NCBI GenBank assembly: GCA_903830425.1
Contig: CAIKTR010000245.1
Span: 2,501-48,961, forward strand
Length of the DNA stretch: 46,461 nt
Source of the DNA: an uncultured Opitutia bacterium
GTDB lineage: Bacteria > Verrucomicrobiota > Verrucomicrobiia > Opitutales > Opitutaceae
Direction: 5' to 3'
A program made the translations under genes and the position numbers. The notes under the pieces are model-generated. The model was not told the origin of the DNA and did not search any database. It saw only the letters and a list, made by a program, of their open reading frames with translations. Below, in pieces: positions 1-46,461 of this stretch (its first letter is position 1; every line of letters begins with the position of its first letter).

Positions 1-540
1 ATATTAAAGATATGTTTCATTTGAGGCTTTTACCCTGAGTTTTTTCCGGTGGAGGCCGTCCCTGCGGCAAATTAGTCGGATTTGGATTTCATAGTGCGTT
101 CTCGGATACGAAGCTGATTGCACCTGCTCGGTTTTCGCCGCAGTTTCGGCCGGACCGGTGTCACAGCAATGCCAGTCCGGGCTTTCGTTTCATGCTCAGC
201 TCAAGACCGGAGTGTGCATGTCTCCGCCTTTCGCCACATTCAGCTAAGGGTCCAGTCCACTCCTTCCCCTGCTGTACTATTACACGCCCCAGCTTTGACC
301 CAGCGGTGCGAACCTCCTCCCACCCGCGAGATCCTGCAGATCGAGCCCTGCGCAGATGACTCGATGGCTATGGTACCTGGGTACATTCAGAATGCTGGTC
401 TCCTAGCGACCACGCCAATGAAGACCTGGAAGGGGGATAGGTCGCGTGATCGACATCCCAACGTCCACGGAGTTAGTGTGCCTTTACTCAGGCGCTGACT
501 AGCGCGTAGTTTTCTCGACTAGGCCTGATGTGGGGGGGGG
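1..540. other. Unassigned region, no convincing gene
   Basis: This stretch is clearly less GC-rich than most of the window. The only long open frame (118-498, plus, TTG start) encodes a 126-residue peptide with no recognisable domain, no good ribosome binding site and a composition unlike the neighbouring proteins, so I do not call it. On the minus strand, codons at 488-514 spell ENYALVSA followed by TGA, which resembles the end of a tmRNA tag, but I cannot find the flanking tRNA-like halves. Another hairpin-capable segment is 95-124 (GTGC and GCAC ends). A nine-G run lies at 532-540. The region could hold a structured RNA or a decayed element; I cannot name it. Confidence 0.5.
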
Positions 541-888
541 AGGTGCTCAGTTGTTACACTGAACCATAAATCCCGGAAAACGCTCAAAATCAGAATCGCT
601 ATTTTTGCATAATAACAGGGTATTTTAGGCTATTATCGCGTTTTTTATCATAATTTAAGCTTTTTTAGATGCTTTAGCAAAAATAGCAAAACCGTCAAAA
701 TACTGTGGCTCAATGCCTGGACTGCTGAGTTCCGACCCTGATTTCTAGGCTTTTAATCAATATTGTAGGGGATTTCCTCCATATTCCGGCAGCGAGCAAT
801 TTTATTGCCTACAAGTTCAAGTTACTTTTGAACGACATCCCTCTTTCTACAACTAACGCCCCAGTTAGAAATTCAACCAAGGGATATT
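541..888 (+). promoter_or_regulatory. AT-rich, hairpin-rich leader upstream of accB
   Basis: The AT-rich stretch contains a perfect 11-bp inverted repeat (GCTATTTTTGC at 598-608, complement at 677-687). It also has an imperfect direct repeat (AAAACGCTCAAAAT at 577-590, AAAACCGTCAAAAT at 688-701), a small hairpin GCAAT-TTT-ATTGC (796-808) and an inverted repeat GTTCAA-N7-TTGAAC (815-820 and 828-833). It leads directly into the accB ribosome binding site. This layout suggests the promoter and a regulated 5' leader of accBC, but I cannot place a convincing -35/-10 pair or match a known riboswitch. Confidence 0.4.
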
Positions 889-1389
889 TTGGACCTAAAA
901 CAGATCAAACAAATCATCGAGCTAATGAAACGCTCAGAATTGAGCGAATTTGCGGTCGAGGAGGAGGGTTTTAAGCTTAAAATTCGACGCGGCGGCACAG
1001 GCATACCTGTCGTCAGTTTGGGCCGCGGTGTGAATTCTCCCTTGACTCAGGCTGTCGAAATTAGCCCTGAGGCCGTTCAAGCCTCGGCCAATTCTTCGGC
1101 CGCCCTTGCTTCCTCCTCCGCAGGGAGTTCCTCCAAGGAAGATGATGGCGCGATTTACATTAAATCCCCAATGGTAGGGACCTTCTATCGCTCAGCCTCA
1201 CCTGAAAGTAAGCCATTCTCGGAACCTGGCACCAAGGTGGTCGAGACCAGCGTGGTGTGCATCATCGAAGCCATGAAGATCATGAATGAGATCCAAGCGG
1301 AACTCAAAGGCACGGTGGTTGAAGTGTTGGTAGAAAACGGTCAACCGGTTGAATACGGTCAGCGCCTTTTTAAGGTAAAACAGGGCTGA
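889..1389 (+). CDS. accB: Biotin carboxyl carrier protein of acetyl-CoA carboxylase
   Basis: This is the 166-residue biotin carrier that shuttles carboxyl groups between the AccC and AccAD subunits in the first step of fatty acid synthesis. The C-terminal biotinyl domain (about 88-164) carries the EAMKIM motif, with the biotinylated lysine at residue 130. An Ala/Ser-rich flexible linker (about 60-85) joins it to a charged N-terminal segment, the usual BCCP layout and length. The start is a TTG at 889, chosen because AAGGGA lies 6-8 bases upstream and the N-terminus MDLKQIKQI matches BCCP starts. accC follows 70 bp later on the same strand. The gene is noticeably less GC-rich than most later genes. 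Confidence 0.95.
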
Positions 1390-1459
1390 CATTCTCCTCG
1401 GTCAACGGGTGCCCTCGCAAGGCGTTCTTGGCTCAGATTGACAGACTACCGCACCCCAA

Positions 1460-2824
1460 ATGATCCAGAAAATTCTCATCGCGAATCGCGGTGAAATAGC
1501 CCTCCGTATCGTACGAGCTTGTCGTGAGTTAGGCATAAAGACTCTGGCCGTTTATTCCGAGGCTGACGTCCAGTCCTTGCACGTGCAGCTCGCAGACGAG
1601 GCCATTTGCATTGGCGGTCCGAAAAGCGCGGATAGTTATCTGCGGGCAGATCGGATCATCAGCGCCGCTGAGATCGCAGACGTCGATGCCATCCACCCGG
1701 GATACGGATTTCTGTCTGAGAACGCCAAGTTCGCCGAGCAGTGTGAATCCTGTAACATCAAATTCATAGGACCTAAATCTAAGTCCATTAAAATGATGGG
1801 AGATAAGGCGGTAGCCAAGGACACCGTCAGGAAAGCAGGTGTTCCGACCGTTCCTGGATCAGATGGTCCCGTCGATAACGAAGCTGAGGCCGTCAAGGTC
1901 GCCCGCAAGGTAGGCTACCCTGTGATCATCAAGGCGGTAGCTGGTGGCGGCGGGCGCGGGATGAGAATTGCCCATAACGACATCTCTTTCGCCAAGGAAT
2001 ACCACGTCGCTCGTGGCGAGGCCGAAAAGGCATTCGGTAACGGTGCGGTGTACATTGAGAGGTACATTGAGAAGCCACGGCACATCGAGTTCCAGATTCT
2101 CGGCGACAGTCACGGCAAGATCGTCCACTTGGGGGAACGCGACTGCTCGGTCCAGCGCCGGCACCAGAAGCTCATCGAAGAGTCCCCTTCCCCTTTTCTC
2201 ACGTCAGATCTGCGCAAGAAAATGGGCAAAGCCGCCATTCGCGCAGCGGAGGCTGCGGAATACGAGAATGCCGGGACCATCGAGTTCCTCGTCGATGCCA
2301 AGGGGAACTTCTTCTTCATCGAGATGAACACGCGCATCCAGGTCGAGCATCCCGTGACCGAGGAATGCACCGGGATTGACCTGATCAAGCAGCAGATCCG
2401 CATGGCCAACGGTGAGAAACTCGATTTCGACCAAGGCGACATCAAATTCGAAAAGCACGCGATCGAGTGCCGCATCAACGCCGAGGATCCTGCGCGCAAC
2501 TTTGCCCCGTCCCCAGGCACGATCGGTCTCTACTACGCACCGGGCGGTCATGGCGTCCGAGTCGATTCCCACGCCTACAGCGGCTACGTGATCCCGCCCT
2601 ATTACGACTCGATGATAGGCAAACTCATCAGCTTCGGGCCCACCCGCAAGGTCGCGCTCGAGCGCATGTACCGAGCGCTCAGCGAATACCTCATCCGCGG
2701 CATCAAGACCACCATTCCCCTCCAGAAGGCCATCATGGCCGATCCGGTCTTCATCGAGGGCAAGGCCACGACGGCCTACATGGAGGACTTCATGAATCGC
2801 ACTCCGCCCGACCTGTTTTCCTGA
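1460..2824 (+). CDS. accC: Biotin carboxylase subunit of acetyl-CoA carboxylase
   Basis: This 454-residue enzyme carboxylates the biotin on AccB using ATP and bicarbonate. The N-terminal domain starts with [12 protein letters not shown] (5-16) and contains [11 protein letters not shown] (79-89). The ATP-grasp glycine-rich loop is [10 protein letters not shown] (161-170). The catalytic block [14 protein letters not shown] (288-301) holds the expected Glu, Asn and Arg residues. The length matches the E. coli enzyme (about 449). It is the second gene of accBC. A perfect 8-bp stem-loop straddles its stop codon, just before the convergent prmA. Base composition becomes more GC-rich toward the 3' end. 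Confidence 0.97.
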
Positions 2825-2831
2825 AAACAGG
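2812..2831. terminator. Stem-loop across the accC stop codon
   Basis: CCTGTTTT (2812-2819) pairs perfectly with AAAACAGG (2824-2831) around a 4-base loop that contains part of the accC stop codon. It lies between the convergent accC and prmA genes, so it may act on either strand. There is no clear T tract after the stem on the plus strand, so intrinsic termination is only possible. Confidence 0.4.
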
Positions 2832-2890
2832 GCCTGGAACTCCGCTCCATCGTTAGCCTAGTTTCACCGGCGGCCGATCGCCGCGAAGCC

Positions 2891-3781
2891 TCAGGTAGGA
2901 CGGGTCAAGCACACGTCGCTCCACTCGCCCATCACCCGGCTGTCGATTTTCCAACCAGCGGCCAGTGATGCATAGGTATCCATGACCTGCGCATTCTCTG
3001 CGGCGAGGATGCCGCTGAGGATAAGGGTTCCTCCCGGCGCCACCGCCCCGACCAACTCGGGCGCGAAACGGATGAGCACATCGGCGAGGATATTCGCGAG
3101 CACCACCCCCGCCAAGCGGCCTTGCAGTCCAGTCGTCAGGTCGCCGACCAAGAATTCCACCCGTCCAGCAAGCTCATTGAGTTGGGCGTTCTCCTCGCTG
3201 ACACGGACGGCCTCAGGATCATTGTCGAACCCCACAATATCCAAAAACCCAAGCTTCGCCGCCGAAAGCGCCAAGATGCCAGACCCGCAACCGGCGTCGA
3301 TGACCGCCAAGCCTTCCCGGCTCCTTCCGCTGGCCACGATCTCGGCATCAAGCGCCATCAAGCGCTCCACGCACAGTCGCGTCGTCTCATGGTTGCCTGT
3401 GCCAAAAGCCAGCCCCGGATCGAGCCAGAGCACCTCTTCACCCGGCGGCAGGCGAAAACTCTCCCGCTCCCAGACCGGCACCCAGTGCAACCGCCCAAAA
3501 CACCACGCCTTAAAGTGAGCCTTGTAGCTGTCGCGCCAGTCCGAATCGGATAAACGCCTCAGCTGTTCCTGTCCTAAAATACTAACGGGCAACAGTAAGC
3601 GTAGTTCAGCCCAGCGCTCCAGCGCCTCCGTGTGGCCCGGGAATATCCCGACCAACCACGCGCGCTTCACAATCACGTCCTCGACCAAACTCCAGCCTTC
3701 CACCCCGAGTTCCAGCAGGACGGTGTCCGTTGCTTCCACTCCGTCCACGGGTATCTCCACTTTAAGTTCGACCAAATCCAT
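2891..3781 (-). CDS. prmA: Ribosomal protein L11 methyltransferase
   Basis: This is a 296-residue AdoMet-dependent methyltransferase that trimethylates ribosomal protein L11. The family-specific [14 protein letters not shown] block is at 121-134, the AdoMet-binding glycine loop [10 protein letters not shown] at 161-170 and the NIL motif at 230-232. Length and N-terminal substrate-recognition domain fit PrmA. It is the last gene of the minus-strand group rfaE2-purN-prmA, with 103 bp between it and purN. No strong ribosome binding site precedes the ATG. It converges on accC. Confidence 0.93.
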
Positions 3782-3884
3782 TCGCTATAAATTTCCGCGC
3801 ACGTCTTCCACCGCAACGTCAATCCGCGCCTGACTCGCCGGGGCCTTCGCGCTACCACCCCCGCGAGCCGATTCCCGCCGCCAT

Positions 3885-4457
3885 TCAGCCCCCGCTCAAA
3901 CGGGCGATGACCGTGGGCAGCAACTCGTGCTCCGCCCGATGCACCTTCCCCTCCAAGGTCTCGAGACTGTCGCTGGGCTCAATGCGGACCACCGCTTGGT
4001 CTAGGATCGGCCCGCCATCCACCTCCAGCGTGACGTGGTGGACCGTGCAGCCGGTGACTTTGACTCCCCGACGAAAAGCCTGACCGATCGCGTCCAATCC
4101 CGGAAAACTCGGCAGCAAACTCGGGTGCAGATTGATGATCTTGCCGGCAAAGGCCGTGAGAAAGCCTGGTTTCAGGACCCGCATAAATCCGGCTAAAACG
4201 ACCAGATCGGGTTCGCACCGTCTGACGGCGGCAATGAATCGTTCCTCGCCCTCGCCTTCGAGTTTCGTCCTGAACGGCGCCGGATCAACAAACGTGGCCG
4301 GCACGCCATAACGCTCGCCGTGCGCCAAAATTCCCGCCGCGGGGCAATCCGAGAAAAGATGCACCACCTTCGCCTGGCCAAGCCGGCCCGCTTGCTGGGC
4401 GCCAAGCACCGCCTCGGCATTCGAACCCCGGCCGGAACCCAAGATGACCACACGCAT
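3885..4457 (-). CDS. purN: Phosphoribosylglycinamide formyltransferase
   Basis: This 190-residue enzyme transfers a formyl group from 10-formyl-THF to GAR in purine synthesis. It shows the phosphate loop GSGRGSN (7-13) and the catalytic trio Asn109, His111 (in INLHPSLLP) and Asp147 (in DGGPILDQ). I chose the ATG at 4457 because GAGGTG sits about 8 bases upstream. A GTG at 4466 would add three residues and overlap the rfaE2 stop in a GTGA arrangement. Either way it is tightly coupled to rfaE2. Confidence 0.95.
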   Translation of the reverse strand: MRVVILGSGRGSNAEAVLGAQQAGRLGQAKVVHLFSDCPAAGILAHGERYGVPATFVDPAPFRTKLEGEGEERFIAAVRRCEPDLVVLAGFMRVLKPGFLTAFAGKIINLHPSLLPSFPGLDAIGQAFRRGVKVTGCTVHHVTLEVDGGPILDQAVVRIEPSDSLETLEGKVHRAEHELLPTVIARLSGG

Positions 4458-4462
4458 CGGAT

Positions 4463-4960
4463 TCACACCTCACCCGCCGCTTTGATCTTGGCAATGAGTC
4501 CGGTCGTGCTGAAACCCGGCAGGAAGGGCACAAAAGTGATCTGGGTCCCCGCCTCCGTGAGCGCCTCCCGCTCTGCGGGGTTCAGCCGGTCGAGCGCATA
4601 GTCGCCGGCCTTGCAGTAAATGTCCGGCCGCAGGGCCCGAATTTCCGCCGTCAGCCGCGGCTCATTGAAGATTACCACCCCGTCCACAAACCCCAGGGCA
4701 CCGAGCGCATAAGCGCGTTCCAGCTCTCCCTGCACCGGCCGCGTCGGACCCTTGAGCGCCCGCACACTGGCGTCGGCATTGATCGCCACCACCAAGACGT
4801 CCCCCAACTCCCGGGCCGCCCGCAACGAATAGAGATGCCCCGTATGCAGGAGGTCAAAAACCCCGTTGGTCAGCACCACCTTGCGCCCGGCCGCACGCCA
4901 CTTTTCCCTCGTCGCCACCGCCTCGCCGAGGCTCAGAAGTTTGGGATTGGTGAGATTCAT
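4463..4960 (-). CDS. rfaE2: D-glycero-beta-D-manno-heptose 1-phosphate adenylyltransferase
   Basis: This 165-residue cytidylyltransferase-fold protein activates heptose 1-phosphate to ADP-heptose for lipopolysaccharide inner core synthesis. The nucleotidyltransferase signature is NGVFD (32-36) with HTGH (39-42), and the C-terminal STTGLI (151-156) is the family TS-type motif. It corresponds to the C-terminal half of E. coli HldE and stands alone here, with no kinase domain (RfaE1) in the window. It is first in the operon with purN and prmA and diverges from xylF with a 71-bp spacer. Confidence 0.92.
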   Translation of the reverse strand: MNLTNPKLLSLGEAVATREKWRAAGRKVVLTNGVFDLLHTGHLYSLRAARELGDVLVVAINADASVRALKGPTRPVQGELERAYALGALGFVDGVVIFNEPRLTAEIRALRPDIYCKAGDYALDRLNPAEREALTEAGTQITFVPFLPGFSTTGLIAKIKAAGEV

Positions 4961-5031
4961 GCCGGGATCGTATGCTCACAGGCCGTTCTGCCATTGTAAA
5001 TTATCTTTCCCTCGCATTCTTAGGTCACCCG

Positions 5032-6072
5032 ATGAAACCCCGCATCGCCCTCGTTGTTCTTTCCCTCGTCCTTTCGCTCCTGATCGGCCTGACCCTGCGC
5101 CGCGGTGCAGGCGGAGCCGCGGCGGTCGGCCTCGGCCGGCCGCTTATCGGCCTGTCCATGGATACGCTCGAGGTCGAGCGCTGGCAACATGACCGCGACC
5201 TCTTCGTGGCCCGGGCCAAGGAGCTCGGCGCCGACGTGCTCGTCGTCTCCGCCAACGGCAACGACACCCGTCAGGTGCGCGATTGCGAGGCGCTCATTAA
5301 CAACAAAATCAGCGCCCTCGTCATCATCCCCCACGATGGCGCCGCCATGGCCAAGGGCGTCAGCCTCGCCCACGAGTCCCACATCCCGGTCCTCGCCTAC
5401 GATCGCCTCATCCTCAACTGCGACCTCGATCTTTATCTCACCTTTGACAACGTCCGCGTCGGCGAACTGCAGGCCGGCTATCTGGTGGAAAAACTGAAGG
5501 GCAAGAAGGCCCGCATCGTCCGCCTCCTCGGCTCGAAGACCGACAACAACGCCTTTCTCTTCAAGCAGGGCCAGGACAACATCCTGAACCCGGCCATTGC
5601 CCGCGGCGACCTCGAGATCGTGCACGAGGACTGGTGCGATGGCTGGCGACCCGAGAACGCCAAGAAGGTCCTCAACGCCGCCATCACCAAGTCCGGCCGC
5701 GAAATCGACGCCGTGCTCTGCTCCGCCGACATTCTGTCCGCCGGCGCCATCCAGGTGCTGCTGGAGGAAGGCCTGGCCGGCAGGGTGCTTGTCACCGGCC
5801 AGGATGCCGACCTCTCGTCCTGCCAGCGCATCGTCGAGGGCACCCAGTCCATGACGATCTACAAGCCGATCAAGAATCTCGCCAACGCCGCCGCCGAGCT
5901 CGCCGTCAAACTGGCCCGCCGCGAGGTCATCGTCGCCAAGGAGGAGATCGCCAACGGCAAGACCCGCGTGCCGGCGATCTTCTTGCCCGTGCATGTCGTG
6001 GACAAGGACACGATGGAGCGCACCGTCATTGCCGACGGATTTCACAGCCGCGAGTCGATCTACAAGCAGTGA
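5032..6072 (+). CDS. xylF: D-xylose-type ABC transporter substrate-binding protein
   Basis: This is a 346-residue periplasmic sugar-binding protein of the XylF type. The N-terminus (residues 1-22) is a hydrophobic export signal or anchor. Similarity to E. coli XylF runs through the mature part: ERWQHDRDLFV, SANGN, LAYDR, DGWRPENA, GQDADL and GTQSMTIYKP are close to XylF counterparts. The ATG at 5032 was chosen over an upstream in-frame start at 4972 because it gives a proper signal sequence and has TTAGGT about 8 bases ahead. It heads xylFGH, with xylG starting 3 bp after its stop. Substrate is probably xylose; another pentose cannot be excluded. Confidence 0.92.
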   Translation: MKPRIALVVLSLVLSLLIGLTLRRGAGGAAAVGLGRPLIGLSMDTLEVERWQHDRDLFVARAKELGADVLVVSANGNDTRQVRDCEALINNKISALVIIPHDGAAMAKGVSLAHESHIPVLAYDRLILNCDLDLYLTFDNVRVGELQAGYLVEKLKGKKARIVRLLGSKTDNNAFLFKQGQDNILNPAIARGDLEIVHEDWCDGWRPENAKKVLNAAITKSGREIDAVLCSADILSAGAIQVLLEEGLAGRVLVTGQDADLSSCQRIVEGTQSMTIYKPIKNLANAAAELAVKLARREVIVAKEEIANGKTRVPAIFLPVHVVDKDTMERTVIADGFHSRESIYKQ

Positions 6073-6074
6073 CC

Positions 6075-7598
6075 ATGCCCGCACTGCTTGAGACCCGCGC
6101 CCTCACCAAGCGCTTTCCCGGCGTCACGGCCCTGCGCGACGTGAGCTTCGACCTGCGCCCGGGCGAAATCCACGCGCTCTGCGGCGAGAACGGCGCGGGC
6201 AAATCCACCTTGATCAAGCTGCTGTCGGGCCTGCATCCCCACGGCAGCTACGAAGGCGAGCTCCGGCTGGATGACCGCCCGGCCCAGTTCCGCTCCATCG
6301 CCGACGCCCAGCGCGCCGGCATCGCGGTGATTTACCAGGAGCTCGCGCTGGTGCCCGAGCTCTCCATCGCGGAAAATCTCTTTCTCGGCAGCGAGCCGCG
6401 CCGCGGCCTGCTGATTGACTGGGAAAAGCTCTACACCGACGCCCGCGCCGTCCTCGCCCGGGTCGGGCTCACGCTCGCGCTGGAAACCCCCGTCGCCCAG
6501 CTCGGCGTGGGCCAGCAGCAGCTGGTCGAGATCGCCAAGGCGCTCAGCAAGCAAACCCGCATCCTGATCCTCGACGAGCCCACCGCCGCGCTCGCCGAGC
6601 GCGAGGTCGAGACCCTGCTCGATCTCCTGCGCGACCTGCGGGCCCACGGCATCGCCTGCATCTACATTTCGCATAAGCTCGACGAGGTCTTCACCCTCGC
6701 CGATCGCATCACCGTGCTCCGCGATGGCGCAACCATCTCGACCCGCGCCACCGCCGCGACCTCGAAGCACGGGGTGATCCGCGACATGGTGGGCCGGGAG
6801 ATCCAGGACCTGTTTCCCCGCACCGCCTCCCACCCCGGGGACGTCCTGTTGCGCGTGGAGGCGCTCCGCGCCGCGCCCTCCGCCCACACCCCCGCCCGCC
6901 TCCAGGATATCAGCTTCACGGTGCGGGCCGGCGAGGTGCTTGGCATCGGCGGCCTGATGGGAGCCGGTCGCACCGAGCTGCTCATGCACATTTTCGGGGC
7001 CTGGGGCGTGCGGCAGCAGGGACGGGTCGAAATCCGCGGCCAGACGCTGCCCCCGGGCAGCCCGGTCCAGGCCCTGGCGAGCGGCCTGGCCCTCGTCAGC
7101 GAGGACCGCAAGCGCTACGGCCTCGTGCTGGAGCGCGACATCGGGTTTAATTTGTCCCTCTCCTCACTCGCCCGCCTCCGGCGGGGACCGCTGATCGACG
7201 AGGAATCCGAGGTGCGCGTGAGCCAAAAGATGTTCTCGGCCCTGCGGGTGAAGGCGCCCTCGCTGGAAACCGTCGTCGGCACCCTCTCCGGCGGCAACCA
7301 GCAGAAGGTGGTGATTGGCAAGGCGCTCATGACCGCGCCCAGCGTGGTGTTCCTCGATGAGCCGACCCGGGGCATCGACATCGGCGCCAAACTTGAGGTC
7401 TACGAGCTGGTCAATCAGCTGACCGCCGAGGGCAAGGCGGTGGTGCTGGTCTCGAGCGAGTTGCCGGAATTGATGGGCATGAGCGACCGCATCCTGATGC
7501 TGCACGAGGGCCGCGTCGGCGGCGAGTTTGCCCGGGCCGACGCCACCCCCGAACGTCTCCTGGCCGCCGCCATGGGCCACCAGCTTTCCGCCGCCTAG
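6075..7598 (+). CDS. xylG: Xylose ABC transporter ATP-binding protein
   Basis: This 507-residue tandem ABC ATPase powers sugar import. The first cassette has Walker A GENGAGKST (37-45), signature LGVGQQQ and Walker B LILDEPTAAL. The second has a degenerate Walker A (GLMGAGRTE), an intact signature LSGGNQQ and Walker B FLDEPTRGID. The degenerate second site is usual for sugar importers of the XylG/RbsA/MglA group. A much longer reading of the same frame from 5634 would overlap xylF and is rejected; the ATG at 6075 gives a standard N-terminus. Confidence 0.95.
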   Translation: MPALLETRALTKRFPGVTALRDVSFDLRPGEIHALCGENGAGKSTLIKLLSGLHPHGSYEGELRLDDRPAQFRSIADAQRAGIAVIYQELALVPELSIAENLFLGSEPRRGLLIDWEKLYTDARAVLARVGLTLALETPVAQLGVGQQQLVEIAKALSKQTRILILDEPTAALAEREVETLLDLLRDLRAHGIACIYISHKLDEVFTLADRITVLRDGATISTRATAATSKHGVIRDMVGREIQDLFPRTASHPGDVLLRVEALRAAPSAHTPARLQDISFTVRAGEVLGIGGLMGAGRTELLMHIFGAWGVRQQGRVEIRGQTLPPGSPVQALASGLALVSEDRKRYGLVLERDIGFNLSLSSLARLRRGPLIDEESEVRVSQKMFSALRVKAPSLETVVGTLSGGNQQKVVIGKALMTAPSVVFLDEPTRGIDIGAKLEVYELVNQLTAEGKAVVLVSSELPELMGMSDRILMLHEGRVGGEFARADATPERLLAAAMGHQLSAA

Positions 7599-7600
7599 CC

Positions 7601-8728
7601 ATGAAAACCAAATTTTCCGTTCGGGATTTTTCCCTCGTCCTGAGTCTGATCGTCGTCTGGGTGTTCTTCGCGGTGGCCTCGCCCCAGTACCTGTCGGCCC
7701 GCAATCTCTCCGCGTTGTCGGTCGAGCTGGCCATCACTGCCACGCTCGCGCTCGGGATGCTGCTGGTGATCCTGCCTGGCCATATCGACCTGTCGGTCGG
7801 CAGCGGGGTCGGCCTCGTCGGAGGCATCGCCGCCGTCCTGGTGTTCAACCACCACTGGCCGGCGCCCCTGGCCTTCCTGCCGGCCCTGGCGGTCGCCCTG
7901 CTGGTCTGGTTCGCCCAGGGGACTCTCATCGTGCGCCAGCGCATCCCCGCCTTCATCATCACCCTGGGCGGACTGCTCATCTTCAAGGGCGCCTTCTGGC
8001 TGGTGATCAACACCCATACCGTGCCGGTGGCCCCGGGCGGGCGGCCCAACCTGTTTTCCCTCCTCACCACCTACTACCTGACCCCCCTCGTCAGCTACGG
8101 GCTGATCGCGCTCCTGCTGGTGGCGCTGGTGGTGGTCACCCTCCGCGGCCGAAAACGGCGCGTCGCGATGGGGTTTGCCGTCGACGACGCCGAACTGGCC
8201 TTTCTCAAGCTCTTCCTCACCGCCCAGGCCCTGCTGCTGTTCGTCCTCGCGGTGAACCAGTTCCGCGGCATCCCCCTGCCCGTGCTCATCCTCGGGGCCG
8301 TGGCTCTCGCGATCCACGTCATCACCCGGCACACCCCCTTCGGCCGGCACCTCTACGCCATCGGCGGCAACGAGGAGGCCGCCTTCGTCTCCGGCGTGCC
8401 GGTGCAGCGGGTGGTCATCACCGCCTACACGCTGCTCGGCGGCATCGTGGCCATCACCGGCCTGCTCCAGACCGCCTATTCCGGCGCCGCCACCACGACG
8501 GTCGGCGACTCCATGGAACTCGACGCCATCGCCGCGTGCGTCATCGGCGGCACCAGCCTCCGCGGGGGGCGCGGCACCGTCCTGGGCGTGATCTTCGGCG
8601 CACTGATCATGGCGAGCCTGCTCAACGGCATGACCCTGCTCGCCGTCTCCCCGGAGCTGAAGTTCATCGCCCGCGGCGCCGTGCTCACCCTCGCCGTGTG
8701 GATGGACGTGAAGCTGTCGAAGCGCTGA
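7601..8728 (+). CDS. xylH: Xylose ABC transporter permease
   Basis: This 375-residue integral membrane protein forms the channel of the XylFGH importer. It has about ten hydrophobic segments and the family motif GHIDLSVGSGVG near residues 61-72, plus GGTSLRGGRGT near the C-terminus. Length is close to E. coli XylH (393). It starts 2 bp after xylG and ends 3 bp from the convergent dnaJ. No xyl isomerase, kinase or adjacent regulator is in the window, so the control of the operon is unknown. Confidence 0.92.
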   Translation: MKTKFSVRDFSLVLSLIVVWVFFAVASPQYLSARNLSALSVELAITATLALGMLLVILPGHIDLSVGSGVGLVGGIAAVLVFNHHWPAPLAFLPALAVALLVWFAQGTLIVRQRIPAFIITLGGLLIFKGAFWLVINTHTVPVAPGGRPNLFSLLTTYYLTPLVSYGLIALLLVALVVVTLRGRKRRVAMGFAVDDAELAFLKLFLTAQALLLFVLAVNQFRGIPLPVLILGAVALAIHVITRHTPFGRHLYAIGGNEEAAFVSGVPVQRVVITAYTLLGGIVAITGLLQTAYSGAATTTVGDSMELDAIAACVIGGTSLRGGRGTVLGVIFGALIMASLLNGMTLLAVSPELKFIARGAVLTLAVWMDVKLSKR

Positions 8729-8731
8729 GGC

Positions 8732-9877
8732 TCAGAAGAACTTCTTCGCTTTCTCGAAGAATTTCTTCGACGTCGGCTCGTTGGCGTCGCCGCTGACGCG
8801 CGCGAACTCCTCCAGCAGCTTGCGCTGCTCCGCCGTGAGCGCGTGCGGCACCTCGACTTGCACGCGCACCAACTGGTCGCCCTGCCGGCCGCCGCGGAGC
8901 GAGGGCATGCCCTTCTCGCGGAGGCGGAAGGTCGTCCCGCTTTGCGTGCCGCTGGGTATTTTCAGGGTGGCCTTGCCGAACAGCGTCGGCACTTCGATCG
9001 TGCCGCCAAGGGTCGCTAGCGTGAACTTGATCGGGATTTCGCAGAAGAGGTTGTCCTCCTGCCGTTCGAACAGCTCGTGCTCCTTGACGGCGAGGACGAT
9101 GTAGAGGTCGCCGGCCTGGCCGCCCGCGAGGCCGGCCTCGCCGTTGCCAGTCGAGCGCAGGCGCGAGCCGGTGTCCACGCCTGGGGGGATGCGGACATTC
9201 AGCTTGGTGGTCTTGACCGCGCGGCCCTCCCCTTGGCACGCGGAGCAGGGTTTCTCCACCTTGGTCCCCATGCCGCCGCAGGTCGGGCAGGGCTGGGTGA
9301 AAGTGATGATGCCGCCGGAGCGGCGGATCTGGCCGGCGCCGCGGCAGGTCGGGCACGTGACCCGCTTGGAGCCGGGCTCGGCCCCTGAGCCCGCGCAACG
9401 CTCGCACGCCACGTGCTTGCGGAACGAAATTTCCTTCTCGGCGCCCCGGGCCGCCTCCTCGAGGGTGATCTCGAGGTCGTAGCGCAGGTCGGAGCCGTCC
9501 CGGCCGGCCTCCCGGCCGCCGCCGCCAAACATCTCCTCGAAGATCCCACCCCCGCCGCCGCCCTGCTGCTGGCCGAACACCTCGCGGAAAATGTCGAACG
9601 GATCGTGAAAGCCGCCGCCACCGCCGCCCCGGGGCGCGCCGGCCCCCGCCCCCTCGAAGGCCGCGTGGCCATAACGGTCGTAGGCCGCGCGTTTGTCCGG
9701 ATCCTTCAGCACCTCGTAGGCGTGCGAGATCTTCTTGAACATCTCCTCCGCCTCCTTGTTGCCCGGATTCTTGTCGGGGTGATACTGCACCGCCTTCTTG
9801 CGATAGGCTTTTTTCAGTTCCTCCGCGCCGACGCTCTTGTCGACCCCGAGCAGTTCGTAATATCCTTCTTTGGCCAT
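8732..9877 (-). CDS. dnaJ: Chaperone DnaJ
   Basis: This is a 381-residue Hsp40 co-chaperone that stimulates DnaK ATPase. The J domain has HPD at 33-35. It is followed by a Gly/Phe-rich stretch (about 75-125) and four zinc-binding CxxCxGxG-type repeats (Cys 158/161, 175/178, 197/200, 211/214), then the substrate-binding C-terminal domains. This is the full type I architecture. It starts 6 bp downstream of grpE. The last codons (Phe/Lys/Glu-rich tail) form two short perfect palindromes at the DNA level, next to the convergent xylH. Confidence 0.97.
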
Positions 9878-9883
9878 GATTCG

Positions 9884-10438
9884 TCAGGGTTTCGCGTCAG
9901 CCGGCTTCGCGGAACCGCTCGACACCACCACGGCCGCCGGCCGCAGCAGCCGGCCGTTCAGGGAGTAGCCCGTGCGCACCACGGTCATCACGCTGCCCTC
10001 GGCCAGATCGGCGCACGGCTGCGCGGAAAGCGCCTCGTGAAGATTGGCGTCAAAGGGCTGCCCCACCGGGTCGATCTCCTTCAACCCATGGTTGGCCAGC
10101 GCGGCCTTGAGCTGCGCGAGGACCAAATCCACGCCCCCCGCCAGCGCCTTGAGGTCCGCCGCGGGCTGTTTCGTGGCGGCCAAGCCGAGCGCGAGGTTGT
10201 CCAGCACCGGCAGCAGGTCTTCCAACACCCGGCCGGCCGCATACTGGCGGAGCTCGTCCTTCTCGCGCACCGTGCGACGGCGAAAATTCTCCAGATCCGC
10301 CACCGACCGCAGGTAGCGGTCATAATGATCGGCCGCCTCTTTTTTCGCGGCCACGAGCGCGTCAACCGGCGCCGGCGCCGGCTCGGCGGCGGCGGGAGTG
10401 GGAGTGTTAATCGTTTCAGGAGAGTCGGTACCGGACAT
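9884..10438 (-). CDS. grpE: Nucleotide exchange factor GrpE
   Basis: This 184-residue protein releases ADP from DnaK. After an Ala/Pro/Thr-rich N-terminal tail (1-30) it has the long coiled-coil helix with the family block YLRSVADLENFRRRT and LLPVLDNLALGL, followed by the C-terminal beta domain with DPVGQPFDANLHEA. Length is typical. It lies directly upstream of dnaJ; dnaK and hrcA are not in the window. It is preceded by the AsmA-like gene with a 17-bp gap, so the chaperones may be co-transcribed with manA. Confidence 0.95.
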   Translation of the reverse strand: MSGTDSPETINTPTPAAAEPAPAPVDALVAAKKEAADHYDRYLRSVADLENFRRRTVREKDELRQYAAGRVLEDLLPVLDNLALGLAATKQPAADLKALAGGVDLVLAQLKAALANHGLKEIDPVGQPFDANLHEALSAQPCADLAEGSVMTVVRTGYSLNGRLLRPAAVVVSSGSAKPADAKP

Positions 10439-10455
10439 AAGAATCGGGCAGTTAA

Positions 10456-11265
10456 CTATGGCTTTTTGCTTTCTTCAAGCGCGTCGAAGTATCCTTTGAT
10501 TTTTTCTCCGGCGCGCTGCCCCGCGCCCTTGAGCAAGCCGGTGCCGGAGCTGGTGGCCTGCTTCAGCGCCTCGCCCAAGGTCTGGCCCAGACCGCCCGGC
10601 AGGAGCCCCTTGAGCCCCGCGCCCGACGGCAGGAGGCCCTGCAGCACCACCGGGGCGAGCAGCTGCTTCACGTCGGTGACGTCGGTGTAGGTCTGCTGGA
10701 AGCCGAGTTTGTGGGCCTGCACCGCCGGCACGCGCCGGGAGTGGTCGGCCAGCACGAATTCATCGAGCTGCACGGTCAGGCGGCGAATGAGAAACTGGCG
10801 CGCCGGACCCGGCGGCGACGACGACGGCGGCAGCGCCGGATCGTCCGGGGCGGCCAGGCGCTGCTGGAGCGCGCCAAAATTGGTCTGCAGGGCCTCCCGC
10901 CTCACCAGCGTGACCTTCGCCACCTCGAGCACCACGGAGCTCAGCACCGGCCGGTCGGAGAGCAGGGTGAACATCTCGGCCTCCGCGGAAAACCGGCGCA
11001 ATTCGACACAATCGCTCACCGGAAAGGTCGGGGGGTTCGAGAGCACCAGCCCGCGCAGTTCGACGGTGCCCGTGAACGGGTTGACCGCCAGGCTTTGGAC
11101 CGTGGCGTCAAACCCGGTGCGCTGCCGCACCTGCGAGGTGAAGACCAGCGGCAGCAGGAGCATCCACGCCAGCGAGGCCGCGGCCCCGATGATCACCAGA
11201 AAAACGAGCAGCTTGAAGCCCGCGCCGCCGCGACAGGGGGAAAGAGGAGGACCAAGGCGCGCCAC
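10456..11265 (-). CDS. AsmA-like membrane-anchored protein, function unknown
   Basis: A 269-residue protein with one N-terminal transmembrane helix (about 17-36) and a periplasmic domain. The phrase QSLAVNPFTGTVELRGLVLSNP resembles the beginning of AsmA/DUF748-type envelope proteins, which describe a lipid-facing beta groove. The chain is far shorter than classical AsmA and ends in a Gly/Leu/Lys-rich tail (about 210-269) that may be helical. Start is the GTG at 11265, five bases after the manA stop; the ribosome binding site is weak. A role in envelope maintenance is inference only. Confidence 0.7.
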   Translation of the reverse strand: MARLGPPLSPCRGGAGFKLLVFLVIIGAAASLAWMLLLPLVFTSQVRQRTGFDATVQSLAVNPFTGTVELRGLVLSNPPTFPVSDCVELRRFSAEAEMFTLLSDRPVLSSVVLEVAKVTLVRREALQTNFGALQQRLAAPDDPALPPSSSPPGPARQFLIRRLTVQLDEFVLADHSRRVPAVQAHKLGFQQTYTDVTDVKQLLAPVVLQGLLPSGAGLKGLLPGGLGQTLGEALKQATSSGTGLLKGAGQRAGEKIKGYFDALEESKKP

Positions 11266-11270
11266 GAGGA

Positions 11271-12248
11271 TCAGGTGAAATGCTCCGTCACCAGCAGGAT
11301 GGCGGTGCTTTCCGCCGCAAACGTGAAGGCCCCCGCATACGGCAGCAGGACATTCTCCCCGCGCACCAGCGCCTGCCCAAAGGGGGCGCGCGAGCCCGTG
11401 CTGCCCTCCCCGCCGCAGCGGACGGTGCCGCTCACGACGCTCAGCAGGCGGGGCTGTTCCCCGGCACCGATGGTCAGCCGTTCGCCGGCGCCCAGCACCA
11501 CCCGGCGGATGCTAAACTCCGCGCAGTCCGCAATCACGCCCGAGGTGGGCGCCGCCCGCACCGGGGCGGGCTCAAAGTCGTTCCACTGGATCGAGCGCAG
11601 CGACTCGGCCACATGCAGGCGGCGGGGCTGGCCGTCGAGGCCGACGCGGCCCCAGTCATAGACGCGATAGGTGGTGTCCGAGTTCTGCTGGATCTCCAGG
11701 ATCAGGTTGCCCGCGTCGATCGCATGCACCTGGCCGCTCTGGACGAGGATGGAATCACCCGCGGCCACGCGGAAATGATGGATGCAGCTCTCCAGCGTGC
11801 CCTCGCTGATGGCGCGCTCGAACTGCTCGCGGGTGATGCCCCGCTTCAGGCCGACCAGCAGATGGGCGTCGGACGTGGTGTGCGCAATGTACCAGTTCTC
11901 GGTCTTCGGCTCGCCCTGGAGCTCGGCCGCCACCGCGGCGGGCGGGTGGACCTGCAGACTGAGGCGCTCCCGGCAATCAAGCCATTTGACCAACAGGGGA
12001 AACGGGCGGCCCACCGGCCATTTCGGGCCCATCACGTCCGCCGCATGCTTCGCCAGCACGTTGTGCAGGGTCTGCCCGGCGTGATGGCCGGCCCGGACCA
12101 CGGACTGCGCCTCCGGCCGGTCGACGATCTCCCAGCTCTCACCGATCGGCTGGTTTTCCGGCAGCTTTCGGCCGAGGGCCGACTCCAGGGCGCGGCCACC
12201 CCAAACGCGCTCCTGATACAAAGGCTCAAAACGCAGAAGATCTCTCAT
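11271..12248 (-). CDS. manA: Class I mannose-6-phosphate isomerase, short type
   Basis: This 325-residue cupin-fold isomerase interconverts fructose 6-phosphate and mannose 6-phosphate. Expected zinc ligands are visible in LSLQVHPP (Gln, His), KTENWY (Glu) and GQVHAID (His). The compact length matches the bacterial short form and lacks the helical insertion of longer enzymes. N-terminal PLYQERVWGG is typical. It is first in a minus-strand run with the AsmA-like gene, grpE and dnaJ, and diverges from ftsK. Confidence 0.9.
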   Translation of the reverse strand: MRDLLRFEPLYQERVWGGRALESALGRKLPENQPIGESWEIVDRPEAQSVVRAGHHAGQTLHNVLAKHAADVMGPKWPVGRPFPLLVKWLDCRERLSLQVHPPAAVAAELQGEPKTENWYIAHTTSDAHLLVGLKRGITREQFERAISEGTLESCIHHFRVAAGDSILVQSGQVHAIDAGNLILEIQQNSDTTYRVYDWGRVGLDGQPRRLHVAESLRSIQWNDFEPAPVRAAPTSGVIADCAEFSIRRVVLGAGERLTIGAGEQPRLLSVVSGTVRCGGEGSTGSRAPFGQALVRGENVLLPYAGAFTFAAESTAILLVTEHFT

Positions 12249-12306
12249 GGAAGGAAGATAAGATTATCTCAAAAACTCCGTGGAGGGAGTTTACATTTGA
12301 CCGTCT

Positions 12307-12503
12307 AGGAGGTTAGCATGGAATCCGCGCTGTTGCGGTCGGATCACACAAATGCCCAAGTCGGAGACTTCAAACCCAAACGACGGACCGTCGTTTCAAG
12401 CCCAGCGTTACCGCCCCAATTGGTTGGAAGCGGTTACGTGTTTCATTCTGGGCAGTTTCCTGACCGTTGCGCTGATCGACTACGACCCCTCCCAGGTCGG
12501 TAG
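12307..12503 (+). other. Strong ribosome binding site with short ORF overlapping the ftsK start
   Basis: AGGAGG at 12308-12313 is a near-perfect Shine-Dalgarno sequence, five bases before an ATG at 12318. That ATG opens a 61-codon frame ending at 12503, in a different frame from ftsK (ATG 12352). The peptide has no recognisable features. It may be a leader ORF that controls ftsK translation, or a sign that the ftsK N-terminus is joined by a frameshift. Confidence 0.4.
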
Positions 12504-14841
12504 CCTGCGCTCCACCGCCGCCACCGCCACCAACCTCATGGGCTGGGTCGGCGCCGACACCGTGTGGGTGCTCCTGTTTTCGGTGGGCGTGAGCACCTGG
12601 CTGCTGCCGATCTTTCTGTTCTGGATGCTCTACGTGGCGATGCGCAACGCCCGCCACCTGGTCATCACCCGCATCATCGCGATGCTCGTGGCCGCCGTGG
12701 CCCTCGCCTCCATCGCCGCCATGTTCAAGGAGGCGAAATGGGGCAACGACTACTTTCCCAAGGGCCCCGGCGGCCTCGCCGGCCTGGTCCTCTACCACCG
12801 GCTGCTGGCGGATGCCCTCGGCCTCTTCGGCTCCGGCCTCCTCCTCGGCACCGGCTATGTGTTCGCGCTGATGTTCATTTTTACCAAGGACATTGGCCTC
12901 GAGCTGGACCGCTACCTCACGCTGTTCCATGAGTGGCGCGCGGCGCGACAGGCCAAGAAGGCCCTGCTCGCCGAACAGCTGCGCAAGGACCGGGAGGCCG
13001 CACTCCGGGCCAAGCCGGCCGTCGCCGCCCCGCCCCCGACCGCCCCCGCTCCCATTGGCCCCCTCGGGAAAAAGGTCTTCGTGCCCAAGGGCCTGGACGA
13101 GTCCGCCAAACCGGCCCCCGAATCGCCGGATGCCCTCGCCGCCGGCAAGACGACCGCACCCTTCGGCCGCACCGAACCCGCCCTGGCCGGCAAGCCCCTG
13201 GCCAAGCCCGGGACGCCGGCCCCCGGGGCCCAGCCGACCGCTCCCGCCAAGAAGCTGGAGCTCAACATCGTCAAGCCCGAGGAGACCAAGAAATCCAAGA
13301 CCGCCGTCCTGCCGCTGCGCAGCGACGACAAGAACTACGAGTTCCCCCCGCTGTCCCTGCTCAAGGAGCAAATCAAGCCGACCGCGGCCAGCAGCGAGGA
13401 GGAGCACCGCCAGAACGCCGAGAACCTCCTCCGGATTCTCAGCGAGTTCGGCGTGGAGGTCACGCTCGGCGAGATCCACGTGGGCCCGGTCATCACGCGC
13501 TATGAGGTCGTTCCCGCCGCCGGCGTGCGCGTCGAGAAGATCGCCGGGCTCGACAAGAACATCGCCCTCGGCATGCGCGCCCAGTCGGTCCGCATCCTCG
13601 CCCCCATCCCCGGCAAGGCCGCGGTCGGCGTCGAGGTGCCCAACCAGCACCCCACCGCCGTGGGCATGCGCGAGATCCTGGAAAGCGAGGACTGGAGCAG
13701 CGCCAAGGCCGAGCTGCCCATCGCGCTGGGCAAGGACGTCTCCGGCAAGCCGCTCATCTCGGACCTCACCAAGATGCCGCACCTGCTCATCGCCGGCGCC
13801 ACCGGCTCCGGCAAGTCCGTCTGCATCAATTCCATCGTCGCCTCCATCCTCTACAGCGCCTCGCCGAAGAACGTCCGCCTCATCATGGTCGACCCCAAGG
13901 TCGTCGAGCTGAAGGTCTTCAATTCGCTCCCCCACATGCTGATCCCGGTCGTCACCGAGCCGAAAAAGGTGCCCGCCGCGCTGAAGTGGCTGCTCGGGGA
14001 GATGGAGCAGCGCTACCAGGTCTTCGCCAAGGTCAACGTCCGCAACATCGTCGGCTTCAACTCCCGCAAGAAATCCGACGACGCCAAGGCGCTCGACGAC
14101 GCCCAGGCCGCGCTCGCCGGCGTCGACCCGCTGGCGATGGAGGAGATCGAAATTCCCGAGCGCCTGCCCTACATCGTCGCGATCATCGACGAGCTCGCCG
14201 ACCTCATGATGATCGCGCCGGCCGAGATCGAGACGAGCATCGCCCGCCTGGCCCAGTTGGCCCGCGCCGCCGGCATCCACCTCATCATCGCCACCCAGCG
14301 CCCCTCGGTGAATGTCATCACCGGCGTGATCAAGGCCAACCTGCCCTCCCGCATCGCCTTCCAGGTCGCGTCGCAGGTGGACTCGCGCACGATCCTCGAC
14401 ACCAAGGGCGCGGACACGCTGATCGGGCGGGGCGACATGCTGTTCTCCCCGCCCGGCACCTCGCGCCTCGTGCGCGCCCAAGGCGCGTTCGTCGCCGACG
14501 ACGAGATTTCCGGCATCGTCGAGTTCCTCAAGAAGAACGGCCCGCCCCAGTACGCCCAGTCGGTCCAGCAGCAGATCGACCGCGCCGCCCGCGAGGACGA
14601 CGAGGAGGACGGCGAGGGTGGCGAGGACGGCGACATGGGCGACGACGAGGAACTGTACGCCCAGGCCATCGACGTCCTGAAGTCGACCAAGCGCGCCAGC
14701 ACCTCGATGCTGCAGCGCCGGCTGCGCATCGGCTATAACCGGGCCGCGCGTGTCATGGATCTGATGGAGCAAAAGGGCGTGGTCGGGCCGGAAAACGGCT
14801 CCAGCCCGCGCGAGATCCTCGTCGATCTCGACACCCTCTGA
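12352..14841 (+). CDS. ftsK: DNA translocase FtsK
   Basis: This 829-residue hexameric motor pumps DNA during chromosome dimer resolution at the division septum. The N-terminal membrane domain (about 25-190) has four hydrophobic segments. It is followed by a Pro/Ala/Lys-rich linker (about 200-320), the RecA-like motor with Walker A GATGSGKS (482-489) and Walker B IIDELADLMM (Asp613, Glu614), and a C-terminal winged-helix gamma domain (about 765-829) that reads orientation sequences. An acidic insert (Asp/Glu/Gly-rich) lies near 745-768. The ATG at 12352 has only a weak GGA upstream. An out-of-frame ATG with strong AGGAGG lies 34 bp earlier. A RodZ-like gene follows 50 bp later. Confidence 0.96.
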   Translation: MPKSETSNPNDGPSFQAQRYRPNWLEAVTCFILGSFLTVALIDYDPSQVGSLRSTAATATNLMGWVGADTVWVLLFSVGVSTWLLPIFLFWMLYVAMRNARHLVITRIIAMLVAAVALASIAAMFKEAKWGNDYFPKGPGGLAGLVLYHRLLADALGLFGSGLLLGTGYVFALMFIFTKDIGLELDRYLTLFHEWRAARQAKKALLAEQLRKDREAALRAKPAVAAPPPTAPAPIGPLGKKVFVPKGLDESAKPAPESPDALAAGKTTAPFGRTEPALAGKPLAKPGTPAPGAQPTAPAKKLELNIVKPEETKKSKTAVLPLRSDDKNYEFPPLSLLKEQIKPTAASSEEEHRQNAENLLRILSEFGVEVTLGEIHVGPVITRYEVVPAAGVRVEKIAGLDKNIALGMRAQSVRILAPIPGKAAVGVEVPNQHPTAVGMREILESEDWSSAKAELPIALGKDVSGKPLISDLTKMPHLLIAGATGSGKSVCINSIVASILYSASPKNVRLIMVDPKVVELKVFNSLPHMLIPVVTEPKKVPAALKWLLGEMEQRYQVFAKVNVRNIVGFNSRKKSDDAKALDDAQAALAGVDPLAMEEIEIPERLPYIVAIIDELADLMMIAPAEIETSIARLAQLARAAGIHLIIATQRPSVNVITGVIKANLPSRIAFQVASQVDSRTILDTKGADTLIGRGDMLFSPPGTSRLVRAQGAFVADDEISGIVEFLKKNGPPQYAQSVQQQIDRAAREDDEEDGEGGEDGDMGDDEELYAQAIDVLKSTKRASTSMLQRRLRIGYNRAARVMDLMEQKGVVGPENGSSPREILVDLDTL

Positions 14842-14891
14842 GCCGGAGAATCCACTTCCCCTTCTCGCCCATCTCCCTTACTCACACCCCT

Positions 14892-15713
14892 ATGCAATCC
14901 ATTGGCGAGCGCCTCGAAGAGGCCCGGAAGAAAAAAGGCATCTCCATCCGTGAAGCAGCGGAGGCCACCAAGATCCGCGGCGATTACCTGCAGCAGTTCG
15001 AGAACAACCGGTTCGACATCAACCTGACCGAAATTTACGTCCGGGGCTTCCTGCGCGGTTACGCCTCCTATCTCAAGCTGCCCGTCGACAAACTGCTCAA
15101 CGACTATGCCTCGCTGGGTCGCGGCGAAGCCCGCCCGCGCCAGCCCAGCCGGGAGGTCTACGGCCGCATGGATGTTTCCATCGCCTCGGCCGAGGACCGC
15201 AGTGAACCCGCCGCGGACGAGGCCCCGGCCGCGCCGCCCGCCCGCCGCCAGGCCACCGTGTCGCGCGGCAGCAGCCCCGCCGACCCCGCCATCGATCCGG
15301 CCCTCGTCTTCAAGTTCGGCAAATGGGCCGCCCTGGCCGTCGGCCTCGGCGGACTGCTGCTGCTCCTGATCTGGGGGGTGAAATCCATCGTCAGCACCGC
15401 CAGCAGCGACCCCGCGCCCGCGGTCCGCACCCCGGCGGCCGCCACCACGCCCGCGGCCGTCCCGGCCGCCGTGGAGAAGACCATCACGCTCGTCGCCCTC
15501 GATGTCGTGCGCGTCACCGTGCGCCACAAGAACACCGACGGCAGCGAGGGCGAAGTGATTTACCAGGGCACGCTCGCCCGCAACCAGACGCAGGTGGTGC
15601 CGTGGTCCGGGCCGATCTACATCACGGCCTCCCTCGGGGAAAACCTGCAGATCGAATACAAGGGCCGGCGGTTCGACTCCAAGTTCACCGGTCCGGGACG
15701 CGCCCAGATGTAG
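14892..15713 (+). CDS. RodZ-like helix-turn-helix membrane protein
   Basis: A 273-residue protein with the RodZ architecture. It has an N-terminal Cro/XRE-like helix-turn-helix of the HTH_25 type (about 2-70, IGERLEEARKKKGIS), an Ala/Pro-rich linker and a single transmembrane helix (about 145-162). A periplasmic beta-rich C-terminal domain resembles DUF4115 (about 195-273). RodZ links the MreB cytoskeleton to the membrane in rod-shaped cells. Adjacent ftsK, 50 bp upstream, fits a division/shape operon. Sequence outside the HTH is divergent, so exact RodZ function is inferred from architecture. Confidence 0.8.
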   Translation: MQSIGERLEEARKKKGISIREAAEATKIRGDYLQQFENNRFDINLTEIYVRGFLRGYASYLKLPVDKLLNDYASLGRGEARPRQPSREVYGRMDVSIASAEDRSEPAADEAPAAPPARRQATVSRGSSPADPAIDPALVFKFGKWAALAVGLGGLLLLLIWGVKSIVSTASSDPAPAVRTPAAATTPAAVPAAVEKTITLVALDVVRVTVRHKNTDGSEGEVIYQGTLARNQTQVVPWSGPIYITASLGENLQIEYKGRRFDSKFTGPGRAQM

Positions 15714-15746
15714 GCTCCGCGACCGCGGGCGCGCCCCCGGTCGGCC

Positions 15747-16292
15747 TCAGCGCAGTCCGACCGGCACGTCCAGCACTTCGCGGAGCAGAAACGCCCGCCG
15801 CGCGGTCGGCGCATTGCGCAGGTCCGCCAGCAGGGCCCCGCGCATGGCCACCACCGCCGCCGTGCGCTCCGTCTCGTCCCGGACCGTGGCCGCCACCACC
15901 GCCGCCTTGCGCTGCTCCAGCTGGCGGGCCAGCTCCAGCGCGCGCATCTGATCGGCCAGCTGCTGCTGCCGTTCCAGCACCGCGGCCAGTTGCGCCGGTT
16001 CGGGCGCCGGCAACACGGGCGGCGGCAGCGGCTCCGGCGTCAGCTCCTCCTCGCGTTCGGGGGCCGCGGGCGCCACCGGCGCCGCCAGGCCGCGGCGCTC
16101 CGCAATCTTGCGCCGGATCTCCTCCTGGATCCGCCGCGTGCGCTGCGCCTCGCCCGGGTCGAAATCCGCCGAGGGGCGCGCGCCTGGCGGCGGCTCCCCC
16201 AGCTTCCGCGCCACCTTCGTCGCGCTGCGGATAACCGACACCACCACCCACAGAAAAACGAGCAGCGGCAGCAGCTTGAAAAATCCGTCCAT
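15747..16292 (-). CDS. Membrane-anchored coiled-coil protein, unknown function
   Basis: A 181-residue protein with one N-terminal transmembrane helix (about 5-24), then a charged segment with Arg/Glu-rich helices (about 45-70), a Pro/Glu-rich linker (about 72-100) and a second helical, Gln/Ala/Arg-rich region (about 100-165). I recognise no family. It is the third gene of an operon with nfeD and floA, 12 bp downstream of floA, so it may act at flotillin membrane domains. That role is inferred from position only. Confidence 0.65.
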   Translation of the reverse strand: MDGFFKLLPLLVFLWVVVSVIRSATKVARKLGEPPPGARPSADFDPGEAQRTRRIQEEIRRKIAERRGLAAPVAPAAPEREEELTPEPLPPPVLPAPEPAQLAAVLERQQQLADQMRALELARQLEQRKAAVVAATVRDETERTAAVVAMRGALLADLRNAPTARRAFLLREVLDVPVGLR

Positions 16293-16304
16293 CGGCGCCG
16301 CGGG

Positions 16305-17306
16305 CTATTTCTTGCCTTCGGGGTGCGCGATGCTGGAGCGCATGGCGGTGTCCGCCTGCACGTTCTCCATGCGGAAGTAGTCCATCACGCCAAGCCGGCC
16401 GGAGCGGAAGGCCTCGGCCATCGCCAGCGGCACCTGGGCCTGCGCCTCGACCACCTTGGCCTGCATCTCCTGGACGCGCGCCTTCATTTCCTGCTCGACC
16501 GCCACCGCGGCCGCCCGGCGGATTTCCGCCTGCGCCTGCGCGATGCTCTTGTTCGCCTCGGCCTGCGCTTCCTGCAGCTTGGCCCCGACGTTCTCGCCCA
16601 CGTCCACGTCGGCAATGTCGATCGAAAGAATCTCAAACGCCGAGCCCACGTCGAGCCCGCGCGCCAGCACCGTCTTGGAAATACTGTCCGGCGACTCGAG
16701 CACGACCTTGTAGCTCTCGGACGAGCCGATGGTGGAAACAATGCCCTCGCCCACGCGCGCGATGATCGTCTCCTCCTTGGCCCCGCCCACAAACCGGTCG
16801 AGGTGCGTGCGCACCGTCACCCGCGCCTTCACCTTCACCTGGATGCCGTCCTTGGCGACGCCATCAATGGTCGTGCGGCCGCTCTCGGGGTTCGGGCAGT
16901 CGATGACCTTGGGGTCCACCGAGGTCCGCACCGCCTCCTCCACGGACTTGCCGGACCCCTTGGTCGCAAGGTCGATGGCGCAGGCCCGCTGCCAGTCGAG
17001 CGCGATGCCGGCCTTCTGGGCCGCAATCAGCGCATGGACGCAGGCGAGCACGTTGCCGCCCGCCAGGTACTGCGCCTCGATCTCGTCGATGGAGAGCTTG
17101 ATGCCGGCCTTCGTCGCCCGGATCCGGGCATCGACCATGACGCTGTACGGCACCTGCCGCAGCCGCATGGCGAGCAGGTTGAACATGCTGACGGGCGCCC
17201 CGGCCAGCAGCGCCCGCAGCCAGACGCTGAAAAAGGAGAAGATGATCGCGGCGAGGACGAGGACGAAGACGCCGACGATGAGGAAGACCAGGTTGTTGGG
17301 ATTCAT
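16305..17306 (-). CDS. floA: Flotillin-like protein FloA
   Basis: A 333-residue membrane scaffold protein of the FloA (UPF0365) family that organises functional membrane microdomains. The N-terminal membrane hairpin (about 7-30) is followed by an SPFH/PHB-type domain ([34 protein letters not shown]) and a coiled coil rich in Ala/Glu/Gln (about 235-290). Length and motif order match FloA of Bacillus. Its ATG overlaps the nfeD stop (ATGA, 17303-17306), so translation is coupled, the usual nfeD-floA pairing. Confidence 0.93.
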
Positions 17307-17773
17307 GATAGTTTGATGACGGTGAGGGAGAAATTCTGGGCGCCGGTGACCTTCAGCCGCGCGCCCCGGGCGACGTGGCCGTCGAGGGACAGCGCCTCAT
17401 AGCGGCGGCCCTCGATCTCGATCTGCCCGGTCGGCATGAGCGGGGTGAGCGCGATCCCCTCCCGGCCGGTGAGCGCGGCGGTCTCGGCCGCCGGCGCCTG
17501 GCTGGTGCCCTGGACCTCGGCGTGGAGGAAGAATTTTTTGCCAAACCGGGTCTTGGGCAGGAGCCCATACTCGATGTACATCGCCACGGTCAGGAGCACC
17601 GCGCCCGTGACAAAGGCCAGCAGTCCGCCGCCCACCCCGTAGAGCGCAAAGGCCTGGGCGGTGCCGGCCAGCATGGCGAGGGTGCCGCAGGCGCTCAGGA
17701 TGATGCCCGGCAGGAAGAGGTCGAGGGCCAGGAGGACAATGCCGAGCACGAAGAGTAAAAGGATGGTCGTCAT
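17303..17773 (-). CDS. NfeD-family membrane protein
   Basis: A 156-residue short NfeD protein. Two to four hydrophobic helices (about 3-75) are followed by a C-terminal OB-fold domain (about 95-156) with [28 protein letters not shown]-type residues (about 100-130) typical of the family. NfeD proteins work with flotillin-like partners, and its stop overlaps the floA start. The upstream in-frame extension to 17872 is rejected because it adds an Arg-rich, non-membrane leader; ATG 17773 gives a direct membrane start. Confidence 0.88.
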
Positions 17774-17925
17774 GATCGCGGTGCGGGGAGCACGGCCCCA
17801 GCGTCGCACCATCCGCCCGCCGGCACAAGTGCGAAGCCGCTGGAAACCCCCGCGCTGTTTCCACCGGCGCACCCCCGGCGCGAAAAAATTTGCGCGCCCC
17901 CCGCGCCCGCCCTTACTCGCAGGCC

Positions 17926-18849
17926 ATGGAGAAAATCTCCCATCTCGGACACACCCTCACCCGCTGGCGCGTCGGCCCGTCCACCTTCCTCGCCCGGCCG
18001 GAGATCGGCGCCCGCCTCATGAATTGGAACCTCACGCTCGGCGACGGCTCGGTGCGGGACGTCCTCTACTGGCCCGAACTCGATACGCTGGACGATTTTT
18101 ACAAGGTCCGCGGCGGCAACCCCATCCTCTTCCCCTTCAACGGCCGCACCTACGACCGCGGCGACATCCACTTCTGGCGCGCGGCCGACGGCGTCCGCCG
18201 GCCCATGCCGATGCACGGCCTGGCCCGCCAGGGCAACTTCCAGCTCACGCGCCTCGACGCCGGCGGCTTCTCCGCCCTCTTCCTCCCGGGCGAGGAGGCC
18301 CGCGCCTGCTACCCGTTCGACTACGAATTCACCGTGACCTACCGCTTCGAGCCGTTCGGGCTGGTGTGCGAACTCCGCCTCAAGAACCTCGGCAAGGTGC
18401 CGCTGCCGTGGAGCGCCGGCCACCACTTCTATTTCACCGTGCCGTGGAGCCAGGACGCCGCCCGCCGCGACTACCTGATCCGGATTCCCGCCGCGCAGCG
18501 CCTGCGGCATGACTTTGCCACCGGCCAGCTCACGCCGGGCCCGGACCTGCAAACCGACGAGTCCCTGGCCAATCCCGCGCTCGTGGACACCCTCCACACC
18601 GGCCTGCACTCCTCCACCGTCCGCTTCGGGGAAAAAGGCCGCCCGGGCGATGTGGTGCTGCGCCACGGCAACGCCGCCGTGCCGCCCGCCGACGCCACGC
18701 TGGTCACGTGGACCGGAAGCGACGACGCGCCGTATTACTGTGTCGAGCCCTGGATGGGGCCGCCCAACGCGCCGGAGCACCAGCGCGGGCTGCATCTCGT
18801 CCCGCCGGGCGGCACCGAGACTTTCGCGGTGAGCGTGGCCGTGCCGTAG
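17926..18849 (+). CDS. Aldose 1-epimerase family protein
   Basis: A 307-residue protein of the galactose mutarotase-like fold, which interconverts sugar anomers. The N-terminal half has GNPILFPFNGRTYDRG, close to the substrate-pocket motif of the family. Likely catalytic or binding histidines lie in PMPMHGLAR and AGHHFYFTVP, and a carboxylate near the C-terminus (VEPWMG) may be the general base. The ATG at 17926 was preferred over an upstream in-frame start, which adds an unlikely leader. It may belong to the YeaD-like (hexose-6-phosphate epimerase) branch, so the exact substrate is uncertain. Confidence 0.85.
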   Translation: MEKISHLGHTLTRWRVGPSTFLARPEIGARLMNWNLTLGDGSVRDVLYWPELDTLDDFYKVRGGNPILFPFNGRTYDRGDIHFWRAADGVRRPMPMHGLARQGNFQLTRLDAGGFSALFLPGEEARACYPFDYEFTVTYRFEPFGLVCELRLKNLGKVPLPWSAGHHFYFTVPWSQDAARRDYLIRIPAAQRLRHDFATGQLTPGPDLQTDESLANPALVDTLHTGLHSSTVRFGEKGRPGDVVLRHGNAAVPPADATLVTWTGSDDAPYYCVEPWMGPPNAPEHQRGLHLVPPGGTETFAVSVAVP

Positions 18850-18881
18850 CCGTAGCCGTCAGCCGCCGGCGGCGGTCCGGC

Positions 18882-19712
18882 TCAGTGCAGGGCGCCCTTC
18901 CAGCCTTCCCCGCAGGGTCCGCCGGACTGCTGCGACTCCACCTCATACTCCGTGCCGTCCATCCGGATGAGCGGGCGGTAGCCGCCGGAAATCTTGCGGA
19001 CGTCGCCCGCCGCGTAGTGGCAGATGAAGGAGCGGCGGAAACGCGTCTTCGAGCGGTTCGGGCCCGAGCCGTGGATCAGGCTGCCGTTGAAGAACAGGGT
19101 GTCGCCCGCCTTCATCGGCACCACCTGGGCCTTGAGCCCCTCGGGCACCGGGACGAAATGCGAGGTGTAGCTTTCGCGCGCATCCGCCACCGCGGGGCAC
19201 ACAATGTCCGCATCATTGGTCTTCGGCACCACAAGCAGCGCGCCGTTCTCGACGTCGGTGTCGTCAATCGCGGTCCAGGCCGCCACGCAGGAGCCGGGCT
19301 CCACCAGCAGGTAAAACTGGTCCTGGTGCAGCGCCTGGCCGCGCGCGCCGGGCGGCTTGAAGTAATACATGCTCTGCGCCGCCACCGGCTCCGTCCCAAA
19401 AAAGGCCCGCAGGCGGTCCGCGACCCGCGGCAGCAGCAGGAAATGCCTGGCCCGGGCATTGAACCGGTGGGGCATCATCACCCGCGGATACTGGTACAGC
19501 GGGTCGTCCGGGTTCTGCACCCCGTCCGCCACCTGGCGCGGCTCGTAATGGCCCGGGACCCCCTCCGCGTGCACCTGGGCGAAAATCTCCCGGACCTCCT
19601 GGACCTCCCCCGGGGTGAACAGACCCGGCGCCAGCACATAGCCCTCGCGGGCAAAGAACTGGGCCTGGGCGGTGATTTCCTGATCCGGGGCGGGGCGGGG
19701 TTGGGCGACCAT
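18882..19712 (-). CDS. Phytanoyl-CoA dioxygenase (PhyH) family protein
   Basis: A 276-residue Fe(II)/2-oxoglutarate dioxygenase. The metal-binding HxD is in LHQDQFYLLVEPGS and the distal histidine in NGSLIHGSGPNRS, followed by a basic residue that should bind 2-oxoglutarate. PhyH-family enzymes hydroxylate diverse small molecules, so the substrate is unknown. Start is the ATG at 19712, with TAGGA about 9 bases upstream; a TTG at 19715 precedes it. It diverges from an AraC regulator across a 79-bp spacer, which suggests that regulator controls it. Confidence 0.87.
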   Translation of the reverse strand: MVAQPRPAPDQEITAQAQFFAREGYVLAPGLFTPGEVQEVREIFAQVHAEGVPGHYEPRQVADGVQNPDDPLYQYPRVMMPHRFNARARHFLLLPRVADRLRAFFGTEPVAAQSMYYFKPPGARGQALHQDQFYLLVEPGSCVAAWTAIDDTDVENGALLVVPKTNDADIVCPAVADARESYTSHFVPVPEGLKAQVVPMKAGDTLFFNGSLIHGSGPNRSKTRFRRSFICHYAAGDVRKISGGYRPLIRMDGTEYEVESQQSGGPCGEGWKGALH

Positions 19713-19735
19713 CAAAATATCCTAGCATCAAACGG

Positions 19736-19756
19736 GGCGTTGGCCAATAAAACGCC
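19736..19756. promoter_or_regulatory. Inverted repeat in the PhyH/AraC divergent promoter
   Basis: GGCGTT (19736-19741) and AACGCC (19751-19756) form a perfect 6-bp inverted repeat with a 9-bp AT-rich spacer, in the middle of the region between the divergent dioxygenase and AraC genes. It could be an operator or part of a promoter; no site is proven. Confidence 0.35.
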
Positions 19757-19768
19757 TCGTCAAATACC

Positions 19769-19774
19769 TATAAT
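19769..19774 (+). promoter_or_regulatory. Candidate -10 element of the AraC gene
   Basis: A perfect TATAAT lies 17 bases before the araC-type ATG. In this GC-rich sequence such a hexamer is unlikely by chance. I see no good -35 at the right distance, and the short leader would leave no room for a ribosome binding site, so a near-leaderless transcript or activator-dependent promoter is possible. Confidence 0.4.
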
Positions 19775-19791
19775 ATCCGACTGCCAGCACC

Positions 19792-20682
19792 ATGAACACC
19801 CGCGCCAACACCCCCGCCCCGCCTCCGGGCATGCTGGTCACGGGCCATTTCCACCGCGGCCCGCGCTATGCGACCTACCGCGAGCACGGCACCCGGGACT
19901 GGCTGCTGGTGCACACCGTGCGCGGCCGCGGCCGGTTCGGCCATGGCCCGGGGGAATGGGTCACCCAGCCGGGCGACTGGGTGCTGGTGCGCCCGGGGGT
20001 GCGGCACGACTACGGCACCGCGCCCCACCCGGGCCTCTGGGAACTCGGGTGGGCCCATTTCATCCCGCGGCCGGCCTGGCTCCCCTGGCTCGACTGGCCG
20101 GAGGTCGCGCCGGGCATTTTCCGGCTCGCCCTGCGCGACCATGAGTTCGCCCCCCGCCTCCGCCGGCGCTTGCGCGAGGTCATCCGCCTCAACGCCGGCC
20201 CCAGCCGCCAGCACGAGGGCCTGGCCCTCAACGCCCTGGAGGAGATCCTGCTCTGGTGCGACCTGGCCAATCCCCGCCGGGAAACCGCCGGCCTCGACAG
20301 CCGGATCCGCCGGTCGCTCGAGTTCATCTGCGAGCACTTCGCCGAGCCGCTCACCGTCGCGCGCCTGGCCGCCCATGGCGGGCTCTCGCCGTCGCGCTTC
20401 GCCCACCTCTTCCGCACCCAGACCGGCGAGACCCCGCAGCGTTACCTCGAGCTCCAGCGGCTCAACCGGGCCCGCCAGCTGCTCGAGTTCACCCAGGAGC
20501 CCGTCGCCGCCATCGCCCGCGCCGTCGGGTTTGAGAACCCCTTCTATTTCACGCTGCGGTTCAAGCGCCACGGCGGAGTCAGCCCGCGGGCCTGGCGCCA
20601 GCGGCGGCGGCCGGACGGTCCCTGGCCCGCCCCCCTCCGGCCGGCGCCGGCGGCGGCCCGGACCCCGGGCGCGCCGGCTTGA
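19792..20682 (+). CDS. AraC-family transcriptional regulator
   Basis: A 296-residue regulator with an N-terminal cupin-like sensor domain (about 15-110, including RGRGRFGHGPGEW and PGDWVLVRPGV) and two C-terminal helix-turn-helix motifs (about 180-280: VARLAAHGGLSPSRFAHLF and IARAVGFENPFYFTLRFKR). Sugars are the commonest ligands of this sensor fold. A Pro/Ala/Arg-rich tail follows the HTH. It diverges from the PhyH dioxygenase gene, its most likely target. No Shine-Dalgarno sequence is clear before the ATG. Confidence 0.9.
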   Translation: MNTRANTPAPPPGMLVTGHFHRGPRYATYREHGTRDWLLVHTVRGRGRFGHGPGEWVTQPGDWVLVRPGVRHDYGTAPHPGLWELGWAHFIPRPAWLPWLDWPEVAPGIFRLALRDHEFAPRLRRRLREVIRLNAGPSRQHEGLALNALEEILLWCDLANPRRETAGLDSRIRRSLEFICEHFAEPLTVARLAAHGGLSPSRFAHLFRTQTGETPQRYLELQRLNRARQLLEFTQEPVAAIARAVGFENPFYFTLRFKRHGGVSPRAWRQRRRPDGPWPAPLRPAPAAARTPGAPA

Positions 20683-20747
20683 AACCGGGCCGGCCCCGGG
20701 CAAATTTTTCCGTTACATTTCACCCCATCTCGCCTCACCCTCTGGCC

Positions 20748-21068
20748 ATGTTCGCCCTAGTTCCAGCGCCCGCGTTGCTGCCCAGTTTCGGGGGTGGGGA
20801 GATGATCGTCGTCCTCCTCGTCGTCCTGCTCCTCTTCGGCGGCGACAAGATGCCCCAGCTGGCCAAGGGCATCGGCCGGGCCGTCCGGGATTTCAAAAAG
20901 GCCGCCGCCGATGTGGAGCGGGAGTTCAAGCAGGCCCTCGATGAGGTGCCGGATTCGCCCCCGCCCAAGCCCGCGCCGTACGTGCCGCCCGCGCCCGCCA
21001 CCCTCCCGGCCCCGCACCGGCTGGAGTCGCCCCCGCCCCCGCCGCCGGGCACCACGCCTGCCCCGTGA
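20748..21068 (+). CDS. tatA: Twin-arginine translocase subunit TatA/TatE
   Basis: A 106-residue protein forming the pore component of the Tat system, which exports folded proteins. It has one N-terminal transmembrane helix (about 18-33), then the diagnostic FGGDKMPQLAKGIGRAVRDF amphipathic segment and a Pro-rich C-terminal tail. The ATG at 20748 excludes an Arg-rich upstream extension. tatB and tatC are not nearby. Its stop overlaps the next gene's GTG start (GTGA, 21065-21068). Confidence 0.9.
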   Translation: MFALVPAPALLPSFGGGEMIVVLLVVLLLFGGDKMPQLAKGIGRAVRDFKKAAADVEREFKQALDEVPDSPPPKPAPYVPPAPATLPAPHRLESPPPPPPGTTPAP

Positions 21069-21349
21069 AGGCCGCGGCTCCCGCGGACGCCCCCGTGCCG
21101 CTCCCAATTTCCGGGGAACTCGACCTGCACACGTTCAACCCCCGGGACGTCGACGAGCTCATTCCGGCCTACCTCGAAGCCTGCGCCGCGCGCCACCTGC
21201 GGGAGATCCGCATCATCCACGGCAAGGGCACCGGTCGCCTGCGCCTGAAGGTCCACGCCCTGCTGCGGCACTCGCCCTGGGTGCGGACCTACCGGCTCGG
21301 CGACGAGCGCACAGGCTCGTGGGGCGCCACCCTGGTCGCTTTGCGCTGA
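21065..21349 (+). CDS. Smr-domain protein
   Basis: A 94-residue stand-alone Smr (MutS2 C-terminal) domain. The two characteristic motifs are LDLH (about 19-22) and IHGKGTGRLR (about 50-59), the loop associated with nuclease activity in this family. Small Smr proteins nick or cleave nucleic acids, and some act on stalled ribosomes; which applies here is unknown. GTG start overlaps the tatA stop, and its own stop shares one base with the ATG of the next gene. Confidence 0.87.
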   Translation: MKAAAPADAPVPLPISGELDLHTFNPRDVDELIPAYLEACAARHLREIRIIHGKGTGRLRLKVHALLRHSPWVRTYRLGDERTGSWGATLVALR

Positions 21350-22590
21350 TGAAAACATTCCCGCGTGGTTCGACCGCCGCCGCCCTGCTCGTCCTGAGCC
21401 TCGGCCTGCTCGCCGGCTGCGTCTCGTCGCCCGGCACCGCCCCCACGCCGCCGCTTGTGCTCGTTTCGCTGGATGGCTTCCGCTGGGACTATCTCGCGAA
21501 ATATCCCGCGGAGACCCCGCACCTCCAGGCGCTCCAGCGCGAGGGCAGCACCGCGCGGCAGCTCATCCCCGTCTACCCGTCCAACACCTTTCCCAACCAC
21601 TACTCGATCGTCACCGGCCTCTACCCCGCGCACCACGGCATCATCAACAACGAGATGTTCGACCCCGCGACCCAGACGGTCTTCCACTACAACCGGCCCG
21701 CCTCGGTCCACGAGAGCCGGTGGTGGGGCGGCGAGCCGATCTGGGTCACCGCAGTCCGGCAGGGCCACCCCAGCGCGTGCTCCTTCTGGGTGGGGTCCGA
21801 GGCCGCCGTGAAGGGCGTCTTCCCCACGTTCTGGAAGCCCTACGACTACACCATTTCCTTCGAGCGGCGGCTCGACGAACTCGTCGGCTGGCTGCGGCTC
21901 CCGCCCGCCCGGCGGCCTGTCGTCATCACGTTCTACCTCGAGGAGACCAACTCCGCCGGCCACAAGTTCGGGCCCGATTCGCCGGAGCTCGCCGCCGCGG
22001 TCAAGCTCCTCGACCACCGCATCGGCGTCCTCCGGGAGCGTCTGCAGGGCGAGCACCTCCCCGCCAACCTGGTGGTCGTCTCCGACCACGGCATGACGCC
22101 GATCAGCCCGGACCGCGTGATCCTGCTCGACGACTACCTCGACCTCAGTTCCGTGCAGGTGGACTTCTCCGGTCCGCAGGCCGGGCTCCGGCCGCTCGCG
22201 GGCAGCGCGGAATCGATCGTGCGCGCGCTCTCCGCCCTGCCCCACGCCCAGGCCCGCCTCACCCGGGACTGGCCCGCGCGTTTCCATCTGACGGAGAACC
22301 CGCGCCTGCCGCCCGTCTGGGTCATGGCCGACGAGGGCTGGGAGATCGGCACCCACCGGCAGTTCAATGCGCTCCGAGGCCGGTTCAACCGCGGCGACCA
22401 TGGCTACGATCCCGCGCTCGAGTCCATGCACGGCATCCTGATTGCCCACGGCCCCTCCTTTAAGCGCGGCGTGGTGATCGATCCGGTGGAGAACATCCAC
22501 GTTTACCAGCTGCTCTGCGCCGCGCTGCGGCTGGTGCCGGCGCCCAATGACGGCGACGACCGGCTCGCCCGCGCCTTCCTGCAGGAGTAG
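21349..22590 (+). CDS. Ectonucleotide pyrophosphatase/phosphodiesterase family lipoprotein
   Basis: A 413-residue enzyme of the alkaline phosphatase superfamily (NPP type). The N-terminus is a lipoprotein signal with lipobox LLAGC (Cys about 24). Metal-binding and nucleophile motifs are present: SLDGFRWD, YPSNTFPNHYSIVTGLYP (nucleophile Thr), DHGMTP and the later His in ESMHGILIAHG. It likely hydrolyses phosphodiester or pyrophosphate bonds outside the inner membrane. ATG 21349 is used; a longer in-frame start at 20911 would overlap tatA. Translation is probably coupled to the Smr gene. Confidence 0.92.
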   Translation: MKTFPRGSTAAALLVLSLGLLAGCVSSPGTAPTPPLVLVSLDGFRWDYLAKYPAETPHLQALQREGSTARQLIPVYPSNTFPNHYSIVTGLYPAHHGIINNEMFDPATQTVFHYNRPASVHESRWWGGEPIWVTAVRQGHPSACSFWVGSEAAVKGVFPTFWKPYDYTISFERRLDELVGWLRLPPARRPVVITFYLEETNSAGHKFGPDSPELAAAVKLLDHRIGVLRERLQGEHLPANLVVVSDHGMTPISPDRVILLDDYLDLSSVQVDFSGPQAGLRPLAGSAESIVRALSALPHAQARLTRDWPARFHLTENPRLPPVWVMADEGWEIGTHRQFNALRGRFNRGDHGYDPALESMHGILIAHGPSFKRGVVIDPVENIHVYQLLCAALRLVPAPNDGDDRLARAFLQE

Positions 22591-22694
22591 TCCGCCGCTC
22601 ATCCCGGCCAACGCCCGTTCCTCCCGGCCGGGCGAAAAAACTGCAACTTCCGGGGCGGAGCCGCGTTCTCACGGCAACTATTAACCATCCCGCC

Positions 22695-22931
22695 ATGAAA
22701 CTCAGCTCCCTCCTCTCCACCGCCGCCCTGCTGGCGCTCGCCCTCTCCGTCCTCGACCTCTCGCTCAACGCCGAGTCGCTCGGGCTCTTCGCCGCCCTCG
22801 CCTCCACCCTGTTCCTGCTCGGCGTCGTCCGGGACTATGCCCCGCGCCGCCCCTATTGGCAGCCTCGCCACCCGGCGCTCGTCCCCTTCCCCGCCCCGCC
22901 GGCCCGGGCGCTGGAACGCCTCGCCGCCTAA
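22695..22931 (+). CDS. Small hydrophobic membrane protein, unknown
   Basis: A 78-residue protein with two likely transmembrane helices (about 5-24 and 29-45) and a Pro/Arg-rich C-terminal tail. No family is recognised. Codon use is like its neighbours and it begins 104 bp after the phosphodiesterase stop. No strong ribosome binding site is visible, so the call is moderate. Confidence 0.55.
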   Translation: MKLSSLLSTAALLALALSVLDLSLNAESLGLFAALASTLFLLGVVRDYAPRRPYWQPRHPALVPFPAPPARALERLAA

Positions 22932-23026
22932 CCCGACCGGGGAGCGGCACCCCCCTCCCCCCGTCGATCCAACACCCGCCAGCGCGGGATTGTTTTTGTC
23001 CCTGAAACCGTCATGGTGCGGACGTA

Positions 23027-23566
23027 ATGAAAACTTACGTCACCTACGGATTCTTCATGGCTCTCGGCGGCATGCTTCTGACGCTGGCGCTCTTCTTCCT
23101 CGGCTTCCATTCCGATGCCGCGAAGCTGGCTTCGTCGCAGTGGATCGGCTCCATTGGCGGCATCGCCATTAGCGTCGCGGTGCTCACCCTGGGCATCAAG
23201 GCCTGCGGCGCCGAGGTGCCGGCCACGGAGGAGTTCAGCTACGGCCGCGCCCTCGGGGCCGGCGTGATGATCGCGCTCTTCGGCGCCCTCTTCGGCGTCG
23301 TGACCAACTATCTCTACTTCCAGGTCATCAACCCGGGCCTGACGGACCTCATTGTTCAGGCGCAGCTCGACAAGATGGAAGCCAAGGGCCTGAGCGGCAC
23401 CCAGCTCGAGCAGGCGGAAAAGGGCATCCGCATGTTCATGAAGCCGGCCTTTTCCGCGATCACGAGTTTCATCGCCAGCCTGTTCTTCGGCACGGTCCTC
23501 TCGCTCATCGCCGCCGCCTTGCTCAAGCGCAAGGCCACGGAAGCGGCCGCCCCCGCCAGCGTCTGA
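23027..23566 (+). CDS. DUF4199 family membrane protein
   Basis: A 179-residue membrane protein with four hydrophobic helices: about 4-25, 40-58, 78-100 and 145-165. Between the third and fourth lies a polar helical stretch (about 108-142). This layout matches DUF4199 proteins, whose function is unknown. It is followed by a strong intrinsic terminator and converges on the PDZ gene. Confidence 0.8.
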   Translation: MKTYVTYGFFMALGGMLLTLALFFLGFHSDAAKLASSQWIGSIGGIAISVAVLTLGIKACGAEVPATEEFSYGRALGAGVMIALFGALFGVVTNYLYFQVINPGLTDLIVQAQLDKMEAKGLSGTQLEQAEKGIRMFMKPAFSAITSFIASLFFGTVLSLIAAALLKRKATEAAAPASV

Positions 23567-23594
23567 GCCGCCGCCTGCTCTCTTCACCCCAACA

Positions 23595-23625
23595 AAAAGC
23601 CGGGTCCCGTGGACCCGGCTTTTTT
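23595..23625 (+). terminator. Intrinsic terminator after the DUF4199 gene
   Basis: A GC-rich stem (AAAAGCCGGGTCC paired with GGACCCGGCTTTT, short loop 23608-23610) followed by a run of Ts. The A-rich 5' side also makes it a possible terminator for the convergent PDZ gene on the minus strand. Confidence 0.92.
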
Positions 23626-23646
23626 GCGACCGCGCGGTGACGCCGG

Positions 23647-24660
23647 TCAGAACACGGGCGGCGGGGGCGGCGCCGGGGGCGCGAACTCCCCGCGGGGCAG
23701 CCTGATCTTGGACTTGCCCGGCTTCCCGGCCGGGCCCTTGCCGACCTCAAAGTCCTCGTCGATCTGGAATTTGAACTCCTGCATGCCCTCCAGCTGGTCG
23801 AGGCGTTCCCGCACCTCCGGGGGCAGGGCCTTGCGCTCCTCCGGGGTCGTGACCGGCCCGGAAAACAGCGGCTCCCCCTTCGCGTTCTTGGCGACCAGCG
23901 TCTTCTTGCCGTCCTTGATCGTGAGGTCCAGCGAGCCCTGTTCGTCGCTGAAGACCATGTTGCTGTTGCTCGTGTTCACCGTGGTGGTGTGCATCCCCGG
24001 GCCGGCCTCCGTCTCAATCCGGATGCGGTGCGGGCGCGGGCCCGCATCCTTGGGGGCAATGAGCTCCAGCACCCGGTCCATGTCCTCCCGGCCCATGCCG
24101 GGTAGCGGCGGAAACGGCGGGCCATCCTCGAGCTGCGGCCCAAAGCCGCCGCCCGGGGCCAGGGCCTCGCCCAGGGCCATCTTCGGGATGTCATGCTGGG
24201 CGAGCTTCACCTTGACGGTGGTTTCCTTGCCGCCGCGGACATAGGTGACCGCGACCTCGTCACCAGCCTGGTGATTGCGCACCAGGACCGCCAGCTGGCG
24301 CTGCTCGATGAGCTGTTGGTCGTCCAGCTTCACCAGCACGTCGTTCACCTTCAGCACCCCGCTCGCCGGGCTGTCGGGCGCCACCCCGCCGACCACCAGG
24401 CCGACCCCCTTCGGGAGATTCAGCTGCTCGCCGAGGGTCTCGCCGGCGGGACGGGTTTCCACGCCGAGGAAGGTCACGCTCACCAGGGCGGGCGGATGAC
24501 CCGGGCGCATCGTGTGCGGGCCGTGGTCCGGGCCGTTGCCGATGATCACGCGCATTTCCTTCCTTTCGCCCTTGGCCGGGGCCGGGTCAGCGGCGCGCAG
24601 CGCCGGCAGCGCCGCGGCGAGGCCGACGGCGGGGATGAGATAACGAAGCAGGGTTTTCAT
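23647..24660 (-). CDS. Secreted PDZ-domain protein
   Basis: A 337-residue protein with an N-terminal signal peptide (about 1-25). A PDZ domain follows (about 65-160: FLGVETRPAG, GLVVGGVAPDSPAS, LKVNDVLVKLDDQ). The rest is a C-terminal region without a visible protease domain, ending in a Pro-rich tail. It is the third gene of an ECF sigma operon, 38 bp after a membrane anti-sigma-like gene. PDZ domains bind unfolded C-termini, and here it may sense misfolded envelope proteins; that is inference. The frame stays open upstream to 24873, but the leader there is Arg-rich and out of family, so ATG 24660 is used. Confidence 0.8.
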   Translation of the reverse strand: MKTLLRYLIPAVGLAAALPALRAADPAPAKGERKEMRVIIGNGPDHGPHTMRPGHPPALVSVTFLGVETRPAGETLGEQLNLPKGVGLVVGGVAPDSPASGVLKVNDVLVKLDDQQLIEQRQLAVLVRNHQAGDEVAVTYVRGGKETTVKVKLAQHDIPKMALGEALAPGGGFGPQLEDGPPFPPLPGMGREDMDRVLELIAPKDAGPRPHRIRIETEAGPGMHTTTVNTSNSNMVFSDEQGSLDLTIKDGKKTLVAKNAKGEPLFSGPVTTPEERKALPPEVRERLDQLEGMQEFKFQIDEDFEVGKGPAGKPGKSKIRLPRGEFAPPAPPPPPVF

Positions 24661-24698
24661 GTCGGATGTTATTCGAGGGTTGATCGGTTGGGTTGATA

Positions 24699-25136
24699 TT
24701 ACTGGAAACTGACGGGGATGACGCGTTCGACGGTGCGCGGGACGCTCCAGCGCAGCGACGCCTGGGTGCGGGGATTTTTCCAGGTGAACGTGTCCACATA
24801 GGAGCTCCGGTAGCGGCGCGCGGTGGTGCCGTTCGCCAGGGTCACGAGCCCGTCGTCGCGCTGCTCGTACCACACATTCTGCGCTGAAACCGGCTTGTAG
24901 GTGACGGCGACCGGGGCGGCCGGCCGCGTCGCCGCGGACGCGGGGGCGACCCCGGCGCGGTCCTGCAGGTAGATCCAGCCCACCAGCGCCGCGGCCAGGG
25001 GCAGCGCCATCCAGCCCCAGTAATTGCGGCGGGCAGCGGCCAGCGTCCGCCCGACCCGCGCCGTCACGGCCGGGGAGGGAGCCACCGGCCGGAGTCGCTG
25101 CAGTTCAGCCTCAAGCTCTCGCAGTTCGTTATCCAT
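24699..25136 (-). CDS. Probable membrane-bound anti-sigma factor
   Basis: A 145-residue protein. A short cytoplasmic helix-rich segment (1-38) is followed by a single transmembrane helix (about 41-57) and a periplasmic part (60-145) with aromatic and charged residues and no recognised domain. Its start overlaps the sigma factor gene by 8 bp, the classical anti-sigma arrangement. It lacks a recognisable zinc-binding (HxxxCxxC) anti-sigma motif, so the role rests on position and topology. Confidence 0.65.
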   Translation of the reverse strand: MDNELRELEAELQRLRPVAPSPAVTARVGRTLAAARRNYWGWMALPLAAALVGWIYLQDRAGVAPASAATRPAAPVAVTYKPVSAQNVWYEQRDDGLVTLANGTTARRYRSSYVDTFTWKNPRTQASLRWSVPRTVERVIPVSFQ

Positions 25137-25680
25137 GGCAGTCGGCAGGGGTCAGCACGTCGCGCAGCGCGCCCAGCGCATAGCGGTAGCGCGAAGCCGC
25201 GGTGTTCGGGGAGATCCCGAGCTGGATGGCAATTTGCTCAAAGGTGAGGTCCCCCCAGATCTTGAGCGTGAGCACCTCGCGCTGCTCCGCCGGCAGCCGG
25301 CGGAGGGCCGCCTCGATGACTTGGCGGCGGTCGTCGCCGGCCAAGGGCGTCTCAAACAGGGCTTCGGCGCCGTCCCCGCCGCCGTCGCTGCGTTCTTCCC
25401 GGTCACTGCGCCGGGCGTTGCGCCGGGCCAGGTCAAAGGCCGCTCGGCGCACGGACGTGAAAAGGAGCGCCTGCGGCTCGCCGCCCAGCTGCCGTTGGTG
25501 GCGCCAGAATCGCACGAACCCCTCCTGCACCACGTCCTCGGCGTCGGCCAGCGAGCGGGTCCACTGCCGCGCACACAGCAGCAGTTTGGGGCCATAGCGC
25601 TCAAACCAGTCTTTCCAGGATTCATCGTCGGGAATATCCGCCATGCGTTCGGTAGTGGGGACTTTCCTGAAAAGCGTCAT
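25129..25680 (-). CDS. ECF-type RNA polymerase sigma factor
   Basis: A 183-residue sigma-70 family protein with regions 2 and 4 only. Region 2 is seen in LADAEDVVQEGFVRFWRH (about 45-62). Region 4 is LRRLPAEQREVLTLKIWGDLTFEQIAIQLGISPNTAASR (about 125-165), with its HTH. An alternative in-frame ATG at 25644 would shorten the N-terminus by 12 residues. It heads an operon with the anti-sigma and PDZ genes. A possible ECF-type -35 (GGAAAC, 25720-25715) with 17 bp to GACAAA lies upstream, consistent with self-regulation but weak. Confidence 0.9.
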   Translation of the reverse strand: MTLFRKVPTTERMADIPDDESWKDWFERYGPKLLLCARQWTRSLADAEDVVQEGFVRFWRHQRQLGGEPQALLFTSVRRAAFDLARRNARRSDREERSDGGGDGAEALFETPLAGDDRRQVIEAALRRLPAEQREVLTLKIWGDLTFEQIAIQLGISPNTAASRYRYALGALRDVLTPADCHG

Positions 25681-25740
25681 CGGACCCGAAGTTTGTCTAT
25701 CCTCCGATCAAAAAGTTTCCCCCACGGCCGGAATAACCAC

Positions 25741-25768
25741 AAAAAAAGACCCGGATTGCTCCGGGTCT
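25741..25768 (-). terminator. Intrinsic terminator of the small membrane gene
   Basis: On the minus strand a 9-bp perfect stem (AGACCCGGA paired with TCCGGGTCT, loop TTGC) is followed by seven Ts. It lies just after the stop of the 61-residue minus-strand gene and before the sigma factor gene. Confidence 0.9.
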
Positions 25769-25799
25769 CGATCGTCTGTCCTGGGCTGCCCCAGCGGGC

Positions 25800-25985
25800 T
25801 TAGCGGCCGATCAGGCTCTTCCAGCTGATGCGATACTCCAGCGCGGCCATCGCCAAGAGGACCCCGACGGCTCCGAAGCCGATCAGGGAGTCCGCGGTGA
25901 CCGCGGGATTGACCCGGGAAAGCAGGTAGGCAACGGCGACGGCAAGGCCCAGGGCGACCGTAAGGAGGGTGATTTCGTTCTTCAT
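25800..25985 (-). CDS. Small membrane protein, unknown
   Basis: A 61-residue protein with two hydrophobic helices (about 5-23 and 31-49) and a short basic end. No family is recognised. It has its own intrinsic terminator directly after the stop, which supports it as a real transcribed gene. It diverges from the LysR gene. Confidence 0.7.
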   Translation of the reverse strand: MKNEITLLTVALGLAVAVAYLLSRVNPAVTADSLIGFGAVGVLLAMAALEYRISWKSLIGR

Positions 25986-26034
25986 GATAGATTGGTTGTT
26001 TGGTTTCGCCGGCTCTCATTGGAGCCAACGCACC

Positions 26035-26040
26035 TATAAT
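26035..26040 (+). promoter_or_regulatory. Candidate -10 element in the LysR divergent region
   Basis: A perfect TATAAT, within the 10-mer ACCTATAATA that also occurs upstream of the AraC gene (19766-19775), lies 60 bases before the LysR ATG. No clear -35 is seen. Confidence 0.35.
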
Positions 26041-26049
26041 ACGTCATGC

Positions 26050-26059
26050 CTATCGATAG
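26050..26059. promoter_or_regulatory. Palindrome CTATCGATAG upstream of the LysR gene
   Basis: A perfect 10-bp palindrome 41 bases before the LysR start codon, in an AT-rich stretch with further CTAT and ATAG tetramers (26076-26079, 26093-26096). LysR regulators bind interrupted palindromes near their own promoters, so this is a plausible autoregulatory site. It does not match the full OxyR spacing. Confidence 0.4.
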
Positions 26060-26099
26060 TTGAAATAATCAGTATCTATTGCTTTCATCTGTATAGACT

Positions 26100-27002
26100 A
26101 TGGAACTGCATCAACTTCGCTACCTTGTGGCCATCGCTGAGACCGGGAACTTCACCCGGGCTGCCGAGCGCAGCCATATAACTCAGCCATCTCTAAGTCA
26201 GCAGGTTATAAATCTTGAAAAGGAGGTTGGGCATAAACTTTTCCATCGTCTGGGCCGCAAGGCGGTGCTGACGGAAGCAGGCGCGACCTTTCTGGAGCGA
26301 GCCCGCCGCATCCTATTCGAGGTGGAGAACGCGGCCAAGGAACTCCAGGACCACCCGGCTCTTGATCGCCGCATCACGGTCGGAGCGCTTCCCACGGTGG
26401 CCCCCTACCTCGTGGCCCCGCTCATTGCCCGCTGTCGGGAAACCCACCCTAACCTGCTGGTGCACATGCGGGAGGATTTTCGCAGCGACCTGAGCCGGGC
26501 GGTGCTGGAGGGCGAGCTCGACCTCGCCGTGGTCACCCTGCCAATCAAGGACCACCGGCTTTCCATCGAACCGCTCCTGACCGAGCCCCTCCTCCTGGTC
26601 GTGGGCAAGGGACATCCGCTCACCGGGCGCTCGGAAATCACCGCCAACGACCTGGCCGATGAAACCTTCGTCACGATGGGTGACTCCAGCTCCCTCGCCG
26701 CCCAGATCCGCAGCTTCTGCGGCGACCACAACTTCGCCCCCAAGGTCGGATACCGCTGCTCCCAGATGTCCACCCTGAAGCTCTTCGTCGGCATGGGCGC
26801 GGGCATCTCCATCCTGCCCCAGGTCGCCCAACTGCCGTCGGACCGCGAGTCGCTGACCTATCTCCGCCTGACCGACAGCGCCCCGACGCGTGAACTGGCC
26901 GTCATCCGCCATCTGCAGCGGTACCAAAGCCGCGGGGCCGAGCAGTTCCTCGCCCTGTTGCGCGAACACGCCCGCACCCATGGACAGGGCGCGGCACCCT
27001 GA
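26100..27002 (+). CDS. LysR-family transcriptional regulator
   Basis: A 300-residue LysR-type regulator. The N-terminal winged helix-turn-helix (1-60, with FTRAAERSHITQPSLSQQV) is followed by a linker helix and a periplasmic-binding-protein-like effector domain (about 90-295). General similarity is to OxyR/CynR-type proteins. Two Cys occur in the effector domain (in FCGDHNF and YRCSQMS), but I do not see the standard OxyR redox motif, so peroxide sensing is not claimed. It diverges from the small membrane gene, and an MFS transporter gene follows 41 bp later. Confidence 0.9.
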   Translation: MELHQLRYLVAIAETGNFTRAAERSHITQPSLSQQVINLEKEVGHKLFHRLGRKAVLTEAGATFLERARRILFEVENAAKELQDHPALDRRITVGALPTVAPYLVAPLIARCRETHPNLLVHMREDFRSDLSRAVLEGELDLAVVTLPIKDHRLSIEPLLTEPLLLVVGKGHPLTGRSEITANDLADETFVTMGDSSSLAAQIRSFCGDHNFAPKVGYRCSQMSTLKLFVGMGAGISILPQVAQLPSDRESLTYLRLTDSAPTRELAVIRHLQRYQSRGAEQFLALLREHARTHGQGAAP

Positions 27003-27043
27003 CTGTTGCGCTTCGGCCCAAAAACCCAACCGTTGCCGCCTGC

Positions 27044-28318
27044 ATGTCCCTGTCCGGCCAACACCACGCCCTCTCCCCTGCCCGCGAACGCGCCACGCTG
27101 CTCACGCTCGGGGCGGTGCAGTTCACCCACATCCTTGATTTCATGATCATGATGCCGCTCGGGGCGCAGCTGATGCGGGTGTTCCAGCTCACCCCCGCCC
27201 AGTTCACGCAACTGGTCGCCTGCTACGGGCTGGCGGCGGCGGTCAGCGGCTTCCTCGGCGGATTTTACATGGACCGGTTCGATCGCAAGCGCGCCCTGCT
27301 GCTGCTCTATGCAGGCTTCGGCGTCGCCACGCTGGCGTGCGGGCTGGCCCCCACCCATCACTGGCTCATGGCCGCCCGGCTGGCCGCCGGCGCCTTCGGC
27401 GGCCTGGCCGGCTCGATGGTCACCGCCATGGTCGGGGACATCATTCCGCCCGCCCGCCGGGGGCGCGCCATGGGCTTCGTGAGCTCCGCCTTCCCGTTCG
27501 CCTCGGTCATGGGCGTGCCCGCCGGCCTCGTCCTCGCGGGCCACTTCGGCTGGCATGCCCCCTTCTTCATGCTCGCCGGCTGTGCCGCCGCCAACCTCCT
27601 CCTCGCCTCGGTGGCCCTCCCCCACCTGCCCACCGCCGTCCAGGGCCACAATCCCCGCCGGCAGATGCAGGAGATCCTGTCGCACGGGCTGCACCTCCGC
27701 GCCTTCGCCGTCGGCACCGTGCTCGTCATGGCCGGCGGCGTGATCGTCCCGTTCATCGCCCCCTCCTTCATCGCCAACGTCGGCCTCGACGAAAAGGTCC
27801 AGCTGCCGCTCACCTACGCGGCGGGCGGCCTGGCCACGATGTTCACCGTGCCCGCCATCGGCTGGCTCAGCGACCACATGGACCGCCTCCAGCTGCTCAC
27901 CTGGCTGTCCGCGGCGGCCGCCGTCGTCGTCCTCTTCCTCGTGCGGCTGGGCCCGTCCTCCGTCGGCGTCGCCGCCTTCATGATGGCGCTGTTCATGATC
28001 ACGATGTCGGGGCGCTTTGCCCCCGCCATGACCATGGTGACGAACGCCGTCGAGGCGCGCTACCGCGGCGGATTCATGAGCGTCAACGCCGCCCTCCAGC
28101 AGGCCGCCAGCGGCTGCGCCAACGTGCTCGCCGGACTGTTCGTCACCAGCACCGCCGCCGGTCGCCTCGCCGGCCTTCCCGTGCTCGGGTACATCGCCGT
28201 CGGCTTCTTCGCCCTCACCGTCCTCTGCGCCGCCGAGCTCCGCGCCGCCGCCCCGCACGTGTCCACCCCCGCGAAGGGCGACGTGCCCCCGCTCCCGCCG
28301 GTGGAGGCCGCCGCCTGA
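27044..28318 (+). CDS. MFS transporter
   Basis: A 424-residue major facilitator superfamily protein with about 12 transmembrane helices. The conserved loop after helix 2 is GGFYMDRFDRKRALLL (about 69-84), and GDIIPPARRGRAMG lies in the loop region near 130. The substrate cannot be told from the sequence; DHA-type drug and metabolite exporters share this pattern. It lies 41 bp downstream of the LysR gene and ends 1 bp before the U32 gene. Confidence 0.88.
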   Translation: MSLSGQHHALSPARERATLLTLGAVQFTHILDFMIMMPLGAQLMRVFQLTPAQFTQLVACYGLAAAVSGFLGGFYMDRFDRKRALLLLYAGFGVATLACGLAPTHHWLMAARLAAGAFGGLAGSMVTAMVGDIIPPARRGRAMGFVSSAFPFASVMGVPAGLVLAGHFGWHAPFFMLAGCAAANLLLASVALPHLPTAVQGHNPRRQMQEILSHGLHLRAFAVGTVLVMAGGVIVPFIAPSFIANVGLDEKVQLPLTYAAGGLATMFTVPAIGWLSDHMDRLQLLTWLSAAAAVVVLFLVRLGPSSVGVAAFMMALFMITMSGRFAPAMTMVTNAVEARYRGGFMSVNAALQQAASGCANVLAGLFVTSTAAGRLAGLPVLGYIAVGFFALTVLCAAELRAAAPHVSTPAKGDVPPLPPVEAAA

Positions 28319-28319
28319 C

Positions 28320-30863
28320 ATGACTCCGCCCGCCCCCGCCTCGCCGCTCCGCCGGCCGGAGCTGCTGTCGCCGGCCGGCGACTGGGAGTGCGCCCGCGCC
28401 GCGGTGGAAAACGGGGCCGACGCCATCTACTTCGGCCTGGAGCGGTTCAATGCCCGCATGCGGGCGAAGAACTTCACCCAGGGCGACCTGCCGGCCCTGA
28501 TGGCGTTCCTCCACCGCCGGGGCGTGCGCGGCTATGTGACCTTCAACACCCTGGTCTTCACCGCCGAGCTGGCCGCGGCGGAGGACTACCTCCGCTCCAT
28601 CATCGCCGCCGGGGTCGATGCCGCCATCGTGCAGGATGTCGGCGCGTGCCGGCTCATCCGGTCGCTCTCGCCGGACTTCCCCATCCACTGCTCGACGCAG
28701 ATGACCATCACCAGCGGCGCCGGCGTGGCCTTTGCGCGGGAACTCGGGGCGCAGCTCGTCGTGCTCGCCCGGGAAAACTCGCTCGCGGACATGGCCCAGA
28801 TCCAGACCGCCCAGGCCGCCGCCGGGGCCCCGCTGCCGCTCGAGGTCTTTGTGCACGGCGCCCTCTGCGTCGCCTACTCCGGCCAGTGCCTCACCAGCGA
28901 GGCGCTGGGCGGCCGCTCCGCCAACCGGGGCGAATGCGCCCAGGCCTGCCGCCTCCCCTATGAACTCATCGCCGACGGCCAGCCGGTCCCGCTCGGCGAC
29001 CGGCGCTACCTGCTCAGCCCCCAGGACCTGTCCGGGCTCGACGTGCTGCCCGACCTCGTGCGCGCCGGCATCGGCTCGCTGAAGATCGAGGGCCGCCTGA
29101 AATCGGCCGAGTACGTCGCCAGCATCACCCGCGTCTACCGGCAGGCGCTCGACACCGTCATGGCGCAGCTGGGGGCGTCCGCCCCGGACCCGGCCGCGCC
29201 CGCGTTCCAGCCCCAGGCCGCCCGCTATGAGCTCGAGATGAGCTTTTCGCGCGGCCTCTCCACCGGCTGGTTTCACGGCAACGACCACCAGACGCTGGCC
29301 CACGCCCGCTTCGGCACCAAGCGCGGCGTGTTCCTCGGCGAGGTCCTGCACGTCGGCCACGCCAGCGTCACCCTGCGGCCCGCCGCCCCCGTCAAGCCGG
29401 GCGACGGCATCGTCTTCGACGACGGCAAGCCCGACGAGCGCGAGGAGGGCGGGCGCATCTACCAGGTCACCGCCGCCCGCCCCGGCGAGGCGACGCTCCA
29501 GTTCGGCCACGGCGACATCGACTGGCGCCGGGTGCGGGCCGGCCAGCGGATCTGGAAAACCAACGATCCCGCCCTCGACCGCGACGTCCGCGCCTCGTTC
29601 GCCGGCGAGCAGATCCGCTTCCAGCGCCCCCTCGCCCTCGAGGTGCATGGCCGCGCCGGCACGCCGCTCACCCTCATCGCCAACGATGGCCAGGGCCAGG
29701 TCGTGCAGCTCGAGTCCGCGCTCCCGCTCGCCGCCGCGGAGCGGCAGCCCCTGACCGCCGAGCGGCTGCGCGCCCAGCTGGGCCGGCTCGGCGGCACGCC
29801 GTTCTCGCTGGGTAAGCTGCAGTCCTTTCTCGAGGGCGAGGTGATCCTGCCCGTCAGCGAGCTCAACCGCCTGCGCCGGGAGGTCACCGCCGCGCTCGAG
29901 CAGCGGCGCACCGCACCCCAGCGCTGGCAAACGCGGTCCGTCCCGCTGCCCCCGCTCCTCCCGCCGCCCGGGGCGGACCGCGCGCCCGAGCTGATCGCCG
30001 TCATCCGGCTCCCGGAGCAGCTCGAGGCCGCGTGGCACGCCGGCAGCCGCACGATCTACTGTGAGTTCGAGAACCCCAAGTTCTACCGGGAGGCGGTGGC
30101 GCGCTTCCGGTCCCTGGCCGCGGCCGGGCCGGCCGCCGGCGCCTCCATCTGGGTCGCCCCGCCCCGCATCTTCAAGCCGGGCGAGGAGTGGATCCTCCGC
30201 CAGGTGCGCTCCTGCAACGCCGACGGCTATCTCGTCCGCAACTACGACCACCTCGCCTACTTTGCCGGCGACCGGCAGCGCGGCGACTTCTCCCTCAATG
30301 TGGCGAACCCGCTGACCGCCGGCTATTTTCTCCAGCACCACGGGCTCGAGCGCGTGACCGCGAGCTACGACCTCAACTTCGCCCAGCTCGAGGCGCTCCT
30401 GCAGGCCGCGCCGGGCGCCTGGTTCGACCTCACCGTGCACCAGCACATGCCGATGTTTCACATGGAGCACTGCGTGTTCTGCGCGTTTCTCTCCCGCGGG
30501 AAGGACTACCGCGACTGCGGCCGGCCGTGCGACACGCACCGGGTCGCGCTGCGCGACCGGGTCGGGGCCGAGCTCCCGCTCCGGGCCGACGCCGGCTGCC
30601 GGAACACCGTCTTCAACAACCGCGCCCAGAGCGGGGCGGACTACGTCGCCCGCCTGCTCGCCCTCGGCGCCCGCAGCTTCCGCGTGGAGTTCGTCAACGA
30701 GGACGCCGGCGAGGTCACCCGGACGCTCACGCGCTACGGCCAGCTGCTCCGCGGCGAGATCACCGGGGGCGAGCTGTGGCGGGAGCTGCAGCTCCTCAAC
30801 CAGCTGGGCGTCACCCGCGGCCAGATGGAGACCGCCGCACCGGTCCTCCACCGGAAGACCTAG
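28320..30863 (+). CDS. U32 peptidase family protein, RlhA-like
   Basis: An 847-residue U32 protein. The N-terminal U32 domain (about 12-290) has ELLSPAGDWECARAAVENGA, FVHGALCVAYSGQCL and GRSANRGECAQACRLPYEL. A middle DUF3656-like region and a C-terminal U32-like part with HCVFCAFLSRGKDYRDCGRPC supply further clustered cysteines that may hold an iron-sulfur cluster. The combination matches RlhA (E. coli YdcP), which hydroxylates a cytidine in 23S rRNA. That assignment is by architecture. The ATG lies 1 base after the MFS stop. Confidence 0.88.
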   Translation: MTPPAPASPLRRPELLSPAGDWECARAAVENGADAIYFGLERFNARMRAKNFTQGDLPALMAFLHRRGVRGYVTFNTLVFTAELAAAEDYLRSIIAAGVDAAIVQDVGACRLIRSLSPDFPIHCSTQMTITSGAGVAFARELGAQLVVLARENSLADMAQIQTAQAAAGAPLPLEVFVHGALCVAYSGQCLTSEALGGRSANRGECAQACRLPYELIADGQPVPLGDRRYLLSPQDLSGLDVLPDLVRAGIGSLKIEGRLKSAEYVASITRVYRQALDTVMAQLGASAPDPAAPAFQPQAARYELEMSFSRGLSTGWFHGNDHQTLAHARFGTKRGVFLGEVLHVGHASVTLRPAAPVKPGDGIVFDDGKPDEREEGGRIYQVTAARPGEATLQFGHGDIDWRRVRAGQRIWKTNDPALDRDVRASFAGEQIRFQRPLALEVHGRAGTPLTLIANDGQGQVVQLESALPLAAAERQPLTAERLRAQLGRLGGTPFSLGKLQSFLEGEVILPVSELNRLRREVTAALEQRRTAPQRWQTRSVPLPPLLPPPGADRAPELIAVIRLPEQLEAAWHAGSRTIYCEFENPKFYREAVARFRSLAAAGPAAGASIWVAPPRIFKPGEEWILRQVRSCNADGYLVRNYDHLAYFAGDRQRGDFSLNVANPLTAGYFLQHHGLERVTASYDLNFAQLEALLQAAPGAWFDLTVHQHMPMFHMEHCVFCAFLSRGKDYRDCGRPCDTHRVALRDRVGAELPLRADAGCRNTVFNNRAQSGADYVARLLALGARSFRVEFVNEDAGEVTRTLTRYGQLLRGEITGGELWRELQLLNQLGVTRGQMETAAPVLHRKT

Positions 30864-30872
30864 GCGCCGCGG

Positions 30873-32669
30873 CTAGCGGGGCAGCAGGAACTGGAACGTC
30901 GTCCCCGCCCCCGGGGCGCTCGTGCAGGTGATGCTGCCGCCGTGCGCCACCACGATCTCGCGCGCAATCGCCAGGCCCAGCCCGGCGCCCGCCTGGGCCT
31001 GGCCCGGCGCCCGATAAAACCGGTCAAAGACGTGCGGCCGCACGTCCTCCGGGATGCCCGGACCCTCGTCGCTCACCGCGAAGCGCACAAACCCCAGCGG
31101 GGCGACCGCCGCGCTGAGCGTGATCGTCCCGCCCGGCGGCGAATACTTGGCCGCGTTGCTCAGCAGGTTGAGGAAGACGTGCCGGATCCGGGCGTCATCC
31201 ACCCCGACGCTCTGCCCGCCCAGCCCGGGCTCGACCTGGACCGCGAGGGACAGGCCGGCCGGCTCGATCACGCCCCGGGATTCCGCCACCACCTCCTCGA
31301 GCAGGCGGGCCACCGCCACGCCGCGCCGGTCCAGGCTCGAGGCCCCGGCCTCCAGCCGGGCCAGATCCAGCAGGTTGTCGAGGATGCGCAGCAGCCGGTC
31401 GGACTCGTCGCGCGCCATTTCCAGCAGGTCCTGCTGGGTGGGCGTGAGGCCGGCGATCTTCTGCTCCAGCAGCAGGTACACGGCCATGCGGAGGCTGGTG
31501 AGCGGCGACTTGAGCTCGTGGCTGACCGTGCCCACGAGGTTCGTCTTCGCATCATCGAGCAGGCGAAACTTGGTGACATCCTGCAGGATGACCGCCGCCC
31601 CCTTGAACTCCGTCAGCTTGTCGCCGATGGCGAGAATCCGGGGCAGATAGTGGCGGTCCTCGCGCGCCACCCGGAGGGTGACCACCCGGGCATAGTCGGT
31701 GGGCAGGTAATGGACCCCGGTGGCCAGCACCTGCGCGAGCGGCTCGGCCAGGGCGGGCGGAAATCCCGCCGAAAAATCCGGGGACTGGGCCAGCTGCTCC
31801 GCCGCCGGATTGCGCACTTCCTGCGTGCCGTCCCGCGCCACCACAAACACCGGCTCGGGGGTCGAGGTGAGCGTGGCCTCCATCGTCCGCTGGGTGCGCA
31901 GGACCTTGGCCAGCGTGGCGTCGCGGTAGGCGCGCAGGTGGACGGCCAGCGCATTGAAGGTCCGGGCCAGCTGGCCGAGTTCATCCTGCGAGGTCACCGG
32001 CACCTCCCGGTCGAGGTCCCCGGCGCCGAGCGCGAGGGCCGAGGCCGTCACCGCCTGAATGGGCCGGAGGAAGGAATCCGCCAGCCGCCAGGCCAGGTAG
32101 AAAAAGAGCCCGACCGCGCCCAGCATGGCGGCCAGCAGGAGCCGCAGGGACTCGTCGATCCGCGCCTTCATGCGCGCCTCCGCGCCGGCGATCTCCCGGT
32201 GGTCGCGCTCCAGCAGGGCGTCCAGGGTGCGGTTGACCGCGAAGAAGGCGGTCTCCGTCCGCTTGAGCAGCTCGAGCCCCCCCAGCGAGCCCAGCCGCAG
32301 GGTCTCCTGGCCGGCCTGCGTGAAACTCCGGTGCTGCGCATCCAGCGCGTTGAGCAGCTCGGCCTTGTCGGCCGCCGGCTGGGCCAGCAGCTCCTCGTTC
32401 AGGCTTCGCTGGAACCGGGCCTCCTGCTCCGCAAACCGCCGGCGGGCCGCGGCCAGGTTGCCCTCCTGGCGGGCGTCGCTGAGCGCGACGTTCATCTGCG
32501 CCGCCGCCGCGCGCAGATCCTGCACCTCCTGGATCGAGCGGAAGTTGCGGGCAAAGATCGCCTCGACCGCGTCGCCCAGCTCCTGGCTGGTCCGCACCGC
32601 GTAGGCGCACACCACCAGCAGCAGCAGGAGCAGCGGCAGCAGGCCGAGGGTGAGGCGCGTGCGGAGCAT
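30873..32669 (-). CDS. Sensor histidine kinase with HAMP and PAS domains
   Basis: A 598-residue sensor kinase. Transmembrane helix 1 is about 8-24 and helix 2 about 177-196. They enclose a helical periplasmic domain of about 150 residues, and HAMP (about 197-250), a PAS-like domain (about 262-370), HisKA (His384 in SHELKSPL) and HATPase (NLLSNAAKYS 501-510, DEGPGIP 534-540, GAGLGLAI 561-568) follow. The layout resembles KinB. The frame continues upstream with an Arg/Pro-rich leader, so ATG 32669 was chosen. It lies 11 bp after the response regulator. Confidence 0.92.
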   Translation of the reverse strand: MLRTRLTLGLLPLLLLLLVVCAYAVRTSQELGDAVEAIFARNFRSIQEVQDLRAAAAQMNVALSDARQEGNLAAARRRFAEQEARFQRSLNEELLAQPAADKAELLNALDAQHRSFTQAGQETLRLGSLGGLELLKRTETAFFAVNRTLDALLERDHREIAGAEARMKARIDESLRLLLAAMLGAVGLFFYLAWRLADSFLRPIQAVTASALALGAGDLDREVPVTSQDELGQLARTFNALAVHLRAYRDATLAKVLRTQRTMEATLTSTPEPVFVVARDGTQEVRNPAAEQLAQSPDFSAGFPPALAEPLAQVLATGVHYLPTDYARVVTLRVAREDRHYLPRILAIGDKLTEFKGAAVILQDVTKFRLLDDAKTNLVGTVSHELKSPLTSLRMAVYLLLEQKIAGLTPTQQDLLEMARDESDRLLRILDNLLDLARLEAGASSLDRRGVAVARLLEEVVAESRGVIEPAGLSLAVQVEPGLGGQSVGVDDARIRHVFLNLLSNAAKYSPPGGTITLSAAVAPLGFVRFAVSDEGPGIPEDVRPHVFDRFYRAPGQAQAGAGLGLAIAREIVVAHGGSITCTSAPGAGTTFQFLLPR

Positions 32670-32680
32670 CGCGGGGCGGC

Positions 32681-34015
32681 CTAGAGCAGGCCCAGCTTCT
32701 GGCGCTTGCGGTACAGGGTGGCGGGATCGATGCCGAGCGTGCGCGCCGCCTCGTCGAGGTGGCGGCACATCGCGAGGACCCGGCGGAGATGCTCGGCCTC
32801 CAGCGCTTCCAGCGTCACGCGCCCGCCCACCGCGATCGCCGGGTTGGCCGGCCCGCCGAATTCCTCCGGCAGGTCGCACAGCTCGATCGTCTCGCCCCCG
32901 GCCAGGATGGTCGCCCGCTCGATGACGTTGCGCAGCTCCCGGAGGTTGCCGGGCCAGCGGTAGCCGGCGAACGCCACCGCAACCGCCGGCGCGAACGCCG
33001 TGATCTTCTTGCCCAGCCGGATGGCGAAAAACTTCCGGTAGCCCTCGGCCAGCCGGGCGAGGTCGCCCGGGCGCTCGTGCAGCCCCGGCAGCGCCACCGT
33101 GATGACGTTGAGCCGGTAGTAGAGGTCCTCGCGGAACCGGCCGGCCGCCACCTCCTCGGCCAGGGGGCGGTTGGTGGCGGCGATGACCCGGACGTTCGCC
33201 CGGCGGGGCTTCGCCTCCCCGACCCGCTCGTACACCCGCTCCTGGAGCAGGCGGAGCAGCTTGGGCTGGAGTTCCAGCGGCAACTCGCCGATCTCGTCGA
33301 GAAACAGCGTGCCCCCGTCGGCGGCCGCGACCTTGCCCGCGGCGTCCGCCACCGCCCCGGTGAAGGCCCCCCGCACATGGCCGAACAGCTCGGCGGCCAG
33401 CAGCTCGCGCGAGAGGCTCGGGCAGCTGACCGTGACAAACTCGGCGTCCCGCTGCGCGCTGCGGCGGTGCAGCTCGCGGGCCAGCACGCTCTTGCCCGTG
33501 CCGCTCGGCCCGAGGATCAGGAGGCTCGCCGGCGTCGCGGCGGCCTTGAACGCGACCTCCAGCGCGCGGCGGGTGGCCGGCTCCGCGGACTCCAGGTCGA
33601 CCGGCGGCGACTCGCGCGCCAGCTCGCCCTCCAGCGAGCGCACCCGGGTCTCGAGCACCCGGGTCGAGGCCAGCTTCGCGAGCACCGCCCGGATCTGGTC
33701 GGGCGTGAAGGGCTTCGGGATGAAGTCAAAGGCCCCGCGGCGCATCGCCTCGACCGCCGTGGCAATGTTGGCATAGGCGGTGAACATCACGACGGCCAGG
33801 GTGGACTGCGCCTGCAGCAGCTTGCCCAGCACCTCCAGCCCGTCCTCCGTCCCCAGCTTCAGGTCGAGGAAGGCCGCATCAAAGATCTCCTCGTCCAGCA
33901 GCTTCAGCGCCCGCAGCCCGTTGGGCGCCTCGGCCGCGGTGTGGCCGGCGGCCTCGACCGCCAGGCGCGTGGTCTTCCGGATGCCGGGCTCATCGTCAAC
34001 GATCAGGACGCGCAT
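32681..34015 (-). CDS. Sigma-54-dependent response regulator (NtrC family)
   Basis: A 444-residue activator. The receiver domain (1-120) has phospho-acceptor Asp51 and Lys101. The AAA+ domain (about 140-365) has Walker A GPSGTGKS (169-176), the sigma-54 contact loop GAFTGA (216-221) and Walker B GGTLFLDEIGE (234-244). The Fis-type HTH is at the C-terminus (about 400-444). It should activate sigma-54 promoters after phosphorylation by the adjacent kinase. Targets are unknown. The upstream frame extension to 34159 is rejected. Confidence 0.95.
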   Translation of the reverse strand: MRVLIVDDEPGIRKTTRLAVEAAGHTAAEAPNGLRALKLLDEEIFDAAFLDLKLGTEDGLEVLGKLLQAQSTLAVVMFTAYANIATAVEAMRRGAFDFIPKPFTPDQIRAVLAKLASTRVLETRVRSLEGELARESPPVDLESAEPATRRALEVAFKAAATPASLLILGPSGTGKSVLARELHRRSAQRDAEFVTVSCPSLSRELLAAELFGHVRGAFTGAVADAAGKVAAADGGTLFLDEIGELPLELQPKLLRLLQERVYERVGEAKPRRANVRVIAATNRPLAEEVAAGRFREDLYYRLNVITVALPGLHERPGDLARLAEGYRKFFAIRLGKKITAFAPAVAVAFAGYRWPGNLRELRNVIERATILAGGETIELCDLPEEFGGPANPAIAVGGRVTLEALEAEHLRRVLAMCRHLDEAARTLGIDPATLYRKRQKLGLL

Positions 34016-34179
34016 GGGAGGGAGTGTGTTTCGGGACCCGCCCGGGCCAATCCTAAAAGCCGGGGCCGGGGGGCCGCCCCCTTTCACCCGGCCGGCCCAG
34101 GGGAGGATTATTTCCCGGCCCGTGATTTCTGTTGTCGAATCCTCCCGCCAATTCCTCATAACCTCGGCCCCGACCCCGC

Positions 34180-35412
34180 ATGAATCCCCCTGCTGCCATT
34201 CCCCCGAAACCCGCCCCGGCCACCCCCGCCCCGGTCGCCGGCAAGCTGAGCGACCTCGAAATCAAGGACGCCCAGCTCATCTTCGGCACGGTGTGGCGGG
34301 AGCTCGAGGCCGACTTCAGCCGCGAAAACCTCCGCTTCCCCAAGGAGATCATCCTGCTCGGCGGCGCCCCCGGCGCCGGCAAGGGCACCAACACGGCGTT
34401 CATCAACGCCACCCGCGGCCTCACCTGCCCGCCGATCGTGATCAGCGCCCTGCTCGACTCGCCCGAGGCCAAGCGCCTCAAGGACGCCGGCAACATGGTC
34501 GGCGACCGCGAGGTCATCGGCCTGCTCCTCCGGGAGCTGATGAACCCGGCCTACCGCGACGGGGTCATCCTCGACGGCTTCCCCCGCACCCATGTGCAGG
34601 TCGAGTGTCTGAAGCTGCTGGTGGACAAGATGCACGCTCTGCGGCGGGAGTTCTTCAGCGGGCCGCTCGGCATCCACTTCCGCCAGCCGACGATCCACAT
34701 CATGGTCCTGTTCGTGGACGAGCGGGAGGCCATCGCCCGCCAGCTCAAGCGGGGCCGCGAGACCCTTGCCCACAACGAGGAGGTGGCGCGCTCGGGCGTC
34801 GGGACCCTCTGGGAGGACCGGCCGACCGACCACGACGAGGTGCTCGCACGGCGGCGCTACCGCGTCTTCAAGGAGCAGACCTGGGAGGCCCTCCAGTCCC
34901 TGCGGGAAACCTTCCACTACCACTTCATCAACGCCCAGGGATCGCTCGCGGAGGTCGAGCAGAACATCCTCAAGGAGCTGGAATACCAGAGCACGCTGGA
35001 GCTCGACCCCCGGACGGTGGACCGGCTCCGGGGCCTGCCGGTGGCCACCGAGATCGTCGTCCACGCGCGCCAGGAGCTGGTGAAGCGGCTCGACGGCTAT
35101 GAGTTCGGCCAGTCGGAGCTCTTCGCCAAGGTGGTCGGCTTCGTGGCGCAAAAGATCATGCCGATCGTGCGGCGCCACGCCATTTCCGGGGCCGCCCTGA
35201 TCAACACCGAGGACCCCGTCCTCGACCACCCCAACGCCCTGGCGATGCTGATCGACGTGTTTTCCGAGCGCGGGTTCCACGCCGTGGTCGACCTCCACCG
35301 GATCGACGTGCCCGAGCGGGTCGACCTGGCCACCGGGCAGATCAGCTGCCGCGTGAAGAAGGTCTACCGCATCCAGATCCGCTTCCACGGCTCGGAAATC
35401 CGGCGCGGCTGA
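34180..35412 (+). CDS. Nucleoside monophosphate kinase (adenylate kinase-like) with long C-terminal extension
   Basis: A 410-residue protein. The P-loop GGAPGAGKGT (61-70) and DGFPRTHVQ (132-140), with RPTDHDEVLARRRYRVF in the LID/core region, are adenylate kinase hallmarks (core about 55-265). An Ala/Pro-rich N-terminal tail (1-20) precedes the core. About 145 extra residues after the core have no recognised domain; a typical bacterial Adk is about 215 residues. It probably phosphorylates AMP or another NMP. It diverges from the response regulator gene with a 164-bp spacer. Confidence 0.85.
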   Translation: MNPPAAIPPKPAPATPAPVAGKLSDLEIKDAQLIFGTVWRELEADFSRENLRFPKEIILLGGAPGAGKGTNTAFINATRGLTCPPIVISALLDSPEAKRLKDAGNMVGDREVIGLLLRELMNPAYRDGVILDGFPRTHVQVECLKLLVDKMHALRREFFSGPLGIHFRQPTIHIMVLFVDEREAIARQLKRGRETLAHNEEVARSGVGTLWEDRPTDHDEVLARRRYRVFKEQTWEALQSLRETFHYHFINAQGSLAEVEQNILKELEYQSTLELDPRTVDRLRGLPVATEIVVHARQELVKRLDGYEFGQSELFAKVVGFVAQKIMPIVRRHAISGAALINTEDPVLDHPNALAMLIDVFSERGFHAVVDLHRIDVPERVDLATGQISCRVKKVYRIQIRFHGSEIRRG

Positions 35413-35438
35413 GCCGCCGCCCCGCCCGGCCGCCGGAC

Positions 35439-36680
<1,242 letters not shown>

Positions 36681-36690
36681 CGGGGCGGGT

Positions 36691-37941
36691 TCATTCGTAG
36701 CGCAACGCCACCACCGGATCGAGGCGGGACGCGCCCCACGCCGGGGCAAACCCGCTCACGATCCCCACGACGACCGAGACCGCCATGCTCACGAAGACGA
36801 GGCTGACCGAGAACTCGACCGGGAACGCGGGAAAGGCCGCGCCCACCGCGAGCACCAGCCCGTAGGTCAGCGAGAGCCCGACCAGGCCGCCGATCAGGCA
36901 GATGGCGACGGCCTCGATCAGGAACTGCAGGAGGATCGTGCGCCGCCGGGCGCCGAGCGCCTTGCGGGTGCCGATCTCCTTGGTGCGCTCCTTCACGCTC
37001 ACAAAGGTGATGTTCATGATGCCGATCGCGCCGACGAAGAGCGAGAGGCCGGTGATGAAGAGGCCCGCCATCGCGATGCCCTGCTTGATCGGGTCGAGCT
37101 GCGCCTTGATCGCGCCCTGCTCGTTGACCGAGAAGTTGTCGCGCTCGCCCGGCAGCTGCGCCCGCACGCGGCGCATCGCCCCGACCAGCTCCTCCTTCGC
37201 CTCCTCCAGCCGGCTCTTGTCGGTCACCTTCACCCGCAGCTCGGACCCGCGCCGCGTCCCAAACGCCTTGCGGAAGGACTCGAGCGGGACCACCGCCTGG
37301 TTGTCGAAGCTGAAGAGCCCGAGGAAGGAGCCCTGCTTGGTGAGCACGCCGATCACCAGATAGGGATGGCCGTTGAGAAACACCTGCTGCTCCAGGGCGG
37401 AGCGGCCCTGAAAGAGGGCCTCCGCAATGTCGAACCCGAGGACGCACACCGGCCGGCCCGAGACCTCCTCGGTGTCGTTGAAGAACCGGCCCTCCTTGAA
37501 GTCCGCGTTGACGATGCGGCTGTAGTCGGCCGTGGTGCCGAAGGTCATGACGTTGCCCACCTTGTTCTCGCCGAACTTCGCCGTCGTGCCGCGGCCGGCC
37601 ACGGGGACGGCCAGGGCCAGGAGCGAGTTCGGGCTCTGGGCGATGAGCGCGTTGAGCTTGTCGGCCTGGTCCGGCTTGATCGGCGGGCGGCCCACGTAGT
37701 TCCACCAGTCCTCCACGTTCCCCCAGGGCCACTTCTGGACGTAGAGGACGTCGTCGCCGAGCATGTTCAGGGAGTTCTGGAACCCCGTGTCGATGCCCCG
37801 GATGGCGGTGCCCATCAGGGTGACCGCGACGATGCCGATGATCACGCCCAGCGCCGTGAGCGCCGAGCGCATCTTGTTCGCGCGGATCTGCGCGAAGGCG
37901 ATGCGGAAGGACTCCGTCAGCTCGTAAAGGAGGCGCTTCAT
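36691..37941 (-). CDS. ABC transporter permease, MacB/FtsX type (first)
   Basis: A 416-residue permease of the same architecture as its downstream neighbour: N-terminal helix (about 28-48), periplasmic MacB_PCD-like domain, and three C-terminal helices with the loop KERTKEIGTRKALGARR. The two permeases are clearly related but diverged, so they may form a heterodimer with the single ATPase. It follows the ATPase gene by 13 bp. Confidence 0.9.
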   Translation of the reverse strand: MKRLLYELTESFRIAFAQIRANKMRSALTALGVIIGIVAVTLMGTAIRGIDTGFQNSLNMLGDDVLYVQKWPWGNVEDWWNYVGRPPIKPDQADKLNALIAQSPNSLLALAVPVAGRGTTAKFGENKVGNVMTFGTTADYSRIVNADFKEGRFFNDTEEVSGRPVCVLGFDIAEALFQGRSALEQQVFLNGHPYLVIGVLTKQGSFLGLFSFDNQAVVPLESFRKAFGTRRGSELRVKVTDKSRLEEAKEELVGAMRRVRAQLPGERDNFSVNEQGAIKAQLDPIKQGIAMAGLFITGLSLFVGAIGIMNITFVSVKERTKEIGTRKALGARRRTILLQFLIEAVAICLIGGLVGLSLTYGLVLAVGAAFPAFPVEFSVSLVFVSMAVSVVVGIVSGFAPAWGASRLDPVVALRYE

Positions 37942-37954
37942 GGCGGGCCAGGCC

Positions 37955-38692
37955 TCAGGCCGCGGGGCCGTCGCTCTCGATCAGCCCGTCCCGCAGGCGG
38001 ACAATGCGCCGGGCGTGGCGGGCGATGTCCTCCTCGTGCGTGACCACGATGATCGTGTTGCCCTGCTCGTAGAGCTGCTCGAAGAGCGCCATGATCTCGA
38101 CGCCGGTCTTGGAGTCGAGGTTGCCCGTCGGCTCGTCCGCCAGGATGATGGAGGGGCGGTTGACCAGCGCCCGGGCCACGGCGACGCGCTGGCGCTGGCC
38201 GCCGGACAGCTCGTTCGGCTTGTGCGTCATGCGGTCGCCCAGGCCGACATTGTGCAGGGTCTGCGCCGCGCGCTCGCGGCGGACCGCGGGGGGCAGGCCG
38301 GCGTAGATCAGGGGCAGCTCGACGTTGGCCAGCGCGGTGGAGCGCGGCAGCAGGTTGAAGGTCTGGAAGACAAAGCCGATCTCGCGGTTCCGGATGTCGG
38401 CCAGCTCGTCGTCACCCATGTGGGCGACGTTCTTGCCGTTGAACTCGTAGCGGCCCGCCGTCGGCGTATCGAGGCACCCGAGCATGTTCATCAGCGTGGA
38501 CTTGCCGGAGCCCGACGGGCCCATCACGGCCAGGTACTCGTTGCGCCGGATCTGCACGGAGACGCCGCAGAGGGCGTGGATGGTCTCGGCCCCCATCTTG
38601 TAAAGCTTGGTGACACCGGCGATGTCGATCACGAGCGGCCCGGCCGGGCGGGTGGCGCGGCCCGTGAGGTCGGGGGCAAGGGAGGGGGCCAT
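37955..38692 (-). CDS. ABC transporter ATP-binding protein, MacB/LolD type
   Basis: A 245-residue ATPase with Walker A GPSGSGKS (58-65), Q-loop [11 protein letters not shown], signature [15 protein letters not shown], Walker [13 protein letters not shown] and the H-switch VVTHEEDIA. It has a short disordered N-terminal extension (1-20). It lies between the adaptor and the two permeases; unlike classical MacB, the ATPase is a separate polypeptide. Confidence 0.92.
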
Positions 38693-38726
38693 GGGTGGGA
38701 GGCGGAACGCGCGGGCGCGGGTCCGG

Positions 38727-40106
38727 TTATTTCTTCTCTTCCTCTTTCTTGGGCCGCTCGATCGTGACCTTGGCGCCGTCCTTCAGCTTCCGGCTGATGG
38801 CGGCATAGCTGCCCGACACCACCTCCTCGCCGGCCTTCACCCCCTGCTTCACCTCGATCGAGGTGTTGTCGGCGATGCCGGTCTCCACCTTGCGCTGCTC
38901 CACCACCCCGCCCTTCTTGATGAAGACGACGCGGTCGAGCTTGTCCTTGTTGCGGCGGGCCTCCTCGCGCTCGCTCGCGACGTCGAGCTCGTTGCCCGAC
39001 TTCTCGCGCGCGGCCTTGGCCTTCTGCTGCTGCAGCTCCTCCGTGGTCTTGCCGCCCGAGCGGACGGTGACGCTCTGCACCGGGATCGCGACCACATCCT
39101 TGGCCGTCTGGGTCTCGATGTCCGCCACCCCGCTCATGCCGGGCCGGAGCGTGACGTCGCGGTCGGAGACGCGGATCTTGACGAGGAAGTTGGCGACCTC
39201 GTCGGTCGAGAGGGCCTGGTTGGAGCCGGAGGCGCCGCTGCCCGTGGTGATGGCCGAGCTGGAGATCTCGTAGACCGTGCCGGCGAACTTGCGGCCGGGA
39301 AACGCGTCGATCGTGAGGGCGGCATGGTCGCCGAGCTTCACGTTGACGATGTCGTTTTCGTTCACCTTCACCCGCATTTCCATGTGCGAGAGGTCGGCCA
39401 CGCGCATGATCTCGGTGCCGGCAAAGGAGCCGGTGCCGACCACGCGTTCGCCGACCTCGCTGGCCAGCGCGCTGATCGAGCCGTCCATCGGGGCGTAGAT
39501 CGTGGTCTTGTTCAGCAGGTCGTGCGCCTGGCTGAGCGCCCCCTCCGTCCGGCGGATCTGCGCCAGCGCATTGTCGTGGTTGGCCTGGGCCACCTCGAGG
39601 TTGGTCTGCGCGGCCGCATAGTCGGAATCGGACAGGAGCTGCTTGCCGAAGAGGTCCTCCGCCCGCCGGAAGTCCGCCTGCATCTTGCTCAGCTGGGCCT
39701 TGGCCTGGACGGCGCCGGCCCGGGCCGCCACCAGGTTCGCCTCCTGCTGCTCGACCTGCGCCTGGTACGTGTCGGGCTTGATCTTGACCAGCAGCGCCCC
39801 CCGCTTGACCGCCGCCCCTTCCTTGAGCGGCAGGGCGATGATCTCACCCGCCACTTCCGGGGAGATCTTCACCTCCACCTCGGGCTGCACCTTGCCGGTG
39901 GCGGTGACCAGCTGGGTGATCGTCTTCACCACCGCCTTCTCCGTCGTCACCGGCTGGCCCGGCTCGGAGTTCTTGTTCTTGTAATAGGCGCCGACGCCGA
40001 GGAGCACCACGAGCAGGGCGCTGCCCAGGAGCACCCATTTGAGCTGCTTTTTTTTCTTCGCCACCACCGGAGCGGAGGCGGGTTGGGACGGGGGGGTCTG
40101 GGTCAT
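38727..40106 (-). CDS. MacA/HlyD-type periplasmic adaptor (membrane fusion) protein
   Basis: A 459-residue adaptor with an N-terminal basic segment and one membrane anchor (about 24-41). The biotinyl-lipoyl half motif [22 protein letters not shown] (about 84-105) comes next, then a coiled-coil hairpin (about 115-195), beta-barrel and membrane-proximal domains. A Lys/Glu/Arg-rich insertion (about 360-395) is unusual. It heads the efflux operon. No outer-membrane channel gene is in the window. A C9/T6 tract lies just upstream of its ATG. Confidence 0.92.
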
Positions 40107-40461
40107 GAGGATCGGTGGCTGCGGTTAAAAAAGGGGGGGGGCGGAGCATCAGCTGTGCGCGCCGCGGAGGCAAGCGGTTGCGCCCGGGACGCCGCGCGGT
40201 AAAAAATGTGGAGGGGCCCACAACGGCCCCTCCACCACACACAACGGCACACGCCCAGCGTGCGCCGAAAGCCGGCCCGCCGGCCGGGTGCGACCGAGCC
40301 CGGTCGCGCGGCGGGAGCCGGGGCGGGCGGGGCGGGATCGGGCCAAGGCGGACATGGCAGGACAACACCGCCCCCCGGCCGAAAGTTACACGTATTTTTG
40401 ATGAACGGCGCGCGGGTGGGATGAACGGGGCGGCCCGGCGCCCGGCCCGGCGGGCGGGCGT
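40107..40461. other. Intergenic region between ppgK and the adaptor gene
   Basis: A 355-bp stretch without a gene. It holds the terminator at 40202-40236, a run of nine Gs after six As (40127-40141) close to the adaptor ATG, and two GATGAACGG copies (40400-40408 and 40420-40428). These repeats may belong to the adaptor promoter region. I see no open frame with coding features on either strand. Confidence 0.6.
40202..40236 (-). terminator. Intrinsic terminator after ppgK
   Basis: An 11-bp perfect stem (GTGGAGGGGCC with GGCCCCTCCAC, 6-base loop) that on the minus strand is followed by ACATTTTTTA. It lies downstream of the ppgK stop and upstream of the adaptor gene. Confidence 0.85.
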
Positions 40462-41226
40462 TCAGGCGCGCCCGCGGCCCGGGCGCACCCGGGTCCCGTG
40501 GCGCCCAAACGAGAGCGCGGCGCCGACGATCCCCGCCTCGTTCCGGAGTTTCGCCGGCACCATCCGGGCCCGCGGCTGCACGTACCGGAAAAACTTGCGG
40601 CTCTTGGCGCTCACCCCGCCGCCCACGATGATCAGCTCCGGCCAGAGCAGCTGCTCGAGGCTGCGCACGTAGTCCCCGAGCTCCCCGCCCCACTCCGCCC
40701 ACGACAGGCCGCGCCGCTTCCGCGCCGCCGACGAGACAAACCGCTCCGCCGACTTGCCGCGCCGCGGCAGGTGGCCCAGCTCCGCCGGCACGACCAGGCC
40801 GCGGTAGCACAGCGCCGAGCCGACCCCCGTGCCCAGCGTCAGCAGCAGCGTCTTGCCCTGAAAGCCGCGGCCGGCGCCAAACTGCATCTCCGCCTGCGCC
40901 GCCGCCGCCGCGTCGTTCGTCAGCGTCACGCGGCAGCCCGTCGCCCGGGTGAACAGCTTCCCGCCGTCGCAGCCGATGAACCGCGGGTGGAGATTGGCGG
41001 ACGTGCGGATGCGCGCGCCCTGGATGACCCCGGGGAAGCCAATCCCAATCGGCCCGCGCCACTTGAAATGCCGCGCGATCTCGGCCACCACCTTCGCCGT
41101 CGCCGCCGGCGTGGCCGCCGGGGAGGTCTCCACGCGAAAGCGCGGCGCCAGCAGCCGGCCCGTCCGGCAGTCAACCGGCGCCCCTTTCAGCGCCGAGCCG
41201 CCGATGTCGATGCCGAGGACTTTCAT
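40462..41226 (-). CDS. ppgK: Polyphosphate glucokinase (ROK family)
   Basis: A 254-residue ROK-family kinase. [11 protein letters not shown] (4-14) is the phosphate motif. [28 protein letters not shown] and the C-terminal [16 protein letters not shown] closely follow mycobacterial polyphosphate-glucose phosphotransferase. It phosphorylates glucose with polyphosphate and possibly ATP. The shorter length and absence of the zinc-binding ROK cysteine motif fit PpgK rather than NagC-type regulators. ATG 41226 is used; the upstream extension is Arg-rich. A strong terminator follows. Confidence 0.9.
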
Positions 41227-41254
41227 GCGGGCCCGAGCATGGCGCGGGGCGCGG

Positions 41255-41731
41255 TCACTGGCAATGCCCGGTTCCGTCCGCGCCGTGCGCGTGCCCGTGG
41301 CCCAGCTCCTCCGTGGTCGCCGCCCGCGCGGCCACAATTTCAACCTCAAAGGCCAGGTCCACCCCCGCCAGCGGATGGTTCGCATCCAGCGTCACGTCGT
41401 CCCCGTCAATCGCGACCACCGTGACGGTCGGCGCCTGCCGGTCCGACCCCGCCTGAAACTGCTCCCCGAGGCGCAGCTCGCCGTCGACCGGCAGCACCTG
41501 GCGCTTCACCTGCCGGACCTGGTCCGGGTCGCGCTCACCGTAGGCCTCGGCGGCCGGCACGGCCACGTCGAGCTTCGCCCCGGCCGCGGCCGCGCGCAGC
41601 CGCGTGTCGAGCCCGTCGATGATCTGGCCGGCGCCCTCCAGGTAGGTGATCGGCTCGCCGCCCGCGGAGCTGTCCAGCACCCGGCCCGCCGGGTCGCGCA
41701 GCGTGTAGTGAAAGGTGACGACTCGTCGCAT
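41255..41731 (-). CDS. FKBP-type peptidyl-prolyl isomerase, SlyD-like
   Basis: A 158-residue isomerase of the SlyD group. The FKBP part is split by an insert-in-flap chaperone domain: [16 protein letters not shown] and [17 protein letters not shown] at the N-terminus, and [18 protein letters not shown] (about 115-132) at the end. A His-rich tail ([14 protein letters not shown]) may bind nickel or other metals, as in SlyD. It is 28 bp upstream of ppgK on the same strand. Confidence 0.9.
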
Positions 41732-41786
41732 GCCCCGAGTGACGGGGGGGAAGGTGGGGGTGACAAGTGCAAATCCCGCCGCCGCC

Positions 41787-44308
41787 CTAGGTCTCCTGGC
41801 GCAGCACTTCCAGCGGCGGATGGTCCACGATGCCGCGGTTCGCGACCAGTCCCGTGGTCACCGTGACGACCACGGAGGCGGCGACCGCCGTGCCGAGCAC
41901 GAGGGGCGAGAGCCGGAACGGGGTCTGGAAGACGAAATGGGCCAGCAGCGCGTTCGCCGCCACGGCGAGGCCGCCCCCGGTCACGGCCGCCAGTCCGCCC
42001 AGCACGGCGTATTCCACCAGCTGGATCTGCCGGAGCTGCCGGCGCGTGGCCCCGAGCGTGCGCAACAGCACGGTCTCCCGGATCCGCTGGTACCGCCCCG
42101 TCAGCACCGCGCCCGCCAGCACGATGACCCCGGTCACCACCGTGAAGGCCGCCATGAAGGTGACCACGAACGAGACCTTCGCGAGCAGGCCCGTGACCGT
42201 GGTGAGGAGGAGCGAGAGGTCGAGGGAGGAGATGCCGGGAAATTCCTGCGCCACCGCCCGCTGGATCCGGGCCGACTCCGCCGGCGTGGCGGCGTGCACC
42301 GCGGCAACCAGCGTCTGCGGCGCGGGCTCCAGCACCCCGGCGGGGAAGACGAGGAAGAAATTGGGCTGCAGGCGCTGCCATTCGACGTCCCGCAGGCTCG
42401 CCACGTAGGCCTCCACCGGGACGCCCTGGACGTCAAACACCAGGGAGTCGTTGAGCTGCAGCTGGAGATCCTTCGCCAGGCTGTTCTCGACCGAGACCGG
42501 CACGCGCCGCTCCCCCGGCGCCACGTGGCCGATGAACTGTCCCGCGGTGACCCGCTCGGTGTCGGTCAGCTCGCGGCGGTAGGTGGAGCGGTATTCGCGC
42601 CGCAGCGTCCAGGCGGGGATGCCGGACCGGTCGTCCTTGAGCAGGTCCTCGGCGCTCCGGCCCCGGAGCGCGGTCAGCCGCATGGTGACGATCGGCGCCA
42701 GCGCCAGCACCGGCGCGCCCTGGGCCTGCACCAGGGCGGTCAGCCGGGCGGACTGGTCCTCCTGGATGTCGAAAAACATCAGGTTGGGCCGCGCGCCGCC
42801 GCCGATGCCCACCAGCTTGTGCACCAGGGTCTGGCGCGTGAGCACCAGGGTCAGGAGCAGAAACGTGCCGAGCCCGAGCGAGAGCAGGAGCAGGACCGTG
42901 CGGTTGTTCGGGCGGTGCAGGTTGGCCAGCCCCTGCCGCCAGACATAGGGCAGCGACGGGCGCGGCCCGAAGCGGCGGGCGGCCCACGCCACCAGCTGCG
43001 CCACCCCGGCCAGCGTCCCGAACCCCGCCGCCATCATCAGGGTGAAGCCCAGGCCCGTCGTCCAGCGCCCGGTCTGCCCCACCGCAAAGCCCAGCACCGC
43101 CGCGGCCATCACGCCGAGCAGGACCAGCCGCCAGGGGTCCGCCGGCGCGGCCTCCCCCTGCGCCGAGCGGATCGCCAGCAGCGGCGACACCCGCCGGACC
43201 GCGAGCAGGGGCAGGAGCGTGAACAGCAGGCAGAGCACCAGCCCGGCCAGGGCGCCCTGCCCCACCGCCGGCCACGACACGGAAAATTCCACCGCAAACG
43301 GCAGGAAGTCCCGCAGCACCGCCGGCAGGAGGAGCTGGATCCCCACGCCGAGCACCGACCCCAGCACCGCCCCAACCGCGCCGACCCCCGCCCCCTGCAC
43401 CAGGTAGACCGCAAAGCTCGTCCGCGCGCTCGCCCCCAGGCAGCGCAGCACCGCGACCGTCGTGAGCTTCTGCCGGATGTACACGTGCATCGCGCTGGCC
43501 ACCCCCACCGCGCCGAGAAACAGCGCGACGAACCCCACCAGGCTGAGGAACGCGCCCGCGTCCTGCAGGGCGTGGCCGAGGTCGCGCTTGCGCTCCTCCA
43601 GCGTCGCATACTGCCAGCGCTGCGCGCGGAACTTCGCCTTCAGCTCCCGCACCAGCAGTTCGGGGTCGCGCGCCGCCGGCAGCTTGAAATGGGCGCGGTA
43701 GGTGAGGAACGTCTTGCCCTGCAGCAGCCCGGTCGCCTCCAGCGCCGCGCGGGGCACGTAGATCCGCGGCGAAAACAGCGCGAGGGCGGCGGACTCCCCC
43801 GGGATCTTCTGCAGCGCCCCCACCACCACAAAGCTCCCGCGCCCGATCGTCACCTCGTCCCCCACCTGCACGCCGTACTGCACCAGCAGCGTCTCCTCCA
43901 GCAGCGCCCCGCGGCCGGACGCCAGCTGCGCCCGCGCGCCCGCCGGGGTCGTGACCAGCTCGCCGTAAAACGGAAAATTGCCCTCGAGCGCCCGCACCTG
44001 CACCAGCCGGCGCTGGTTCCCGCGCGTCGGGAAGGACACCATCGTCCCGAGCGCCACCTCGTTCGCGCGCTCGCCGCCCAGCGTGCGGAAATAGGCCTCG
44101 GCCTCCGCCGGGAAGGGGGCCCGGGCGGAGAGCGTGAGGTCGGCGCCCAGCAGGGCCTTGGTCTGCTGCGCGACCGTGCGCCGGAGGTTGTCGGCCAGCG
44201 AGCCGATGCCGACCAGCGCGGCGATGCCGAGCACCACGGACAGCGACACCAGCACGAGCCGCCGCCGCGACGCGCGCGAGTCCCGCCAGGCCAGCTGCAG
44301 GATGAAGT

Positions 44309-44312
<4 letters not shown>
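41787..44312 (-). CDS. ABC transporter permease, YbbP/FtsX type
   Basis: An 841-residue permease with about ten transmembrane helices in two FtsX-like units plus two large periplasmic domains, the architecture of YbbP. N-terminal [18 protein letters not shown] is typical, as is the FtsX loop [18 protein letters not shown] near the C-terminus. ATG 44312 overlaps the stop of the ATPase gene (ATGA), so they are translationally coupled. The ATG was chosen over a long upstream extension that overlaps the ATPase. With YbbA it may handle lipids or lipoproteins; substrate unknown. Confidence 0.9.
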
Positions 44313-45010
<698 letters not shown>

Positions 45011-45076
45011 CGGAAGAGTCTGGCCATGCAACACCGGAAACGGCACGAACGCTAGCGCAAGCGGCCGTTTTCCAGC

Positions 45077-45781
45077 ATGTCGCCCCGTTTCCCCTGCCTC
45101 CTCCTCTGGCTCGCCCTCGGCGCGGCCGCGCCGGCCGCGGACGCCCCCCGCACCCTCGTGTTTTTCGGCGACAGCCTCACCGCCGGCTACGGGCTCGACG
45201 ACCCCGCCACCGAGTCCTTCCCGGCCCTGATCCAGGCCCGGATCGACGCCGCCCGCCTGCCCTGGCGCACGGTCAACGCCGGCCTCAGCGGCGAGACCAC
45301 CGCGGGCGGGCTCCGGCGCGTGGAGTGGATCCTGCGGCAGCCGGTGGCGCTCTTCGTCCTCGCCCTCGGCGGCAACGACGGCCTGCGCGGCCTCGAGCCC
45401 GCCGTCACCGCCGCCAACCTCCAGGCCATCATCGACCGCGTGCACGCCCGCTCCCCCGACGCCCGCATCGTGCTCGCCGGCCTGCAGCTGCCCCCGACGA
45501 TGGGCGAGGACTACACCCGCGCCTTCGCCGCGCTCTACCCGGCGCTCGCCGCCCGGAACCGGCTGGTGCTGGTGCCCTTTCTCCTCGAGGGCGTCGGCGG
45601 CCGGGCGGAGCTCAACCAGCCCGACGGCATCCACCCCAACGCCGAGGGCACCGCCCGGGTGGCGGCCACCCTCTGGCAGACCCTGCAGCCCCTGCTCGGT
45701 CCCGCACCAGCCCCCGCGGACCAGCCGGCGCCGCCGCCCGCGCCGGGGAACAAACTTGCCTCCCCGCGGGTCCCGCGTTGA
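45077..45781 (+). CDS. tesA: SGNH-hydrolase, TesA-type arylesterase/lysophospholipase
   Basis: A 234-residue secreted esterase. A signal peptide (about 1-22) is followed by the nucleophile block GDSLTAGYG (Ser33), the oxyanion block GGNDGLRG (Asn100) and the catalytic DGIHPN (Asp183, His186). TesA hydrolyses acyl-CoA, esters and lysophospholipids in the periplasm. A Pro/Ala-rich tail (about 208-234) extends beyond the family core. The divergent ybbA-ybbP neighbours match the E. coli order. Confidence 0.92.
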   Translation: MSPRFPCLLLWLALGAAAPAADAPRTLVFFGDSLTAGYGLDDPATESFPALIQARIDAARLPWRTVNAGLSGETTAGGLRRVEWILRQPVALFVLALGGNDGLRGLEPAVTAANLQAIIDRVHARSPDARIVLAGLQLPPTMGEDYTRAFAALYPALAARNRLVLVPFLLEGVGGRAELNQPDGIHPNAEGTARVAATLWQTLQPLLGPAPAPADQPAPPPAPGNKLASPRVPR

Positions 45782-45810
45782 ATTCCCACCCAATCAATCA
45801 TCCCAACCCC

Positions 45811-46203
45811 ATGAAAAATATCCTCATCGCCCTCCTCTCCCTCTCCGCCGTCTCGTTCTCCTTCGCCGGCGGCGAAGGCTGCAAGGACAAGGCCAAGTGC
45901 GACGACAAGGACACCAAAGCCTGCTGCAAGCAGGACGCCAAGGCCTGCGCCGACAAGGACGCCAAGGCCTGCTGCAAGCAGGACACCAAGGCCTGCAAGA
46001 ACATGGACGCGAAAGCCTGCGCCGACAAAGACGCCAAGGCGTGCTGCAAACAGGACGCCAAGGCTTGTGCTGGCAAGGATGCGAAGGCCTGCGCCAACAA
46101 GGACGCCAAGAGCTGCCCTGCCAAGGATGCCAAGGCTTGTGCCAACAAGGACGCCAAGGCCTGCGCCGATGCCAAAAGCTGCAAGGCCACGGAGAGCAAG
46201 TAA
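45811..46203 (+). CDS. Secreted Cys/Lys octapeptide-repeat protein
   Basis: A 130-residue protein. A signal peptide (about 1-19, ending SFAGG) is followed by a segment with KAKCDD and then eleven 8-residue repeats of the pattern xKDAKACx (about 33-120), each 24 bp in DNA. Every unit carries one or two Cys and the mature part is very rich in Lys, Asp and Ala. The repeats suggest metal binding, disulfide bonding or an exported RiPP-like product; I recognise no named family. It starts 29 bp after tesA and is followed by tandem terminators. Confidence 0.85.
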   Translation: MKNILIALLSLSAVSFSFAGGEGCKDKAKCDDKDTKACCKQDAKACADKDAKACCKQDTKACKNMDAKACADKDAKACCKQDAKACAGKDAKACANKDAKSCPAKDAKACANKDAKACADAKSCKATESK

Positions 46204-46213
46204 CCCCGCCCTC

Positions 46214-46243
46214 GCCGGGCGGTGATCCACCGCCCGCTTTTTT
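46214..46243 (+). terminator. Terminator 1 after the Cys-repeat gene
   Basis: CGGGCGGTG (46216-46224) pairs with CACCGCCCG (46228-46236) around loop ATC, followed by CTTTTTT. Confidence 0.92.
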
Positions 46244-46244
46244 G

Positions 46245-46274
46245 ACCCGCTTCCTCCTCGGAAGCGGGTTTTTT
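46245..46274 (+). terminator. Terminator 2 after the Cys-repeat gene
   Basis: ACCCGCTTCC (46245-46254) pairs with GGAAGCGGGT (46260-46269), followed by a T run. It stands directly behind terminator 1 and separates the gene from the convergent partial gene. Confidence 0.88.
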
Positions 46275-46326
46275 ATTGGGCGAGCCCGGATGAGCCCGCG
46301 GGGCCGCCGGCCGACCGGGAGCCGCT

Positions 46327-46461
46327 TCAGTAACGCCCGTACTGGTCCACCAGCTCGCGCAGCAGGGCCACGTGCGCCGCCGGGGTGTCCGGGGCGATTG
46401 CGCAGGCGGTGCTCAGGATGAACCCGCGGGCGGTCATGCCGATCTCCAGCCGCGCGAGCAC
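46327..46461 (-). CDS. Uroporphyrinogen decarboxylase family protein, C-terminal fragment
   Basis: The last 44 residues of a minus-strand gene that extends beyond the window. The segment includes GFILSTACAIAPDTP and ends in LRELVDQYGRY and TGA. This closely follows the C-terminal part of UroD/URO-D-like methyltransferases, whose GGFILxxGCAIPPDTP region is well conserved. Whether it is HemE itself or a corrinoid methyltransferase cannot be told from this fragment. Confidence 0.65.
   Translation of the reverse strand: MLARLEIGMTARGFILSTACAIAPDTPAAHVALLRELVDQYGRY

Follow-up and report, generated by a model that had tools for sequence, protein, structure and literature searches.

What an array of short cysteine- and lysine-bearing repeats might do outside the cytoplasm is the question raised by a gene close to the end of a 46,461-nucleotide stretch of DNA from an uncultured Opitutia bacterium of the Opitutaceae (the whole of this stretch is here called the window). 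The gene runs from ATG to TAA at 45811..46203 (+) and encodes a protein of 130 aa. By inspection, and by alignment with homologues, residues 1-19 (MKNILIALLSLSAVSFSFA; 45811..45867, +) read as a Sec-type signal peptide without a lipobox, a start that suggests export of the protein. A short Cys/Lys segment (GGEGCKDKAKCD; 45868..45903, +) opens the mature chain, and alignment places a similar one in homologues. The 111 residues of the mature chain (computed pI 8.8) include 29 A, 28 K, 17 C and 17 D and are drawn solely from A, K, C, D, G, T, Q, N, S, E, M, and P, with no His, one Met, and no aromatic or branched hydrophobic residues. With a Cys fraction of 0.131 the protein ranks second among the 170 ATG-started open reading frames of at least 60 aa in the window.

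From residue 32 onward the chain consists of eleven gapless octads of the form xxD[A/T]K[A/S]Cx and a partial twelfth, the eleven being delimited by tandem-repeat and codon analysis at 45904..46167 (+), 24 bp to each. There are 12 copies of the core D[A/T]K[A/S]C, eleven of them spaced by exactly 8 residues and the twelfth lying 6 beyond; when the residues of the mature chain were shuffled 2000 times, no shuffle had more than 2. A first-pass annotation of this DNA had described a signal peptide followed by about eleven units xKDAKACx, each with one or two Cys and encoded by 24-bp tandem repeats, and this description holds. The reading frame and the eleven octads are as reported, with the signal peptide recognised by inspection, and the unit is correct as a consensus, position 2 of the octad being K in 7/11, Q in 3/11, and M in 1/11. 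Eight octads carry one Cys and three end in CC, and the DNA array shows a period of 24 bp as well as periods of 48 and 72 bp, with the top score at 72 bp. A two-octad pattern, DKDxKACC-KQDxKACx, is found three times. When the commonest codon of each octad column is taken as reference, departures in the five core columns (D-A-K-A-C) are synonymous in 11 cases and nonsynonymous in 3, against an expected synonymous share of 0.233 (P 2e-5); this calculation treats the units as independent, whereas those of a tandem array have a common history, and P serves here as a guide, not a test. Departures in the remaining three columns number 2 synonymous and 17 nonsynonymous. The core Asp, Lys, and Cys are invariant over the 11 units despite changes of codon.

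Searches with the protein returned weak matches below cut-off at most in Pfam and NCBIfam (best E 0.4 and 0.017), none of them to a metal-binding family, a single chance-level match in the PDB (E 3.5), and no match up to E 1 in PHROGs or among plasmids. A scan of genome contigs with the protein gave no relative. The own genome is a 3.5-Mb assembly in 254 contigs that is 95% complete. An AlphaFold2 model built on a 3-row alignment has a mean pLDDT of 43.8 and a pTM of 0.22; the low pLDDT would fit a disordered chain, yet so thin an alignment would give the same.

Relatives were sought within the family. The protein itself matched 6 of 199 other family genomes, one of which (G027, locus L007) was later dropped as a low-complexity match, 19% identical. 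A 7-row profile then matched 23 of 252 family genomes at E ≤0.01, the own genome counted; 14 of the 23 were dropped and nine orthologues accepted, namely G000 (the window), G141, G156, G059, G015, G170, G065, G021, and, as a weaker acceptance, G003 (E 6.6e-6). The eight other than the window protein measure 69, 69, 70, 72, 77, 77, 79, and 165 aa, and all nine have 5-28 Cys and 12-37 Lys past residue 19. Mature Cys number 5-11 in the seven short orthologues (69-79 aa), 17 in the window, and 28 in the 165-aa protein of G170, a member of the same genus as the window species. In a 7-row alignment without G170 and G003, K29, C30, C38, and C39 do not vary, and Cys are kept in orthologues spanning three genera. 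To judge from these sequences, the apparently exported Cys/Lys proteins form a real family backed by orthologues. The array of G170 is unlike the octad, with a tandem unit of 117 bp in 2.4 copies (93% matches); G021 has an internal duplication by eye, with short tandem periods; and G141 is down to 5 mature Cys with a Cys-free tail. Given a short common form and units of 24 bp in the window and 117 bp in G170, expansion has occurred on at least two occasions, with Cys and Lys multiplied in each. A search for homologues with the same repeat, as the first-pass annotation had recommended, thus found most of them without an octad array; on these alignments the array is an expansion specific to one lineage, in a Cys/Lys protein that is itself conserved. 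Homologues with Cys-free repeat units, which that annotation would have counted against its idea, were not encountered as such, most homologues being arrayless; the unit of the long array in G170 does contain Cys. A strikingly regular Cys/Lys expansion in the window species is the observation, and its function is what we infer from it.

The gene is flanked by sequences that may set the limits of its own transcript. A conserved element, GGAACAAACTTGC (45747..45759, +), begins 64 bases 5' of the start codon, within the 3' end of an esterase reading frame, and is likely a dedicated promoter or operator. Over the nine upstream regions the motif scores 146.7, and 60 shuffled sets reach 117.0 at most; shuffling does not model the shared ancestry of orthologous upstream regions. 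The pattern GGAACANNCTTGC starts 60-75 bases before the orthologue start in the window, G141, G065, G021, and G170. It has exactly one match in each of these five genomes, which were picked for carrying it, and the exact pattern is therefore no general promoter element there. About one chance copy per genome would be unsurprising, since a reversed control pattern is found 0-2 times per genome (G000 2, G141 0, G170 1, G065 1, G021 0). Degenerate copies are present in G059, G015, and G003; in G156 the motif program finds no element, and there is just CTTGC at -56. A sigma-54 reading was dropped as the GG-to-GC spacing differs among species. An ECF-sigma reading is possible, with GGAAC followed 16-18 bases later by a weak GT-like box, although by eye the species share no -10 box. 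A search of 45000-46461 gave no promoter of the sigma-70 type.

Downstream of the gene, two intrinsic terminators were identified by consensus match and folding, one with a 9-pair stem (46216..46236, +) and one with an 11-pair stem (46244..46270, +), each followed by a T run. A scan of 1462 bases gave 6 terminator-like sites against a shuffle mean of 1.6, the other four being on the minus strand within the array, and the 91-nt terminator region has a folding energy of -46.8 kcal/mol (z -5.2). By a strict rule a terminator-like site lies within 130 nt past the stop codon in 7/9 orthologues; 66 of 1800 shuffled downstream stretches pass the same rule. G015 and G170 fail it, and G170 shows by eye a longer-looped hairpin and a T run. 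The double terminator and defined transcript end proposed at first reading are thus supported. A sub-threshold Rfam match to the anti-hemB sRNA (window 46203-46277, +; 28.9 bits against a gathering score of 49.5, E 0.00023) covers both terminators and was set aside as probably a tandem-hairpin match.

The upstream neighbour in the window is a GDSL esterase gene (Lipase_GDSL_2 by Pfam, a TesA-type model being weaker and below cut-off; 45077..45781, +), for which no functional partnership is claimed, and with it on that side are ABC and permease genes. The contig ends 258 bases past the Cys/Lys gene, cutting off its downstream side. A convergent reading frame is truncated by the contig end; its C-terminal end (...STACAIAPDTPAAHVALLRELVDQYGRY) lies at 46327-46461 (-) and may resemble uroporphyrinogen-decarboxylase-like proteins. 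The orthologue has esterase and divergent ABC transporter genes in its vicinity in the window, G156, G141, G059, and G065 (tblastn) and in G170 (open reading frames), at about 2 kb in G141 and about 7 kb in G065. A VWA/YfbK-type gene, on which Pfam was run for G021 and G003 and for the corresponding gene of G059, is the convergent neighbour in G021, G170, and G003. Genes for metal transporters, metal sensors, and similar functions were looked for up to about 4 kb from the eight other orthologues, where reading-frame ends were named by eye and some checked with Pfam, and among three window neighbours tested; none was recognised.

A further aspect of the genomic setting concerns the enzymes that modify exported Cys-containing peptides. 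One account of MNIO substrates describes many exported precursors with Cys motifs, which in some types are repeated in variable number (PMC12452194). The MNIO family (PF05114) is without a match in the own genome, in the 95% complete assembly; it is found in 77 of 252 family genomes at E ≤0.001 (76 above cut-off). Within the genus it is present in 10/12 genomes; besides the own genome, G200 (83% complete) has no match. Seven of the nine orthologue genomes have an MNIO gene, located away from the Cys/Lys gene. At all eight MNIO loci fetched it is accompanied by a bufA-like precursor with CKGKxxC repeats, bufC, and doxX, and Pfam reports DUF2063 at one MNIO locus of relatives. In G156 this cassette is enclosed by a dehydrogenase before it and a GYF-like gene (named by eye) after it; G015 has an additional thioredoxin-type gene, so named by eye, separating the cassette from the GYF-like gene. 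On contig C91 of the own genome (L069:7610-9433) the same two genes stand side by side, 18 bases apart, with no cassette gene found between them; the dehydrogenase is 81% identical to that of G015. A bufA search of the whole own genome gave E 0.7 at best. The bufA-MNIO-bufC-doxX cassette is likewise absent between its usual neighbours in G021, on one contig (L171:5747-7761). Because 10/12 genus genomes have MNIO, loss of the cassette in the window species is a simpler reading than its never having been gained. An inverse relation between cassette and Cys number is unsupported: the two proteins in genomes without it have 17 and 11 Cys, but G170, with a cassette, has 28 and G015, also with one, 11.

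The best explanation of these observations, held tentatively and at a little under even chances, is that the protein is disordered and unmodified and serves as an extracytoplasmic thiol sponge for soft metals. Because no metal gene was recognised beside the gene, the metal role is one that we infer. A small, soluble, exported, and mostly disordered protein would display thiols beside lysines by means of its repeated D-A-K-A-C units; the thiols would be kept partly reduced outside the cytoplasm, and adjoining ones would take up ions of soft metals such as copper, zinc, or silver with no modification of the MNIO type. The lysines may keep the chain soluble, and more units would mean proportionally more binding capacity. 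Export, disorder, free thiols, metal binding, and the link of copy number to capacity are thus all provisional elements of the proposal. Consistent with it are two different Cys/Lys expansions, the retention of Cys in all nine orthologues, and the core codon pattern; against it stand the lack of a recognised metal gene nearby, the 5 mature Cys of G141, and the tendency of thiols exported through Sec to become oxidised. The pair of ideas with which the annotation began, an exported metal-binding or disulfide-linked protein, still leads, as it fits the Cys of 9/9 orthologues, with metal binding the part of it that no recognised neighbouring gene bears out. SilE (PMC5008109) is a periplasmic, intrinsically disordered silver sponge with repeated metal-ligand motifs, and the window protein may by analogy work as SilE does, Cys replacing His and Met. 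SilE differs in using His and Met, which the window mature chain hardly contains, and no sil-type efflux genes were recognised around the window gene. Metallothioneins are small, Cys-rich proteins with Lys beside Cys and with CC pairs, features that the window protein shares; no metallothionein model is among its Pfam and NCBIfam matches up to E 1. To our knowledge known bacterial metallothioneins are cytosolic, unlike a protein with a signal-peptide-like start. Bufferins and other MNIO precursors (Buf1/DUF2282, Buf2, Buf_EGKCG/oxazolin, CxxxxC) resemble the window protein, as described in PMC12452194, in their Sec signal peptide, their several to many Cys, and, for some types, Cys motifs repeated a variable number of times. 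They are unlike it in several ways: no MNIO, DUF2063, or DoxX gene is seen at the window locus (on its upstream side, the downstream side being cut by the contig end), the window unit is D-A-K-A-C every 8 residues in a genome where no MNIO is found, and the relatives' own bufA-like precursor is dissimilar. Among Pfam and NCBIfam matches to the protein up to E 1 there is no DUF2282, one of the published precursor profiles. The protein is not filed with bufferins, SilE, or metallothioneins because the defining features tested are not those it has. Its family is unnamed in the Pfam, NCBIfam, and PHROGs searches and was not encountered among the open-licence papers listed for exported or bacterial metallothioneins, for bufferins and MNIO enzymes, or for Cys-rich Opitutaceae proteins.

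Other readings of the same Cys are less probable. A post-translationally modified peptide, whether a relative of the MNIO-type bufferins or another enzyme's product, would have its Cys converted to copper-binding heterocycles. The MNIO genes in 7/9 orthologue genomes lend this some support, as do the many exported Cys-motif precursors known and the sizeable proportions of Buf1 and Buf2 precursors that do not adjoin an MNIO gene, as reported in PMC12452194; the same paper records very few Buf1, Buf2, and Buf_EGKCG precursors in genomes without MNIO. The missing PF05114 match in the own genome, the MNIO loci with a precursor of their own (the two compared are dissimilar to the window protein, best E 0.44), and the empty site between the cassette's usual neighbours in the window genome and G021 weigh against it, and it is judged very improbable. 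A Cys/Lys protein kept in two genomes in which no MNIO was found can exist, and probably act, unmodified by MNIO, as the window protein and that of G021 probably do. The modifying enzyme that the annotation would have had sought in the genome is not found in its MNIO form, and MNIO modification in the window genome is unlikely from these gene contents; the suggestion of a modified peptide is to that extent made unlikely for this class. A bolder extension, judged improbable, is that in Opitutaceae species without the bufA-MNIO-bufC-doxX cassette an unmodified Cys/Lys thiol sponge takes its place in buffering metals outside the cytoplasm, with capacity tuned by gain or loss of whole Cys units and with a dedicated upstream element of its own. 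If the protein does bind metal unmodified, MNIO chemistry is not a requirement for an exported metal buffer built of Cys repeats, and the family would offer a natural series of 5, 6, 7, 9, 11, 17, and 28 mature Cys in which to relate capacity to repeat number.

A disulfide-cross-linked protein of the extracytoplasmic matrix or envelope is the nearest competitor, possible but doubtful. Cys would form bonds between chains, for which their spacing of 8 residues is suitable, Lys would sit on acidic surface polymers, and repeat number would set cross-link density, possibly together with a large surface-type protein encoded beside it in relatives. Such a gene, passenger-repeat-like and with PATR and PEP-CTERM matches in the two tested with Pfam (G156 and G141), is the next downstream gene on the same strand at 5/9 loci (G156, G141, G065, G059, G015). 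However, at four of the five (G156, G141, G065, G059) a terminator-like site comes right after the Cys/Lys gene, G015 having none by rule, and the surface-type gene is not the next one in G021, G170, G003, or the window. The adjacency may also reflect shared ancestry of one locus, and the end of the neighbour in G059 is without a PEP-CTERM tail. Were the protein instead cross-linked, the Opitutaceae envelope would have a component not described before. Less probable again, and unlikely, is an exported peptide under low constraint, its array grown by replication slippage and its function not tied to repeat number. The wide spread of length and Cys number among orthologues suits this reading, as does the lack of a profile match in 6/12 genomes of the genus; a composition filter finds a Cys/Lys protein at 2 of 80 esterase loci, many from other phyla, and by eye there is none within 3.5 kb downstream of the esterase at ten of them (L070, L072, L073, L075-L077, L079-L082). 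The core codon pattern, the Cys kept through three genera, the upstream element kept while the surrounding region diverged, and the terminators in 7/9 orthologues all argue for more constraint than this.

Several of the matches left aside are of separate interest. Within the family, the matches of G147, G238, G229, G132, and G136 were dropped as short Cys proteins of uncertain kinship, those of G179, G135, G226, and G151 as small Gly/Cys peptides, and those of G066, G011, G035, G031, and G018 because the signal peptide alone matches. A phylum sample gave matches in 20 of 387 genomes, the own genome included; among them, outside the family, are four short Cys/Lys proteins of uncertain homology (L151, L152, L155, and L158), and the rest are either matched through their signal peptide only or are proteins of another kind. 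The precursor of the Opitutaceae MNIO cassette (L052-L059, e.g., L055:5818-6123, -) is a conserved exported CKGKxxC-repeat protein (MNKSTRLIITAAAMAGLYAGSL...), the one tested giving a sub-cut-off Pfam match to DUF7640, and possibly represents a distinct bufferin-like subfamily. Proteins of 71-78 aa with a signal-peptide-like start, rich in Cys and Lys and of uncertain kinship to the window family, are present at L029, L030, L031, L049, and L050, and in G147 and G132 the gene sits by eye between recR-like and dxs-like genes. At L032 (G136; match 1501-1620, -) a signal-peptide-like start and CGCGENCGCGENC are followed by a putative CusF-like copper-binding domain.
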